64,000 nt of DNA. Origin: Tessaracoccus sp. SD287. GTDB lineage: Bacteria > Actinomycetota > Actinomycetes > Propionibacteriales > Propionibacteriaceae. The notes under the pieces were generated by a model. The model did not search any database. It worked only from the letters and a program-made list of their open reading frames with translations, and had not been told where the DNA came from. The stretch covers positions 124,001-188,000 of the forward strand of contig NZ_JADIJQ010000001.1 of the NCBI RefSeq assembly GCF_017355265.1, written 5' to 3'. The translations under genes and the position numbers were made by a program. Of this stretch, positions 1-64,000 are shown in pieces. Numbering within the stretch: position 1 is the first letter of the stretch; the number at the start of each line of letters is the position of its first letter.

Positions 1-1369
1 CGTCGGGGATGGCCAGGGCGGCGACGATGACCTGGACCTCACGCAGCGCGTCGCGGCGTTGACCCTCGACCAGCATCCGGGCCAGCCTCGGGTCGACCGG
101 GATCCTGGCCAGCTGGTGGCCCACGTCGGTGAGCCGCGGATTGTTCCGGTTGCCCGGCTTCAGCGCGCCCAGTTCCTCGAGCAGTTTGACGCCGTCATTG
201 ATCTGGGCGGCGTCGGGGGCCTCGACGAACGGGAAGCTGCTGATGGCCCCCAGCCGCGCCTGGGCCATTTGCAGGATGACCGAGGCCAGGTTGGTGCGCA
301 GGATCTCGGGCTCGGTGAACTCGGGCCGGGCGGCGAAGTCCTCCTCGGAGTACAGCCGGATGCAGATGCCGGGGGCCACCCGACCGCAGCGGCCGGCACG
401 CTGGTTGGCCGACGCCTGCGAGACGGGTTCGATGGGCAGCCTCTGCACCTTGGTGCGCGCCGAGTAACGGGAGATGCGGGCGGTGCCGACGTCGACCACG
501 TAGCGGATGCCGGGCACCGTCAGCGAGGTCTCCGCGACGTTGGTGGCCAGGACGATGCGCCGGGTCGTGTGGGCCTGGAAGATCTTCTGCTGCTCGGCCG
601 AGGACAGCCGGGCGAACATGGGGACGACCTCGACGCCGGGCAGCTTGAGCTCGCCCAGCGCCTCGGCGGCGTCGCGAATCTCACGTTCGCCGGACAGGAA
701 GACCAGGATGTCGCCGGGCCCGGCGGCCAGCAGGTCACCGACGGCATTGACGATGCCGGTGTTCTGGTCGGGCTCGTCGGGGTCCAGCGGCTGGTAGCGC
801 ACCTCGACCGGGTAGGTGCGCCCGGAGACCTCCACGATCGGGGCATTGTCGAAGTGCTCACTGAAGCGCGCGGTGTCGATGGTCGCCGAGGTGATGACCA
901 GCTTCAGGTCGGGGCGCCGCGGCAGCAGCTGTTTGAGGTAGCCGAGCAGGAAGTCAATGTTGAGGCTGCGCTCATGGGCCTCATCAATGATGATCGTGTC
1001 GTAGCGGCGCAGGTCGCGGTCATGGGTGATGGCGGCCAGCAGCACCCCGTCGGTCATCACCGTCAGCTGGGTGTCTCTGCCGGCCTTGCGGGTGAACCGC
1101 ACCTGGTAGCCGACCTGGTCACCGATCGCGACGCCGAGTTCGTCGGCGATGCGTTCGGCGACGGTGCGGGCGGCGATGCGACGCGGCTGGGTGTGGGCGA
1201 TCCGGGTGCGGCCCAACTGCAGCGCGACCTTCGGCAGCTGGGTGGTCTTGCCCGAACCCGTCTCGCCGGCGACGACGATGACCTGGTGCTTGGTCAGCAG
1301 GTCGGCAATGTCGTCGACCCGGGCCGTGATCGGCAGGGACTCGTCGAAGGTGATCTGGGGAGTGCTCAT
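1..1369 (-). CDS. hrpA: ATP-dependent RNA helicase HrpA, 3' part beyond the window
   Basis: DEAH-box RNA helicase of the HrpA family; 456 N-terminal codons are visible and the rest runs off the left edge. Walker A GETGSGKTT is at residues 35-43, the DEAH box at 129-132 (IIIDEAHERS) and motif III SAT at 161-163, all in the expected order. HrpA proteins unwind RNA in the cytoplasm; in E. coli HrpA acts in mRNA processing and rescue of stalled ribosomes. The start ATG at 1369 gives MSTPQITFDESLPITARVDD, a typical beginning close to the helicase core. A -10-like TAGGCT ends 9 nt upstream and no Shine-Dalgarno is visible, so the mRNA leader is probably very short. Family call is firm; total length cannot be judged. 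Confidence 0.93.
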   Translation of the reverse strand, partial: MSTPQITFDESLPITARVDDIADLLTKHQVIVVAGETGSGKTTQLPKVALQLGRTRIAHTQPRRIAARTVAERIADELGVAIGDQVGYQVRFTRKAGRDTQLTVMTDGVLLAAITHDRDLRRYDTIIIDEAHERSLNIDFLLGYLKQLLPRRPDLKLVITSATIDTARFSEHFDNAPIVEVSGRTYPVEVRYQPLDPDEPDQNTGIVNAVGDLLAAGPGDILVFLSGEREIRDAAEALGELKLPGVEVVPMFARLSSAEQQKIFQAHTTRRIVLATNVAETSLTVPGIRYVVDVGTARISRYSARTKVQRLPIEPVSQASANQRAGRCGRVAPGICIRLYSEEDFAARPEFTEPEILRTNLASVILQMAQARLGAISSFPFVEAPDAAQINDGVKLLEELGALKPGNRNNPRLTDVGHQLARIPVDPRLARMLVEGQRRDALREVQVIVAALAIPD

Positions 1370-1430
1370 GACCGGCCCAGCCTAGCCGTGCCCACGCGGG
1401 GGGCACGGCAGCCGAGGCAGGACGTCTGGC

Positions 1431-2321
1431 TCAGCGCACCACCATCAGCGGTGATTCGGCGTGGGCCAGCACGGCTCGGGTCATCCCGCCCAGGGCGAAG
1501 CCCAGCACGGTGGGGGCACGCATGCCGAGCACCAGCAGGTCGACCTCGCGGCTGAGCGAGACCAACCGGTCGACGGGGTCACCGGCCTGGACCAGCACCT
1601 CGACCGGGACATGGGATTCGCTGCCGGCGACCCGGTCGACGAGTTCGGTGATGGCTGTCCTGGCCTCGGTGAGCAGTTCGCGTTCGGCGTCGGCGGTCAA
1701 CTGGTAACCGCCGAACATGCCCACCGGGACGGCGGGCTGGATGTGGGTCACGATCAGCCTGGCGCCCCGGACCCGTGCCTCCACCAGCGCCTCGGCCAGG
1801 GTCTCGGCGCTGTGTCCCTCACCGTCGACGCCCACGGCGACGACCTTGCGGCCCCCCGTCTCGTCGGGGTTGACGGCCGCCGAGATGACCACCAGCGGGC
1901 AGTGGGCGACGGCCGCCAGGGAGGCCGAGGTGGAACCCACGAACATGCGTTCCAGGCCGCCCAGCCGGCGGCGTCCGACCACGAGCCGGTCAGCATTCTC
2001 GCTGGCCTCGGCCAGGACGGCCGTCGGGTTGCCGATCAACACCTCGGAGGTGATGAGGTTGTCCGCGAGCCCCAGTTCGACGGCGCGGGCGCGGGCCGCA
2101 GCGATCGTCTGTTGGCCGGCGCGTTCCATCGCTTCGATGTCCTGGATCGCCCCCCAGGCGCCGGCCATCACGGCGGCGTCGACGGCGTGGACCAGATGGA
2201 GATGGCCGTTGACCAGCAGCGCAGCGCGGGTGGCGTACTCGACGGCGCGCAGGCCGTCGGGGGAACCGTCGACGCCCGCAACGAAACGTCCTGTGGTGGG
2301 TCGACCAGACTTGTGGGTCAT
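1431..2321 (-). CDS. Universal stress protein with two UspA domains
   Basis: 296-residue tandem UspA protein. The first domain begins RFVAGVDGSPDGLRAVEYA and carries the ATP-binding signature G-2X-G-9X-G-S/T (GRRRLGGLERMFVGST). The second begins KVVAVGVDGEGHSAETLAEA and its nucleotide motif is looser (GMRAPTVLGFALGGMT). Such proteins bind ATP and accumulate under stress or hypoxia in actinobacteria. The ATG at 2321 follows GAGGAG and overlaps the stop of the upstream FMN-barrel gene (ATGA), so the two are translationally coupled. An upstream in-frame ATG at 2408 was rejected because it lies inside that gene and adds 29 residues unrelated to UspA. The operon context with phosphoketolase suggests a metabolic-stress role (inference). 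Confidence 0.9.
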   Translation of the reverse strand: MTHKSGRPTTGRFVAGVDGSPDGLRAVEYATRAALLVNGHLHLVHAVDAAVMAGAWGAIQDIEAMERAGQQTIAAARARAVELGLADNLITSEVLIGNPTAVLAEASENADRLVVGRRRLGGLERMFVGSTSASLAAVAHCPLVVISAAVNPDETGGRKVVAVGVDGEGHSAETLAEALVEARVRGARLIVTHIQPAVPVGMFGGYQLTADAERELLTEARTAITELVDRVAGSESHVPVEVLVQAGDPVDRLVSLSREVDLLVLGMRAPTVLGFALGGMTRAVLAHAESPLMVVR

Positions 2322-2758
2322 CGGTTCTCCTCGGGTCGCGACACTGTCCGTCCGGTCAGTGACGTCGGTCTGATCACCATGACATGCGGACGCGTGCCCG
2401 ATGCCCACGGGGTGATCTTTTCCGCTGCTGCCATCGTGCCCTCTTCGACGAGGCCACGCACCAGAACACTCCAGGCCACACCCGTCTCGATGTCGATGTC
2501 GTCGACCTCGAAGGCCACCCGCTGCCCGGTGAGGCCGGCCAGGGCCGTGGTCGGCCCGGTGCGGAAGACGACCAAACCGTCAACCCACGAGTAGTTGACC
2601 GGGTGGATGGTCAGTTCGGGAACGGTGAAGGCCACTCGTCCGATGACGCCGTCGTGCAGCAGCGCGCGGCATTCGTCCTCGTCGAGCACGGTGTAGGACC
2701 CGGTGTCACTGGTCTGTGGAGCGTCTGTCCCCTCCCGTCCGGGTGAAACCGATGCCAT
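2318..2758 (-). CDS. Pyridoxamine 5'-phosphate oxidase-like FMN-binding split-barrel protein
   Basis: 146 residues with the pattern of the PNPOx-like split barrel: SYTVLDEDECRALLHDGVIG, then GRVAFTV..HPVNYSWVDG..VVFRTG and VAFEVDDID. Members bind FMN, F420 or haem and most are not true PdxH enzymes; the substrate is unknown here. The start ATG at 2758 is preceded by GGAAGGATC about 7 nt away; an earlier in-frame ATG at 2830 lies inside the phosphoketolase gene and is less likely. It sits 64 nt downstream of phosphoketolase and overlaps the universal stress gene by 4 nt. PNPOx-like and Usp genes occur together in hypoxia regulons of mycobacteria, but no DosR-type box was seen here. Confidence 0.8.
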   Translation of the reverse strand: MASVSPGREGTDAPQTSDTGSYTVLDEDECRALLHDGVIGRVAFTVPELTIHPVNYSWVDGLVVFRTGPTTALAGLTGQRVAFEVDDIDIETGVAWSVLVRGLVEEGTMAAAEKITPWASGTRPHVMVIRPTSLTGRTVSRPEENR

Positions 2759-2822
2759 TGCCGATCCTTCCTGCCTCCCAGTGGTGCTCGGCAAGTGTAG
2801 CGACGCGGGCCCCGCCACCGGC

Positions 2823-5222
2823 TCACCCACGCCCCGGCTGGTCGGAGGCCTGCTGCTGGTGGCCCAGCGTCCATTCGCTGACCGCCGGCATGTCCTGCAG
2901 GTGTTCGACGATGTAGGCCTCGTGCTCGTCGAGCTGGGCTCGGCACCACTGCTTCAGTTCCTGGCCGCCGACCACCGAGCGCCCGGCATTGTTGATGGCG
3001 TCCATGACCAGGTGGTAGCGCGAGGCCCGGTTCCGCACGACCATGTCGAAGGGGGTGGTGGTGGTGCCCTGTTCGATGAAACCGCGGACGTGGAAGCGGT
3101 CGGCGTCGGGACGGCCGTGGACCAGTTGGTGGATGGCGCCCGGGAAGCCGTGGAAGGCGAAGACCACGTCCTTGTCGTCGGTGAACAGTTCGTCGAAGTA
3201 GCCCTCGCTCATCCCGTGCGGGTGGTCCTTGGGTCGCATCAGGGCCATCAGGTCCACGACGTTGACCACCCGGGTGCGCAGGCGCGGCAGTCGGTCTCGC
3301 AGGATCTCGGCGGCCGCCACCGTCTCCATGGTGACGATGTCGCCGGCGCAGGCCAGGATCACGTCCGGGTCGTCGCTGCCGTCATCGTTGCCGGCCCAGT
3401 CCCAGATGCCGACCCCGCGTTCGACGTGGTCAATGGCCTCGTCCATCGACAGCCACTGGGGCTGGGGTTGCTTGTCCTGCACGATCAGGTTCACCTTGTC
3501 CCGGGACCGGAACACCTTGTCGGCGACCACCAGCAGGGTGTTGGCGTCCGGGGGCAGGTAGATGCGCGAGACGTCACCGCGCTGGGTCAGCACGTTCTGG
3601 ATCAACCCCGGCCCCTGGTGGCTGAAGCCATTGTGGTCATTGCGCCAGGCGGTGGAGGTGAGCAGGATGTTCAGGCTCGGCACCGAGGCCCGCCAGTCCA
3701 GGTGGGCGGCCTCCTCCAGCCACTTGGCGTGCTGGATCGTCTGGGAGGCGCTGACCATGGCGAACGCCTCGTAACTGGCGAACAGGCCGTGGCGACCGGT
3801 GAGCAGGTAGCCCTCCAACCAGCCGTGGCAGTTGTGCTCGCTGAGCACCTCCATCACCCTGCCGTCGGGACCAATCTTCTCGTCGGTCTCGTCGAGGGCC
3901 TCCATCCAGGCCCTATCGGAGACCTCGAAGACCGCGCCGAGGCGGTTGGAGTTCGTCTCGTCGGGGCAGAACAGTCGGAAGGTGTGCGGATTGTTGCGGT
4001 ACAGCTCGCGCATGAACTCGCCGAGCTTGCGGGTCGACTCGGCCTTCTCGGCGGCCCGGTGGCTGACGTCGGGTGCCATCGACCTCCAGTCGGGCAGGAC
4101 GAGGTCCTGGGTGAGCAGACCACCATTGGCGTGCGGGCTGCCCGACATCCGCTGCGTGCCGGTCGGGTTGATCCTGGTGACCAGTTCGGTGGGGGCGCCG
4201 GACTCGTCGAACAACTCCTCGGGTCGATAGCTGCGCAGCCAGTCCTCGAGCAGTTGCAGGTGCGCCGGGTCCTCCTTGACCCCCGAGAACGGCACCTGGT
4301 GCGACCGCCACGTGCCCTCGACCTGCACGCCGTCGACCACGTCCGGTCCGGTCCAGCCCTTGGGGGTGCGCAGGATGATCATGGGCCAAACCGGACGCGT
4401 GCCACCGGCGCGACCGTTGCGGGCGTCGTCCTGGATCTGGGTGATCTCGGTGTAGGCCTGGGCCAGGGCCTCGGCGAAACGGTCATGCATGCCGGGCAGG
4501 TCGTCCCCGCCCACCTCGATGACGTGGTACCCGTGGCCCTCGATCAGGCTGCGGGTCTCGGCCGCAGGTTTGCGCGCCAGCACCGTGGGGCCGGCGATCT
4601 TGCCGCCGTTGAGGTGCAGAATCGGCAGCACCGCACCGTCCCGGGCAGGGTTGAGGAACGAGATGCCCTTCCAGGAACCCTCCAGCGGGCCCGTCTCGGC
4701 CTCGCCGTCACCGATCACCGTCAGCGCCAACAGGTCGGGGTTGTCGAAGACGGCACCGAACGCGTGGATCAGGGAGTATCCCAGTTCGCCACCCTCATGG
4801 ATGGAGCCCGGGGTGGTCACCGACACGTGGCTGGGGATGCCACCGGGTGCCGAGAACTGGCGGCAGAGCTTCTCGACCCCCGCGGCATCCTGGGTGACGG
4901 CGGGGAAGGTCTCGGTGTAGGTGCCCTCCAGGTAGGACGCCGCCACCAGCGCCGGCCCACCGTGGCCAGGCCCGGTGATGTAGATGGTGTCCTGGCCGGT
5001 GTGGTTGATGAGCCGTGACATGTGGGCGTAGATGAAGCTCAGGCCGGGGCTGGTGCCCCAGTGGCCCAGCAGGCGGGGCTTGATGTGGTCAGCCTGCAGC
5101 GGCTCAGCCAGCAGGCAGTTGCCCATCAGGTAGATCTGGGCCACCGTCAGGTAGTTGTTGGCACGCCACCAGGCATCGATACTGGTGCGCTCGTCGTCCG
5201 TCATCCTCGCTTGTGGGGGCAT
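2823..5222 (-). CDS. xfp: Xylulose-5-phosphate/fructose-6-phosphate phosphoketolase
   Basis: 799 residues, the normal length for bifunctional phosphoketolase. It cleaves xylulose 5-P or fructose 6-P with phosphate to acetyl-P plus glyceraldehyde 3-P or erythrose 4-P, using thiamine diphosphate in the cytoplasm. Visible landmarks are the N-terminal GNCLLAEPLQADHIKPRLLG and GHWGTSPGLSFIYAH, the substrate-loop GPGHGGPA, and the ThDP-binding motif GDGEAETGPLEGSWKG. The C-terminal third contains the family segment WRNDHNGFSHQGPG. The ATG at 5222 lies 6 nt after a -10 hexamer TAGCGT (complement of 5229-5234) with no Shine-Dalgarno, so it is probably leaderless. It heads an operon with the FMN-barrel and Usp genes. 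No acetate kinase gene is in the window. Confidence 0.97.
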   Translation of the reverse strand: MPPQARMTDDERTSIDAWWRANNYLTVAQIYLMGNCLLAEPLQADHIKPRLLGHWGTSPGLSFIYAHMSRLINHTGQDTIYITGPGHGGPALVAASYLEGTYTETFPAVTQDAAGVEKLCRQFSAPGGIPSHVSVTTPGSIHEGGELGYSLIHAFGAVFDNPDLLALTVIGDGEAETGPLEGSWKGISFLNPARDGAVLPILHLNGGKIAGPTVLARKPAAETRSLIEGHGYHVIEVGGDDLPGMHDRFAEALAQAYTEITQIQDDARNGRAGGTRPVWPMIILRTPKGWTGPDVVDGVQVEGTWRSHQVPFSGVKEDPAHLQLLEDWLRSYRPEELFDESGAPTELVTRINPTGTQRMSGSPHANGGLLTQDLVLPDWRSMAPDVSHRAAEKAESTRKLGEFMRELYRNNPHTFRLFCPDETNSNRLGAVFEVSDRAWMEALDETDEKIGPDGRVMEVLSEHNCHGWLEGYLLTGRHGLFASYEAFAMVSASQTIQHAKWLEEAAHLDWRASVPSLNILLTSTAWRNDHNGFSHQGPGLIQNVLTQRGDVSRIYLPPDANTLLVVADKVFRSRDKVNLIVQDKQPQPQWLSMDEAIDHVERGVGIWDWAGNDDGSDDPDVILACAGDIVTMETVAAAEILRDRLPRLRTRVVNVVDLMALMRPKDHPHGMSEGYFDELFTDDKDVVFAFHGFPGAIHQLVHGRPDADRFHVRGFIEQGTTTTPFDMVVRNRASRYHLVMDAINNAGRSVVGGQELKQWCRAQLDEHEAYIVEHLQDMPAVSEWTLGHQQQASDQPGRG

Positions 5223-5270
5223 GGGTCCACGCTAGGCGTCCGGCCGTGGCGATGTGGGCGGTCGCCGAAG

Positions 5271-6203
5271 TCAACCTTTGTCCTCGAAAGTGGTCCGTCC
5301 GCGCAGCTTGGCCGCCAGCAGGTCGTCCATCTCATCGGCCATCCTGCTGATGATCCGCAGTCCCTGCAGCAGGTGGGCCGGGACGAAGGGGTGGGCCAGC
5401 AGCGACATGGTGACGAAGACCCGGTCGCGGATCAGGGCGAACCGTCCGTACTTGGCCTCGACGTTCAGGTCGTTGAGGACCTCCACTGCCCGGGAGCGTC
5501 CTTCGACGTCGTGGACCATCACCGAGAACAGCACCACCTCGTCGGCGGCGCTGGTGGTGCGCACGAAGACCAGCGAGGACCCGACCCGGATGGTGATGTC
5601 GCCATCGGCGTCACGCAGCGGCGGGTGCCCGAACAGCTCGGTCAGCTCCCGGGTGACCAGGTCGTCCAGATGGGTCCTGTTCCGCGGCATCACGGCGGTC
5701 AGGTCCTCGGCGTCGAACGCGGTGCTCACCGGCACCGGGTGGGCGTCCGGCGCCTCCGGTCGCAGGATCTCGGCCAACTGGTCTGGCGCCAGGAAGACGG
5801 GGTGCTGGACGCCGTACACCGTCCACAGGGTGCTGGTGGCCAGCACGGCGATCACGTCGCTGCGTTCCTGGGGGACGATCTTGGAGAAGTTGGCGCTGGG
5901 GTGGGGACCGGTGGCGCTGGGCGGGTCCCAGCCGGCCTGCTCCATCTCGGCGAGCTGTGCGCTGGTCAACTGGAAGCCGTCCCCCAGACTGGCATTGCTG
6001 GCGGCCTCGACCTGGATGAGGTCGGGTTCGCCCTCCAGATGCGTGAACCGCATGAAGGGTGCCGGGTCGTCGCTGGCGGACATGGTGCCGATCGTCAGCG
6101 AGCCGCCGTCGTCGATGACCGAGACGACCTCGGCGAGCCGATCGGCAAAGCTCTGCCAGGCGGTGGCGATGCTGCGGTCGATGTCGAACTCAGAGCTGTC
6201 CAC
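5271..6203 (-). CDS. YbjN/type III chaperone-like (TY-Chap) domain protein
   Basis: 310-residue soluble protein that I read as an actinobacterial member of the T3SS/YbjN peptide-binding chaperone-like group. The middle shows the TY-Chap-like pattern of alternating strands, for example DITIRVGSSLVFVRTTSAAD and VVLFSVMVHDVEG, followed by a helix (RAVEVLNDLNVEAKYGRFAL) and DRVFVTMSLLAHPFVPAHL. No signal peptide, membrane segment or catalytic motif is visible. The GTG start at 6203 is preceded by AAAGGGGACC, a good Shine-Dalgarno. It is a single gene on its strand between phosphoketolase and a carrier gene. No partner protein can be named; members are thought to bind peptides, but this is weakly established. 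Confidence 0.65.
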   Translation of the reverse strand: MDSSEFDIDRSIATAWQSFADRLAEVVSVIDDGGSLTIGTMSASDDPAPFMRFTHLEGEPDLIQVEAASNASLGDGFQLTSAQLAEMEQAGWDPPSATGPHPSANFSKIVPQERSDVIAVLATSTLWTVYGVQHPVFLAPDQLAEILRPEAPDAHPVPVSTAFDAEDLTAVMPRNRTHLDDLVTRELTELFGHPPLRDADGDITIRVGSSLVFVRTTSAADEVVLFSVMVHDVEGRSRAVEVLNDLNVEAKYGRFALIRDRVFVTMSLLAHPFVPAHLLQGLRIISRMADEMDDLLAAKLRGRTTFEDKG

Positions 6204-6278
6204 GGGTCCCCTTTCGTCATGTTCAACCTAACAACCCCACCGGCAGGTCGCTGGGCTGCTGCCACAGTGCGGTGGTTC

Positions 6279-7211
6279 TCAGCGACCGACCACGGCCGCG
6301 ATCAGGGCGATGGTGATGATGGAACCGATGGTGGTGACGAAGACGACGTCGCGGGCCAGACCCAGGCCCTTCTGGTAGCGGGCGGCCCAGACGAAGACGT
6401 TCTGGGCCGTGGGCAATCCGGCGATGACGACCACGGCCAGGGTGGTCGTGGCGTCCAGGCCGAGGACGCCGGCCAGCGCCCAGGCGATCAGCGGATGCAC
6501 CACCAGCTTGATGACCGCGGCCAGCGTCATCGCACGTCCATCCGCCCCGCGCCCGGGCAGCGGGCCCAGCCGGAGCGAGATGCCGAAGGCGACCAGCATG
6601 GCCGGCACCGACATGTCGGCGAGCAGTCCGACGGGGCTGGCCAGCCAGGCCGGAACGCTCCAGCCCAGCAGGTTCACCGCGAGCCCGGCCAGGGTGCCGA
6701 TGGTCATCGGGTTGCGCAGCGGCAGGCTCAGGTTGCTGCCCACCGACGGCCGACGCCCCTCGTCCCTGGCCTTGTCCAGGTCGAGCAGGGTCAGTGCTGC
6801 GGGCTGGACGACGGCGACCTGGAAGAGCAGCAGCGGGGCCAGCCAGGTGACGTCACCCAGGACGAAGACGGCGATGGGGATGCCGAGGTTGGCGGCGTTG
6901 ACGTAGGAGGCGGTCATGGCGCCGATCACCAGGTCGGACCGGCTGGGGCGCAGCCACAGGCGGGCGACCAGGGCGTAGAGCCCGCAGGCCAGCAGGGTGG
7001 CGAGCACCGTCACCAGCAGGTTGCCGGAGAAAACCCGTCTGACGTCGGCGTCGGCGACCATCAGGAACAGCAGCGCCGGGGAGGCGACAAAGAAGGCGAC
7101 CTTGGCCAGGACGTCCTGGGCGGTCAGGGTCAGGATCCGCAGGTGTGCGCTCAGCCAGCCGGCGGCGATGACGACCCAGATGGTGGCGAACCCGCTGAGT
7201 ACCCCTGTCAC
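6279..7211 (-). CDS. Auxin efflux carrier (AEC) family transporter
   Basis: 310 residues of mostly hydrophobic segments, beginning MTGVLSGFATIWVVIAAGWL and ending GSIITIALIAAVVGR. The AEC family (bile/arsenite/riboflavin transporter superfamily) exports organic anions such as malate or malonate; the substrate is not evident. The N-terminal motif SGFATIWVVIAAGWLSAHL and the central loop containing KARDEGRRPSVGSN agree with the family. I chose the GTG at 7211 over the longer frame reaching 7391 because a -10 hexamer TATGCT (complement of 7218-7223) ends 6 nt before it, which suggests leaderless transcription, and because upstream residues show no membrane character. The DedA-like gene starts divergently about 100 nt away. 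Confidence 0.85.
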   Translation of the reverse strand: MTGVLSGFATIWVVIAAGWLSAHLRILTLTAQDVLAKVAFFVASPALLFLMVADADVRRVFSGNLLVTVLATLLACGLYALVARLWLRPSRSDLVIGAMTASYVNAANLGIPIAVFVLGDVTWLAPLLLFQVAVVQPAALTLLDLDKARDEGRRPSVGSNLSLPLRNPMTIGTLAGLAVNLLGWSVPAWLASPVGLLADMSVPAMLVAFGISLRLGPLPGRGADGRAMTLAAVIKLVVHPLIAWALAGVLGLDATTTLAVVVIAGLPTAQNVFVWAARYQKGLGLARDVVFVTTIGSIITIALIAAVVGR

Positions 7212-7308
7212 CGGGACAGCATAGGATGGGGGGAGGGCACGGGCGTCACGGTGGACCTGCATGGACACCCGCGATGGTCTCGCCCACTGGGCCCGGACAA
7301 GGAAGATT

Positions 7309-7863
7309 GTGAATCCGTTCAGCTGGAATGCGCCCTGGTTCGTGGTGGCCGCGGGCCTGTTCGTCATCGTCATGCTGCGGGCCAACGGCACCTACTGGTT
7401 GGGGCGCGGCATGTCAGCGGGCACCTCCCGTTCCCGCTACGCCGCCTTGCTGGACGCGCCGGGGTACCTCAAGGCCAGGGCATGGTTGGAGCGCTGGGGG
7501 GCCCTGGCGGTGACGTTCTGCTTCCTGCTCGTCGGGGTGCAGACCCTGGTCAACCTGGCGGCGGGCGTCGGGCGGATGTCGATGCGCCGTTACCTGCCCG
7601 CCGTGGTGCTGGGCTGCATCCTGTGGGCCCTGCTCTACTCGACGATCGGCTTCGTCGGCTTTGCTGCGGTGGCCGCCCTGTACTCCTTCTCCCCCGTGCT
7701 GGCCATCGGCTTGGCCGTGGTGGCGGTGACGGCACTGGTGGTCTTCATCGTCTGGCGGGTGCGTCAGGGCAGGCGTGGCCAGGGCGTGTGGTCCGATGTC
7801 GAGGCCGACACCGAACCAGGTCTGGCTCGCACAGCTGTCGGCACCGGGCCGCTGGCGCGTTGA
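7309..7863 (+). CDS. DedA-family-like membrane protein
   Basis: 184 residues with four to five hydrophobic segments. The block RWGALAVTFCFLLVGVQTLV, followed by NLAAGVGRMSMRRYLPAVVL, matches the conserved DedA/SNARE-associated core, where the usual motif is F-x-R-F-x-P-x-x-R. Here the arginines are missing (FCFLLVGVQ), so it is a divergent member and may not share the proton-coupled undecaprenyl-phosphate or lipid flippase function proposed for DedA proteins. The GTG at 7309 follows AAGGAAGA at good spacing; an in-frame ATG at 7261 would add 16 polar residues with only a weak ribosome site. It ends 25 nt before the LacI regulator gene on the same strand. Confidence 0.72.
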   Translation: MNPFSWNAPWFVVAAGLFVIVMLRANGTYWLGRGMSAGTSRSRYAALLDAPGYLKARAWLERWGALAVTFCFLLVGVQTLVNLAAGVGRMSMRRYLPAVVLGCILWALLYSTIGFVGFAAVAALYSFSPVLAIGLAVVAVTALVVFIVWRVRQGRRGQGVWSDVEADTEPGLARTAVGTGPLAR

Positions 7864-7888
7864 GCCCTTCGCACTAGCCTGAGCAACC

Positions 7889-8902
7889 ATGGACCACGAG
7901 CACCCACCCGTCGCGGCAGCCGCGACCCTGACCGATGTCGCCCGCCGCGCAGGCGTCTCGCTGGCGACCGCCTCGCGCGTGCTGAACGGCAGTTCCCGCA
8001 CCGTCGGGGCCACGATGGCCGCCCGGGTCCATGCCGCCGCCGACGAACTGTCCTACTCCCCCCACGGACCGGCGCAGGCGATGGCGCGGGGCCACACCAT
8101 GTCGATCGGCATGCTGGCCCCCGACATCGCCGACCCCTACTTCACCCAACTCTCCGCAGGTGCGACCCAGGCGGCGGCGCAGCATTCGATGATGCTGAGC
8201 GTCGCGGTGCACCACGCCGACCTGGACCGGGAACTGCAGCAGGTGCGTTCCTTCCGCGCCCAGCGCGTCCGCGGGCTCATGATCGCCGGGTCGCGTCCGG
8301 CCGGCGAGGACCCCGAGCAGCTGTTGCGCGCGGTGGGTGAGCTGCCGGTGGTCGTGGTGGGACAACAACTGGGGGACCTGCCGTGCGTGGGGTTCGCCAA
8401 CGAGCAGGGCGCCGCCGCCCTGGCCGAGTCGCTGCTCGGGCTGGGCTACCAGCGGTTCGTCGTCCTCACCGGGCCCGACCACCACGCCACCTCGTTGGAG
8501 CGGGCGCGCGGATTCGCCGACGTGCTGGCTGGGGCCGGGGTCGGGCTCGAGGCGGTGAGCGGCGAGTTCAGCCGGGACGGCGGCTATGACGCCATGACCC
8601 GGGCCCTGCCGCTGGTGCGCCCCGGAACAGCACCGGTGTGCGTGTTCGCGGTGACCGACATGATGGCGCTGGGTGCCATGACGGCCCTGCACGAGGCCGG
8701 CATCAGCGTCGGTCCGGAAGTGGGCATGGCCGGGTTCAACGACCTGCCGATCCTGGCCGACCTGAGGCCGGGGCTGACCACGGTGCGGCTGCCGCTACGG
8801 GAGGCGGGGATGGCCGCCATTGACGGACTGCTGGGCGGCGAACTGCCGAGCGAGCCGTTCGGTGGGCAGGTCGTGCTGCGGCAGAGCACTCCCCCACGGT
8901 GA
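7889..8902 (+). CDS. LacI-family transcriptional regulator of the adjacent carbohydrate cluster
   Basis: 337-residue LacI/GalR repressor. The N-terminal helix-turn-helix and hinge helix read DVARRAGVSLATASRVLNG (about residues 14-32), followed by the periplasmic-binding-protein fold with MLAPDIADPYFTQLSAGATQ and the late FAVTDMMALGAMTALHEAG and VGMAGFNDLP motifs. These proteins release DNA on binding a sugar or sugar phosphate. The gene lies 84 nt upstream of the dehydrogenase gene, whose promoter region contains a LacI-type palindrome with central CG at 8951-8966, so it very likely controls that cluster. A -10-like TAGCCT ends 8 nt before the ATG and no Shine-Dalgarno is present. The effector is unknown. 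Confidence 0.92.
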   Translation: MDHEHPPVAAAATLTDVARRAGVSLATASRVLNGSSRTVGATMAARVHAAADELSYSPHGPAQAMARGHTMSIGMLAPDIADPYFTQLSAGATQAAAQHSMMLSVAVHHADLDRELQQVRSFRAQRVRGLMIAGSRPAGEDPEQLLRAVGELPVVVVGQQLGDLPCVGFANEQGAAALAESLLGLGYQRFVVLTGPDHHATSLERARGFADVLAGAGVGLEAVSGEFSRDGGYDAMTRALPLVRPGTAPVCVFAVTDMMALGAMTALHEAGISVGPEVGMAGFNDLPILADLRPGLTTVRLPLREAGMAAIDGLLGGELPSEPFGGQVVLRQSTPPR

Positions 8903-8950
8903 GCGCCGCGCAACCCGGGTTGTGTGTCACGGGCCTGTCCTTGCTACGCT

Positions 8951-8966
8951 GGGAATACGCTTTCCC
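8951..8966. promoter_or_regulatory. Putative LacI-family operator
   Basis: Imperfect palindrome GGGAATACGCTTTCCC with arms GGGAA/TTCCC and the central CG typical of LacI/GalR operators. It lies between the LacI regulator gene and the dehydrogenase start at 8987, about 20 nt upstream of the GTG, where a bound repressor would block transcription or elongation. Confidence 0.6.
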
Positions 8967-8986
8967 GCACGGTCAGAGGAGATCAC

Positions 8987-10132
8987 GTGGAGTCCATCGG
9001 CATCATCATGAACGGCGTCACCGGACGAATGGGGTACCGCCAGCACCTGGTCCGCTCCATCCTGGCCATTCGCGACCAGGGCGGGGTGGAACTGCCGGAC
9101 GGCCGCAGGGTGCAGGTCGACCCGATCCTGGTCGGACGCAACGAGGCCAAGCTCGCCGAGATCGCCGCCCGTCATGGGCTGGACAACTACACGACAGACC
9201 TCGACGCCGCCCTGGCCGACCCGCACCACCAGATCTACTTCGATGCCCAGCTGACCAGTGTGCGTGAGCAGGCGCTGCGCCAGGCCATCGCCGCCGGCAA
9301 GCACATCTACACCGAGAAGCCGACCGCCGAGAACTCCGAGGTCGCCCTGGAACTCGCCCGCCTCGCCACCGCTGCCGGGCTGAAGAATGGCGTGGTGCAC
9401 GACAAGTTGTACCTGCCGGGCCTGCGGAAGTTGGAGCGGTTGGTGCGCGGGGGCTTCTTCGGGCAGGTGCTGAGCGTGCGCGGCGAGTTCGGTTACTGGG
9501 TCTTCGAGGGTGACTGGCAGGACGCGCAGCGCCCCAGTTGGAACTACCGGGCCGAGGACGGCGGCGGCATCGTGATGGACATGTTCGCCCACTGGAACTA
9601 CGTCCTGGAGCAGTTGTTCGGCAGGGTGCAGTCTGTCTATGCCCGCGCCGTCACCCACATCCCCACGCGGGTCGACGAGCGCGGCGCCAGCTACCCCGCC
9701 ACCGCCGATGACGCCGCCTACGCGATCTTCGAGTTGGCCGGCGGGGTCATGGTCACCCTGAACTCGTCGTGGGTGACCCGCGTGAACCGCGACGAACTGG
9801 TCGAGTTCCACGTCGACGGCACCCACGGCAGCGCGGTCGCCGGGCTGCACCACTGCCGGATCCAGCACCGGGCCGGCACCCCCAAGCCGGTCTGGAACCC
9901 CGACCTGGTCGAGTCGATCCCCTTCCGGGAACAGTGGCAGCAGGTTCCCGACAACGACACCTTTGACAATGGGTTCAAGGCCCAGTGGGAGCAGTTCCTG
10001 GTGCACGTGCTGGCCGACGGCCCCCACCCCTACGACCTGCTGGCCGGTGCCCGCGGCGTCCGACTGGCCGAGGCAGGACTCGAGTCGTCGGCCACTGGAC
10101 GGCGCGTGGACCTGCCGGAGCTGTCGCTGTGA
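8987..10132 (+). CDS. Gfo/Idh/MocA-family oxidoreductase
   Basis: 381-residue NAD(P)-dependent dehydrogenase. The N-terminus SIGIIMNGVTGRMGYRQHLV is a Rossmann fold beginning, and the family motif EKP appears in YTEKPTAENSEVALELARLA. The C-terminal half contains ADDAAYAIFELAGGVMVTLN and the substrate-domain beta sheet. Such enzymes oxidise or reduce sugars, inositols or glycosides. The GTG at 8987 follows AGAGGAGA with 5 nt spacing; the open frame further upstream runs through the operator and lacks fold residues. Its TGA overlaps the GTG of the DUF993 gene. With DUF993 and a TIM-barrel isomerase it forms a set I associate with actinobacterial carbohydrate catabolism; the substrate is unknown. 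Confidence 0.88.
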   Translation: MESIGIIMNGVTGRMGYRQHLVRSILAIRDQGGVELPDGRRVQVDPILVGRNEAKLAEIAARHGLDNYTTDLDAALADPHHQIYFDAQLTSVREQALRQAIAAGKHIYTEKPTAENSEVALELARLATAAGLKNGVVHDKLYLPGLRKLERLVRGGFFGQVLSVRGEFGYWVFEGDWQDAQRPSWNYRAEDGGGIVMDMFAHWNYVLEQLFGRVQSVYARAVTHIPTRVDERGASYPATADDAAYAIFELAGGVMVTLNSSWVTRVNRDELVEFHVDGTHGSAVAGLHHCRIQHRAGTPKPVWNPDLVESIPFREQWQQVPDNDTFDNGFKAQWEQFLVHVLADGPHPYDLLAGARGVRLAEAGLESSATGRRVDLPELSL

Positions 10133-11283
10133 GCCTGCTGCTGCCTGGCCGCGACGGGTCTCGGCACCGGTTCAGCTTCACTGGCGCACCGGCCTGGCTG
10201 CCCCCCGCTGAGGGTTTCAGTTCACGGGTCGCCTTCGCCGCTGCGCACGCCATCCCCCGGGTCGAGGCCGACAATGTGCCCGGCCGCCCGGCGGACATCG
10301 ACTGGGACGCGACGCTGGCCTTTCGCCACCACCTGTGGTCCCACGGGTTCGGCGTGGCCGAGGCGATGGACACCGCCCAGCGTGGGATGGGCCTGGACTG
10401 GGATGCGTGCCAGCAGTTGATCCGCCGTTCGTCGGCCGAGGCGGTGGCCGGCGGCCACCGGATCGCCACCGGGGTGGGCACCGACCACCTGCCGCCGGGG
10501 GCCAGTCTCGGCCAGGTCGTCGACGGCTACCTGACCCAACTCGAGGTCACCCTGCAGGCCGGCGCCCAGCCCATCGTCATGGCCTCGCGGCACCTGGCGG
10601 CGGTGGCCTCCGGCCCCGAGGACTATGTGCGCGTCTACGCCCGTGTGCTGGCGGCCAGCGACCGGCCGGTGATCCTGCACTGGCTGGGCACCATGTTCGA
10701 CCCGGCCCTGGCCGGCTACTGGGGTTCGTCCGACCTGGACGTTGCCACCGAGACCTTTGTCGACCTGGTGACGGCCCACGCCGACCGGGTCGACGGGGTG
10801 AAGGTTTCGCTGCTGGACGCCGACCACGAGGTCTCCTTGCGCCGCCGCCTGCCCGCGGGGGTGCGCCTCTACACCGGCGACGACTTCAACTACGCCGAGC
10901 TGATCAGGGGCGACGGGCAGCTCCACTCCGACGCGCTGCTGGGGGCCTTCGCAGCCATCGCCGGACCTGCTGCTGCCGCCTTGGCTGCCCTGGACGCCGG
11001 TGACCTGCAGCGTTACGACCAGGTGATGGGTGCGACGGTGCCGCTCAGCAGGCAGGTCTTCGCGGCTCCGACGTTCCACTACAAGACCGGCATCGCCTTC
11101 GTGGCCTGGCTGACCGGTCACCAGCGCGGATTCCAGATGGTCAACGGCCAGCACGCCGGACGCAGCATCGTCGACCTCGCCGAGACGGCCCGGCTGGCCG
11201 ACGCCGCCGGGATCATCCACGACGTGGACCTGGCCGAACGTCGTCTCGGGGCGCTGCTCACCGTGGCGGGGGTTGACCAGTGA
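10129..11283 (+). CDS. DUF993 family protein, dihydrodipicolinate-synthase-like TIM barrel
   Basis: 384-residue protein of the DUF993 family. Residues such as DNVPGRPADIDWDATLAFRH near the N-terminus, HWLGTMFDPALAGYWGSSDL in the middle and GVKVSLLDADHEVSLRRRL towards the C-terminus are its landmarks; the overall pattern suggests a class I aldolase-like TIM barrel with Lys in VKVSLLD as a possible Schiff-base residue (inference). The GTG at 10129 overlaps the stop of the dehydrogenase (GTGA), and its own stop overlaps the next GTG, so all three genes are translationally coupled. A role in cleavage of a keto-sugar intermediate would fit, but no member's reaction is known to me. Confidence 0.85.
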   Translation: MSLLLPGRDGSRHRFSFTGAPAWLPPAEGFSSRVAFAAAHAIPRVEADNVPGRPADIDWDATLAFRHHLWSHGFGVAEAMDTAQRGMGLDWDACQQLIRRSSAEAVAGGHRIATGVGTDHLPPGASLGQVVDGYLTQLEVTLQAGAQPIVMASRHLAAVASGPEDYVRVYARVLAASDRPVILHWLGTMFDPALAGYWGSSDLDVATETFVDLVTAHADRVDGVKVSLLDADHEVSLRRRLPAGVRLYTGDDFNYAELIRGDGQLHSDALLGAFAAIAGPAAAALAALDAGDLQRYDQVMGATVPLSRQVFAAPTFHYKTGIAFVAWLTGHQRGFQMVNGQHAGRSIVDLAETARLADAAGIIHDVDLAERRLGALLTVAGVDQ

Positions 11284-12131
11284 GCGCGTCCGTCCGGCCC
11301 GCCGAGCAGCGGTTGTCGCTGAACCAGAAGACCGTCAACCACCTCGGGCTGGCTGCGGCGATCGACCTGTGCCGGCGTCACGGCATCGAGTCGATCGGGG
11401 TGTGGCGCGAACCCCTGGCCGAGGTCGGCCTGCAGACGGCTGCCCGGATGCTGAGCGGGTCGGGTCTGCGGGTCTCGTCGCTGTGCCGGGGTGGCTGGTT
11501 CACCGCCACCGGTGCGGCCTTCGACCAGGCCCTGGCCGAGAACCGTCGCGCCGTCGACGAGGCGGCCGCCCTGGCCGCGGACTGCCTGTGCCTGGTGGTG
11601 GGCGGGCTGCCGCCGGGCTCCACCGACCTGGTCGGTGCCCGGACGCAGATGGCGCGGGCGTTGGACGCGCTGGTGCCCTATGCCGCCGAGCGGGGTGTCC
11701 GGTTCGCCCTGGAACCCATGCATCCAATCTTTGCTGCCGACCGCGGGGTGCTGTCCACCCTGGCGCAGGCCCTGGACCTGGCTGAGGACTACCCCGCCGA
11801 GACCGTCGGCGTGATGGTCGACACCTACCACGTGTGGTGGGACCCTGCCCTGGCCGAGCAGGTGGCCCGGGCCGGGGCGGCGGGACGGATCGCGTCCTAC
11901 CAGGTCTGCGACTGGATGCTGCCGCTGGCCGCCGACGCGCTGCTGTCACGCGGGATGATGGGCGATGGCCACATCGACTTCGCCGCCGTCACGGCGATGG
12001 TGTCGGCGTCGGGCTACGCCGGTGACGTGGAGGTCGAGATCTTCAATGCCGACATCTGGGCCGCCGACCCTGACCAGACGGTGACCCTGATGAAGCAGCG
12101 CTACCTCGACCTGGTCGCGCCCCGGCTCTGA
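11280..12131 (+). CDS. Sugar phosphate isomerase/epimerase (AP endonuclease 2-like TIM barrel)
   Basis: 283 residues. The beta-strand and metal-site motifs of the xylose-isomerase-like TIM barrel are in order: SLCRGGWFT, CLVVGGLPPGS, VRFALEPMHP (metal-ligand Glu), VGVMVDTYHVWWDPAL (Asp and His) and DGHIDFAAVTAMV followed by VEVEIFNADIW (Glu). These divalent-metal enzymes isomerise or epimerise free or phosphorylated sugars and inositol intermediates. GTG start at 11280 overlaps the DUF993 stop by four bases. It is the last gene of the cluster: a perfect 36-bp palindrome follows at 12156. Confidence 0.87.
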   Translation: MSASVRPAEQRLSLNQKTVNHLGLAAAIDLCRRHGIESIGVWREPLAEVGLQTAARMLSGSGLRVSSLCRGGWFTATGAAFDQALAENRRAVDEAAALAADCLCLVVGGLPPGSTDLVGARTQMARALDALVPYAAERGVRFALEPMHPIFAADRGVLSTLAQALDLAEDYPAETVGVMVDTYHVWWDPALAEQVARAGAAGRIASYQVCDWMLPLAADALLSRGMMGDGHIDFAAVTAMVSASGYAGDVEVEIFNADIWAADPDQTVTLMKQRYLDLVAPRL

Positions 12132-12155
12132 GTCCCTCGTCGGGCCGACAACGAC

Positions 12156-12191
12156 AACGGTCCCGCCACCCTGCAGGGTGGCGGGACCGTT
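12156..12191. terminator. Perfect 36-bp palindrome, bidirectional terminator
   Basis: Two 18-nt arms, starting AACGGTCCCGCC and ending GGCGGGACCGTT, are exactly complementary with no loop spacer. It lies between the convergent TIM-barrel isomerase and nrdJ genes, so it can end transcripts from both sides. There is no long U tract, as is usual in high-G+C actinobacteria. Confidence 0.8.
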
Positions 12192-12200
12192 CTCGGTAGA

Positions 12201-15122
12201 TCAGCTGCAGCCGCTGGTCGAGCCGCAGCCCTCGCAGGCGTAGCACGAACCGGACGGACGCATCTTGGTGCCGCAGGTCATGCACAGCGGGGCATCCACC
12301 GACAGGCCGGTCATGGCCTCCATCAGCTCGGCCGTGGTCTGACCGGCGTTCGCCGGCGCCTTGGCCACCGGAGCAGCGGCGGGGGCGCTGACGGCTGCCG
12401 GGGTGCTCACCGCAGGGGTGAACTCCACCAGCGAGGGCTGGTTGGCGCCGGGCTCGTCAAAGCGACGGTTGTCGACATCGTCGTTCTGCAGCGACTGGGC
12501 CTCAGGGATCTGGGCCTGGTCCTCCTCGGAGGGGTAACGGCCGGTCTCCACGTAGTGGGCCCGCTCCGCGGCGGTGTAGATGCCCAGTTCGGAGCGCTCG
12601 TCGAAGCTCAGGTAGTCCAGCGCCAGGCGACGGAAGACGTAGTCGATCAGCGACTGGGCGATGCGGATGTCGGCATCATCGGTCATGCCGGCCGGCTCGA
12701 ACTTCATGTTCGTGAACTTCTGGACGTAGGTCTCCAGCGGGACGCCGTACTGCAGCGCCACCGAGATCGCCAGCGAGAAGGCGTCCATGACCCCGGCCAG
12801 GGTCGAGCCCTGCTTGCCGAGCTTCAGGAAGATCTCGCCCAGGTCGCCGTCCTCGTAGCGCGACGAGGTCAGGTAGCCCTCGGCCCCGCCCACCGAGAAC
12901 GAGGTGGTGCGCGAGTCACGCGACTTGGGCAGGCGGCGGCGACGCGGCCGGTACTCCACCCGCACCTCCGGGGCCACCGCCACGGGGGCGACGGCAGCCG
13001 GCTCGGCCTTCTTGCGTCCGTCGGACAGCGGCTGTCCCACCTTGCAGTTGTCGCGGTAGACGGCCAGCGCCTTGAGGCCCAGCTTCCAGCCCTGCAGGTA
13101 GACGTCGGCGATCTCTTCGACGGTGGCCGATTCGGGCAGGTTGACGGTCTTGGAGATGGCACCGGACAGGAACGGCTGGACAGCAGCCATCATCCGCACG
13201 TGGCCCATGGGAGCGATGAACCGCACCCCCATGGCGGTGTCGAAGACCTCGTAGTGCTCGGGCTTCAGGCCGGGGGCGTCGACCACGTGGCCGTGCTCGG
13301 CGATGAAGCTGACGATGGCCTCGGCGGTCTCGGTGGCGTAGCCCAGGTTCTTCAGGGCGCGGGGAATGGTCTGGTTGACGATCTGCATCGAACCGCCGCC
13401 GACGAGCTTCTTGAACTTGACCAGCGAGAAGTCGGGCTCGATGCCGGTGGTGTCGCAGTCCATCATGAAGCCGATGGTTCCGGTCGGGGCCAGCAGCGAG
13501 GCCTGGGCATTGCGGAAGCCGTTGCTCTCGCCCAGTTCGACGACTGCGGCCCACTCCTGCTGGGCGGCGCGCAGCACGTCGCCGTCGACCTCGTTGTGGG
13601 TGACCACGTCGTAGTTGGCGTCGCGGTGCTTGCGCATGACCCGCTTGTGGGCCTCCGCGTTGCGGGCGTAGCCGGCGTAGGTGCCGACGACACCGGCCAG
13701 TTCGGCCGAACGGCGGTAGGCGGCACCGGTCATCAGCGAGGTGATGGCGGCGGCGAGCACCCGGCCACCCTCGGAGTCGTAACCCTTGCCCAGTGCCATC
13801 AGCAGCGCGCCCAGGTTGGCGTAGCCGATGCCCAGCTGGCGGTAGTCGCGGGTGGTCTGGGTGATGGCCTCGGTCGGGAAGTCGGCGAAGCAGATCGAGA
13901 TGTCCATCGCGGTGATGATCAGTTCGGTGGCCTTGACGAAGTTCTCGATGTCAAAGGTGTCGTCATCGTTGAGGAACTTCAGCAGGTTGAGGCTGGCCAG
14001 GTTGCACGAGGAGTTGTCCAGGCTCATGTACTCCGAGCAGGGGTTGGACGCGGTGATGCGTCCAGTCTCGGGGTTGGTGTGCCAGTCGTTGATGACCCCG
14101 TCGTACTGGATGCCCGGGTCGGCGCACTCCCAGGCAGCCTTGGCAATCTTGCCGAACAGCTCGGTGGCGCGGACCTCTTCGATGACCGAGCCGTCGGCGC
14201 GTGAGGTCAGCCCGAAGGTGGTGTCCTGCTCGACGGCACGCATGAACTCGTCGGTGACGCGCACCGAGTTGTTGGCGTTCTGGTACTGCACCGAGGTGAT
14301 GTCCTTGCCGCCGAGGTCCATGTCGAAGCCGGCGTCGCGCAGGGCGCGGATCTTGTCCTCCTCGCGGGCCTTGGTCTCGACGAACTCGACGATGTCGGGG
14401 TGGTCGACGTCCAGGACGACCATCTTGGCCGCACGGCGGGTGGCGCCACCGGACTTGATGGTGCCGGCCGAGGCGTCGGCGCCACGCATGAAGGAGACCG
14501 GGCCCGAGGCGGTGCCGCCGGAGCTCAGCAGTTCCTTCGACGAACGGATCCGCGACAGGTTGAGACCGGCACCGGAACCGCCCTTGAAGATGAACCCCTC
14601 TTCCTTGTACCAGTTGAGGATCGAGTCCATCGAGTCGTCGACCGAGAGGATGAAGCAGGCGCTGACCTGCTGCGGCGACTGCGTCCCCACGTTGAACCAG
14701 ACCGGGGAGTTGAAGCTGAAGTACTGGTGGGCCAGCATCCAGGTGAGCTCGTGCTCGAAGACCAGCGCGTCCTGGTCGGTGGCGAAGTAGCCGTTGTCGA
14801 TTCCGGCGCGGGTGTAGGTCTTGACGACCCGATCGATCAGGTCCTTGAGGCTTGACTCGCGGGCGTCAGTGCCCAGCGCGCCACGGAAGTACTTGGTGGT
14901 GACGATGGTGGACGCGTTGATGCTCCAGAAGTCGGGGAACTCGACGCCGCGCTGCTCGAAGACGGTGACACCGGTCTTCCAGTTGGTCTGGACGATGTCG
15001 CGCTTCTCCCAGGTCATCTCGTCATAGGGGTGCACACCGTCGGTGGTGAACACGCGCTCGATGGTCAGTCCTGCCCGCTTGCGGGTGGAGTTGCGGCGCG
15101 CCGTCCGAGTGGTCTCGGTCAT
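12201..15122 (-). CDS. nrdJ: Adenosylcobalamin-dependent (class II) ribonucleoside-diphosphate reductase
   Basis: 973-residue vitamin B12-dependent reductase making deoxyribonucleotides. Landmarks: FGSINAS-type start replaced by EFPDFWSINASTIVTTKYFR, the substrate site FNSPVWFNVGTQSPQQVSAC with the redox Cys, GGSGAGLNLSRIRSSKELLS, NPCSEYMSLDNSSCNLASLN with active-site Cys, and the C-terminal zinc-ribbon-like CMTCGTKMRPSG..CYACEGCGS that regenerates the disulfide. The ATG at 15122 follows AGGAGACC; the frame extends further upstream but without recognisable residues. It is 89 nt downstream of nrdR, probably the same mRNA. Regulation is expected through the NrdR box and DnaA-like sites ahead of nrdR; no cobalamin riboswitch was seen. 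Confidence 0.96.
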   Translation of the reverse strand: MTETTRTARRNSTRKRAGLTIERVFTTDGVHPYDEMTWEKRDIVQTNWKTGVTVFEQRGVEFPDFWSINASTIVTTKYFRGALGTDARESSLKDLIDRVVKTYTRAGIDNGYFATDQDALVFEHELTWMLAHQYFSFNSPVWFNVGTQSPQQVSACFILSVDDSMDSILNWYKEEGFIFKGGSGAGLNLSRIRSSKELLSSGGTASGPVSFMRGADASAGTIKSGGATRRAAKMVVLDVDHPDIVEFVETKAREEDKIRALRDAGFDMDLGGKDITSVQYQNANNSVRVTDEFMRAVEQDTTFGLTSRADGSVIEEVRATELFGKIAKAAWECADPGIQYDGVINDWHTNPETGRITASNPCSEYMSLDNSSCNLASLNLLKFLNDDDTFDIENFVKATELIITAMDISICFADFPTEAITQTTRDYRQLGIGYANLGALLMALGKGYDSEGGRVLAAAITSLMTGAAYRRSAELAGVVGTYAGYARNAEAHKRVMRKHRDANYDVVTHNEVDGDVLRAAQQEWAAVVELGESNGFRNAQASLLAPTGTIGFMMDCDTTGIEPDFSLVKFKKLVGGGSMQIVNQTIPRALKNLGYATETAEAIVSFIAEHGHVVDAPGLKPEHYEVFDTAMGVRFIAPMGHVRMMAAVQPFLSGAISKTVNLPESATVEEIADVYLQGWKLGLKALAVYRDNCKVGQPLSDGRKKAEPAAVAPVAVAPEVRVEYRPRRRRLPKSRDSRTTSFSVGGAEGYLTSSRYEDGDLGEIFLKLGKQGSTLAGVMDAFSLAISVALQYGVPLETYVQKFTNMKFEPAGMTDDADIRIAQSLIDYVFRRLALDYLSFDERSELGIYTAAERAHYVETGRYPSEEDQAQIPEAQSLQNDDVDNRRFDEPGANQPSLVEFTPAVSTPAAVSAPAAAPVAKAPANAGQTTAELMEAMTGLSVDAPLCMTCGTKMRPSGSCYACEGCGSTSGCS

Positions 15123-15211
15123 CAAGGTCTCCTGTGTATCGGTGGGGCTGTGTCGATCATGCATGTGGGCACCGACAAAAGCGGACGCCCTGGGCGGTGC
15201 TGGTGCGGTGT

Positions 15212-15673
15212 TCAGTGCGTGGCCGCAGGCTCTGAAGCCTGCATGCGGCCGATTTCGGCGATGAAGTCGTCCACGCACTGGTAGTGCTTGTAGACGGAGG
15301 CGAATCGCAGGTAGGCCACTGGGTCGAGTTCGCTGAGCGGGCCGAGGATGGCCACGCCGACCTCGTCGGTGGGAACCTCGGCCAAGCCGCTGGCCCGCAG
15401 CGCCTCTTCGACGCGCTGGCCAAGTTTGGCGAGGTCGGCCTCGGTCACGGGTCGTCCCTTGCAGGCCTTGCGGACGCCCGAGACCACCTTGTCGCGATTG
15501 AATGGTTCGATCACCCCACTCTTCTTCACCACCACCAACTGCATCTGCTCAATGGTGGTGAAGCGTCGCCCGCACTCGGGGCACTGGCGGCGCCGGCGGA
15601 TGCTGGCGCCCTCGTCGGCGGACCGCGAATCCAGCACGCGGGAGTCGCCGTGGCGGCAGAAGGGACAATGCAT
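15212..15673 (-). CDS. nrdR: Transcriptional repressor NrdR
   Basis: 153-residue ATP/dATP-sensing repressor of ribonucleotide reductase genes. The N-terminal zinc ribbon is [17 protein letters not shown] with CPECGRRF, followed by the ATP-cone [20 protein letters not shown] and the C-terminal [19 protein letters not shown]. Start ATG at 15673 is preceded by GGGAG; an ATG four codons earlier lacks a ribosome site. It lies directly upstream of nrdJ and is presumably autoregulated by the site around 15787-15804. The 125-nt leader contains inverted repeats and DnaA-box-like motifs. Confidence 0.96.
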
Positions 15674-15710
15674 GACAACTCCCATCGGCGGGTCATGGGG
15701 CGGTGTGGTC

Positions 15711-15773
15711 TGTGGGTAACGTGTGCAGAAGCTGTGGAGAAGTTGTGGACTTCAAACCACAAGCTGTGGATGA
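15711..15773 (-). promoter_or_regulatory. Cluster of four DnaA-box-like sites in the nrdR leader
   Basis: On the minus strand the nonamers TTACCCACA (15711-15719), TTCTCCACA (15733-15741), AAGTCCACA (15744-15752) and TCATCCACA (15765-15773) all resemble the DnaA box TTRTCCACA with one or two differences and the same orientation. Two of them form hairpins with nearby CCACAA/CCACAG (15743-15762 and 15764-15780). Binding by DnaA is an inference. Confidence 0.45.
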
Positions 15774-15786
15774 ACCACAGCGATGT

Positions 15787-15832
15787 AACTACTAGATGTA
15801 GAGACTATAGGCCTCGCCGACCCCGACATCAA
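15787..15832 (-). promoter_or_regulatory. nrdR-nrdJ promoter with overlapping NrdR-box candidate
   Basis: On the minus strand a -35 TTGATG (complement of 15827-15832) is followed after exactly 17 nt by -10 TATAGT (15804-15809). Immediately downstream, overlapping the expected transcription start, is TCTCTACATCTAGTAGTT (15787-15804), close to actinobacterial NrdR boxes with a CTACATCTAG core. A repressor bound here would cover the -10 and +1 region. Gene distance to nrdR ATG is about 125 nt. Confidence 0.65.
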
Positions 15833-15896
15833 GCTCACGACGCGCCGCCTGGCGGGAAAGTTCTGGGGCGCCGACCCGTCAGGCCCCACACCCTGT

Positions 15897-16307
15897 TCAG
15901 AGCAGGTTCCTCGCCAGTGTGAACAGCAGCGCCAGCACGCCGAGGACCCAGTAGACACGAGTCTGGGTGATGGGGCCGAACCGGCTCGGGGGACGCACCC
16001 GGGGACCTCCCAGCAACTCGACGAGCCAGACCAGGGACACCAGCCCCAGCACCACCCCGCCCACGAAGAGGAACGGGTTCCAGCCGAAGGCCTGCCCCAG
16101 GTCGCCCCGCACGACGGCCGCCGCCATCCGCGTACCGCCACAGAAGGGGCACAGGAAGCCGAGGCGCAGTGACGGGCAGGTGATGCCTTTGCCCGTGGCC
16201 ACATACACCGCGGTGATGACGGCGCCGACGGCACCGACGCCAGCGACACGCGCGAGCGCCATTTCCGGCGAGAAAGCGGCAGTGGCCGTGTGCCCCGTTG
16301 TACTCAC
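15897..16307 (-). CDS. DUF2752 membrane protein
   Basis: About 136 residues with three hydrophobic helices and the DUF2752 signature: ITCPSLRLGFLCPFCGGTRM followed by AVVRGDLGQAFGWNPFLF, where the Cys-P-x-C-G-x-T-R element is the most conserved part of this family. Members are small inner-membrane proteins of unknown function found in many bacteria. The GTG at 16307 (VSTTGHTATAAF) is a plausible start but its upstream GGAG is too close; a longer frame reaches 16457. It is divergent from the RDD-protein gene. Confidence 0.75.
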   Translation of the reverse strand: MSTTGHTATAAFSPEMALARVAGVGAVGAVITAVYVATGKGITCPSLRLGFLCPFCGGTRMAAAVVRGDLGQAFGWNPFLFVGGVVLGLVSLVWLVELLGGPRVRPPSRFGPITQTRVYWVLGVLALLFTLARNLL

Positions 16308-16446
16308 TGCTCCAGTGTGACAGCCACGTGATTCCCCGGCCCAGACGCTCCCCACTGACCCGTGCGGTGGTCTAGATTGAAGCACGGCCAATCCGGCCAG
16401 ACTGTCACCAGCCCATCCGGCCGCGCCGGGAATCATGGAGAACCAG

Positions 16447-17529
16447 ATGAGCAACAATTGGAACGACCCGAACGCCCCTCAGGGCGACAACAACCAGGGC
16501 GGCTGGCAGCACCAGCCTGAGCAGAACTGGGACCAGGGACAGGCGCCGGCCGATCCGACCCAGCCGCCTGCCGAGCAGAACTGGGACCAGGGACAGCAGG
16601 CCGGTGGTTGGGACCAGCAGGGCCAGCCCTCCGCCAACCAGGGCTGGGACCAGCAGGGCCAGCCCTCCGCCAACCAGGGCTGGGACCAGAGCCAGGGACA
16701 GCAGGGCGGTGGCTGGGACCAGCAGGGCCAGCCCTCCGCCAACCAGGGCTGGGACCAGAGCCAGGGACAGCAGCCCGGTGGCTGGGACCAGCAGGGCCAG
16801 CCATCCGCCAACCAGGGCTGGGACCAGAGCCAGGGACAGCAGCCCGGTGGCTGGGACCAGCAGGGCCAGCTCTCCGCCAACCAGGGCTGGGACCAGAGCC
16901 AGGGACAGCAGGCCGGCGGCTGGGACCAGGCGCAGGGTGCCGCCTACGGCGCTCCGGGTGCAGGCGCGCCCGGCTACGGCACTCCTGGTTACGGAACTCC
17001 GGGTTACGGTGCTCCGGGATATGGCGCCCCCGGCTACTCGGGCCAGCCCATGGCCCCCGGCGCAAAGATCGGCCCCCTCGGCATGCCGCTCGCCAGCTGG
17101 GGCAAGCGGGCGCTGGGCGGTCTGCTGGACTTCGTCCTGCCCGGCTTCATCATCAGCCTGCTCCTGAACATCATCTTCCCGGCCGAGGTGAACACCTCTG
17201 GTGGGGTCTCGGTCAGCCAGACCAACAATCTGCCCAGCCTCATTGGCTCCCTGCTGCTGTACCTCGCCCTGGCTTTCGTCAGCCAGAAGACGGGCCAGTC
17301 GTGGGGCCGCAAGGTGGCCAAGACCCAGCTCGTCGGCGAGGACGGTCGGCCGATCGGGCTTGGCAAGAGCTTCGTCCGCTACCTGGCCCACTACATTGAC
17401 TCGCTCATCTGCCTGGTCGGCTGGCTCTTCCCGCTGTGGGACAACAAGCGTCAGACCATCGCTGACAAGATCATGAAGACCTACGTCCTGGACGTGTCGC
17501 AGTCCGGACCGATCAACGTCCAGCAGTGA
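16447..17529 (+). CDS. RDD-family membrane protein with a Gln/Gly/Trp-rich repeat tail
   Basis: 360 residues in two parts. Residues 1-205 are low-complexity: QNWDQGQ repeats, then three 23-residue units of the form GGWDQQGQPSANQGWDQSQ at about 88-156, then a PGYG-rich linker (170-200). Residues 206-349 are an RDD domain: ASWGKRALGGLLDFVLPGFI (Arg 221, Asp 228), two or three membrane helices, a cytosolic segment GRKVAKTQLVGEDGRPIGL and HYIDSLICLVGWLFPLWDNK. RDD proteins are small integral membrane proteins, some implicated in ion or small-molecule transport. I start at ATG 16447 because GGAGAA sits 6-7 nt upstream; the ATG at 16435 contains that site. The tail is exceptionally rich in Gln, Asn, Gly, Trp and Tyr and may phase-separate or self-associate (inference). 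Confidence 0.87.
   Translation: MSNNWNDPNAPQGDNNQGGWQHQPEQNWDQGQAPADPTQPPAEQNWDQGQQAGGWDQQGQPSANQGWDQQGQPSANQGWDQSQGQQGGGWDQQGQPSANQGWDQSQGQQPGGWDQQGQPSANQGWDQSQGQQPGGWDQQGQLSANQGWDQSQGQQAGGWDQAQGAAYGAPGAGAPGYGTPGYGTPGYGAPGYGAPGYSGQPMAPGAKIGPLGMPLASWGKRALGGLLDFVLPGFIISLLLNIIFPAEVNTSGGVSVSQTNNLPSLIGSLLLYLALAFVSQKTGQSWGRKVAKTQLVGEDGRPIGLGKSFVRYLAHYIDSLICLVGWLFPLWDNKRQTIADKIMKTYVLDVSQSGPINVQQ
16708..16914 (+). repeat. Three tandem 69-bp repeats within the RDD-protein gene
   Basis: Three nearly identical 69-bp in-frame units encode 23 residues each (positions 16708-16776, 16777-16845, 16846-16914); degenerate copies extend the array upstream to about 16603. Differences include Gly/Pro/Ala at the unit end and Pro to Leu in the third. 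Near-identity at DNA level points to recent expansion by slippage or recombination. Confidence 0.9.
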
Positions 17530-17540
17530 CCGTGTGATCT

Positions 17541-17585
17541 GAACGACGCGGGCCCCAGCCGAATGGCTGGCGCCCGCCTGCGTTC
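17541..17585. terminator. Bidirectional hairpin terminator
   Basis: Imperfect inverted repeat between two convergent genes: outer arms GAACG/CGTTC, inner GCGGGC/GCCCGC and CCAGCC/GGCTGG with a GAAT loop. It lies 12 nt after the RDD-protein stop and 10 nt after the stop of the SOS-box gene on the other strand. Confidence 0.7.
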
Positions 17586-17594
17586 AGTGGCACC

Positions 17595-17882
17595 TCAGCC
17601 GAGGGTGACGATGCCGGCCTGGGCGCCGGTGGGCGCGGGTGCCTGACTGGCGACCCAGAAGCCCTGGACCAGGACGACCAGACCGAACAGGAACACCAGG
17701 ACCACGGCCACCATGACGGCCAGCAGGCTGCGGTCGGAAAGTCCGGGCGACACACCGACGCCGGGCAGGCTGCATGCCCGTGCGCCGGTTGCCAGGCGGC
17801 GGGTCTGCGGAGAGGTCCGGGGGTGGCGGACACGGGGGGCAGGACCGACGACTGCCTCGCGGGTGAAGGTAGCTGCACTCAT
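17595..17882 (-). CDS. SOS-controlled small membrane protein divergent from lexA (divS/chiZ position, no LysM)
   Basis: 95 residues: a basic cytosolic N-terminus rich in Arg and Pro (1-50), one hydrophobic helix LLAVMVAVVLVFLFGLVVLV (about 53-72) and a short outside tail. In mycobacteria and corynebacteria the gene divergent from lexA encodes a LysM-bearing SOS-induced cell-wall/division protein (Rv2719c/ChiZ, DivS) that halts division. This protein has the same position, the same N-terminal and membrane layout, and two SOS boxes, but ends where LysM would begin. ATG at 17882 follows GGAGAACG. A division-inhibitor role is inferred from position and regulation only; I found no catalytic domain. 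The convergent RDD gene's terminator follows directly, so the short length is not a window artefact. Confidence 0.7.
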   Translation of the reverse strand: MSAATFTREAVVGPAPRVRHPRTSPQTRRLATGARACSLPGVGVSPGLSDRSLLAVMVAVVLVFLFGLVVLVQGFWVASQAPAPTGAQAGIVTLG

Positions 17883-17928
17883 CTCGTTCTCCTGATCGTT
17901 GACCGTCCGCACATCCTGCGCGACGGGT

Positions 17929-17990
17929 TCGAACGCCTGTTCGAGTCCGACTCTAGCCCGGGTCGGGCGTCAAATCAAACGTTCGTTCGA
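17929..17990 (-). promoter_or_regulatory. SOS promoter of the small membrane protein, two LexA boxes
   Basis: Minus-strand promoter TTGATT (complement of 17973-17978), 17 nt, TAGAGT (17950-17955). One box, TCGAACgcctGTTCGA, at 17929-17944 is just downstream of the -10; a second, TCAAACgttcGTTCGA, at 17975-17990 overlaps the -35. Both match the actinobacterial SOS consensus TCRAAC-N4-GTTYGA. LexA could clamp both sides of the polymerase site. Confidence 0.85.
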
Positions 17991-18110
17991 TAGCGTGGCG
18001 CATGTCGTTCATCGCGCCACTCACCGCAGTACATCGGCCCCCTCCGACAAAAGCTGCACCCACCCCGCGACGAGCACCCCTCACACCGGTGCCGACACGC
18101 TCACAGCACG

Positions 18111-18151
18111 TCGAACAGGTGTTTGAATTGTGTCAGTGGGGGCGTTATCCT
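18111..18151 (+). promoter_or_regulatory. lexA promoter with LexA box
   Basis: SOS box TCGAACaggtGTTTGA at 18111-18126 overlaps the -35 TTGAAT (18123-18128); after exactly 17 nt comes -10 TATCCT (18146-18151), ending 6 nt before the lexA ATG. Transcription should therefore begin at or next to the start codon: a leaderless, autorepressed lexA mRNA. Confidence 0.88.
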
Positions 18152-18157
18152 AGTCGC

Positions 18158-19006
18158 ATGGCTCAAGACGAGACGTCCCAGACTCCGCGCCGGGCGCAGA
18201 CTCCCCGGCGCGCACAGAAGACCGCCCCGCGCGGTCCCGGGCGACCCAGCAACGCCGCTGTGGCCGCCGAACTCGGTACCGTGACTCCCCTGCCCGACGG
18301 CCCGGCCGACCAGGACGGGCTGACCGCACGGCAGCGTCGCATCCTCGAGGTCATCCGTGACGCGGTCGCGGCCCAGGGCTACCCACCGAGCATCCGCGAG
18401 ATGGGTGAGGCCGTCGGTCTGGCGAGCCCGTCCAGCGTGTCCCACCAGCTGAAGGCGCTGGAGTCGAAGGGCTTCCTGCGTCGTGACCCGCACCGTCCGC
18501 GGGCACTCGAGGTGCACCTGCCGCCCTCACTGCTGCTCAAGCCGGCCGACGGCACGACGCTGCGTGAGGTGGTGGGGGCGTCGGGTGCGGACGATGTCGA
18601 CCCCACCGGCGTGAACGATGCCAACCCCAGCGGTGTGCCCGTGCCGATGGTGGGTCGGATCGCCGCCGGCGGCCCCATCCTGGCCGAGGAGCGCGTCGAG
18701 GACGTCTTTGCGATGCCGAAGCAACTCGTCGGCGACGGGGTCCACTTCATGCTCGAGGTGCAGGGCGACTCGATGATCGAGGCCGCCATCTGTCATGGCG
18801 ACTGGGTGGTGGTGCGTCAGCAGGACACGGCCGTCAATGGGGACATTGTTGCTGCCCTGCTCGACGACGAGGCGACCGTCAAGACCTTCCAGCGCAAGGA
18901 CGGCAAGGTGTGGCTGATGCCGCACAACCCCGACTACAGCCCCATCGACGGCACCTACGCGTCGGTCATGGGCAAGGTCGTGGCCGTCGTCCGCAAGCTC
19001 AGCTGA
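18158..19006 (+). CDS. lexA: SOS repressor LexA
   Basis: 282 residues. An unusual Arg/Pro/Gln-rich extension (1-50) precedes the winged helix-turn-helix ([20 protein letters not shown], then [20 protein letters not shown]). The S24 peptidase domain has the self-cleavage site Ala170-Gly171 (RIAAGGPIL), nucleophile Ser205 (GDSM) and Lys242 (EATVKT). RecA filaments trigger autocleavage and derepress SOS genes. The start at 18158 is fixed by the -10 only 6 nt upstream; the frame continues upstream to 18002 but those residues would be translated from the operator itself. Divergent neighbour and recA carry matching LexA boxes. Confidence 0.97.
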
Positions 19007-19018
19007 GCCGAGGCCATC

Positions 19019-21052
19019 TCAACCGCGAGATTCCTGCAGCCGTTTCAGGGCCTGCACGGCGATCTCGCGGTCTGTGGTCATCCAGTACTCGGGCAGGGAC
19101 GACCGCAGGAACCCGCCGTAGCGGGCCGTGACCAGGCGGGGGTCGAGGACGGCCACCACGCCACGGTCGGTGGACCGCCTGATGAGCCGGCCACTGCCCT
19201 GGGCGAGCAGCAGTCCCGCATGCGCGGCTGCCACCGACATGAAGCCATTGCCACCGGCCTGGGCCACCGCCTGCTGGCGCGCCTGCATCAGCGGGTCATC
19301 GGGCCGCGGGAACGGGATCTTGTCCATGATCACCAGTTCGCAGGTGTCCCCCGGCACGTCGATGCCCTGCCACAGCGACAGCGTCCCGAACAGGCTGGTT
19401 TCGGCGTCGGCAACGAACTGGCTGGTCAGCTCGGAGAGTTGTGCGTCTCCCTGGCACAGGATCCGCAGTTGAGGCAACTGTTCCCGGACATGGTTGGCGG
19501 CCTCGACGGCATTGCGTTGTGAGGCGAACAGCCCCAGCGTGCGTCCGCCGGCGGCCCACACCAGTTCGGCAATCTCGGTGAGTAGTTCGGGGGCCATGCC
19601 GTCGCGGCTGGGATTCGGCAGCCCGGCCGCCACGTACAGGATGCCCTGCTTGCGGTAGTCGAAGGGCGACCCGACGTCGATGCCGGCCCAGGCCCACTGG
19701 CCCTCGTCGCCCTCCACCTCGACACTCGGGTCGCCGACGCGTTCCTTGCGGCTCAACCCCACACTGGCGGCGATGTTCTCGAACTCACCGCCGACGGTCA
19801 TGGTGGCCGAGGTCAACACGGTGGGGGTGGTCCCGAACACCTTGTCCCGCATCAGCCCGGCGACCGACAGTGGGGCGACATGGGCCCAGCGCCCCGAACG
19901 CTCACGTTCGGACACCCAGACGACGTCGTGGGTGCCCAGTGCCGCCATCCGCTCGGCGACGTCGAAGATCTCCTTGACCGCGGCCGACGCCTGCGACTTC
20001 TCGGCGTCGTCGCCGCGGACCGTGGCAGCGGGCTGCTGTCCCCCACCCTTGGACGACATCTCGCTGAGGGCACGCCGGGCAGCGTCGCGGACCACGGCGA
20101 ACGCCTGCACCGCCGGGCCGTCCTCGGTGATGCGGACCAGGGGGCTGTCACCAAGCCCTCGTTCCAGGGCGTCGGCTGACTCCAGCAGGTCGACCCCGAC
20201 ATCGTCGCTGAGCCAGGGCAGCGCCCGCCGCGCGACTCGCTCGATCAGCGGAGGGCTGAGCTCGGCGCTGGCAGCGCCGGTGACCCGCGAGACCAGGTCG
20301 TGGGCTTCGTCGACGATGACGGCGTGGTGTTCGGGCAGCACGGTGCCGCCGTGCATGGCGTTGATGGCCAGCAGTGCATGGTTGGTGACCACCAGGTCGG
20401 CGTTGCGCGCCCGCTCACGGGACGCCTCGACCAGGCACTCGGCGCCGTAGGGGCAGCGTTGGGTGCCCAGGCACTCCCGTACGGGGATCGACACCTGCTG
20501 CCAGGCCGCCGGGGTGTGCGCGGGGGCGTCGTCACGGTCACCGAGTTGCTTGGCCTTGGCCTGCTCCTCGACCCACTCACGCAGCATCAGCACCTCGGCA
20601 CCCACCGCCGAGGTGCGGTCGGAGTTGCGGGTGGCGGCGGCCAGTTCGGCCCCGCCCAGCAGTGCCTGCTGGTCGTCGGCGGGGCCGTCGCGCACCTTGT
20701 AGAGGCAGGCGTAGTTGGTGCGGCCCTTCAGGATGGCCGCGGTGGGGCGGGTGCCAGTGACCTTTTCCACGGAATCGAGGGCCGCGGGGATGTCCTTGTA
20801 GGCCAACTGGGCCTGCAGGGCGAGCGTGGCGGTGGCGATGACGATGCGGTCACCACCATTGGCCAGGTGGGTCAGCGCGGGGGTCAGGTAACCCAACGAC
20901 TTGCCGGTGCCGGTGCCCGCCTGGATCAGGCTGTGGGTCCCGGTCTCCAGGGTGGCTGCGACGGCGTCGGCCATCTTCTGCTGGCCGGGGCGCGGCTGGC
21001 CGCCGAGGGCTTCAACGGCGGCCGCCAGTACGGCGTCATGGTCATGGGACAC
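19019..21052 (-). CDS. dinG: DinG-family ATP-dependent DNA helicase
   Basis: About 677 residues, superfamily 2 XPD/DinG type. Walker A is QAGTGTGKSLGYLTPAL, the DEAH-like box is IVDEAHDLVSR, and four Fe-S ligand cysteines are suggested by YACLYKV, ECLGTQRCPYGAECL. C-terminal motifs include GTLSLWQGIDVPGDTCELVI and AQGSGRLIRRSTDRGVVAVL. Such helicases unwind 5'-3' and remove R-loops or D-loops. The GTG at 21052 gives VSHDHDAVLAAAVEALGGQP; the ribosome site is weak and other starts are possible. It lies convergent to lexA (stops 13 nt apart) but, unlike E. coli dinG, shows no SOS box. It is downstream of hflX on the same strand. Confidence 0.92.
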   Translation of the reverse strand: MSHDHDAVLAAAVEALGGQPRPGQQKMADAVAATLETGTHSLIQAGTGTGKSLGYLTPALTHLANGGDRIVIATATLALQAQLAYKDIPAALDSVEKVTGTRPTAAILKGRTNYACLYKVRDGPADDQQALLGGAELAAATRNSDRTSAVGAEVLMLREWVEEQAKAKQLGDRDDAPAHTPAAWQQVSIPVRECLGTQRCPYGAECLVEASRERARNADLVVTNHALLAINAMHGGTVLPEHHAVIVDEAHDLVSRVTGAASAELSPPLIERVARRALPWLSDDVGVDLLESADALERGLGDSPLVRITEDGPAVQAFAVVRDAARRALSEMSSKGGGQQPAATVRGDDAEKSQASAAVKEIFDVAERMAALGTHDVVWVSERERSGRWAHVAPLSVAGLMRDKVFGTTPTVLTSATMTVGGEFENIAASVGLSRKERVGDPSVEVEGDEGQWAWAGIDVGSPFDYRKQGILYVAAGLPNPSRDGMAPELLTEIAELVWAAGGRTLGLFASQRNAVEAANHVREQLPQLRILCQGDAQLSELTSQFVADAETSLFGTLSLWQGIDVPGDTCELVIMDKIPFPRPDDPLMQARQQAVAQAGGNGFMSVAAAHAGLLLAQGSGRLIRRSTDRGVVAVLDPRLVTARYGGFLRSSLPEYWMTTDREIAVQALKRLQESRG

Positions 21053-21122
21053 CCCGCCACTGTAGTCGTGTCGGTTCCCGGACCGTGAGTTATCCACAGG
21101 CGAGTGGGTTGGCGCGGGGCCC

Positions 21123-22625
21123 TCAGTCGGTGCGGTAGTCGACGAACTCGCTGGCCAGTTCCGGGTGCACGTGGGCCACCAGCATGGTGCCCTCACCGGT
21201 GTGCTCCGCCGACTGCAGCGTGCCCAGGCGGTGGACCTTGTCGATCAGGTCGCCACGGCTGTAGGGCACCAGCGCCCGCAACTCGACCTCCGGCAGCGGC
21301 AATCGCTGTTCGGTCAGGGCTCGCAACTGGTCGATGCCGTGGCCGGTGCGCGCCGAGACGAAGATGGCGTCGGGGTACAGCGAGCGCAGCACGGTCAGTT
21401 GCGACGACTCGGCAGCGTCGACCTTGTTGATGACCAGCTGTTCGGGACGGTCAGCGGCGCCGATGTCGCTGAGGACCTTGCGCACCGCATTGATCTGACC
21501 AACGGGGTCAGGGTCGGAGCCGTCGACCACGTGCAGCAGCAGGTCGGCCTGCACCGACTCCTCCAGGGTGGAGGCGAAGGCTTCGACCAGGTCGTGGGGC
21601 AGGTGGCGGATGAACCCGACGGTGTCGGTCAGGGTGAAGACCCGTCCGTCCTTGGTCTCGGTGCGCCGCGTGGTCGGGTCCAGGGTCGCGAACAAGGCAT
21701 CCTCCACGAGGACACCGGCGTGGGTGAGCCGGTTCAGCAGGGACGACTTGCCGGCGTTGGTGTAGCCGACGATCGCCACCGACGGCACCCGGTTGCGAAT
21801 GCGGTCGGCACGTTTGGTCGCGCGGGTCGACTCCATCTCCTTGAGCCGGTTGCGCAGGATCGAGACGCGGTGGCTGATCCGTCGACGGTCAGTCTCGATG
21901 CGCGTCTCACCGGGACCGCGGCCACCAATGCCGACACCACCACCGGCCTGGCCACCCGCCTGGCGGCTGAGGTTCCCACCCCAGCCGCGCAGTCGTTGCT
22001 TGAGGTAGTTGAGCTGGGCGAGCTCGACCTGGGTCTTGCCCTCCACACTCTTGGCATGCTGGGCGAAGATGTCGAGGATCAGCGCGGTGCGGTCGACGAC
22101 CTTCACCTTGACCCGATCCTCGAGGTTGCGCAGTTGGGCCGCCTCGAGTTCCCCGTCGCAGATGACGGTGTCGGCACCGGTCGACTGCACCACCTCGCGC
22201 AGCTCGTCCACCTTGCCACGTCCGATGAAGGTCGCGGGGTCCGGGCGCTGACGTCGCTGCACCAGACCGTCGAGCACCTGGGATCCGGCGGTCTCGGCGA
22301 GCAGCTTGAGCTCGGTCATCGCGTTCTCGGCGTCGGCCTGGCTGCCGGAGGCCCAGACGCTGACCAGCACGACCCGTTCGAGCTTGAGATCGCGGTACTC
22401 GACCTCGGAGATGTCATCGAGCTGGGTGGACATGCCGACCACACGGCGCAGCGAGCGGCGCTCGGCCAGTTCCAACTGGTCCCCGTCGTCCGAGTCGTCA
22501 AGGTCCTCGGGGTCGGGCTCGGCCCACGGGTCAACCAGGTCGGCGTCGTCGTCGAGGTCGCCCTCGTCGAACGCGAGGGCGTCGTCGTCGAAAGTGTCGT
22601 CTTCACGGATATCGGCAGAAGTCAT
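21123..22625 (-). CDS. hflX: GTPase HflX
   Basis: 500 residues. After an acidic, Asp-rich N-terminal stretch (about residues 8-50) comes the HflX subdomain with TFIGRGKVDELREVV and the glycine-rich linker GGNLSRQAGGQAGGGVGIGG, then the G domain: G1 GYTNAGKSSLLNRL, G3 DTVGFIRHLP, G4 NKVD. HflX splits stalled 70S ribosomes under stress and in mycobacteria affects macrolide tolerance. Gene order miaB-miaA-dapF-hflX-dinG is conserved in actinobacteria. The ATG at 22625 is the natural start; the acidic leader is a common feature of actinobacterial HflX. Confidence 0.96.
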   Translation of the reverse strand: MTSADIREDDTFDDDALAFDEGDLDDDADLVDPWAEPDPEDLDDSDDGDQLELAERRSLRRVVGMSTQLDDISEVEYRDLKLERVVLVSVWASGSQADAENAMTELKLLAETAGSQVLDGLVQRRQRPDPATFIGRGKVDELREVVQSTGADTVICDGELEAAQLRNLEDRVKVKVVDRTALILDIFAQHAKSVEGKTQVELAQLNYLKQRLRGWGGNLSRQAGGQAGGGVGIGGRGPGETRIETDRRRISHRVSILRNRLKEMESTRATKRADRIRNRVPSVAIVGYTNAGKSSLLNRLTHAGVLVEDALFATLDPTTRRTETKDGRVFTLTDTVGFIRHLPHDLVEAFASTLEESVQADLLLHVVDGSDPDPVGQINAVRKVLSDIGAADRPEQLVINKVDAAESSQLTVLRSLYPDAIFVSARTGHGIDQLRALTEQRLPLPEVELRALVPYSRGDLIDKVHRLGTLQSAEHTGEGTMLVAHVHPELASEFVDYRTD

Positions 22626-22703
22626 CGTTGAACAAGCCTGCCACCCCCACCCTCATCCCGCCAGCGATTAACCGCAGGGCGTAGAGGCCCCGGGCGAGGC
22701 GGA

Positions 22704-23543
22704 TCAGTCGGCCAGCGAAGTCTTCCCGCTGGCGACGATCACGGCGGGACCGCGCAGCAGCGCCTGGTCGCCCGCGAGCTCGACGCCCAGCACCCCACCG
22801 GCGACGTCGACCCGGTACTTGCCGTCGCCGTGTCCGGAATGACGCGCATAGGTGGCGACGCTGGCGACCACCCCGGTGCCGCAGGACTTGGTCTCACCGC
22901 TGCCGCGTTCGAAGACGCGCATGCCGAGGCGGCGGTCGTCCAGTCGCTGGACGAACTCCACGTTGACCCCGTGCGGGAAGGCATCGGTCGGCGTCCACGA
23001 CGGTGCCCCGGTCAGGTCGAGACCGTTGAGGTCCTCCTCGTCACCCAACAGCACCACTGCGTGCGGGTTGCCCACGTCCACCCGGGTCGCCGGCCAGGAG
23101 TGGTCACCGAGGTGCACCACGACTGCCGAGTCGTCGATGCCGACGGTGCCCATGGCGGTGGAGATGGAGCCGTCGGAGTGGAAGGTCAGTCGCCTCAGGC
23201 CGGCGCGGGTGGCGATGTCCACCTCCCGCCCCGAGACCAGGTCATTGTCGGCCAGGTGTCTGCCGAAGACCCGGGTGCCGTTGCCGCACATCTCGGCGGT
23301 CGACCCGTCGGCGTTGCGGTAGTCCATGAACCACAAGTCAGGGTCGCCGTCCCATTCCGGGATGTGCTGGGCCTTCACCGCCCGCAGCACCCCGTCGGCG
23401 CCGACCCCGGCACGACGGTCGCACAGCAGGCGCACTTCGTCCTCGGTCAAGGGGTTGGTGTTGTGTCGGTCGACAATGACAACAAAGTCATTGAGGGTGC
23501 CGTGTCCCTTCACGAAGTTGATGGTGCGCATGGGATTCACCAT
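22704..23543 (-). CDS. dapF: Diaminopimelate epimerase
   Basis: 279 residues converting LL- to meso-diaminopimelate for lysine and peptidoglycan. The two active-site cysteines lie in SAEMCGNGTRVFGRHL and ETKSCGTGVVASVATY; the N-terminal FVKGHGTLNDFVVI is family-typical. Start ATG at 23543 is preceded by GGGGGAG; an ATG four codons in (23531) is an alternative without its own ribosome site. It begins 13 nt after miaA ends, so both belong to one operon with hflX and dinG further down. Confidence 0.96.
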   Translation of the reverse strand: MVNPMRTINFVKGHGTLNDFVVIVDRHNTNPLTEDEVRLLCDRRAGVGADGVLRAVKAQHIPEWDGDPDLWFMDYRNADGSTAEMCGNGTRVFGRHLADNDLVSGREVDIATRAGLRRLTFHSDGSISTAMGTVGIDDSAVVVHLGDHSWPATRVDVGNPHAVVLLGDEEDLNGLDLTGAPSWTPTDAFPHGVNVEFVQRLDDRRLGMRVFERGSGETKSCGTGVVASVATYARHSGHGDGKYRVDVAGGVLGVELAGDQALLRGPAVIVASGKTSLAD

Positions 23544-23556
23544 GGCACTCCCCCTC

Positions 23557-24534
23557 TCACTCGGCAAGGACTCGCTCGGATTGGGGTGGGCCGGGATGCG
23601 GGTCCTCAGCCCAGCCCAGGATGTCGTCGGCGATGGCCTCGACGTCGACCGCACCCGCCGGGTGCCAGGTGATCCTGTGGTCGCGGCGGTACCAGCCGAG
23701 CTGTTTGCGGGCGAAGCGTCGGGTGGCTGCGGCCACCGCCAGCTTCGCCTCGTCCTCGGTCAGCTCACCGGCAAGGTACTGCAGGACCTGTCGGTAGCCG
23801 ATTGCGCGCGCGGCGGTGCGGCCCTGAAGCAGTCCGGCATCGACGAGCCCTCGCACCTCCGCCACCAGACCGTCGCGCCACATCTGGTCGACGCGGGCGT
23901 TGATGCGCTGGTCCATCACCGTCCGGTCCACCTCCAGCCCGAGGGTGTGCACATTGGTGAGGGCATAGGTCCATCGGGGCAGGGCGGGGCGCAGTTCCTG
24001 GTCGAGGTCGAGCAGTTCCAGTGCCCGGACGATCCGGCGGCCGTTGCCGGGCAGGATCTCGGCGGCGGCGAGCGGCGCCCTCGCCGTCAGTTCGGCGTGC
24101 AGCGCCTGCGGCCCCTGGTCGGCCAGGGCCGACTCCCACCTGGCGCGCACCTGCGCATCGGTTCCGGGAAACTCGAAGACGTCGGTGATCGCCCTGCTGT
24201 AGAGCGCGGAGCCGCCGACCAGGAACGGGACGCGACCCCGGTGGCGCACCTCGTCCAGTGCGGCACGTGCCAGTGCCTGGAACTCGGCCACCGACGCCGA
24301 CTCCGTGACGTCCATGATGTCGATGAGGTGGTGGGGCACGCCGCGACGCTCGTCGGTGGTCGGTTTCGCGGTGCCAATGTCCATCCCGCGGTAGACGAGC
24401 ATGGAGTCAGCGTTGACGACCTCGGCACCGACGCCACGCCGGCCCAGGGCCAGCGCGAGGTCCACGGCCAGGCCCGACTTGCCGCTGGCCGTCGGGCCCA
24501 CCAGGTGCACGATCGGCAGGCTCACCCGTGCCAT
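23557..24534 (-). CDS. miaA: tRNA dimethylallyltransferase MiaA
   Basis: 325 residues, adding an isopentenyl group to A37 of tRNAs reading UNN codons. P-loop GPTASGKSGLAVDLALALG begins at about residue 12, followed by NADSMLVYRGMDIGTAKPT, GGSALYSRAITD and the late RAIGYRQVLQYLAGE. The ATG at 24534 is the only start that does not add unrelated sequence. The product is the substrate of MiaB, whose gene lies upstream at 24910-26391 on the same strand, with one small gene inserted between them in the opposite direction. Confidence 0.96.
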   Translation of the reverse strand: MARVSLPIVHLVGPTASGKSGLAVDLALALGRRGVGAEVVNADSMLVYRGMDIGTAKPTTDERRGVPHHLIDIMDVTESASVAEFQALARAALDEVRHRGRVPFLVGGSALYSRAITDVFEFPGTDAQVRARWESALADQGPQALHAELTARAPLAAAEILPGNGRRIVRALELLDLDQELRPALPRWTYALTNVHTLGLEVDRTVMDQRINARVDQMWRDGLVAEVRGLVDAGLLQGRTAARAIGYRQVLQYLAGELTEDEAKLAVAAATRRFARKQLGWYRRDHRITWHPAGAVDVEAIADDILGWAEDPHPGPPQSERVLAE

Positions 24535-24673
24535 TGTGCCGGTGCCGCCGCCAGCGTTCCAATCACAGGTGCGGCACACCGGGCGCCATGAGCAATTCGT
24601 GCGACCGACTGACAGGTGGCCGGACGCGACCGCACACTGGAATCGCTGGACCACCCAACCGAAAGGACTGACC

Positions 24674-24895
24674 ATGGGTCTCATCGACTCGATCAAGAAC
24701 GCCTTCGACGGCGACGACAGCAATGACCCTGCCATGGTGGCCAAGGCCAAGGATGCCCTGAACACCCACGAGGATCGCATCGACGCGGGAGTCGAGGGAG
24801 CCGGGGACTTCGTCGACGACAAGACCGGCGGCAGATTCGAGGGGCGCATCGACCAGGGGCAGGCCGCCGTCCAGGACAAGACCGGCAACCTCTGA
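24674..24895 (+). CDS. Antitoxin-like small protein (MT0933/Rv0909 type)
   Basis: 73 residues, hydrophilic and strongly acidic: MGLIDSIKNAFDGDD, then NTHEDRIDAGVEGAGDFVDD and a near-repeat GRFEGRIDQGQAAVQDKTG. This resembles the short MT0933-type antitoxin family named from Rv0909. Start ATG at 24674 has AAAGGA at good spacing. It is inserted, opposite in direction, between miaA and miaB, and no toxin gene (such as the Rv0910-type partner) lies beside it. Members often occur without a toxin, so an antitoxin function is uncertain. Confidence 0.7.
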   Translation: MGLIDSIKNAFDGDDSNDPAMVAKAKDALNTHEDRIDAGVEGAGDFVDDKTGGRFEGRIDQGQAAVQDKTGNL

Positions 24896-24909
24896 GAGCC
24901 GCCCCCGGC

Positions 24910-26391
24910 TCAGGCCTGGTTCGCCCGCAGGCGCGGCATACCGAGGTTGACCCCGGCGGCGGCTGCCGGCGCCTCGTGGCGCGCCTGCCAGGCGTCACCG
25001 CCGCGGGTGCGACGCAGGGAAAGGATGCCGGCGTCGGCGGTCAGGTGGTGCGGGGCGGCGCGGGTGACCTCGACGGTGGCCATGTCGCCGGGGCGCGGCA
25101 GGTGGTCGCCCACGGAGACGTGGACCAGCCGGTTGTCGGGGGCCCGCCCGGACATGCGCCGGGTCTCGGCGTCCTTGCGGCCCTCCCCGTCGGCGAACAT
25201 CACCTCCACGGTGCGGCCGACCTGCACTTCGTTCTCCTGGTGGGTGATCTCGTTGACCAGGGCGATCAGCCGGTTGTAGCGCTCGGTCACCACGGCCTTG
25301 TCCACCTGGTCGGGCATCGTCGCGGCCGGTGTCCCGGGGCGAATGGAGTACTGGAAGGTGAAGGCTGTGGCGAAGCGTGCCTGCTCGACCACGCGCAGTG
25401 TCTCCTCGAAATCCGCCTCGGTCTCGCCCGGGAAGCCGACGATGATGTCGGTGCTGATCGCTGCCTCGGGCATCGCTGCGCGCACCCTGTCCAGGATGCC
25501 CAGGTACTTCTCGGAACGGTAGGAGCGCCGCATGGCCTTGAGGATCCTGTCCGAACCGGACTGCAGCGGCATGTGCAACTGCGGCATGACATTGCTGGTC
25601 TCGGCCATGGCCTCGATGACGTCATCGGTGAACGCGGCCGGGTGCGGCGAGGTGAAGCGGACACGCTCGAGGTCTTCGACCTGACCGCAGGAACGCAGCA
25701 GTTTCGCGAAGGCGCCCCGGTCACCGAACTCCACTCCGTAGGAGTTCACGTTCTGCCCCAGCAGGGTGATCTCCTGGACGCCCTCGCCGACCAGGGTCTC
25801 GATCTCGCGCAGAATGTCGCCGGGGCGACGATCGGTCTCCTTGCCCCGCAGCGCCGGCACGATACAGAAGGTGCAGGTGTTGTTGCAGCCGACACTGATC
25901 GAGACCCAGGCGGCGTAGGCCGACTCGCGGCGGGTGGGCAGGTTGCTGGGGAAGGTCTGCAGCGCCTCGACGATCTCGACCTGGGACTGCTCCTCGACGC
26001 GGGCACGCTCCAACAGCACCGGCAGCGCCCCCACGTTGTGGGTGCCGAACACCACGTCGACCCAGGGCGCCTTCTTCACGATCGTGTCGCGATCCTTCTG
26101 CGCCATGCACCCACCGACGGCGATCTGCATGCCGGGCCTGATGGCCTTGACGGCCGCCATGTGACCGAGGTTGCCGTACAGGCGGTTGTCGGCGTTCTCC
26201 CGCACCGCGCAGGTGTTGAACACGACCAGGTCCGCGTCGTCCTGCTCGCTGCGCACATACCCGGCACCCTCGAGCAGACCCGAGATGCGTTCGGAGTCGT
26301 GGACGTTCATCTGGCAGCCATAGGTGATCACCTGGTAGCTGCGCGGGGCGCCCACGGCGGGGGCAGGGAGACTGGTCAGCAGGTCGCTCAT
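24910..26391 (-). CDS. miaB: tRNA-2-methylthio-N6-dimethylallyladenosine synthase MiaB
   Basis: 493-residue radical-SAM methylthiotransferase acting on i6A37 of tRNA. The N-terminal UPF0004 domain has cluster cysteines in [24 protein letters not shown] and VGGCMAQKD; the radical SAM motif is [16 protein letters not shown]; a TRAM domain closes the protein ([13 protein letters not shown] to [14 protein letters not shown]). A -10 TAGAAT (complement of 26401-26406) lies 9 nt before the ATG, implying a very short leader. Divergent from the glutamate transporter genes. Conserved partner of miaA. Confidence 0.97.
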
Positions 26392-26538
26392 GATGAGCCG
26401 ATTCTAGGTGTGCGGCCACGTCGAACTCGAATTGCCGGGCTCGAGGTCGAGTGACGGCGCGGCATACCCAGACAACATTCTGACAACACTGAACGCGACG
26501 TCCAGCCGCGGACCCCCCGTTGGCCCTAGTCTGCACGC

Positions 26539-27408
<870 letters not shown>

Positions 27409-27486
27409 GCGAAACTGCCCCACCCTGAGATCCGACCCCCGGACGGGCCCCAACGCCACCCGGAAACACGCCAGAGAGGCACAACC

Positions 27487-28302
27487 ATGAAGTTCATCAA
27501 GAAGCTCGCGGCGGTGGCATCAGCCGCCGCGCTGGCCCTGTCCCTGACCGCATGTGGCGACGACGGCGCCGGCACTGCGGACGAGAAGATCGTCATCGGC
27601 ATCAAGTTCGACCAGCCCGGCCTCGGCCTCAAGGTCGGCGACGGCTACGAGGGCTTTGACGTCGAGGTCGCCAAGTACGTCGCCAAGGAGCTCGGTTACG
27701 CCGAGGACAAGATCGAGTTCAAGGAGTCCCCCTCGGCGCAGCGCGAGAACCTGATCATGGGTGGGCAGGTCAAGTTGATCTTCGCCACCTACTCGATCAC
27801 CGACGCCCGCAAGGAGAAGGTCAGCTTCGCCGGCCCCTACTTCGTCGCCGGGCAGGACCTGCTCGTCGCCGAGAAGTCCGACATCACCGGTATTGACGCT
27901 CTCGCCGGCAAGAAGCTGTGCTCGGTCACCGGCTCCACCTCGGCGGTAAAGGTCAAGGAGAAGGTGCCCGGCGTCCAACTGCAGGAGTTCGACACCTACT
28001 CCAAGTGCGTGGAGGCCCTGGCCAACGGATCCATCGACGCGGTGACCACCGACGACGTGATCCTCGCCGGCTACGCCGCCCAGGACGCCTACAAGGGCAA
28101 GCTCAAGGTGGTGGGCGCGCCGTTCAGTGAGGAGCGCTACGGCATCGGCCTCAAGAAGGGCGACACCGAGCTCTGCACCAAGGTGAACACCGCCGTCCAG
28201 AAGATGTTCGACGACGGCGCCTGGCAGGCTGCCCTGGAGAAGACCGTGGGCGACTCAGGCTACAAGATCCCCGCGAAGCCGACCCTCGACACCTGCAGCT
28301 GA
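27487..28302 (+). CDS. gluB: Glutamate-type ABC transporter substrate-binding lipoprotein
   Basis: 271 residues with a lipoprotein signal MKFIKKLAAVASAAALALS and lipobox LTAC (Cys at about 22). The mature part is a family 3 solute-binding protein: IVIGIKFDQPGLGLKVGDGY, YEGFDVEVAKYVAKELGY, SPSAQRENLIMGGQVKLIFA and TGSTSAVKVKEKV. Lipid-anchored on the outer face of the membrane, it delivers the amino acid to the permeases. AGAGAGG precedes the ATG. It follows gluA by 78 nt; a strong hairpin lies between it and the permease genes, which usually lets binding protein be made in excess. Confidence 0.92.
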   Translation: MKFIKKLAAVASAAALALSLTACGDDGAGTADEKIVIGIKFDQPGLGLKVGDGYEGFDVEVAKYVAKELGYAEDKIEFKESPSAQRENLIMGGQVKLIFATYSITDARKEKVSFAGPYFVAGQDLLVAEKSDITGIDALAGKKLCSVTGSTSAVKVKEKVPGVQLQEFDTYSKCVEALANGSIDAVTTDDVILAGYAAQDAYKGKLKVVGAPFSEERYGIGLKKGDTELCTKVNTAVQKMFDDGAWQAALEKTVGDSGYKIPAKPTLDTCS

Positions 28303-28313
28303 CCCACGCCGGT

Positions 28314-28349
28314 GCCGGGGCGCGTGACGCACGCCGTCCGCGCCCCGGC
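28314..28349 (+). terminator. Intercistronic hairpin between gluB and gluC
   Basis: Inverted repeat with 11-bp arms GCCGGGGCGCG (28314-28324) and CGCGCCCCGGC (28339-28349) and a 14-nt loop, in the 97-nt gap after the binding-protein gene. Likely an attenuator or mRNA-stabilising element giving more binding protein than permease. Confidence 0.65.
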
Positions 28350-28399
28350 CCCAGCCACCAGGACACCACCCTCGACCGGGACACAGGAGCAGTTGGTCA

Positions 28400-29092
28400 A
28401 TGGACATCTTTAGCACCGCATGGGAGCTGATCAGGGAGTTCGACGTTCTCAAGGCGTTCGGGTTCACGATCCTGCTGACCCTGTTCGGGGCCGTGGGCGC
28501 CTTCGTCATCGGCGTGGTGGTCGCGGTGCTGCGGGTCAGTCCCGTCCCGGCGCTGCGACTGTTCGGCACTGCCTACGTCAACCTGGTTCGCAACACCCCG
28601 CTGACCATCGTCATCTTCTTCTGCGTCTTCGGCCTGATGTTGTCGATGAACTGGTACCTGTTGCCCGACGGCGCCGGGCAGGCATGGCAGAACTTCATGT
28701 GGGGCGGCATCGGGTTGGCCATCTACCACGCCAGCTTCGTGGCCGAGGCGCTGCGCTCGGGCATCAACACCGTCCCCCTGGGACAGGCGGAGGCGGCCCG
28801 GGCCATTGGCCTGTCCTTCCGGGGCACGGTCAGCGAGGTGATCCTGCCGCAGGCCCTGCGCGGCGCCATCGCCCCGCTGGGCAACACCCTGATCGCGCTG
28901 ACCAAGAACACCACCGTGGTGGCCACCATCGCGGCCATCGAGGCCTCCAGTGCCATGAAGCAGATGATCGAGTTCCGCCCCGACGAGCTGTTCCTCAGCT
29001 TCTTCATCATTGCCCTCGGGTTCGTCATCCTGACCCTGCCCGTCGGCATCCTGTTCACGCATCTGTCGAAGAAGCTGGCGGTGGCTCGATGA
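28400..29092 (+). CDS. gluC: Glutamate-type ABC transporter permease
   Basis: 230 residues, HisM-type permease with about five membrane helices. The cytoplasmic EAA loop reads EAARAIGLSFRGTVSEVILP, followed by QALRGAIAPLGNTLIALTKN. The early segment NLVRNTPLTIVIFFCVFG is typical of polar amino acid permeases. AGGAG lies 8 nt before the ATG. The last codons overlap the gluD start (ATGA), so the two subunits are produced together. Confidence 0.92.
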   Translation: MDIFSTAWELIREFDVLKAFGFTILLTLFGAVGAFVIGVVVAVLRVSPVPALRLFGTAYVNLVRNTPLTIVIFFCVFGLMLSMNWYLLPDGAGQAWQNFMWGGIGLAIYHASFVAEALRSGINTVPLGQAEAARAIGLSFRGTVSEVILPQALRGAIAPLGNTLIALTKNTTVVATIAAIEASSAMKQMIEFRPDELFLSFFIIALGFVILTLPVGILFTHLSKKLAVAR

Positions 29093-29979
29093 GCGCGTCC
29101 AACGTGTCGGTCATCTTTGACGCCCCCGGACCCCGCGGGCGGGTCCTCAGCCGCATCATCGGTGTGGTGGGCATCCTGCTGTGCCTCGTCCTGGGTGGCG
29201 TGGCGCTGTACCTGCTGCGCAAGCAGATCCTGCACTGGGACTACTGGCAGGTCTTCCTCGAGCCCCTCTCATGGACCGAGTTCATCCTGCCCGGCCTCTG
29301 GTCGACCCTGAAGGCCGCGGCCCTGGCGGTGCTGCTGTCAGGCATCTTCGGGTTGATCTTCGGCATCATGCGGCTGAGCCACCTGAAGGCGGTCTCGATC
29401 CCGGCTGCCATCGTGGTGGAGTTCTTCCGGGCCGTACCGGTGCTGATGATGATGCTGCTCGGCTACTACTTCCTGCTGTACAACCCCGGCATCGTGGCGC
29501 CAGACCAGATGGCCTTCGCCGGGGTCGTGGTGGGCCTGATGTTCTACAACGGCTCGGTCATCGCCGAACTCGTGCGCAGCGGCGTGCACTCCCTGCCCAC
29601 GGGGCAGCGCGAGGCCGGTGCCGCCATTGGCCTGACCCGCGGCCAGACACTGAACTCGGTGCTGCTGCCCCAGGCCATCACCGCCATGCTGCCCTCGCTG
29701 CTGAGCCAGTTGGTGGTCGTGCTGAAGGACACCGCGCTGGGCTACATCATCACCTACCCGGACCTGCTGCGCTCGGTGCAGAACCTGTTCCCCAGTGGCG
29801 GGGTGATGGTGGCGCTGTTGTTCGCCGCTACCGTCTACATCATCCTGAACTACGCCCTGACCCTGTTCGCCTCCTGGGTGGAGCGCCGGATGCGGGTACG
29901 TCGCGCGGGCAAGTCGGTGGGCGTCGGCACCGTGCCGGTGCCCGGCACGGCCAACACCAACATCCGACCGGAGGCCTGA
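29089..29979 (+). CDS. gluD: Glutamate-type ABC transporter permease
   Basis: 296 residues, the partner permease. After a cytosolic N-terminus (about 1-20) there are five or more helices; EAA loop EAGAAIGLTRGQTLNSVLLP then QAITAMLPSLLSQLVVVLKD. Start ATG at 29089 overlaps the gluC stop by four bases. It is larger than gluC, as in the corynebacterial system. Converges on rny, whose stop is 22 nt away; a short GC hairpin (CCCCGCGGGG) separates them. Confidence 0.92.
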   Translation: MSASNVSVIFDAPGPRGRVLSRIIGVVGILLCLVLGGVALYLLRKQILHWDYWQVFLEPLSWTEFILPGLWSTLKAAALAVLLSGIFGLIFGIMRLSHLKAVSIPAAIVVEFFRAVPVLMMMLLGYYFLLYNPGIVAPDQMAFAGVVVGLMFYNGSVIAELVRSGVHSLPTGQREAGAAIGLTRGQTLNSVLLPQAITAMLPSLLSQLVVVLKDTALGYIITYPDLLRSVQNLFPSGGVMVALLFAATVYIILNYALTLFASWVERRMRVRRAGKSVGVGTVPVPGTANTNIRPEA

Positions 29980-30001
29980 GCCCTGCGCTCCCCGCGGGGC
30001 G

Positions 30002-31666
30002 TCAGTGTGCTGTCTGGGTCGCCCGTGACTCGCGGACGACCGTGACCCGGATCTGGCCGGGGTAGGTCAACTCCTCCTCGATCGTGCGAGCCACTCCCCT
30101 GGCAATGGCCTGCGCGCCCAGGTCGTCGACCTCTTCGGGCAGCACCATGATGCGCAGTTCCCGGCCCGCCTGCATGGCGAAGGCGCGATCGACACCCGGC
30201 TGCTCCATGGCAATGTCCTCGAGGCGCTGCATGCGATGCATGTGGGCCTCCAGGGACTCGCGGCGGGCACCGGGGCGCGACCCGGAGATGGCGTCGGCGG
30301 CCTGCACCAGCAGGGCCTCGACGGTGCGCGGCTCGATCTCGTTGTGGTGGGCCGCGATGGCGTGGACGACGTCGTCGTGCTCACCGTGGCGACGGCACAG
30401 GTCGGCACCAATCTCGGCGTGCGGGCCCTCGACCTCGTGGGTCAGCGCCTTGCCGATGTCGTGCAGGAAGGCGGCGCGCTTGCTGGTGGTCGCATCGAGG
30501 CCGAGTTCATGGGCCATCATCCCGGCCAGGTGCGCCGACTCGACCATGTGGGCAAGCACGTTCTGCCCGTAGGAGGTGCGGTACTTCAGCGACCCCAGGA
30601 TGGGCACCAGGTCGGCGTCGAGGTCGGTGATGCCCACCTCGGCCAGGGCATCCTCGGCGGCACGGTGGCAGCGTTCGTTCACCGTGTCCAGGCTGCGCGC
30701 ATGCATCTCCTCGATGCGTCCGGGCTGGATGCGTCCGTCGGCCACGAGCGCCTCCAGGGTGACCCGGGCCACCTCGCGCCGCACCGGGTCGAAGCTGGAC
30801 AGCAGCACCGTCTCGGGCGTGTCGTCAATGAGCACGTTGACGCCGGTGACCTGCTCGAAGGTGCGGATGTTGCGCCCCTCCCGGCCAATGATGCGACCCT
30901 TCATCTCCTCGCTCGGCAGGTGCACGGCGGTCACGACCGCGTCAGCGGTCTGGTCGGCCGCCAGACGCTGGATCGAGGTGGTGATGATGCGGCGGGCAAT
31001 GCTGTCGGCCTCGCGAGCGGTGTCGCGCTCAATGTCACGGACCACCCGCGCACTGTCCAGCCGGGCATCGTGTTCGGCCCGCTGCAACACCTCGGCGCGG
31101 GCCTGGTCCGCGGTCAGGGCGGCCACCCGCTCGAGTTCGGTCCGGGCTCGCGACTGTTCCTCAGCGGTCTCACGCTGCGCCTGCGCCACCGCCCTCTCCG
31201 CCTCCCCCAGGGACTGTTCCCGGGACGCGTGGTCCTGTTCACCCTGTTCGAGACGCTGCTCACGACGTGTCATGAGCTCCTCGCGCCGGGTCAGCTGCTC
31301 GTGGATCTCAATCTGTGAGTCCCGTTCGCGTCGGGCCAGCCCGTCAAGGTCCTCACGGTCGCTCTTGACCAGGGCAGCCGCCGCACCCAGTTCCTCGCGG
31401 CGAACCTCCAGTTCGTCGTGACGGGCCAGCAGTTCCTGGTGCAGCGCCTCGAGCTCCACCTGGCGGGCCTCGAGGTCGGCAGCGCGCTGGTCAATATGGG
31501 CCGCTCGGCCGGCCACGGCGTCCCGCTCGGAGGCAAGGTCGGCCAGGCCCGCCCGGTGTTCCTGGCTGGCGGCGGTCTTGCCGAGGCTCACCCGTCGCAG
31601 CAGCACCAGCAGGGAGAGCAGGCAGGCGACGAGCAGAATGATGATGACGACCTCTACCCAGACCAC
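30002..31666 (-). CDS. rny: Ribonuclease Y
   Basis: 554-residue membrane-anchored endoribonuclease that initiates mRNA decay. N-terminal anchor VVIIILLVACLLSLLVLL, then a coiled coil rich in Glu, Arg, Gln and Ala (about 25-230), a KH domain with GRIIGREGRNIRTFEQVTGV, and the HD domain with AAFLHDIGKALTHEVEGPHA. GTG at 31666 has GAGGTG 5 nt upstream; the longer frame adds a Pro/Arg stretch with no anchor. Placement after recA-recX is typical of actinobacteria. The anchor predicts location at the inner membrane. Confidence 0.94.
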   Translation of the reverse strand: MVWVEVVIIILLVACLLSLLVLLRRVSLGKTAASQEHRAGLADLASERDAVAGRAAHIDQRAADLEARQVELEALHQELLARHDELEVRREELGAAAALVKSDREDLDGLARRERDSQIEIHEQLTRREELMTRREQRLEQGEQDHASREQSLGEAERAVAQAQRETAEEQSRARTELERVAALTADQARAEVLQRAEHDARLDSARVVRDIERDTAREADSIARRIITTSIQRLAADQTADAVVTAVHLPSEEMKGRIIGREGRNIRTFEQVTGVNVLIDDTPETVLLSSFDPVRREVARVTLEALVADGRIQPGRIEEMHARSLDTVNERCHRAAEDALAEVGITDLDADLVPILGSLKYRTSYGQNVLAHMVESAHLAGMMAHELGLDATTSKRAAFLHDIGKALTHEVEGPHAEIGADLCRRHGEHDDVVHAIAAHHNEIEPRTVEALLVQAADAISGSRPGARRESLEAHMHRMQRLEDIAMEQPGVDRAFAMQAGRELRIMVLPEEVDDLGAQAIARGVARTIEEELTYPGQIRVTVVRESRATQTAH

Positions 31667-31801
31667 GGTGCACCTCGCTGCCCTCGCGGGTGGCCGACGC
31701 AACTGCCGGACGGCCTGCCCGAACACCCCGGTGGGTGCCTCCCCACACTAGTCCTGACAGTGTGCGGTCCGAGCCAACCAGGCGCCCCCACCGCCCGCCC
31801 C

Positions 31802-32305
31802 TCAGAACGAGTCGGGTTCCGACTCCGCGGCGGCGCCGCTGAGCACCCTGGCAACCACCGAGTAGACGACCTCCGGACCGTAGCCGCGGCGCGCCAATGC
31901 ACCCGCCAGTCGACGCCGGATCACCACCGGGTCGGTGACCGACCCCATCGTCCGCAGCTTCTTGCGGGCCAGGTCGGTGGCAGCGGCCACCTCGTCGTCG
32001 CGTCCGACCGCGGAGGTTGCCTCCAGGATCACCTCACTGGCCACGCCCTTGCGCCGCAACTCCTCACTGAGGGCGCGCCGCGAGAGCCCCCTGGTCCGGT
32101 GCCGCGAGCTGACCCACTGCTCGGCAAAAGCCTGGTCGTCGACCAGGTCCAGCTCGCTGAACCGGTCCAGCAGGGTGGTGGCCACCTCGGTGGCCACCCC
32201 CTTGGCCGCCAGCGCCTGTTCGAGCTCTGAGCGGCTGTGCGCTCGCAACGACAACCGGCGCAGGATGATCTCGCGGGCCACCTCCAGCTGTTCGGCCGGG
32301 GTCAA
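31802..32305 (-). CDS. recX: Regulatory protein RecX
   Basis: 167 residues made of three-helix repeats typical of RecX: EIILRRLSLRAHSRSELEQA, LDLVDDQAFAEQWVSSRHRT and RGLSRRALSEELRRKGV, then a third unit with DLARKKLRT. RecX inhibits RecA filament extension. The most likely start is TTG at 32305; AGGA is visible about 10 nt upstream. It follows recA by 26 nt, consistent with one SOS-induced transcript. Confidence 0.92.
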   Translation of the reverse strand: MTPAEQLEVAREIILRRLSLRAHSRSELEQALAAKGVATEVATTLLDRFSELDLVDDQAFAEQWVSSRHRTRGLSRRALSEELRRKGVASEVILEATSAVGRDDEVAAATDLARKKLRTMGSVTDPVVIRRRLAGALARRGYGPEVVYSVVARVLSGAAAESEPDSF

Positions 32306-32331
32306 CCCCGGGCCGTCCTGGTCCGGGGAGC

Positions 32332-33378
<1,047 letters not shown>

Positions 33379-33481
33379 GAGCAGTTCCTTTCAAGCGGCC
33401 GTCGCGTGACGGCGGGTTCGTGGTCCGGTGATGACGACCCTAGGTGGGTCCTGCGACAAATCGTGTGACCAGGGGTCTGAC

Positions 33482-33544
33482 TGTGGACAACGAAGCCTCG
33501 TCACATTTCTTCTGTGGACACCACACTACCGAACGGGTGTTCGA
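33482..33544 (-). promoter_or_regulatory. recA promoter, SOS box and DnaA-like sites
   Basis: LexA box TCGAACacccGTTCGG (complement of 33529-33544) matches TCGAAC-N4-GTTCGA except the last base. It sits immediately upstream of -10 TAGTGT (33523-33528), so LexA would cover the -35 to -10 region. Downstream in the 145-nt leader are TTGTCCACA (33482-33490), an exact high-G+C DnaA box, and GTGTCCACA (33513-33521) in the same orientation. Confidence 0.75.
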
Positions 33545-33576
33545 TTCAAAAGTTCTGGCTCGGCGTGTCGCAATTC

Positions 33577-33771
33577 TCAGCGTTCGCGAGCGGGGAGTTC
33601 CAGCGCTCGCCACACGGCCCGCCAGATCCTCTTGCTGGGCAGGCCGGCCTCGAGCGACTCGACGACGGTGCGTCCGTCCAGTTCGACCAGACTGTGCTGC
33701 TCGGCCCAGGTGCGGACATAGCCATCCCCCAGGTGACGCTCCAGGCGCTGCCACAGTTCTGCTTCTCGCAC
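33577..33771 (-). CDS. DUF3046 family protein
   Basis: 64 residues: MREAELWQRLERHLGDGYVR, then TWAEQHSLVELDGRTVVESL and PSKRIWRAVWRALELP. This matches the small DUF3046 family that is encoded just upstream of recA in many actinobacteria; its function is unknown. All-alpha, soluble, no motif. The recA promoter lies immediately after its stop. It is divergent from lhr. Confidence 0.85.
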   Translation of the reverse strand: MREAELWQRLERHLGDGYVRTWAEQHSLVELDGRTVVESLEAGLPSKRIWRAVWRALELPARER

Positions 33772-33854
33772 CGGTCAAGACTAGCGCGCAGGGCACCGAG
33801 CAGCGGTCATCGGCTGGTCACGAAGTGCGGCGTTTGTCGCAGCCGGGTGCCACC

Positions 33855-36800
33855 ATGGCAGACATGAATTTCACGACGGCGGGCCCTGACGTGCTGAGTC
33901 GATTCGGCGCACCCACCCAGTCGTGGTTCCGCGATGCCTTCGAGGCACCCACCCCGGCCCAGGTCGCCGCCTGGTCATCGGTGCTCGCCGGCCGGAACAC
34001 CCTGCTGGTCGCACCGACCGGCTCGGGCAAGACGCTGGCGGCCTTCCTGGCCAGCCTGGACCGGTTGGCGGCACGTCCTGCCGAGCAGGTCGACCGCGCA
34101 CGTCGGGAACGCAAGGTGCAGGTGCTCTACATCTCGCCGATGAAGGCGCTGGCCAGTGACGTCGCCCGCAACCTCACCGCCCCGCTGCGGGGGATCTCAC
34201 TGGCAGCCGAACGGCTCGGCCTGGCCGCTCCCGACATCACCGTCGCCATCCGCTCCGGTGACTCCACCAGCACCCAACGGCGCCAGCTGGTGGCACACCC
34301 GCCCGATGTCCTGATCACCACCCCGGAATCGCTGTTCCTGTTGCTGTCGAGCCAGGCCCACACCATGTTCAGCGAACTGCACACGGTGATCATTGACGAG
34401 ATCCATGCCCTGGCCGGCACCAAACGGGGGGTCCACCTGCAACTCTCGCTGGAACGCCTCGAGGCGATGACCCCGGCGCCGTTCCAGCGCATTGGACTGT
34501 CCGCCACCGTGAACCCCGCCTCGGTGGTGGCGCGGTTCCTGGCCGGTGATCGCCCCATCGACGTCCTGGAACCGACCCCCGACAAGAACTGGCAGCTCAG
34601 CGTGGAGGTGCCGGTCGAGGACATGACCGACCTGAGCCTGCCGACCGATGCCGATGGCACCAACGAACCGAACCGGTCGATCTGGCCCTTCCTCGAACAG
34701 CGGCTGCTCGACCTGATCGACAGCCACCGCACCACGTTGTGCTTCGTGAACTCACGGCGGGTCGCCGAACGGTTGACCGCGCACCTCAACGAGCTCCACG
34801 CGGCCCGCCTGGGTGCCGAGTTGGACCCAGACGCGGCCCCGCCGGCGCAGGTGATGGCCCAGTCCGGGGCCTCGCTCGGAGTGGACGAGACCGAGTGGCC
34901 GGTGATTGCCCGCGCCCACCACGGGTCGGTCTCCAAGGAGCGCCGGGCCGAGATCGAGTCCGACCTGAAGTCCGGGCAGTTGCCGTGCGTCGTGGCGACC
35001 TCCTCGCTCGAACTGGGCATCGACATGGGCAGCATCGACCTGGTCGTCCAGGTCTCCTCCCCCCCGGCGGTCTCCTCGGCGCTGCAGCGGGTGGGTCGTG
35101 CCGGTCACCAGGTGGGTGCGGTGTCCACCGGGATCATGCTGCCCACCCATCGCAGCGACCTGCTGGAGGCCACGGTCGTGGTGCGCGAGATGCTCAGCGG
35201 TGGCATCGAGCCATTGCACGACCTGCGCAACCCGCTCGACGTGCTGGCGCAGCACCTGCTCTCGATGGTCATCGACAGCTCCACCACGGCGGCCCAGGCC
35301 TACGATCTGGTGCGTCGCTGCGAGGCCTACTCCGGGCTGTCCCGTGCGGTCTTCGACGGCGTGGTCGACATGTTGGCCGGGCGCTACCCCAGTGAGGACT
35401 TCGCCGAACTGCGTCCGCGACTGGTCCACGACCGCCTCACCGACCTGCTCACCGCCCGTCCGGGGGCCCGCCGCCTGGTCACCACCAGCGGCGGCACCAT
35501 CCCCGACCGGGGACTGTTCGGGGTCTTCCTGGTCGGTGAGCCCGGCACCCCCGGACGCCGGGTCGGTGAACTGGACGAAGAGATGGTCCACGAGTCGCGG
35601 GTCGGTGATGTCTTCACCCTGGGCACCAGTAGTTGGCGCATCGAGGACATCACCCCCCACCAGGTGCTGGTGACCCCGGCCGCCGGTCTGCCGGGACGCC
35701 TGCCGTTCTGGAAGGGTGACCAGGCCTGGCGCCCGTCCGGGTTGGGACGCGCCATCGGACGGTTCGTGGACGACCTCACCGCCAACCAACCCACGGCGCT
35801 GGAGGCACTGCAGCGGCTGGATGAGCGTGCCGTCGCGAACCTGCGCGCGCACCTGGCCGAACAGCGTGAGGCCACCGGAGTCGTTCCCAGCGACACCTGC
35901 CTGGTGGTGGAACGCTTCCGTGACGAGCTCGGCGACTGGCGGGTGGTCGTGCACTGCCCATGGGGTGCGGCCGTGCTCACCCCATGGGCGCTGGCCATCG
36001 AGGCGCGGGCCCGTCGCGAGTTCGGCAACGAGGTGCGGGCGTGGGCGTCCAACGACGGCATCGTGATCAGCGTCCCGGACACCGCCGATGCGCCGGGCCT
36101 GGAACTGCTGGACGGGGACGTCGACCAGGTCAGCGAGCTGGTCACCGACGAGGTCTACGGCTCGGCCCTGTTCGCGGCCCGCTTCCGGGAGTGCGCCTCC
36201 CGCGCGCTGCTGCTGCCCCGACTCGACCCGGGACGTCGAACCCCGCTGTGGCGCCAGCGCCAGCGGTCCGCCCAACTCCTGGAGGTGGCCAGCAGGTTCC
36301 CCGACTTCCCCATCGTGCTGGAGACCTTGCGGGAATGCCTCGAGGACGTCTTCGACCTGCCCGGCCTGGTGCAGCTGCTGGGCGGCATCGCCGCCCGGAC
36401 GATCCGACTGGTGCTGGTCGACACCGAACGCCCCTCCCCCTTCGCGCGCAACCTCATGTTCGGCTACGTGGGCGAGTTCCTCTACGACACCGAGCAGCCG
36501 CTGGCCGAACGCCGGTTGGCCGCGCTGAACGTCGATGCCACGCTGCTTGCCGAACTGCTCGGTCGCGATGGCGCCGAGGCGTTGCTGGACCCGACCGCAC
36601 TCGCCCAGGTGGAGGCCGACCTGCAACGCACCAGCGAGCCCTCCCGGGCGGGTTCAGCCGAGCAGTTGTGGGACATCGTGCGCACGATCGGTCCGTTGAC
36701 GCTCGAGGAGTGCGCCGAGCGCTCCGACCCCTCGGCAGCTGCGGCCGAGTGGGTGGCGGCCCTGGTCACCGACCGTCGACTGGTCGAGGTCAGGCTGGGT

Positions 36801-38384
36801 GGCCGGACGATGCTGTGCACCGTCGAGGACATCCCCCTGGTCCGTGACGGATTCGGCGTGCCCTCACCGCCGGGGTTCGGCGAGGTCGGCGGCCCCGGTC
36901 CCGAGGCATCAGTCGACCGCCTGGTCCTGCGCCAACTGCGCAGCCGCTGCGGGGTGAGCGCCGAGTTCCTGGCCGAACGCTGGGCTGTGGGCGTCGCGAC
37001 CATCACCGACGCCCTGCACCGACTGCAGGGCGAGCAGGCCCTGGTCAAGGTGGAGCGGCAGTGGTGGCACCCCGATGTGCTCGCCCGGGTGAAACGGCGC
37101 ACCCTGGCACTGCTGCGCGCCGAGGTCGAGCCGGTCGAACCGGCGCAGCTGGCCCGCTTCCTGGCGCAGTGGCACGACGTCGATCCCGCCGGTGCCGACC
37201 CGTCACCCGTCGACCAGGATGCGTTGCTCGCGGTCGTCGACGCCCTGGCCGGGTGGCCGCTGCCGATGTCCATGCTCGAATCGGTGGTCCTGCCGACCCG
37301 GCTGGGCGGCTACCAGCCGCACCTTCTCGACCAGGCCATTGCCTCGGGCCACGTCGTCTGGACCGGCCAGGGGGCGATTGGCACCAGCGACGGTTGGGTG
37401 CAGCTGTGGCCGGCCGACCTGGTCCTGGCCGTCCCCGATGCCGACCTGGTGGCCGGACTGGCCGAGCCGTCCCGCAGACTGCTGGAACGGCTGGCGGCCG
37501 GCGGGGCGTGGACGCTGGCCGAGCTGGTCGAGCGCCAGCCCACCGCCAGCGACGCCGACGCCCTGTGGGAACTGGTCTGGGCTGGTCTGGTCACCAGCGA
37601 CGGACTGCAGCCGTTGCGCGACCTGGGGTCCAGCCGCGGCGGGGCGCCGGCGCTGCGCACCCCCACCCGCGCCCGGATGCAACGCCGCTCCCTGCCACGC
37701 ATGGTGCGGATGCCCGGGCTGCCCGTGGTCGGCGGGCGCTGGACGGCGGTCCGACCGGCGCAGAGCGATCCCGTCCAGCAACGCCTCGAGCAGGCCATGA
37801 TCGCCCTGAACCGCCACGGTGTCCTCACCCGCGGGGCGTGCGCTGCCGAGCCGTTCTGGTCCAGCTTCCAACCGGCCTACCAGGTGCTCGCCCGCCTCGA
37901 GGACCAGGGTGCGGTCAGGCGTGGCCACATCGTCGCCGGACTCGGGGCGGCACAGTTCGCCCTGCCCGGCGCCATCGATCGACTGCGCGCCACCGATTCC
38001 GCGGAGTCCGCCACCGCGTTGGTGCTGGCCGCCTGCGACCCGGCCAACCCCTACGGGGCTGCGCTGCCCTGGCCCGCGACCGCGGGGCACCGGCCGAGCC
38101 GCAAGGCAGGGGCACTGGTCGTCCTGCACGACGGGCACCCGGCGCTGTTCGTCGAACGAGGCGCCCACACCCTGCTCAGCTTCCCCCATGCCGCCGATCC
38201 CTCGACCGTGCAGGCGGCCCTGGTGGCGGTCGCCGAACGGATCCGGGCCGGCAACCTTGGAGCCACGACGATCAGCCGGGCCGATGGGCAGGACGTGCTG
38301 GGTCATCCCAGCTGGGGGCCGATGCTGGAGGCAGCCGGCTTCAGGATGACGCCCCAGGGGTACCGGGTGCGACGCGAACGCTGA
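33855..38384 (+). CDS. lhr: Lhr-type ATP-dependent helicase, full length
   Basis: About 1509 residues, the expected size of actinobacterial Lhr. Walker A APTGSGKT at 53-60, DEIH box (TVIIDEIHALAGTKRGVHLQ), motif III SAT (IGLSATVNPASV), motif V/VI region ATSSLELGIDMGSIDLVVQV and QRVGRAGHQVGAV. A long C-terminal region follows, with winged-helix and Lhr-CTD modules. Lhr is a 3'-5' ssDNA translocase/helicase induced by DNA cross-linking in mycobacteria. ATG at 33855; an ATG at 33864 is possible and no good ribosome site is seen for either. The open frame further upstream overlaps recA regulatory DNA and is not counted. No SOS box ahead of it. Confidence 0.94.
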   Translation: MADMNFTTAGPDVLSRFGAPTQSWFRDAFEAPTPAQVAAWSSVLAGRNTLLVAPTGSGKTLAAFLASLDRLAARPAEQVDRARRERKVQVLYISPMKALASDVARNLTAPLRGISLAAERLGLAAPDITVAIRSGDSTSTQRRQLVAHPPDVLITTPESLFLLLSSQAHTMFSELHTVIIDEIHALAGTKRGVHLQLSLERLEAMTPAPFQRIGLSATVNPASVVARFLAGDRPIDVLEPTPDKNWQLSVEVPVEDMTDLSLPTDADGTNEPNRSIWPFLEQRLLDLIDSHRTTLCFVNSRRVAERLTAHLNELHAARLGAELDPDAAPPAQVMAQSGASLGVDETEWPVIARAHHGSVSKERRAEIESDLKSGQLPCVVATSSLELGIDMGSIDLVVQVSSPPAVSSALQRVGRAGHQVGAVSTGIMLPTHRSDLLEATVVVREMLSGGIEPLHDLRNPLDVLAQHLLSMVIDSSTTAAQAYDLVRRCEAYSGLSRAVFDGVVDMLAGRYPSEDFAELRPRLVHDRLTDLLTARPGARRLVTTSGGTIPDRGLFGVFLVGEPGTPGRRVGELDEEMVHESRVGDVFTLGTSSWRIEDITPHQVLVTPAAGLPGRLPFWKGDQAWRPSGLGRAIGRFVDDLTANQPTALEALQRLDERAVANLRAHLAEQREATGVVPSDTCLVVERFRDELGDWRVVVHCPWGAAVLTPWALAIEARARREFGNEVRAWASNDGIVISVPDTADAPGLELLDGDVDQVSELVTDEVYGSALFAARFRECASRALLLPRLDPGRRTPLWRQRQRSAQLLEVASRFPDFPIVLETLRECLEDVFDLPGLVQLLGGIAARTIRLVLVDTERPSPFARNLMFGYVGEFLYDTEQPLAERRLAALNVDATLLAELLGRDGAEALLDPTALAQVEADLQRTSEPSRAGSAEQLWDIVRTIGPLTLEECAERSDPSAAAAEWVAALVTDRRLVEVRLGGRTMLCTVEDIPLVRDGFGVPSPPGFGEVGGPGPEASVDRLVLRQLRSRCGVSAEFLAERWAVGVATITDALHRLQGEQALVKVERQWWHPDVLARVKRRTLALLRAEVEPVEPAQLARFLAQWHDVDPAGADPSPVDQDALLAVVDALAGWPLPMSMLESVVLPTRLGGYQPHLLDQAIASGHVVWTGQGAIGTSDGWVQLWPADLVLAVPDADLVAGLAEPSRRLLERLAAGGAWTLAELVERQPTASDADALWELVWAGLVTSDGLQPLRDLGSSRGGAPALRTPTRARMQRRSLPRMVRMPGLPVVGGRWTAVRPAQSDPVQQRLEQAMIALNRHGVLTRGACAAEPFWSSFQPAYQVLARLEDQGAVRRGHIVAGLGAAQFALPGAIDRLRATDSAESATALVLAACDPANPYGAALPWPATAGHRPSRKAGALVVLHDGHPALFVERGAHTLLSFPHAADPSTVQAALVAVAERIRAGNLGATTISRADGQDVLGHPSWGPMLEAAGFRMTPQGYRVRRER

Positions 38385-38503
38385 GGGGATGCGCTCACCG
38401 GCACCCCACCGGCGTGTTCGTATGCGCAGCGACTTCGCTTGAATCGCTCACTGGCCTATGCTCGTGTCATTCACGTCTGCCACTGATTCAGTGAGGAATC
38501 ACG

Positions 38504-39313
38504 ATGCCCCAGACCCACGACTCGCCCTCGGCGGTCCGTTCCCATCGGATGGTGCGACTACTGCAACTCGTCGCGGAGCGGGGTGACGTCCAGTTGCGTG
38601 ACCTGGCGGAGGAGTTGAACGCCTCGGCGGCCACCATTCGCCGCGATGTGGGCGCCCTGGCCGAGCAGGGCCTGCTGATCCGCACCCATGGCGGGGCCTC
38701 GGCCAGACGGTCCGGGGGCGAACTCCCGGTGAACCTTCGCGGCGGCCGCAACACCCTGGCCAAGCGCGCCATCGCGCGGGTCGCCGTCGACCAGATCCCG
38801 GTCGGACGTCACGCCGTCGCCATGACTGGTGGCACCACCACCACCGAGGTGTTGCGCGCCCTCGACCGTCGGCGCGACCTCACCATCGTGACGAATTCCG
38901 TGGGTCTGGCCATTGAGGCCGCCTCGCACGGCCAGAACCGGGTGCTGATCGCCGGGGGCATCCTGCGCGCCACGTCCCTGGAACTGGTGGGCTCGCTGGC
39001 CGAGTCGACCTTCCGGCAGATCAATGTGGGCACCGCCATCGTCGGCTGTGACGGGGTGAGTCTGCACGGCGGGCTGACCACCCACGATGACGTCGAGGCC
39101 AGCACCAACCATGCCATGATCGAGCGCGCGCAGACGGTCATCTGCGTCGCGGATGGCAGCAAGATTGGCGTGGCCACCCTGGCCCGGCTGGCGGAACTGT
39201 CCGACGTGGACATGCTGATCACCGACTCCACCGCTGACGCCGAGGAACTCGCCCGCATCCGCGGGGCAGGGGTGCAGGTGGTGGTGGTCGAGGTCGACCG
39301 CGACGCACGCTGA
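38504..39313 (+). CDS. DeoR-family transcriptional regulator
   Basis: 269 residues. The N-terminal winged helix reads RSHRMVRLLQLVAERGDVQL, then LAEELNASAATIRRDVGALA; the DeoR C-terminal sensor domain shows RVLIAGGILRATSLELVGSL and MIERAQTVICVADGSKIG. DeoR proteins respond to phosphorylated sugars. It starts at ATG 38504 after GAGGAA; a -10-like TATGCT lies at 38457-38462. It stands alone between lhr and clgR and its target is not evident; no sugar gene is adjacent. Confidence 0.9.
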   Translation: MPQTHDSPSAVRSHRMVRLLQLVAERGDVQLRDLAEELNASAATIRRDVGALAEQGLLIRTHGGASARRSGGELPVNLRGGRNTLAKRAIARVAVDQIPVGRHAVAMTGGTTTTEVLRALDRRRDLTIVTNSVGLAIEAASHGQNRVLIAGGILRATSLELVGSLAESTFRQINVGTAIVGCDGVSLHGGLTTHDDVEASTNHAMIERAQTVICVADGSKIGVATLARLAELSDVDMLITDSTADAEELARIRGAGVQVVVVEVDRDAR

Positions 39314-39330
39314 TCGCCGGGTGCTACAGG

Positions 39331-39373
39331 ACGAACGGCCGCCCGGGGCAGGAATGCCCCGTCGGCCGTTCGT
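39331..39373. terminator. Bidirectional hairpin terminator
   Basis: Inverted repeat with outer arms ACGAACGGCCG/CGGCCGTTCGT (11 bp) and inner arms GGGGCA/TGCCCC around GGAA. Lies between the convergent DeoR gene (stop 39313) and clgR (stop 39385). Confidence 0.8.
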
Positions 39374-39384
39374 GGTGTGGGTGC

Positions 39385-39654
39385 TCAGGCCGCCTTGGCC
39401 AACCGCGTCTTCAGCTCCGCAGCGGCGAGCTTGTCGCTCACCGTCATCAGCACCGCCGACAGGGGTACGTGCAGGGCTGCCGCGATCGAGCCGAGCAGCT
39501 CACTCGAGGCTTCTTTTTGTCCACGTTCAACCTCGGACAGGTATCCCAGGCTCACCCGCGCGGAGGTGCTCACATCACGCAACGTGCGTCCCTGTGAGAA
39601 GCGCAACTCGCGCAGTGTCTCACCGATCAATTCTCGAACCAGCACAGGCTTCAT
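39385..39654 (-). CDS. clgR: ClgR-type XRE transcriptional regulator
   Basis: 89 residues: [20 protein letters not shown], then a Cro/CI helix-turn-helix [40 protein letters not shown]. This is the sequence type of ClgR, the activator of Clp protease genes in Streptomyces, corynebacteria and mycobacteria, and it has the same neighbours (pgsA, cinA/pncC). ATG at 39654 follows AGGAAGG. ClgR of other species ends in a Clp-recognised Ala-rich tail; here the protein ends TRLAKAA, which may serve the same purpose (inference). Confidence 0.9.
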
Positions 39655-39751
39655 GTCGTCCGCCCTTCCTGCGCCCTGGGCCGGGAATGGACCAGTCGCA
39701 CTGGGTACAACGCGCACCGAAGGGATTGCATTCCCACAGGGACCCTCGTGC

Positions 39752-40234
39752 TCATTCCAGTGCGGAGACGACCAGGTCGATCATGGCGGCGACGGTCGCC
39801 TGTCGAATAGCCGACCTGTCACCATCCAGGACCAGATGTTCCACGGTGACCTGGTCGCGGCTCGCCACGGCGACGAACACGGTGCCGGGCTGGACCCCGT
39901 CCTGGGGGTCGGGGCCGGCGACGCCGGTGCAGGAGACGACCAGGTCGGCCCCGGTCCGGTCGCGGCCGCCCTCGGCCATCGCCTCCGCGGTGGCTGCGTT
40001 GACCACTCCCATAGCGGCGATCTGGTCGGCGTCGACCCCCACCAGATCATGCTTCAAACGGCTGGCATAGGTGACCAGACCGCCGAGGTAGCTCACCGAG
40101 GCGCCCGGCACGGCGGTGAGGACCGCGCCGAACAATCCCCCGGTCAGGGACTCGACGCTGGCCAGGGTGACCCGTCGGCGGGCGAGGGCGGCCAGCAGAT
40201 CTGCGGCACGGGACTCCAACTCGTCGGGCCCCAT
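39752..40234 (-). CDS. pncC: Nicotinamide-nucleotide amidase PncC (CinA C-terminal domain)
   Basis: 160 residues, equal to the C-terminal domain of CinA without the molybdopterin-binding-like N-domain. Landmarks: [59 protein letters not shown]. Deamidates NMN to nicotinate mononucleotide in NAD salvage. ATG at 40234 overlaps the end of pgsA by a few codons, so both are on one mRNA with rimO upstream and clgR downstream. Confidence 0.92.
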
Positions 40235-40239
40235 CCTGC

Positions 40240-40851
40240 TCAGAATCCCGCGGTGCGCGAGGCGCGGGCCTGGCTGCGTACCCTGGCGGCCTGTCGCACG
40301 TAGTCGATGCCGGTGACCACGGTGAGGATGAACGCCACCGCCATCAGCGTCCAGCCCAGCCATGCCACCACCGGCGGCTGCTGCGGAAGCCAGGTCAGGT
40401 ACACGATCAGGGCCAGTGACTGGGTGACGGTCTTCAGCTTGCCGCCCTTGTTCGCGGCCATCACGAAGTCGTACTTGAGCAGGAACTGGCGCATGATCGT
40501 GATGCCCCACTCACGCACCAGGATGATGATGGTCACCCACCACTGCAACTCGCCGATGATGCTCAGTCCGATGAAGGCCATCCCGGTCAGCGCCTTGTCG
40601 GCAATGGAGTCGAACAGCTTGCCGAAGTCGGTGATCAGGTTGTACTTGCGGGCGATCCTGCCGTCGGCGGCGTCGGTCAGGATGGCCAGGATGAACACGC
40701 CCGTGGTCCAGTAACGCCAGTCCTGCTCGTGGGGATGGGCCAGGAGCATCCAGCCGAAGACCGGCACCGCGGCGACCCGCAGCGCGGACAGCAGGTTGGG
40801 CACGTTCCAGATCGAGACCCGTCTGGCTGGCGTCGGCGTGGACTCGCTCAC
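40240..40851 (-). CDS. pgsA: CDP-diacylglycerol-glycerol-3-phosphate 3-phosphatidyltransferase
   Basis: 203 residues with about four to six membrane helices. The CDP-alcohol phosphatidyltransferase signature DG-x2-AR-x8-G-x3-D-x3-D is exact: [20 protein letters not shown] followed by IAD. Makes phosphatidylglycerol-phosphate in the membrane. Its start at 40851 overlaps the rimO stop by four bases. Gene order rimO-pgsA-pncC-clgR is conserved in actinobacteria. Confidence 0.94.
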
Positions 40852-42272
40852 GCGACAGCCTCACCGGTCAGGTCCACACCCTCGGAATCGACGATGGCGG
40901 CGACCACGAAGTCGCCGACCTGGGCGGTGCAACCGGGAAGGGTGACGGTGCCGTCCACCTCGGGGCCCTGGAACTCGGCGCGGCCCACGGCAGCCTCGCC
41001 CTCGCGGCCCTCCACCAGCACGGTGGTGACCTCACCGATGCGATCCTCGGCGCGCTGCGCGCACAGTTCGGCGGCCAGGTCGGACAGTTCCGCGGCCTGT
41101 TCCTCGATCAGGTCCTGGTCAAGGTGGCCATCCATGGTGGCCCCCTCGGTGTTGTCCTCATCGGAGTAGGCGAAGACCCCGACCACGTCGAGGCGGGCAC
41201 GGATCAGGAAGTCCTTGAGGACCTCGACGTCCTGCTCGGTCTCACCGGGGAACCCGGCAATCACATTGGAACGAATGCCGGCATGGGGCACCTGGGCGCG
41301 AATCATGTCGATCAACCCCAGGAAGGACTCCGCATCGCCGAAGCGGCGCATCCGGCGCAGCAGCGGCCCCGAGGCGTGCTGGAAGCTCAGGTCGAAGTAG
41401 GGCACGACCTTGTCGGTCGAGACCATGGCGTCGATCAACGTGGGACGGATCTCGGCGGGCTGCAGGTAGGAGACCCGAATCCAGTCGAGGCCGTCAACCG
41501 CCGACAACTGGCCCAGCAGCTTCTCCAACAGGCGGATGTCGCCCAGGTCCTTGCCGTAGGACGAGGAGTTCTCACTGACCAGGAAGACCTCGTTGACGCC
41601 GTGGTCGACGAGCCAACGGGCCTCCTCGACGACCTCCTCGGGGGTGCGCGACAGGTACGAGCCGCGGAAGCGCGGGATGGCGCAGAACGAGCAGCGACGG
41701 TCGCAACCCGAGGCGATCTTCAGCGGCGAGTAGGGGCTGTTGCCCAGACGCTTGCGCAGCGTCCGGGGTCCGGTGGCCGGGATGACGTCGGCGGGCAGGT
41801 CGGCGTGGCCGGGGATGGCCACCCCCGCCGCGGCCTCGCGCCGCTTCACGGGGCTGATCGGCAGCAGGGTGCGTCGGTCGCGGGGGGCGTGGGCCTCGAT
41901 GTGGCCGCCGTTGAGGATCGTGGTGAGACGGTCAGCGATGGTGGCGTAGGAGTCGAAGCCGAGCACGGCGTCAGCCTCGGGCATGGACTGGGCCAGTTCG
42001 GAGCCGTAGCGCTCGGCCATGCAGCCCACTGCCACCACGGCCTTGGTCTTGCCCTGGCCCTTGAGGTCGGCGGCCTCCAGCAGGGTGTCGACCGAATCCT
42101 TCTTGGCCTGTTCGACGAAGCCGCAGGTGTTCACCATGACGGCATCAGCCTCGTCGGCGTCGGCGACCAGACGGAACCCGCCGGCCTCGAGTCGTCCGGC
42201 GAGTTCTTCGGAATCAACCTCGTTGCGGGCGCAGCCGAGCGTGACCAGGTGCACGTTGGTAAGAGTGGACAT
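40848..42272 (-). CDS. rimO: Ribosomal protein S12 methylthiotransferase RimO
   Basis: 474 residues. UPF0004 domain cysteines in [38 protein letters not shown] and [10 protein letters not shown]; radical SAM motif [18 protein letters not shown]-terminal TRAM domain ([17 protein letters not shown]). Methylthiolates Asp of S12. The ATG at 42272 follows a -10-like CATAAT (complement of 42280-42285) by 7 nt with no Shine-Dalgarno, so probably leaderless. Paralogue of miaB in this window; distinguished by the [10 protein letters not shown] start and FCAIPRFRG. Confidence 0.95.
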
Positions 42273-42336
42273 CGCATTCATTATGCGCCTTGGGTCCCCA
42301 TTCACCCCAATCGAGCCGGGTCCGCCCGTGCCCGGC

Positions 42337-42831
42337 TCACCCCAGTGATCGCTCGAAGTCCAGCATGGCCTGCTTGATGGCCACCCCGTAGCGGAAGCCG
42401 CCCAGACCGCCGTCGGTGCGCACCACCCGGTGGCACGGGACGAACAGTGCCGCCCGGTTGGTGGCGCAGGCACTGGCCGCGGCCCGCACCGCGGCCGGCC
42501 GTCCGGCGGCTGCGGCCAGTTCGGTGTAGCTCACGGTCCGCCCCGCGGGCACCCGGCGCAGCGCCTGCCAGGCGGCGGTGATGAACGCGCCGCCGCGCTG
42601 GTCGACGACCACTGCGTCGAGGGCGGCGGTGTCCCCGCCGAAGAACCGGCTGATGGCGTCCGCGGTGTCCGGGTCGTCCCCCTCGGTGACCGGTGCCGCG
42701 GAGCCGGCCAGCGCCCGCAGGTAGTCCGGGTCGCTCGTCCAGCCGCTGCTGATGACGGCGCGCTCGTCGCGGAGCCAGCCGAACTCGCCCATGGGGGTGC
42801 TGGTGGTGGCGAAGGTGAGGGTGGTGGTCAT
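42337..42831 (-). CDS. ogt: Methylated-DNA-protein-cysteine methyltransferase
   Basis: 164 residues. The active-site motif is [12 protein letters not shown] (acceptor Cys in PCHR) and the DNA-binding region contains [20 protein letters not shown], with [12 protein letters not shown] in place of the usual RAVGxAxxxN. Transfers the alkyl group of O6-alkylguanine to its own cysteine. The start overlaps the stop of the Ada-AlkA gene (ATGA), so the two repair functions are coupled. The protein ends [16 protein letters not shown]. Confidence 0.93.
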
Positions 42832-44327
42832 GGTGTCTCCGGTAGGGTGTGTGTCATCCGCAGCGTCGGGGCGAGCCGCCACAGGTGCATGGTCAGGTAG
42901 GAACGCCACGGTGCGAAGGCGTGGCTGTCGGCCAGGTCGAGGTGCTTCAGGACGCGTCGGACCACCAGGTCGGTGTCCAGCAGCACGTCCGGGTCGCCGA
43001 GTGCGCGCAGGGCCACGTAGCCACCGGTCCAGGGCCCGATGCCGGGCAGCGCTTCCAGCGCCGCGCGCGCCGCGCGTCGGTCGACCCCGGCCGCCAGGGC
43101 GACCCTGCCCTCGGCCAGGGCCGCGGCCAGACCGACCAGGGCGCGTCCGCGTGCCCGCGGCATGGCCAGGGTCGCCGGGTCGACGGCGGCCAGTGCCTGC
43201 ATCCGGGGAAAGCAGTGGCTCAGCTGGTGCCCCCACCGGGCGGCGGTGGCGACCAGGGACGGTTCCAGGGGTTCGCCGTGGTCGGCCACCAGTCGGGCGG
43301 CCACCGTCACCGCCCCGGCCAGGGACACCTGCTGTCCGATCAGGCAGCGCACGGCCAGTTCGTCGGGGTCGGGGGTGCCCGGAAGCCGGATGCCGGGAAC
43401 CTCGCGGAGTTGTCGCGCCAGCGGGGCGGGGGCGTCCCCCGCGGTGAGCACCTCGTCAATGGCGACGGGGTCGGCGTCCAGGTCGAACCAGACCCGAATG
43501 CGGGTGATGAGCGTGCCCAGGTCGCGCCAGTCGGCCAGCGCCACCCGGGCGCACAGCCCGGCGCCGTCCGGTTCCACGGCGACCACGCCGTGGCCGCGCG
43601 GCAGCACCACGGCGCGGGCGAATCGCTGCGGACCGCCCGATTCCAGGCCGGTCACGGTGCGGGTGGCCAGGAAGTCCATCAGGCCCGCCCCGTCAAAGGG
43701 TTGCCGGACCGGCAGCTTGAGCAGCAGTCCCCCGTCGGCGGCGACGGCGGCTGGCGCGCCCCGGCGTCGACGCAGCGCGGTGGGGCTCTGGCCATAGACC
43801 TCGCGGATGGTGTCGTTGAACTGACGGATGGAGCTGAAGCCCGACTGGAAGGCGATGCTCGAGGCGCTGAGGTCGGTGGTCTGCAGCAGGATCCGTGCGG
43901 TGTGGGCGCGTCGGGTGCGGGCCAGCGCCAGCGGTCCGGCGCCGGCATGGCGTTGCAGCACCCGTTGCACCTGCCGGGACGAGTAGCCCAGACGTGCCGC
44001 CAGACCCGGCACCCCGTCCCGGTCGACCACACCGTCGGAGATCATCCGCATGGCGCGGGCGGTGACGTCCTCACCGACATTCCACAGCGGCGAGCCGGGG
44101 ATGGCGTCGGGCTGGCAGCGGCGACAGGCCCGGAAGCCGGCCGCCTGGGCGGCGGCGGCGGTGGGGAACCAGTGACAGTTCTCCGGCCGGGGGGTCCGCG
44201 CCGGGCAACTCGGACGACAGTAGATGCCGGTCGTGGAGATGCCGGCGAAGAACCACCCGTCGAAACGCGCATCGCGGCTCGACAACGCGCGATAGCAGGC
44301 ATCGGCGGCAGGCAGGGTGATCGTCAC
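42828..44327 (-). CDS. Ada N-terminal/AraC/AlkA fusion, DNA-3-methyladenine glycosylase II
   Basis: About 499 residues in three modules. (1) Ada zinc domain: FAGISTTGIYCRPSCPART and FRACRRCQPD supply four Cys, including the methyl-phosphotriester acceptor. (2) AraC helix-turn-helix: GLAARLGYSSRQVQRVLQRH and SSIAFQSGFSSIRQFNDTI. (3) AlkA: ALPGIGPWTGGYVALRALG, with catalytic Asp in LLDTDLVVRRVL. It thus combines a methylation-activated transcription factor with base excision. GTG at 44327 starts just before the Ada core; a GTG at 44378 is possible. Coupled to ogt downstream. Probable autoregulated adaptive response (inference). Confidence 0.92.
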   Translation of the reverse strand: MTITLPAADACYRALSSRDARFDGWFFAGISTTGIYCRPSCPARTPRPENCHWFPTAAAAQAAGFRACRRCQPDAIPGSPLWNVGEDVTARAMRMISDGVVDRDGVPGLAARLGYSSRQVQRVLQRHAGAGPLALARTRRAHTARILLQTTDLSASSIAFQSGFSSIRQFNDTIREVYGQSPTALRRRRGAPAAVAADGGLLLKLPVRQPFDGAGLMDFLATRTVTGLESGGPQRFARAVVLPRGHGVVAVEPDGAGLCARVALADWRDLGTLITRIRVWFDLDADPVAIDEVLTAGDAPAPLARQLREVPGIRLPGTPDPDELAVRCLIGQQVSLAGAVTVAARLVADHGEPLEPSLVATAARWGHQLSHCFPRMQALAAVDPATLAMPRARGRALVGLAAALAEGRVALAAGVDRRAARAALEALPGIGPWTGGYVALRALGDPDVLLDTDLVVRRVLKHLDLADSHAFAPWRSYLTMHLWRLAPTLRMTHTLPETP

Positions 44328-44383
44328 GACTCCAGTGTGCCCCAGCACGACAGCCGTGCTCTGGCGGGAATCGGACACTGCGG

Positions 44384-45591
44384 TCAGGGGGTCTCGCCCA
44401 GCGCCACCTGCTGGCGGCGGCCGCGCCAGTCACGCCAGGTCAGGGTCGGACCTGCCCGGCCGGTGAGCGCCGGTCGCAGGATGAACGAGGTCGTCGACGA
44501 ACGCCGGCGCAACTCCACCCGATCGGCCTGGCCGCCGGTGATCGCCACCTCGGTCTGGGCCCCGTCCAGGGAGAACACCATGCCGCCATCCTGCAGCGGC
44601 ACCCGCCAGACATCGGGGTTGTCCTGGTGGCGGCGCCCCTCGCGCTTGGCGCCGTGCTCGCGCACCCCCAACCGCCCGTCGACCAGGTAGGCCCAGATGC
44701 TGGGCTGACGTCGGAAGCGGGCTCCCCTGCCCCTGCTCTCTGGCCAGACGATGAGCGTGCCGTCCTGCTGGCCGCCGACCACGGCGGCGTAGACATTGCT
44801 GGGTGTCGTCCGGGTCAACCCGACGCTCCAACGACCCACCTGCACCGGGGTCGCCACGTTGTCGGCGTGGCTGCCGTGCAGGTGCAGCCAGGTGACCGGG
44901 GTGATGATCACGACCTGCAGCATCGCCTCGACGCTGGTGGGGTCGACGAATCGCAGGATCTGGTTGCCGTCCAGACGGGTCAGTCCGAGCAGGACGTCGC
45001 GGTGGAAGCAGGCCAGGTACTGCGGTCCGAGTCCTTGCAGCAGGTCGACCCGCACCGTCCCGGTGGGATCACCGTGGACCAGCCGGGTCGCGACGATCTG
45101 CAGGTCCCCGTAGGGGGTGCGCGCGGTCGGCGCTCGGCCCCCATCGCCGAGGCCGGTCACCAGCTGCCAGCCGGCCACGCCGAGGGCAGCGGCGGCACCC
45201 ACCCCCACGCCAGCGGTGAGCAGTGACCGGCGGGTTCGACCGCGCGCCGCCTGCTCGTCAATCTCGTCCAGGGCGAGCCCCACCGACGGCGCCACCCGCT
45301 GTCGGCGACCGCCGTCAGCGCCTCCGGGTCGGGGTCGGCGCGCCGGGCATGGTGCCACAGCTGTTCCCGCAGCATCCGCCGCGCCTCGGCGGCGTCCAGG
45401 TCGGTCCAGCGTCGACCCACGTCGGCATAGGCCTGGGTCTCCACCCGGGCCGACAGCTCGGTGTCACCGGTCAGTGCGTAGGCGAGCCTGGACGACTGCT
45501 CGCTGGTGTCCGCGACGAAGTCCGCGAAGTCGCCACCCTCATGGTTCGCCTCGTCAAAGTCCACCCCGTCAAGTCCGCGGCGACGTGACAT
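44384..45591 (-). pseudogene. Sigma-like/membrane protein gene, probably frameshifted
   Basis: Two overlapping reading frames appear to be one gene. The 5' part (from ATG 45591) resembles sigma region 2 of SigE-type factors: FADFVADTSEQSSRLAYALT, then AYADVGRRWTDLDAAEARRM, up to EALTAVADSG. After that point the sensible sequence continues in the -1 frame: VAPSVGLALDEIDEQAARG, then basic residues and a membrane helix (LLTAGVGVGAAAALGVAGW), followed by an exported domain of about 260 residues ending QQVALGETP. Adding one G at the GGG at 45295-45297 would join the halves. It could be a true pseudogene, a sequence error, or programmed -1 shifting. There is no sigma region 4, so it is unlikely to be a working sigma factor. 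The exported domain is not recognised. Confidence 0.6.
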
Positions 45592-45700
45592 GTCTCGAGC
45601 ATGCCACTGCGGTCGGCACCAGACCAGTGCCCAGCCCAGATGGATGACCCTTCCGCCGCCGATTACCCGGGTTGCGCAGATCTACCCTGAGTGCTCCTCG

Positions 45701-45776
45701 GGTAGATCGGGCCATCCCGGGTAGATCGGGCCATCCCGGGTAGATCGGGCCATGCTGGGTAGATCGCCCTGTCCCG
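45701..45776. repeat. Four tandem 19-bp repeats
   Basis: Unit GGTAGATCGGGCCATCCCG, two perfect copies (45701-45719, 45720-45738), a third differing at its end (45739-45757) and a degenerate fourth (45758-45776). The core GGTAGATC also occurs inverted just upstream (GATCTACC near 45680). Intergenic, between the sigma-like gene and the phosphoesterase gene; last copy ends 10 nt before the phosphoesterase stop. Confidence 0.85.
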
Positions 45777-45785
45777 GCGCACCAG

Positions 45786-46310
45786 CTACCTCCCCCGGAC
45801 CCGCCAGGACTCGTCCACCGGCACCAACCTGACGTCGCGCAACTGGCCCGCGTCGGCGGTGGCGGTGAGGAAGGTCCCGTGGGGCTGGCGTCGCCGATCC
45901 GTGGGCGAGCCGGGGTTGAGCAGCCGCATCCCTGCGGGTGTGAGGCTGTCCCAGGGGATGTGGCTGTGGCCGAACACGAGCAGGTCCGTGTCGGGAAAGG
46001 TCTGGTCCATCCGGCGTTCGCGCCCGGCCGCCTGCCCGGTCTCGTGGACCACCGCCACGCGCAGGCCCTCGATGGTGGCGGTGGCGACCTCGGCAAGCCG
46101 TTGACGCAGCGGGGCGCCGTCGTTGTTGCCCACCACCCCCAGCAGTCGTCGGCTCCGCGCCTCGAGTTCGTCCAGGAGTGAGAGGTCCACCCAGTCCCCG
46201 GCATGGATGACGACCTCGGCCGACTCGATGGCCGCCCAGAGCTCGGGTGGCAGGTCGCGGGCACGTCGGGGGACGTGCGTGTCGGCCAGGATCACCAGGG
46301 ATGTCGGCAT
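45786..46310 (-). CDS. YfcE/MJ0936-type metallophosphoesterase
   Basis: 174 residues. Metal-binding motifs of calcineurin-like phosphodiesterases are in order: LVILADTHVP (D-x-H), VIHAGDWVD (GD), GVVGNNDG (GNxD-like), VAVVHETG (H) and LVFGHSHIP (GHSH). Acts on phosphodiesters with Mn2+ or a similar metal; the substrate is not predictable. GGAGG precedes the ATG at 46310. It lies 27 nt after ftsK on the same strand, likely read-through. Confidence 0.88.
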   Translation of the reverse strand: MPTSLVILADTHVPRRARDLPPELWAAIESAEVVIHAGDWVDLSLLDELEARSRRLLGVVGNNDGAPLRQRLAEVATATIEGLRVAVVHETGQAAGRERRMDQTFPDTDLLVFGHSHIPWDSLTPAGMRLLNPGSPTDRRRQPHGTFLTATADAGQLRDVRLVPVDESWRVRGR

Positions 46311-46337
46311 GGCTGCACCCTCCTCACGCCAGCAGGC

Positions 46338-48860
46338 TCAGCCCTGCTGCAGGTTCACCAGGACGCCCTCCAGGTCGTCCGGCTTGACCAGCACCTCACG
46401 CGGCTTGGACCCCTCGGAGGGTCCGACGACGCCGCGGGTCTCCAGGATGTCCATCAACCGTCCGGCCTTGGCGAAACCGACGCGCAGCTTGCGCTGCAGC
46501 ATCGAGGTCGAGCCCAGCTGCAGCTCGACGACCAGGCGGGCGGCGTCCAGGACGAGTTCCAGGTCGTCGCCGATGTCCTCGGCGGGCTTGGCGGTGCCGC
46601 TGGCCGGCGCGACGACGTCGGTGCGGTACTGCGGCTTGACCTGGTCCTTGATGCTGTCGGCGACATTGCGAATCTCCGACTCGGTGACCCAGGCGCCCTG
46701 GACGCGCACCGGCTTGGAGGCGCCCATCGGCAGGAACAGTCCGTCACCCTGGCCGACCAGCTTCTCGGCGCCGGGCTGGTCGAGGATCACCCGGGAGTCG
46801 GTCATCGAACTGGTCGAGAAGGCCAGGCGGCTGGGCACGTTGGCCTTGATCAGGCCGGTGACCACGTCGGTGGAGGGACGCTGGGTGGCAAGCACCAGGT
46901 GGATGCCGGCGGCTCGCGCCAACTGGGTGATCCGGACGATGGAGTCCTCGACGTCGCGGGGGGCGACCATCATCAGGTCGGCCAACTCGTCGACGACCAC
47001 CAGCAGGTAGGGGTAGGGCACCAGGTCGCGATCGCTGCCCTCGGGCAGCTTCACCTGGCCCGCCCGCACCGCCTTGTTGTAGTCGTCGACGTGCCGGAAG
47101 CCAAAGTTGGCCAGGTCGTCGTAGCGCATGTCCATCTCACGCACGACCCACTGCAGCGCATCGGCGGCCTTCTTCGGGTTGGTGATGATCGGGGTCACCA
47201 GGTGCGGGATGCCCTCGTAGTGGGTCAGCTCCACACGCTTGGGGTCGACCAGGATCATCCGCACCTCGTCGGGGGTGGCGCGCATCATCACCGAGGTGAT
47301 CAGGGAGTTGATGAAGCTGGACTTGCCCGACCCGGTGGCACCGGCCACCAGCAGGTGCGGCATCTTGGCCATGTTGGCCACCACGAAGCCACCCTCGACG
47401 TTCTTGCCGAGGCCGACGGTCATCGGATGGTGGTCGTTCATGGCCTTCGGGGAGCGCAGGACGTCGCCCAGGGAGACGACCTCCTTGTCCTGGTTCGGGA
47501 TCTCGATGCCGATGGCCGACTTGCCGGGGATGGGCGACAGGATCCGCACGTCGGGCGAGGCCACCGCGTAGGCGATGTTCTTGCTGAGGGCGGTGACCTT
47601 CTCGACCTTGACGGCGTGGCCGAGTTCGACCTCGTAGCGGGTGACCGTCGGGCCGCGGGTGTAGCCGGTGACGGTGGCGTCGATGCCGAACTGGGTCAGC
47701 ACCTCGGTGAGCCGACCGACGACCGCGTCGGAGGCGGCGCTGCGGGCCTTGGGTGTGCTGCCGGGCTTCAGCGTGGCCGGGTCGGGCAGCAGGTACTGCA
47801 CGTCGCCGGTCAGGGTGTGCTGCTCGACCCGTCCGGTCGGTGCCGGGGAGTGCTCGGGGGCGCTCGGCTCGGGCCTGGCCGCTGCCGGTGCCAGCCCGGC
47901 GGTGGTGGGAGCCCCACCCGGTTCGGGGGCCGTGTTGAACGCGTCCAGGTCGAAGACCTCGTCGCCGCCGACCTCAGCGCCGACCGCGGCGCCCGGGGCA
48001 GGGAAGGTCAGGACGTCGGTGGCGTCATCCTCGTCGTGGTCGTCCTCGTCATGGGGGGTCTCGTCGCGCAGCAGCGGACTGTCATAGGCCTGGTCGACGC
48101 CCAGTTCGAGCTTCGGCGGGCGGGGACGGGCGGCGCGGTGCTCGCTGGCCCTGAGCCGGGCGGCATGGATCCGGTCGCCGATCTCGTAGAGCGGCATGCC
48201 GATGATGACCACCAGACCGAACAGGGCCATCAGGACCAGCAGCGGGATCGCCACCCAGCGGGTGAGCAGTTCGGTGAACATGCTGGAGGAGATGTAGCCC
48301 AGGGCGCCGCCGGCGGCGCGCAGGGCAGGCTGGTCGGCCGGCGTGGGCAGGCCGCGGACGATGTTGACCAGGCCGAGCACGCCGAACAGGGTGCACGACC
48401 AGCCGATCAGTTGCCGGCCGGTGGCGCCATTGCGTTCGGGGTGGCGCAGGGTGCGGTAGGCCATGGCCAGGAAGCCGAGCGGCAGGGCGTAGCTCACGGC
48501 CCCGAAGACGGTGGCGAATCCGACATGGATCCAGGTGCCGACCGGGGCCGGCAGCCCGTACCAGAACTCGGCGGCGGTGACGATGGCCAGGCCGAGCAGG
48601 AACAGGCCCTGGCCGTCGCGGCGCACCTGCGGGTCAATGTCCTCGACACCCTCGCCGAGTCCGCGGAAGGCATTGCCCACCAGGTGGGCCAGTCCGCGCC
48701 ACAGGGCGGCGACACCGCGGAAGAAGGGATTGCCCTGGGACTGCCGCGCTGGTTTCGCGGCAGGTCGTCGGGTGGTTGTCTTGCTTCCGGACGACCGCGA
48801 ACCGGAAGAGCGCGTGCTGCCGCTCTTGGCCCGCGGTGGGGAAGACACGCGGGTCGCCAT
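46338..48860 (-). CDS. ftsK: DNA translocase FtsK/SpoIIIE
   Basis: 840 residues. Four N-terminal membrane helices (about 60-220), a Pro/Glu/Ala linker, then the motor: alpha domain with TVTGYTRGPTVTRYEVELG, Walker A VAGATGSGKSSFINSLI, Walker B YLLVVVDELADLMMV, LATQRPSTDVVTGLIKANVP, and the C-terminal gamma winged helix TSMLQRKLRVGFAKAGRLMD. Pumps chromosome dimers through the division septum. A -10 TAGCCT (complement of 48868-48873) ends 7 nt before the ATG, so probably leaderless. In many actinobacteria ftsK directly precedes rimO; here DNA-repair and other genes are inserted. Confidence 0.96.
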   Translation of the reverse strand: MATRVSSPPRAKSGSTRSSGSRSSGSKTTTRRPAAKPARQSQGNPFFRGVAALWRGLAHLVGNAFRGLGEGVEDIDPQVRRDGQGLFLLGLAIVTAAEFWYGLPAPVGTWIHVGFATVFGAVSYALPLGFLAMAYRTLRHPERNGATGRQLIGWSCTLFGVLGLVNIVRGLPTPADQPALRAAGGALGYISSSMFTELLTRWVAIPLLVLMALFGLVVIIGMPLYEIGDRIHAARLRASEHRAARPRPPKLELGVDQAYDSPLLRDETPHDEDDHDEDDATDVLTFPAPGAAVGAEVGGDEVFDLDAFNTAPEPGGAPTTAGLAPAAARPEPSAPEHSPAPTGRVEQHTLTGDVQYLLPDPATLKPGSTPKARSAASDAVVGRLTEVLTQFGIDATVTGYTRGPTVTRYEVELGHAVKVEKVTALSKNIAYAVASPDVRILSPIPGKSAIGIEIPNQDKEVVSLGDVLRSPKAMNDHHPMTVGLGKNVEGGFVVANMAKMPHLLVAGATGSGKSSFINSLITSVMMRATPDEVRMILVDPKRVELTHYEGIPHLVTPIITNPKKAADALQWVVREMDMRYDDLANFGFRHVDDYNKAVRAGQVKLPEGSDRDLVPYPYLLVVVDELADLMMVAPRDVEDSIVRITQLARAAGIHLVLATQRPSTDVVTGLIKANVPSRLAFSTSSMTDSRVILDQPGAEKLVGQGDGLFLPMGASKPVRVQGAWVTESEIRNVADSIKDQVKPQYRTDVVAPASGTAKPAEDIGDDLELVLDAARLVVELQLGSTSMLQRKLRVGFAKAGRLMDILETRGVVGPSEGSKPREVLVKPDDLEGVLVNLQQG

Positions 48861-48926
48861 GGGTCGTAGGCTACCGACCGGGCAGCTGGTCTGGCGACTG
48901 CCACACCGGGCAGGCCTGATCAGGGA

Positions 48927-49892
48927 TCAGCTGAAGTGGTCCCATCCGGCGGGCCCCTCGGGGGCGGTCCCGTCGACCAGGACCATCGGCTCCATCCCTC
49001 CGGGCACCCGCCTGACCTCACCGATCACGGTCCAGCCCTCGGGGACGAAGCCCGGGTCGAACGTGGCCACCAGGCCCTGGTCCTCACCCCCACCCAGGGC
49101 GAAGGTCAGCGGATCAACACCGGTGGCCTGGCCGACCACCCGCAGCGGCTCGTCGATGGGCACCAGGCTGGTGTCCAGGTCGATGACCACCCCCGAGGCG
49201 CGGGCAATGTGGCCAAGGTCCCCGCGCAGGCCGTCGGAGATGTCGATCATGGCGGTGGCCCCCGACTCGGCCGCGATCCGACCCTGGCCGTAGGGCACCT
49301 GGGGCATGCGCTGGGCCATCACGGCCGCGCGGGGTGAGCGGAATCCGCGTTGCAGGGTGGTCAGCCCGGCGGCCGCCCAGCCGAGTCGTCCAGCGAAGGC
49401 CACCAGCTGGCCGGGACGGGCCCCCGACCTCAGCACGGGGGCGAGTCCATCGGTCTCGCCGATGACGGTGACCGAGATGCTGATGTCGGCCGAACGGGTG
49501 GTGTCCCCGCCGACCAGCACCAGATTGGCCTGGGCAGCCTCCTCGGTGATGCCCACCATCAATTCGCGTACCCACGCGACCGGGGTGTGCGGCGGCGCGC
49601 CCAGCCCGATCACCATCGCCACCGGACGCGCCCCCATGGCCTCGATGTCGGAGGCGTTGACCGCCACGGCCTTGTGACCGATCTCGCGCGGCTCCGACCA
49701 GTCCCGGCGGAAGTGCACCCCCTCGACCAGCATGTCGGTGCTGACGACCGCCGAGCCGCTGACCAGGAAGACCGCGGCATCGTCCCCCGGTCCGACCGAC
49801 ACCGCCGGTGAACTGGGCAGGTCGGCCAGCAGGTCTCGCAGCAGCCCGAACTCGCCGATCTGCCCGAGGGTGGTTTCCTGGGTCTGCGCCAT
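48927..49892 (-). CDS. thiL: Thiamine-monophosphate kinase
   Basis: 321 residues. PurM-like fold with GPGDDAAVFLVSGSAVVSTD, STDMLVEGVHFRRDW, LVGGDTTRSADISISVTVIG and ATAMIDISDGLRGDLGH. Phosphorylates thiamine monophosphate to thiamine diphosphate, the cofactor of the phosphoketolase in this window. ATG at 49892 has AGGAGG 5 nt upstream. Divergent from the DUF3515 lipoprotein gene. Confidence 0.95.
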   Translation of the reverse strand: MAQTQETTLGQIGEFGLLRDLLADLPSSPAVSVGPGDDAAVFLVSGSAVVSTDMLVEGVHFRRDWSEPREIGHKAVAVNASDIEAMGARPVAMVIGLGAPPHTPVAWVRELMVGITEEAAQANLVLVGGDTTRSADISISVTVIGETDGLAPVLRSGARPGQLVAFAGRLGWAAAGLTTLQRGFRSPRAAVMAQRMPQVPYGQGRIAAESGATAMIDISDGLRGDLGHIARASGVVIDLDTSLVPIDEPLRVVGQATGVDPLTFALGGGEDQGLVATFDPGFVPEGWTVIGEVRRVPGGMEPMVLVDGTAPEGPAGWDHFS

Positions 49893-49988
49893 CAACGCCT
49901 CCTGCTCGCACGGACGGCGGCCGCCGCGGTCCGGTGCTCCACGCTACCGTGGGCGTGTCGAGGCAACCATTCGCGAGCAGGAGGTCAG

Positions 49989-50453
49989 ATGCGACCAGGG
50001 GTGTTGGCCACCACGATGGCGCTGCTCGTCGCAGGGTTCAGCGGTGGGTGCAGCGCCGGGCCGCCGACCCTGGCACAGCCCTCGCCCTCGGGTGCGGTGG
50101 CCAGCCAGTGTGCCAGCGTGATGACTGCGCTGCCGCAGCAGGTGATGGGCCAGGGCGAGCGCGTCGTGACCGGCAACATCGCCACCTGGGGCCAGGCCCG
50201 GATCAGCCTGCGCTGCGGTGTCGAGCAGCCCGCGGGACTCGACCGGACCAGTCCCTGCGACGAGCTGAACGGAATTGGCTGGTTCTCGGAGGAACCGGGC
50301 ACCGCACTGGACGAGGCCTGGCGGTTCACCACCATCGGACGCACGGGTTTCATCGAAGTGGTCGTCACCGAGGATCTCGAACCCGCCGGTGACGCACTGA
50401 TGGACCTCAGCGCGGCGGTGGCGAAGATGGCGCTGGTCACCCCCTGCGCCTGA
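49989..50453 (+). CDS. DUF3515 family lipoprotein
   Basis: 154 residues with signal MRPGVLATTMALLVAGF and lipobox SGGC. The mature part, with CASVMTALPQQVMGQGERVV, ATWGQARISLRCGVEQP and C-terminal SAAVAKMALVTPCA, fits DUF3515, a small actinobacterial family whose gene accompanies ddl and thiL. Cysteines at about 41, 76, 91 and 153 may form disulfides outside the membrane. AGGAGG precedes the ATG. Function unknown; location suggests envelope biogenesis. Confidence 0.85.
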   Translation: MRPGVLATTMALLVAGFSGGCSAGPPTLAQPSPSGAVASQCASVMTALPQQVMGQGERVVTGNIATWGQARISLRCGVEQPAGLDRTSPCDELNGIGWFSEEPGTALDEAWRFTTIGRTGFIEVVVTEDLEPAGDALMDLSAAVAKMALVTPCA

Positions 50454-50469
50454 GGGCCGGCAATGACGC

Positions 50470-51572
<1,103 letters not shown>

Positions 51573-51576
<4 letters not shown>

Positions 51577-52430
51577 TGGTGGTCCTCCGGTGCGATGGGA
51601 CGAGGTGGGGTCTGCTCCAGCATCGGCTTGCTGGGGATGCGGGTCGAGGTCCTGTGCTGCCAGCGTCCGCCGCTGGGTGGCCGCTCCTGCCGCAGGTCGG
51701 CGAGCAGTGCGGTCAGTGCGTCCAGCACCCGGTCGGTGGCGGCCCGGACGGCCTCGGACTCGCGGGCGGTGCCCAGGTGCTGCGCCAGGTCGGACAGGTC
51801 CACCGGGTCGCCACAGACCACGCTGCAGTGCTTGCGCGGCAGCAGCCGTGGCCAGGTGACCCGCCCGTCCGGCATGATCCGCTGCGCTCCCCACTGGGCC
51901 ACCGGGATGACGGGCCACCCGCCCTGGAGCGCCAGCCGGGCGGCGCCGGTGTGCGCGCTCATCGGCCAGAGCTCGGGGTCACTGGTCTCGGTGCCCTCGG
52001 GGAAGATGGTGACAGCAGCACCCCGCTCGAGTGCCTGCTGCGCCTCCACCAGGGCATCGCCGGCCCTGGCGGTACGACGGTGCACCGGGATCTGTCCGCA
52101 CTGGCGGGCGAGCCACCCGATCACCGGCATGGTCCACAGTTCGGCCTTGCCGAGGTATCGCGGCCAGCGACCCGACCAGATCAGGTACTCACCCAGGATC
52201 AGGGCGTCCATGTAGGACATGTGGTTGCTCACCACGATGATGCCGCCGGTGGTGGGCAGCCGGTCGCTGTTGTACCAGGTGCGTCCGAACAAGGCGCCGC
52301 AGGCGGCGTGCACCACCCGGCCCAGGGCCCGGAAGACGGGCTCTGCCGGCTCCGCGTTGGCCTGGCGCAGCGACAACCGTTGGCGCTCGGAGGTGTCGTT
52401 CGCCACGATGCCGGGCGAGTTCTCGGTCAC
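51573..52430 (-). CDS. plsC: 1-acyl-sn-glycerol-3-phosphate acyltransferase family protein
   Basis: About 285 residues. Acyltransferase motif I is NHMSYMD (H-x4-D), motif III is VTIFPEGTETSDPELWPM, and IPVHRRTARAGDALVEAQ and IPVAQWGAQRIMPDG are family-typical. Acylates lysophosphatidic acid at the membrane. GTG at 52430 is preceded by GAGGAG; the frame extends upstream without family residues. The last ~40 residues are a basic, Pro-rich tail not found in all members. Coupled to ddl. Confidence 0.9.
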
Positions 52431-52525
52431 GGATGCTCCTCGGTGGTCAGCGGCCTGCCCCAAAAGGGTAGCGATGATCACCCCACCCACGCGCGCAGGC
52501 TCCCCGACGTCACTACAGTGGCTCC

Positions 52526-52753
52526 ATGCCCCTGCTCGCGCTCACCCTCGGCCGTCCCACCGGGACCGGCTGGACCGCGGTGACCGACCGCGGTGAGCGC
52601 GTCGAGGTGCCTGCCAGCGCCGCCGCCGGTCTGGCGCCGGTGACCGGCCAGCGGGTGCTGGCCAGCCTCGACGAGCGCGGGGCCCTGGTCCGGGTCACCA
52701 TTGGCGGCACCCGGGTCGGCCTGCCCGGCGCTGGGATCAGTCAGCGGTCCTGA
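52526..52753 (+). CDS. Small protein of unknown function
   Basis: 75 residues: [59 protein letters not shown]. The alternation of short strands and turns suggests a small beta-barrel, but I recognise no family. Support for its being a gene: -10-like TACAGT (52514-52519) ends 6 nt before the ATG, as at other leaderless genes here, and codon third positions are G/C-rich. Its 3' end overlaps the convergent leuD by 17 nt. Confidence 0.6.
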
Positions 52754-53345
52754 CCGGCAGGCTCTTGGGCTTGAAGCTGGGGCGCGAGGCCTCATAGGTG
52801 CTGATGTCGTCCTCATGGGTCAGCGTCATCGAGATGTCGTCCAGCCCCTCGAGCAGTCGCTCCCGGGTGAACGGGTCGATCTGGAACTCGTAGCGGGTGC
52901 CGTCGGCCAGGACGATGCTGCGGTCCTCCAGGCTGACGGTGATCTCGGTGCCGGGATGGGCCTCGACCCAGTCCCACAACTTCTCCACGACGTCCTGCTC
53001 GACGCCTGCCACCAGCAGACCCGCCTTGCCGGAGTTGTTGCGGAAGATGTCGCCGAAGCGGCTGCCGATGACGACCTTGAAGCCGTAGTTCTGCAACGCC
53101 CAGACCGCGTGTTCACGCGAGGAGCCGGTGCCGAAGTCGGGTCCGGGGATCAGGATGGTGCCGGCCTTGTACGCGTCCTGGTTCAGCACGAACTCGGGGT
53201 CGTTGCGCCACGCGGCGAACAGCCCGTCCTCGAAGCCGGTGCGGGTGATCCGCTTCAGGTAGACGGCCGGGATGATCTGGTCGGTGTCGACGTTGCTGCG
53301 ACGCAGCGGCACCGGGACACCGGTGTGGGTCAGAAACTTGTCCAT
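52737..53345 (-). CDS. leuD: 3-isopropylmalate dehydratase small subunit
   Basis: 202 residues. [20 protein letters not shown] and the swivel-domain motif [20 protein letters not shown] are diagnostic. With LeuC it isomerises 2-isopropylmalate, and in the citramalate route citramalate to 3-methylmalate. It starts 11 nt after leuC and ends convergent with the small gene at 52526. Confidence 0.97.
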
Positions 53346-53356
53346 GTCTGCGTCCT

Positions 53357-54760
53357 TCAGTTCTTCAGATCGGCCGGCGAGCTGAGGCGTCCGGTGATGG
53401 CGGTGGCGGCCGCGACGGCCGGGGAGACCAGGTGGGTGCGTCCGCCCTTGCCCTGACGGCCCTCGAAGTTGCGGTTCGAGGTCGACGCGGCACGCTCACC
53501 GGGGGTCAACTGGTCGGGGTTCATGCCCAGGCACATCGAGCACCCGGCGGCGCGCCACTCGGCGCCGGCGTCCAGGAAGATCTTGTCCAGCCCCTCGGCC
53601 TCGGCCTCGACGCGGACCCGGGCCGAGCCCGGGACGACCAGCATGCGCAGGCTGTCGGCGATCTTGTGGCCCTTCAGGACGCTGGCGGCCAACCGCAGGT
53701 CCTCGATGCGTCCGTTGGTGCACGATCCCAGGAAGACGGTGTCGACCGAGATGTCGCGCATCGGGGTGCCGGCGACCAGGTCCATGTACTCCAGGGCCCG
53801 CTCGGCGGCCGACTTGTCGACCGGGTCGGTGAAGTCCTCGGGGCGGGGCACGGCACCGGCCAGCGGGACACCCTGCCCGGGGTTGGTGCCCCAGGTGACG
53901 AAGGGGGTGAGCTCGGCGGCGTCAATGACGACCTCGCGGTCGAAGACGGCGTCGTCGTCGGTGCGCAGGGTCTGCCAGTACTCCACGGCGGCGTCCCACT
54001 CGGCACCTTCGGGGGCGTGCGGCCGTCCCTGCAGGTAGTCGAAGGTCTTCTGGTCGGGAGCGATCATGCCGGCCTTGGCGCCCCACTCGATCGACATGTT
54101 GCAGATCGTCATGCGGCCCTCCATCGAGAGCGACTCGATGGCGGTGCCGCGGTACTCGACGATGTAGCCCTGGCCGCCGCCGGTGCCGACCTTGCTGATC
54201 AGGGTCAGCACCAGGTCCTTGGCGGTGACACCCTCGGGCATGACGCCGTTCACGGTGACCGCCATCGTCTGGGGCCGGGCCTGCTGCAGGGTCTGGGTGG
54301 CGAGCACGTGCTCCACCTCGGAGGTGCCGATGCCGAACGCCAGCGCACCGAAGGCGCCGTGGGTCGAGGTGTGCGAGTCGCCGCAGACGATGGTCATGCC
54401 GGGCTGGGTGATGCCCAGCTGGGGTCCGATGATGTGGACCACGCCCTGGTCCTTGTCGCCCAACGAGTGGATGCGCAGGCCGAACTCGGCGGCGTTCTTG
54501 CGCAGCGTGTCCACCTGGGCCCGGCTGACCGGGTCGGCGATCGGCGCGAGAATGTTGAGGGTCGGGGTGTTGTGGTCCTCGGTGCACAGCGTGTTCTCGG
54601 GACGACGGACGGTGCGTCCGGCGAGCCGGAGTCCGTCGAAGGCCTGCGGGCTGGTCACTTCATGGACCAGGTGCAGGTCGATGTACAGCAGGTCGGGTTC
54701 GCCCTCGGCCTGTCGGACGACATGTGCGTCCCAGAGCTTGTCGCTCAGCGTCTTGCCCAT
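53357..54760 (-). CDS. leuC: 3-isopropylmalate dehydratase large subunit
   Basis: 467 residues, aconitase superfamily. 4Fe-4S ligands are in [17 protein letters not shown] and [20 protein letters not shown]; other landmarks are [19 protein letters not shown] and [15 protein letters not shown] at the start. ATG 54760 has GGAG 5 nt upstream, so it is translated from a proper ribosome site. A 40-codon open frame ending TGATG overlaps this start. Divergent from the IclR regulator, the usual leuCD regulator arrangement in actinobacteria. Confidence 0.97.
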
Positions 54761-54882
54761 CACCACTCCGGTTCTGTGTCGGTGCCACCCTGCGGCGCCG
54801 ACCGGGGCGCGGGTCCCCGGGTGTCGTCGCAGCACGCAGCCTGCGTGAATATCGCTCCCCCAGAGTACAGTTGGCATTTCAT
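54760..54882 (-). CDS. Possible 40-codon leader ORF overlapping leuC
   Basis: ATG at 54882 opens a 40-codon frame (starts MKCQLYSGG, contains AACCDD, ends TDTEPEW) whose TGA overlaps the leuC ATG in the sequence TGATG. It fills almost the whole leuC leader. A -10-like TACGAT (complement of 54891-54896) ends 8 nt before its ATG. It has only one Leu codon, so it is not a classical leucine attenuator peptide. Coding status is unproven. Confidence 0.35.
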
Positions 54883-54903
54883 TAGGTGAGATCGTAGTCT
54901 CAC
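54871..54903 (+). promoter_or_regulatory. IclR-gene promoter and palindromic operator in the leuC-IclR gap
   Basis: -35 TTGGCA (54871-54876), 18 nt, -10 TAGTCT (54895-54900), ending 6 nt before the ATG. The palindrome GTGAGA-N6-TCTCAC (54886-54903) covers the -10 and +1 and also a -10-like TACGAT for the opposite leuC direction, so one regulator could control both. Confidence 0.65.
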
Positions 54904-54906
54904 TAC

Positions 54907-55632
54907 ATGGACGAAAGCTCAGGCGTCGGCGTACTCGACAAGGCAGCACTGGTGCTCGGAGCCCTCGAGGCCGGCCCCACCACTTTGGCAGGACTGGTCA
55001 CCTCGACCGGTCTTGCCCGACCCACCGCGCATCGACTGGCGGTTGCCCTGGAACACCACCGGCTGGTGGGACGTGACCTGCAGGGCCGGTTCGTGCTCGG
55101 CCCCCGGCTGGCCGAACTGGCATCGGCGGCCGGCGAGGACCGTCTGCTGGCCACCGCCGGTCCCATCCTCGCACGGCTGCGGGACATCACCGGCGAGTCG
55201 GCGCAGCTCTTCCGCCGGCAGGGCGACGTGCGCATCTGTGCGGCCGCCGCGGAGCGCCCCCCGGGCCTGCGCGACACCGTCCCGGTCGGGTCGTCCCTGA
55301 CCATGACCGCAGGCTCTGCCGCCCAGGTACTGCTCGCCTGGGAGGAGTCCGACCGGATGCAGCGCGGGCTCACCCAGTCCAGCTTCTCCGCCGTCGCCCT
55401 GGCCGGTGTCCGCCGCCGCGGCTGGGCCCAGTCGATTGCCGAACGCGAGGCCGGGGTGGCCTCGGTCTCGGCCCCGGTGCGGGCCCCCTCGGGCAAGGTG
55501 ATTGCCGCGGTGTCGGTCTCCGGGCCCATCGAGCGGTTGACCCGGCAGCCCGGACGGCTGCACGCCCCGGCGGTGATGTCGGCGGCCGAGCGTCTCTCGG
55601 AGGTGCTGCGGCGCGCGGCCATCACCGAATGA
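54907..55632 (+). CDS. IclR-family regulator (NdgR/LtbR type)
   Basis: 241 residues. Winged helix: [60 protein letters not shown]; the effector domain includes [20 protein letters not shown] and [16 protein letters not shown]. Position divergent from leuCD identifies it with NdgR/LtbR, which controls leucine and other amino-acid genes in Streptomyces and corynebacteria. Leaderless start (see promoter entry). Followed by a strong terminator shared with the tRNA genes. Confidence 0.9.
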
Positions 55633-55644
55633 CCCAGAACCAGA

Positions 55645-55690
55645 ACGCAGCAGGGCCCGCTCCCCCGAAAGGGAGCGGGCCCTGCTGCGT
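55645..55690. terminator. 20-bp-stem bidirectional terminator
   Basis: Perfect 20-bp inverted repeat with CCGAAA loop (arms begin ACGCAGCAGGGC and end GCCCTGCTGCGT). Lies 12 nt after the IclR-gene stop and 2 nt beyond the 3' end of tRNA-Glu on the other strand. Confidence 0.9.
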
Positions 55691-55692
55691 GG

Positions 55693-55765
55693 TACCCCCG
55701 ACCGGATTCGAACCGGCGCTACTGCCGTGAGAGGGCAGCGTACTAGGCCGCTATACAACGGGGGC
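55693..55765 (-). tRNA. tRNA-Glu (CTC)
   Basis: 73-nt cloverleaf on the minus strand. Acceptor GCCCCCG pairs with CGGGGGT (G-T at the end), anticodon arm CTGCC-CTCTCAC-GGCAG with anticodon CTC reads GAG, T arm CCGGTTCGAATCCGG is perfect. CCA is not encoded. Cotranscribed downstream of tRNA-Gln. Confidence 0.95.
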
Positions 55766-55815
55766 GAGCTAGAGAATGCTAGCGAGGTGCTGGGCACTCG
55801 CGCAAACTCGCTGCG

Positions 55816-55887
55816 CTGGGGTACTAGGACTCGAACCTAGAACAAATGAACCAGAATCATCCGTGTTGCCAATTACACCATACCCCA
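55816..55887 (-). tRNA. tRNA-Gln (CTG)
   Basis: 72-nt cloverleaf. Acceptor TGGGGTA pairs with TACCCCA, discriminator G; anticodon loop TTCTGGT gives anticodon CTG (reads CAG); T arm CTAGGTTCGAGTCCTAG is perfect. CCA not encoded. Lies 50 nt upstream of tRNA-Glu; the Gln-Glu pair beside ndgR is common in actinobacteria. Confidence 0.95.
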
Positions 55888-56011
55888 AAGCTGTCGATCG
55901 GCCTCTGACAAGCACCTGCGGTGCCCGCCTCGAACCCTCGGCAACGAGGATTAACTCTAGAGGACTGGTCGCCCGGCGGCAAATCGGCGGGCTCTCCGGA
56001 CTCGTCCACCG

Positions 56012-56141
56012 GACGTTGTGACCTGGGTGCCACGACGTCGCGTCGAATCAGCTCGACGACCCGACATCGTGGCCTGGGTGCCACCATGTCCTGCTCACAC
56101 GCCCGACCCACGCGACGTTGTGGCCCGGGTGCCACATCGTC
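56012..56141. repeat. Three 28-bp palindromic repeats spaced exactly 51 bp apart
   Basis: Imperfect palindromes at 56012-56039, 56063-56090 and 56114-56141, each beginning GAC and ending GTC around a GTGrCC..GGGTGCCAC core, separated by two unrelated 23-nt spacers. Arms change in parallel: positions 4/25 are G-C, A-T, G-C in the three copies. The region (55888-56182) otherwise contains no gene. The repeat-spacer geometry resembles CRISPR but the repeats differ from each other and no cas gene is near. Confidence 0.75.
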
Positions 56142-56182
56142 CTGTCGGCTCGGCGTCCACAGGGGACGGCCCGACCGGACGC

Positions 56183-57148
56183 TCAGCCACCCGGGGTGGT
56201 GGTGGCCACCTTCAGCCGTCGTCCCAGCGCCCAGCAGGCCACCGCGACCAGCGCGAAGCCCACCACGTCCATCGCCGCCTGGAGGGGGCCGATCTGCTGG
56301 ACGGCGCGGGTGCTGGCCACCGACCCGGTGAACACCGCATACCCGAACGCGAAGACGTTGTTGGCGACGTGGGCGGCGATCGCTGCCTCCAGTCCGCCGG
56401 TCACCACCACCAGGAGGGCGGCCAGCAACCCGAAGGCGAACCGGTCGACGAACAGCCACACGTTCTGGACACCATGGAACAGGGCGAAGACCAGCGCCGA
56501 GGCGACGATCCCGACCCAGCGGTGCCTCGACAGCGAGCCGATGCCGGCCAGCAGGTAGCCGCGGAAGAAGTACTCCTCACCGGCGGCCTGCAACGGTGAG
56601 AACAGCACGATGGCCAGCACCCACCACCACCAGCCGTCGGGCAGGGTGAACTCGGGCACCGACCCCTGCCCCACCCACAGCACCACGTTGAGGATGACGG
56701 CGGCCACCGGCAGGCACAACAGCAGGTAGCGCCAACGCAGCCCCGGCTGCACGCTGGACAGGAAGGCGCCGGGTCGACGGTGCCAGAACACGACCATCAC
56801 CAGTGCGATCAACGTCAACGTCGCCAGGGCCAGGTGTCCGGCGACCAGACCCTGGGGCATCGCGTAGGCATTGGCCCGCCGGAAGTAGTTGGCGAAGCTC
56901 TGACCGTTGCCCCAGACCAGCCAGAACACCCAGTTCAGGGCCTGGTTGGTCAGCGGCACGACCAGGGCATACCCGAACAGCGCGAAGGCGAGCCCGACCC
57001 AGCTGCGCACCGGCAGGAAGCCCGGTCCCCGCAGCACCTGGGTGAACGGCACCCCCGGCTCGGGGGGCCGCACCGGCTGGGTCGATCCCCCGAAGGGCAG
57101 CACCGGGTCGTGGGCGGGCAAGGGTTTCGGCGGGCGCGCCTGGCTCAC
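56183..57148 (-). CDS. CPBP (CAAX/Abi-type) intramembrane metalloprotease
   Basis: 321 residues with eight or so membrane helices. Motif 1 AAGEEYFFRGYLLAG (EE-x3-R), motif 2 FALFHGVQNVW (F-x3-H) and motif 3 IAAHVANNVFAFG (H-x3-N) are all intact, so a catalytic site is expected. The N-terminal 45 residues are cytosolic and Pro-rich. Substrate unknown; bacterial members process peptides or confer bacteriocin immunity. ATG at 57148 overlaps the stop of the FAH-family gene, so the two are coupled. Confidence 0.88.
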   Translation of the reverse strand: MSQARPPKPLPAHDPVLPFGGSTQPVRPPEPGVPFTQVLRGPGFLPVRSWVGLAFALFGYALVVPLTNQALNWVFWLVWGNGQSFANYFRRANAYAMPQGLVAGHLALATLTLIALVMVVFWHRRPGAFLSSVQPGLRWRYLLLCLPVAAVILNVVLWVGQGSVPEFTLPDGWWWWVLAIVLFSPLQAAGEEYFFRGYLLAGIGSLSRHRWVGIVASALVFALFHGVQNVWLFVDRFAFGLLAALLVVVTGGLEAAIAAHVANNVFAFGYAVFTGSVASTRAVQQIGPLQAAMDVVGFALVAVACWALGRRLKVATTTPGG

Positions 57149-57951
57149 TGGTCCTCCGCCACCACGGTGTTGGTGAGGGTGCCGATCTGCTCGATGGTGA
57201 TGCTGACCTCCTGGCCGGGCTCCATCGGTCCGACCCCGGCCGGGGTGCCGGTCAGGATGACGTCACCGGGCAGCAGGGTGGTGAACGAGGAGATGAAGCT
57301 GACCAGTTCAGCAATGCCGAAGACCATCTGGTTGGTGTTGCCGTCCTGCTGCACCGCACCGTCCAGGGTGGTCCGGATCGACAGGTTCGCTGCCTCGTCC
57401 AGGTCCAGGTGGGTGACGATCCACGGCCCGAGCGGGCAGAACGTGTCCGAGCCCTTGCCCCGCGCCCACTGCGGCTCGACCTGCTGCAGGTCGCGGGCGG
57501 TGACGTCATTGGCGATGGTGTAGCCGAAGATGACGTCGGCGGCGCGTTCGATCGGCACCTGCTTGCAGATGCGGCCGATCACCACGGCGAGTTCGCCCTC
57601 GAAGTTGAGGTCGTTGGTGGCGGCCGGTCGCACGATGACGTCGGCGGGGCCGACGACGGTGGTGTTGGGCTTGAAGAAGATCAGGGGGCTCTTGGGCACC
57701 TCATTGCCCAGTTCGGCGGCGTGCGCCGAGAAGTTGCGCCCCACCCCGACGACCTTGGACCGCGGGATGACCGGGGCCAGCAGCCGGACCTCGTCGAGTG
57801 CGTGGCGAGCACCGGTGAAGTTCACCGGACCCGCGAGCGGATCGGCCGTCAGGGTGGCAACGGTGTCGGGATGATCGCCGCCGTCGGCGGCGAGTTCGAC
57901 GATGCCGTAGGCGGGGTCCTGGCCGGGGGCGGAGTATCGAGCAATGCGCAT
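57145..57951 (-). CDS. Fumarylacetoacetate hydrolase family protein
   Basis: 268 residues, FAH C-terminal domain. Metal-binding and catalytic segments: VVGVGRNFSAHAAELGNEVP, NDLNFEGELAVVIGRICKQV (E-x-E), FGYTIANDVTARDLQ (Asp) and LPGDVILTGTPAGVGPMEPG. Members are oxaloacetate decarboxylases, acylpyruvases or homoprotocatechuate isomerases. A -10 TAGTCT (complement of 57958-57963) ends 6 nt before the ATG: leaderless. In many actinobacteria an FAH gene lies near ndgR and gltX; gltX is absent here. Confidence 0.9.
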   Translation of the reverse strand: MRIARYSAPGQDPAYGIVELAADGGDHPDTVATLTADPLAGPVNFTGARHALDEVRLLAPVIPRSKVVGVGRNFSAHAAELGNEVPKSPLIFFKPNTTVVGPADVIVRPAATNDLNFEGELAVVIGRICKQVPIERAADVIFGYTIANDVTARDLQQVEPQWARGKGSDTFCPLGPWIVTHLDLDEAANLSIRTTLDGAVQQDGNTNQMVFGIAELVSFISSFTTLLPGDVILTGTPAGVGPMEPGQEVSITIEQIGTLTNTVVAEDQ

Positions 57952-58040
57952 GCCCCCAGACTAGGGGTCGCCCGGCGCCCGGGCGGAACTCCTGTGCCAC
58001 CGCACTGCACGGGCAGGGCCCGCTCTGCCAGACTGTCGCC

Positions 58041-59321
58041 ATGCCTGAATTCGCCGTCGTTGACCTCATTCGCACCAAGCGGGACGGAGGTGTGCTGAGC
58101 GACGCCGAGATCGCGTGGCTGATCCGCTCCTACACCGACGGCACCGTTGCCGACGAGCAGATGTCGGCGATGGCGATGGCGGTCCTCTTCCGGGGCCTGG
58201 ACGATCGCGAACTCAGCTCCTGGACCACGTCGATGATCGAGACCGGTGAGCGCCTCGACTTCTCCGGCCTGTCGAGGCCCACCGCCGACAAGCACTCCAC
58301 CGGTGGGGTGGGCGACAAGATCACCCTGCCGCTGGCCCCCCTGGTCGCGGCCTGCGGGGTGGCCGTCCCCCAGTTGTCCGGACGAGGCCTGGGCCACACC
58401 GGCGGCACCCTGGACAAACTGGAGGCCATCCCCGGCTGGCGGGCGAACCTGACCAATGAGCAGGTCTGGAACCAGCTGGAGGACGTGGGCGCCGTCATCT
58501 GTGCGGCCGGTTCGGGACTGGCGCCGGCCGACAAGAAGCTCTATGCCCTGCGCGACGTGACCGGGACCGTCGAGGCGATCGAGTTGATCGCCTCTTCCAT
58601 CATGAGCAAGAAGATCGCTGAGGGCACCGACGCGCTGGTGCTCGACGTCAAGGTCGGGTCGGGAGCGTTCATGAAGAACCACCGCGACGCCGCCGAACTG
58701 GCCCGGCGGATGGTGGCCCTGGGCACGGCGGCCGGGGTGAGGACCACCGCGCTGCTGACGAACATGGACACCCCGCTGGGGTTGACCGCCGGCAATGGGC
58801 TCGAGGTGGCCGAGTCGGTGGAGGTGCTGGCCGGCGGCGGTCCCGCCGACATCATCGAGCTCACCTTGGCCCTGGCCCGCGAGATGGTCAGCGCCGCCGG
58901 GGTCGACGTCGACCCGGCGGATCGGCTCGCCGACGGCTCGGCCATGGATGCGTGGCGGCGGATGATCGCGGCCCAGGGCGGCGACCCGGACGCCGCGCTG
59001 CCGACCGCCAGGCACGTGGAGGTGGTGACGGCCGAGCGGGACGGGGTCCTGACCACGTTGGACGCGATGGCGGTGGGCATCGCGGCCTGGCGGCTGGGCG
59101 CGGGCCGCGCCCGGAAGGAGGACCCGGTGCAGGCCGCGGCCGGGGTGCGGATGCTGGCCAAGCCCGGCGACCCGGTGCGAGCCGGCCAGCCGCTGCTGGA
59201 ACTGCACACCGACACCCCCGATGCCGTCGCCCGGGCCGTCGAGGCGCTGCAGGGTGGCTGGACCATCACCGACCAGTCCGGCGAACCGACCCCGCTCGTG
59301 CTCGAGAGGATCACCGCCTGA
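58041..59321 (+). CDS. deoA: Thymidine/pyrimidine-nucleoside phosphorylase
   Basis: 426 residues. Signatures KHSTGGVGDKITLPLAPLV and SGRGLGHTGGTLDKLE, then VGSGAFMKNHRDAAELARR and the C-terminal PYNP domain (GAGRARKEDPVQAAAGV). Cleaves thymidine or uridine with phosphate. A -10-like CAGACT ends 6 nt before the ATG. It converges on citramalate synthase, 13 nt between stops. Confidence 0.95.
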   Translation: MPEFAVVDLIRTKRDGGVLSDAEIAWLIRSYTDGTVADEQMSAMAMAVLFRGLDDRELSSWTTSMIETGERLDFSGLSRPTADKHSTGGVGDKITLPLAPLVAACGVAVPQLSGRGLGHTGGTLDKLEAIPGWRANLTNEQVWNQLEDVGAVICAAGSGLAPADKKLYALRDVTGTVEAIELIASSIMSKKIAEGTDALVLDVKVGSGAFMKNHRDAAELARRMVALGTAAGVRTTALLTNMDTPLGLTAGNGLEVAESVEVLAGGGPADIIELTLALAREMVSAAGVDVDPADRLADGSAMDAWRRMIAAQGGDPDAALPTARHVEVVTAERDGVLTTLDAMAVGIAAWRLGAGRARKEDPVQAAAGVRMLAKPGDPVRAGQPLLELHTDTPDAVARAVEALQGGWTITDQSGEPTPLVLERITA

Positions 59322-59334
59322 GCGTGCTGGCGGG

Positions 59335-60906
59335 CTAGGCGTAGTGCTTGACCAGTCCGTACAGGTAGGCGTCGGACAGGGCCTCCCAGGAGGCCTCCAC
59401 GACATTGGTGCCCACCCCGACGGTGGTCCAGGTCTCCTGCTCGTTGACGGTGTCAATGAGCACCCTTACCACCGAGTCGGTGCCGTGCTCCTGCTCGACG
59501 ATCCGCACCCGGTAGTCGACCAGCCTGTAGTGCTGCACCGCCGGGTGGTCGCCGACCAGGGCGTCACGCAGGGCGGCGTCCAGCGCGTTCAGGGCACCGT
59601 TGCCGATGCTCTCGTAGGTCTGTTCGCCCAGGTGGATGGTGGCGGTGGAGTCGCCCTCACCATCGGCGGCGTGGGTGGTCGAGACGGTCCAGGTGTCGAC
59701 GACGAATGGCTTGGTGAGGCTGCCCAGCTCGTCGCGCAGCAACAGTTCAAAGCTGGCGTCGGCCGACTCGTAGGAGTAGCCCTCGGCCTCGCGCTGCTTG
59801 ATCCGATCGGCGACGCGGGCGGCGGCGGCACGGTCGCTGAGTTCGATGCCGAGCTCCTCGGCCTTGATCAGCACATTGGCACGTCCCGACATGTCGGAGA
59901 TCAGCATCCGCATGTGGTTGCCGACCAGGTCGGGGTCGACGTGCTGGTACAGGTTCGGGTCGACCCGGATGGCGCTGGCGTGCAGACCCGCCTTGTGGGC
60001 GAAGGACGAGCGTCCGACGTAGGGCTGGCGCATCTGCGGTGACTGGTTGGTGATGTCGCTGATGGTGTGGCTGATCCTGGTCAGCGACTCCAGTCCACGC
60101 CCACCCAGCACGTCCCAGCCGTACTTGAGCTGCAGGTTCGCCACGACAGTGGTCAGGTCGGCGTTGCCGGTCCGTTCGCCGTAGCCGTTGATGGTGCCCT
60201 GGACGTGCATGGCGCCGGCCTCCAGCGCCGCCATCGAGTTGGCGACCGCGCAGCCGGTGTCGTTGTGGCAGTGGATGCCCAGGTCGACGCCGATGGCGCT
60301 GGCGGCCGAGACGATGTCACCCATCCGGCTGGGCAGCATGCCGCCGTTGGTGTCGCACAGGATGACGACCTCGGCCCCGGCTTCGGCGGCGGCGCGGACC
60401 ACCTCGAGGGCGTAGGTGCGGTTCTCGAGGAAGCCGTCGAAGAAGTGCTCGCAGTCGACGAAGACCCGCTTGCCCTCACCGACCAGGTGGGTGACGGTGT
60501 CTCGGACCATCTCGAGGTTCTCGTCCAGGGTGGTGCGCAGGGCCTGCTCGACGTGACGGTCGTGGGACTTGGCGACCAGGCAGATCAGGTCGGTGCCGGC
60601 GTCGCGCAGGCCGGCGACCTGAGGGTCGTCGGCGGCCCTGACACCGGCCTTGCGGGTGGCCCCGAAGGCGACCAGCTGCGCGTTGCGCAGGGTCAGCCGT
60701 TCGGCGGCCGCCTGGAAGAAGGCGGTGTCGTTGGGGTTGGCGCCCGGCCAACCACCCTCGATGTGGCTGACACCCAGCTCGTCGAGCAGGCCGGCAATGC
60801 GCAACTTGTCCGCGACGCTGAGCCGCAGGCCCTCCTGCTGGGCGCCGTCGCGCAGGGTGGTGTCATAGATGTGCACCTGTTCAGGGGCCACCGGGCTGGT
60901 CATCAT
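59335..60906 (-). CDS. cimA: (R)-citramalate synthase
   Basis: 523 residues. HMGL-like TIM barrel: [79 protein letters not shown]; the C-terminal LeuA-dimer regulatory domain covers about 390-515. The GGWPGANP motif marks the citramalate synthase (TIGR00977-type) group rather than isopropylmalate synthase. Condenses pyruvate and acetyl-CoA, opening a threonine-independent isoleucine route that uses LeuB, LeuC and LeuD, all in this window. ATG 60906 has GGAG upstream. Divergent from leuB. Confidence 0.93.
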
Positions 60907-60988
60907 GGAGTCTCCAGATCAAGGCATCAGGGTGAAAGCGTCGGCCCCACCGATCATTCAGTCTTGCGCGCGGGCCCGTCAGTGACCC

Positions 60989-61002
60989 GTGACGTCCGTC
61001 AC
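60989..61002. promoter_or_regulatory. CRP/GlxR-like palindrome between cimA and leuB
   Basis: GTGACGTCCGTCAC, arms GTGACG/CGTCAC, fits the GTGA-N6-TCAC core of CRP/GlxR sites. It lies 83 nt from the cimA start and 67 nt from the leuB start. Binding is inferred from pattern only. Confidence 0.35.
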
Positions 61003-61068
61003 GTGGGACGCCCCTGTCCACCTGAGATGTGCGCGGCGGCGCGCGGGCAGCGCCATAGGGTGGTCGGC

Positions 61069-62127
61069 ATGAACCAGACCCCCACCATCGCCGTCATCGG
61101 CGGAGACGGCATCGGCCCCGAGGTCACCGCGGAAGCGCTCAAGGTGCTCAAGGCCACCGTCGGCGAGAACACCTTCAGCTTCGTCGACTACGACCTGGGT
61201 GCCAGCTATTGGCAGCGCACCGGCGAGGTGTTGCCCGACGCGGTGCTGGCCGAACTCAAGGGCGTCGACGCGATCATCCTGGGAGCGGTCGGCGCTGCCC
61301 CCGGCTCCACCGAGATCCCCAGCGGACTGCTCGAGCGCGGTCTGCTGCTGAAGCTGCGCTTCGCGCTCGACCATGCCGTCAACCTGCGACCCAGCGTGCT
61401 GTACCCCGGCGTGGCCACTCCCCTGGCCCCGAGCATCGTCGAGGGCAGGACCATCGACTTCGTGGTCGTCCGTGAGGGCACCGAGGGCCTGTACTGCGGC
61501 AACGGCGGCGCCGTGCGCGTCGGCACCCCGCACGAACTGGCCACCGAGGTCAGCGTCAACACCGCCTACGGCGTCGACCGGGTCATCCGCGACGCCTTCG
61601 AGCGCGCCACCCGGCGCCGCAACAAGCTGACCCTGCTGCACAAGCACAACGTGCTGGTCAACGCCGGCGGGCTGTGGAACCGGTTGTTCACCGAGATCGG
61701 CGAGGAGTACCCGCAGGTGCAGCGTGACTACCTGCACATCGACGCAGCCATGATCAAGATGGTCGTCGACCCCAGCCATTTCGACGTCATCGTCACCGAC
61801 AACCTGTTCGGGGACATCATCACCGACCTGGCCGCCGCGGTCACCGGCGGCATCGGCCTGGCCGCCTCGGCCAACATCAACCCGAGCCGCGAGTTCCCCT
61901 CCATGTTCGAACCGGTGCACGGCTCGGCCCCCGACATCGCCGGCCAGCAGGTCGCCGACCCAACGGCGGCCATCAGTTCCATGGCGCTGCTGCTGGACCA
62001 CCTGGGTCGCACCGAGGATGCCCAGCGCATCGAGACGGCGGTCCACGCCGACATCACCAGCCGCGGCTCGGCGCCGCGCTCCACGTCCGCCGTCGGTGAC
62101 GCCATCGCCACCGCCGTCGCCGGCTGA
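61069..62127 (+). CDS. leuB: 3-isopropylmalate dehydrogenase
   Basis: 352 residues. [79 protein letters not shown] and [20 protein letters not shown] match the decarboxylating dehydrogenase family. Oxidises 3-isopropylmalate or 3-methylmalate with NAD. A -10 TAGGGT (61056-61061) ends 7 nt before ATG 61069, without a Shine-Dalgarno. Followed by a double-stem terminator. Confidence 0.96.
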
Positions 62128-62143
62128 ACCAGACGCCAGTCAT

Positions 62144-62198
62144 CGCGCCCGGTCCGGGTGGCTCGCACACATGGTGCGAGCCGCCGGTGCCGGGCGCG
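62144..62198 (+). terminator. leuB terminator with nested stems
   Basis: Outer arms CGCGCCCGG/CCGGGCGCG (62144-62152, 62190-62198) enclose a 9-bp hairpin GGCTCGCAC/GTGCGAGCC (62160-62168, 62174-62182). Starts 17 nt after the leuB stop. Confidence 0.8.
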
Positions 62199-62409
62199 CG
62201 CGTTCGTGCAGGCTTGTCCACCCCCACCCCAACCGGGGCCGGGGCTGCGGCTAGGGTGATCAGCAATACGTTCGCGTCAGGGATCGTCTCGGCGGTTCCG
62301 GGTGACGGCGGCAGCATGTTGGGCACCAGGTGGTGAGCAGTGCTGTTCCTGCCGGCCCGCCGGCCTCACTGCGCGCGCGCTCACGTCGCTGACAAAGGAG
62401 CTGCACAGC
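62199..62409 (+). promoter_or_regulatory. Upstream region of the ribulokinase gene
   Basis: 211-nt region that must hold the araB promoter. A -10-like TAGGGT lies at 62252-62257 without a convincing -35, followed by AATACGTTCGCG, a possible operator half. No gene seen. Shine-Dalgarno AAAGGAG is at about 62394-62400. Confidence 0.35.
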
Positions 62410-64000
62410 ATGAGCTACGTCATTGGAATGGACTTCGGAACACTGTCGGGGCGCGCCATCGTGGTGAACGCCGAGACCGGCGAGGAGGTCGGCACCGGGG
62501 TGATGGACTACCCCCACGGGGTCATCGACCGCGAACTCGCCGGCAAGAAGCTCCCCCCGGATTTCGCCCTGCAGGACCCGCAGGACTACCTGGACGTGAT
62601 GCGTCACGCCATCCCCGCCGCCATCAAGGACGCCGGCATCGATCCCAGCGAGATCAAGGGCATCGGCCTGGACCACACCTCGGCGACCGTGCTGGTCACC
62701 ACCGAGGACGGCACCCCGCTGAACCAGCTTGAGGAGTTCCAGGACAACCCGCACGCGTGGATCAAGCTGTGGAAGCACCACGGTGGCCAGGAGCAGGCCG
62801 ACCGGATCGTCGCCCTGGCCGAGGAGCGCAACGAGGAGTGGCTGGGACGCTACGGCGGCGTGCTCTCCTCCGAGCTGCTGATGCCCAAGGCACTGGAGAC
62901 CCTGGAGAAGGCGCCCGAGGTCTTCAAGGCGGCCGTGCACATCGTCAACGCCCTGGACTGGATTCCGTGGCAGCTGACCGGCACCCTCGCCTACGCCGAG
63001 GGCGACTCGGGCTACAAGCGCCAGTACCAGGACGGCGCCTACCCGTCCAAGGAGTACCTGACCGCCCTGAACCCTGACTTCGCCAATGTCTTCGAGGAGA
63101 AGATGCCGGCCCCGATCGTCCCGCTCGGCGCCGCTGTCGGCACCCTGACCCCGCAGTGGGCCAAGGAGCTCGGCCTGGGCGAGGACGTGACCGTGGCCTC
63201 CGGCAACATTGACGCCCACGTCACCGCCACCGCCGTCAAGGCCGTGGAGCCCGGCCAGCTGACCGGCATCCTGGGCACCTCGGTGTGCTGGGTCGTCTCG
63301 GGCGAGGACTACAAGGAGGTGCCTGGCACCTTCGGCATCGTCCATGGCGGCATCGTGCCCGGCTACTGGGGCTTCGAGGGTGGCCAGACCGCCGTCGGCG
63401 ACATCTTCGCCTGGTTCGTCGAGAACAGCGTCCCGGCCCACTACCAGGCCGAGGCCGACGAGAAGGGCGTCAGCCTGCACGAGCTGCTGACCGACAAGGC
63501 CGCCAGCCAGGAGGTCGGCGAGCACGGGTTGCTGGCCCTGGACTGGCACAACGGCAACCGTTCGATCCTGGCCGACGCCAACCTGTCGGGCATGATCCTG
63601 GGCCAGACGTTGACCACCACCGCCGAGGACCAGTACCGCGCCCTGCAGGAAGCCTGCGTCTTCGGTGCCCGCCGGATCATCGAGAACTTCGAGGAGCACG
63701 GCGTGGCCATCACCGAGATCGTCGGTGCCGGCGGTCTGCTGAAGAACGAGTTCCTGATGCAGCTCTACGCCGACATCACCCGCCGTCCGCTGTCGGTGGC
63801 GACCTCCAGCCAGGCTCCCGCCCTCGGTGCCGCCATCTACGCCGCGGTCGCCGCCGGCATCTACCCCGACGTGTTCGCCGCCTCCGAGGCCATGGGCGGC
63901 AAGGAGGAGAACAAGTACACCCCCGACGAGGAGCGTGCCGCGAAGTACGACAAGCTCTACGCCGAGTACGTCAAGCTCCACGACTACTTCGGTAAGGGCG
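62410..64000 (+). CDS. araB: L-ribulokinase, 3' end beyond the window
   Basis: The first 530 codons are present; E. coli AraB has 566, so only the last stretch is cut off. FGGY kinase motifs: MSYVIGMDFGTLSGRAIVVN, KGIGLDHTSATVLVTTEDGT, NALDWIPWQLTGT, LTGILGTSVCWVVSG, GYWGFEGGQTAVGDIFAWFV and IVGAGGLLKNEFLMQLYADI. Phosphorylates L-ribulose to L-ribulose 5-phosphate in arabinose catabolism; araD and araA are probably next. Start ATG 62410 after AAAGGAG. The pathway feeds xylulose 5-phosphate, the substrate of the phosphoketolase at 2823-5222. Confidence 0.95.
   Translation, partial: MSYVIGMDFGTLSGRAIVVNAETGEEVGTGVMDYPHGVIDRELAGKKLPPDFALQDPQDYLDVMRHAIPAAIKDAGIDPSEIKGIGLDHTSATVLVTTEDGTPLNQLEEFQDNPHAWIKLWKHHGGQEQADRIVALAEERNEEWLGRYGGVLSSELLMPKALETLEKAPEVFKAAVHIVNALDWIPWQLTGTLAYAEGDSGYKRQYQDGAYPSKEYLTALNPDFANVFEEKMPAPIVPLGAAVGTLTPQWAKELGLGEDVTVASGNIDAHVTATAVKAVEPGQLTGILGTSVCWVVSGEDYKEVPGTFGIVHGGIVPGYWGFEGGQTAVGDIFAWFVENSVPAHYQAEADEKGVSLHELLTDKAASQEVGEHGLLALDWHNGNRSILADANLSGMILGQTLTTTAEDQYRALQEACVFGARRIIENFEEHGVAITEIVGAGGLLKNEFLMQLYADITRRPLSVATSSQAPALGAAIYAAVAAGIYPDVFAASEAMGGKEENKYTPDEERAAKYDKLYAEYVKLHDYFGKG

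Follow-up and report, generated by a model that had tools for sequence, protein, structure and literature searches.

The window analysed here, a 64-kb stretch corresponding to positions 124001-188000 of contig C1 of a 3.0-Mb genome, contains the genes nrdR and nrdJ, and all features of the nrdR-nrdJ leader lie on the minus strand. The nearest relative compared was Aestuariimicrobium kwangyangense (Propionibacteriaceae), which was taken as congeneric. The gene nrdR (15212-15673) was called as an open reading frame with an ATG start at 15673 behind a GGAG motif and an alternative ATG at 15685. Its product carries the Zn_ribbon_NrdR and ATP-cone domains (window 15215-15673). The next gene, nrdJ (12201-15122), encodes a class II, B12-dependent ribonucleotide reductase with PF02867, PF08471 and TSCPD domains, and its likely start is the ATG at 15122.

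The promoter named in an earlier note on this DNA is present at 15832-15804. It consists of a -35 hexamer TTGATG (15827-15832) and a -10 hexamer TATAGT (15804-15809) separated by a 17-nt spacer, and represents the sole sigma-70-type match within 2.1 kb. A TANNNT motif occupies the same position as the -10 hexamer in relatives. Transcription of nrdRJ would start at about 15797, which gives a leader of 124 nt.

The same note had placed an NrdR-like site at the transcription start, and this part stood: the core of NrdR box 1, CTACATCTAG (15792-15801), lies at +1 and has the C-N8-G form with the C/G pairs that are invariant at nrdRJ of S. coelicolor. The site is not single, since a second core, CCACAGCTTG (15760-15769), is located 32 bp away, a spacing that is kept at 31-32 bp in relatives carrying a pair. 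With their invariant C-N8-G and a spacing of roughly three helical turns, the two boxes, together with the domains of the nrdR product, mark this as a putative NrdR-regulated promoter. The arrangement resembles that of S. coelicolor, where the NrdR-DNA structure revealed the invariant C-N8-G and a box pair 31 bp apart at nrdRJ (PMC9110341); in both cases cores about 31-32 bp apart lie upstream of nrdR-nrdJ. It is also similar to nrdRJ of P. acnes, for which an NrdR box pair and start sites were mapped at the operon promoter, the pair overlapping the distal mapped promoter (PMC3848588). We found no description of DnaA sites in either of these NrdR papers, the latter of which does not mention DnaA. 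Between the two boxes lies an imperfect palindrome, TTACA-N4-TGTGG (15775-15788). Many lineages that carry the array described below contain TTACA-N4-TGTAA midway between the NrdR boxes, and this motif is missing in Streptomyces.

DnaA-like nonamers in the leader

Five DnaA-like nonamers are present in the leader, all in one orientation, and were scored with a matrix derived only from the dnaA-dnaN (oriC) regions of relatives. Nonamer 1, TCATCCACA (15765-15773, 14.6 bits), lies inside NrdR box 2. It is followed by the weak nonamer 2, AAGTCCACA (15744-15752, 5.4 bits), nonamer 3, TTCTCCACA (15733-15741, 14.3 bits), nonamer 4, TTCTGCACA (15722-15730, 10.1 bits), and nonamer 5, TTACCCACA (15711-15719, 10.5 bits), with nonamers 3, 4 and 5 each 11 bp from the preceding one. 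Four of these had been noticed before, and all four are present in the orientation given; the count has to be raised to five, as TTCTGCACA (15730-15722) had been overlooked. Because this nonamer fills the gap, the last four, starting at 15752, 15741, 15730 and 15719, follow each other in exact 11-bp steps on one strand. Nonamer 1 is not supported as an independent site, since it belongs to NrdR box 2. None of the five is a perfect match to TTRTCCACA. The oriC boxes of the host are TTGTCCACA, TCGTCCACA and TCATCCACA, the last of which is also the sequence of nonamer 1, and the oriC candidate is located between dnaA and dnaN on another contig, C22. A reading of the nrdR leader as a replication origin was considered and rejected, given that the cluster has no dnaA or dnaN neighbour and that the oriC candidate lies on contig C22.

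A role for the hairpins noticed earlier in this leader was not supported, as the pairing of CCACA with TGTGG largely represents the palindrome of the NrdR box and a conserved RNA fold was not found. It could still be argued that the leader acts as RNA, either through attenuator hairpins or as a riboswitch, and GCTGTGGTTCATCCACAGC in the window can indeed fold into a hairpin with a T-rich tail behind it. Against this, tRNAs were the only matches in the Rfam search, which revealed neither a cobalamin riboswitch nor a leader RNA, and folding of the array alone was no better than that of shuffled sequences (mean z -0.3). Furthermore, the consensus fold amounts to one 5-bp helix of -0.5 kcal/mol, and the repeats lie on one strand, without pairing partners. 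We therefore regard an RNA element as highly improbable.

Within the 64-kb window, the leader contains the densest same-strand cluster of such sites (five in 75 nt), and the runner-up elsewhere has three. In the whole 3.0-Mb genome, a phased three-site pattern matched only the nrdR leader, with no match of the reversed-pattern control. This pattern was fitted post hoc to the nrdR-leader site, so that the comparative test carries the weight. A looser, unphased three-site pattern gave no more real matches than reversed-control matches, and the single-genome statistics are weak on their own for this reason. The chance test within one genome is modest evidence.

Occurrence of the array in Actinomycetia

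The earlier note had proposed that conservation of the nonamers be checked in related genomes. We ran this comparison, and the proposal passed it clearly: rows of oriC-type nonamers separated by 2-3 bp are found again and again in Actinomycetia. Among 44 non-redundant leaders of Propionibacteriales, scanned downstream of NrdR box 2, the matrix detected 111 forward and 9 reverse sites, compared to 14.7 +/- 3.8 sites in dinucleotide-shuffled sequences; upstream of the promoter, the counts were 5 and 7. The leaders of other Actinomycetia families contained 82 forward versus 8 reverse sites, with steps mostly of 11 and 12 bp. In Propionibacteriales, adjacent sites are 11 bp (32 pairs) or 12 bp (23 pairs) apart, corresponding to gaps of 2-3 bp. 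Further spacings fall mostly at 21-24, 32-35 and 43-46 bp, with none at 13-19, 25-30 or 36-42 bp. The array also keeps in phase with nonamer 1, which lies within NrdR box 2, at offsets of about 20-21, 31-32, 42-43 and 53-54 bp.

In vivo, E. coli DnaA binds to box pairs separated by 2 or 3 bp, and widening the gap by a single base pair strongly reduces binding (PMC11317965). Double boxes of this kind, with one orientation and a 2-3 bp gap, are present in the window and across families. A phased pair occurs in 42 of 78 leaders, with 0.1 in shuffles and none on the reverse strand. When 1.16 million strand-bases around nrdR (about 105 loci) were searched, all 26 double boxes lay within nrdR leaders. 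The leader sites also match the DnaA boxes of the order's own oriC, both by the matrix and in a matrix-free check, in which the flanks of CC[A/C]CA were nearly alike in leaders and oriC (TTRT before, G after). When phased triples were searched for in 57 relatives, the places where they chiefly recurred were oriC and the nrdR leader. The array occurs in many Actinomycetia families, although close genomes are not independent of each other; laboratory species that bear it include Aestuariimicrobium kwangyangense and Actinopolymorpha rutila. In a few relatives, oriC-type sites were absent from the 500 nt after dnaA, and the oriC of these organisms may lie elsewhere.

The repeats might instead be extra NrdR half-sites, or sites of another regulator, without any involvement of DnaA. 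In favour of this, nonamer 1 makes up one half of NrdR box 2, and CCACA is common to both motifs. However, NrdR sites take the form of C-N8-G palindromes spaced by 31-32 bp, while the row is non-palindromic, advances in steps of 11-12 bp and copies oriC in base preferences and spacing. Moreover, the row is missing from Streptomyces leaders with NrdR boxes: none of 65 Streptomyces-type leaders has the array, though nrdRJ and the NrdR boxes are kept. We consider such half-sites a decidedly unlikely explanation.

The array was not found at any of 11 nrdR genes without an adjacent nrdJ, versus 41 of 78 with nrdJ; a Fisher test that takes no account of phylogeny gives P about 6e-4. This bears on the idea that the row binds DnaA as a reservoir or as an ATP-DnaA conversion site similar to datA or DARS, with nrdRJ as a mere convenient address. 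Double boxes likewise occur in E. coli datA and DARS (PMC11317965), and similar phased arrays were detected in non-nrd intergenic regions of relatives. Nevertheless, from family to family the array keeps one orientation and a fixed distance to the nrdRJ promoter and NrdR box 2, and it is always missing where nrdR has no nrdJ beside it. Since a titration site needs neither a fixed placement nor nrdJ, a reservoir would leave both unexplained, and we deem it improbable.

Having an nrdRJ operon does not require the array. It is dispensable: the Streptomyces-type operons do without it, and of the 31 Propionibacteriaceae leaders that have an NrdR pair, 14 contain no phased pair. The Microbacterium leaders inspected contained no array. 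Streptomyces and close relatives have a TATGCT-like -10 element downstream of the NrdR boxes, and their nrdRJ leaders (L038-L111) show a conserved ATCGCCTATGCT in the same direction from the boxes. Judging from the location of these elements, the promoter appears to have taken over the position of the array, which suggests that loss of the array went along with a shift of the promoter relative to the boxes. The second reductase locus of the host, which has an NrdH-like frame upstream, contained no array and no matching NrdR core in the stretch inspected. One NrdR-like core and no array were found at the second reductase of another genome (G001).

Possible control by DnaA and NrdR

We interpret the row as a putative DnaA array because its gaps are exactly 2 or 3 bp, as for E. 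coli DnaA, and because the search for phased triples brought it up along with oriC. With the oriC clusters of the same order it shares the nonamer preferences and the helical spacing on one strand. It differs from them in lying away from dnaA-dnaN, in having one orientation only and in being attached to a promoter. On the basis of this comparative sequence evidence, DnaA probably binds the leader array and thereby controls nrdRJ, whichever sign the effect has.

The leader would then be a composite control region. Judging from the boxes, an NrdR tetramer loaded with dATP/ATP would sit on the two boxes that cover the transcription start, a mode of binding established for S. coelicolor NrdR (PMC9110341). 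ATP-DnaA would bind cooperatively to the row, from about +46 to +87, as it does on sub-sites of oriC and on double boxes in E. coli, and would thus lie across the path of RNA polymerase, beside NrdR or in competition with it. As the row stands in fixed helical register with NrdR box 2 and runs into it, occupancy by DnaA and by NrdR should interact. At high levels of free ATP-DnaA, the downstream filament would hold nrdRJ down, and initiation would use up ATP-DnaA and lead to release, as for E. coli nrdAB, where repression by DnaA is released after initiation (PMC8203912).

The opposite sign may also be imagined: DnaA could act as an anti-repressor, spreading from the row to nonamer 1, taking NrdR off box 2 and turning nrdRJ on at initiation. 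The overlap of nonamer 1 with NrdR box 2, in register with the row, fits this variant, and sites downstream of a transcription start usually hinder RNA polymerase, which counts against it. We hold it to be possible but doubtful. Repression that is released after initiation appears most likely and is favoured over displacement of NrdR. Several points speak against DnaA control: the array lies downstream of the promoter, in contrast to the E. coli nrdA sites, it is dispensable, and in the window nonamer 2 is weak and no nonamer is perfect. More speculatively, the leader could represent an ancient actinobacterial switch that combines dATP/ATP-NrdR and ATP-DnaA, with NrdR box 2 as a rung of the phased DnaA ladder and direct competition between both proteins, so that nrdJ output would read dNTP level and initiation state. 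We put this forward tentatively, as a conjecture that could well be wrong.

To our knowledge, nrdAB of E. coli is the only case in which the coupling between precursor supply and the start of replication has been worked out in detail. DnaA acts at nrdAB and nrdD of E. coli and has been proposed to act at ribonucleotide reductase genes of B. subtilis and C. crescentus (PMC8203912, PMC11317965). As at E. coli nrdAB (PMC11317965, PMC8203912), DnaA boxes, here predicted ones, occur in pairs separated by 2-3 bp at an operon for a ribonucleotide reductase. In contrast to nrdAB, up to five predicted sites lie in a transcribed leader behind an NrdR box pair, and the operon is a class II nrdR-nrdJ operon of Actinomycetia. 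The earlier note had regarded DnaA sites at class II nrdJ as undescribed, and we likewise came across no report of them in the literature searched, which left most subscription journals outside. The actinobacteria that carry the array probably tie DNA-precursor supply to the start of replication, which would be new for a class II reductase. If this is true, DnaA control would extend to the third class of ribonucleotide reductases, and the leader would offer a case of DnaA and NrdR possibly acting on overlapping DNA. A conserved and easily mutated DnaA-type array on a class II operon provides a testable actinobacterial counterpart to nrdAB.

Several other DnaA-like arrays were observed. A recurrent phased DnaA-box array lies in the intergenic region beside a gene for a YgjP-like metallopeptidase (L208 933-1012, L209 and L210, which belong to the f2 genomes, as well as L218, L222 and L223), with a DUF5679 gene on the opposite flank in the f2 genomes. 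This array is a possible datA/DARS-like or regulatory site. In f3 genomes, a PHP-domain/HHH (DNA polymerase X-like) gene is preceded by phased DnaA-like triples (L211 983-1007, L212 1015-1039, L213 956-980), and phased DnaA-like sites were found upstream of the gene for the replicative helicase dnaB at L217 944-978. The host itself has three perfect TTGTCCACA boxes within about 250 bp at C64:87254-87499 (L133 455-692), upstream of an apparent CsoR-type regulator gene, and, at C34:35756 and C34:67783, perfect box pairs with a spacing of 12-13 bp. Pairs of TTGTCCACA exactly 30 bp apart were detected on contigs C8, C4 and C47 (L136, L137, L138), which are perhaps copies of a repeated element.
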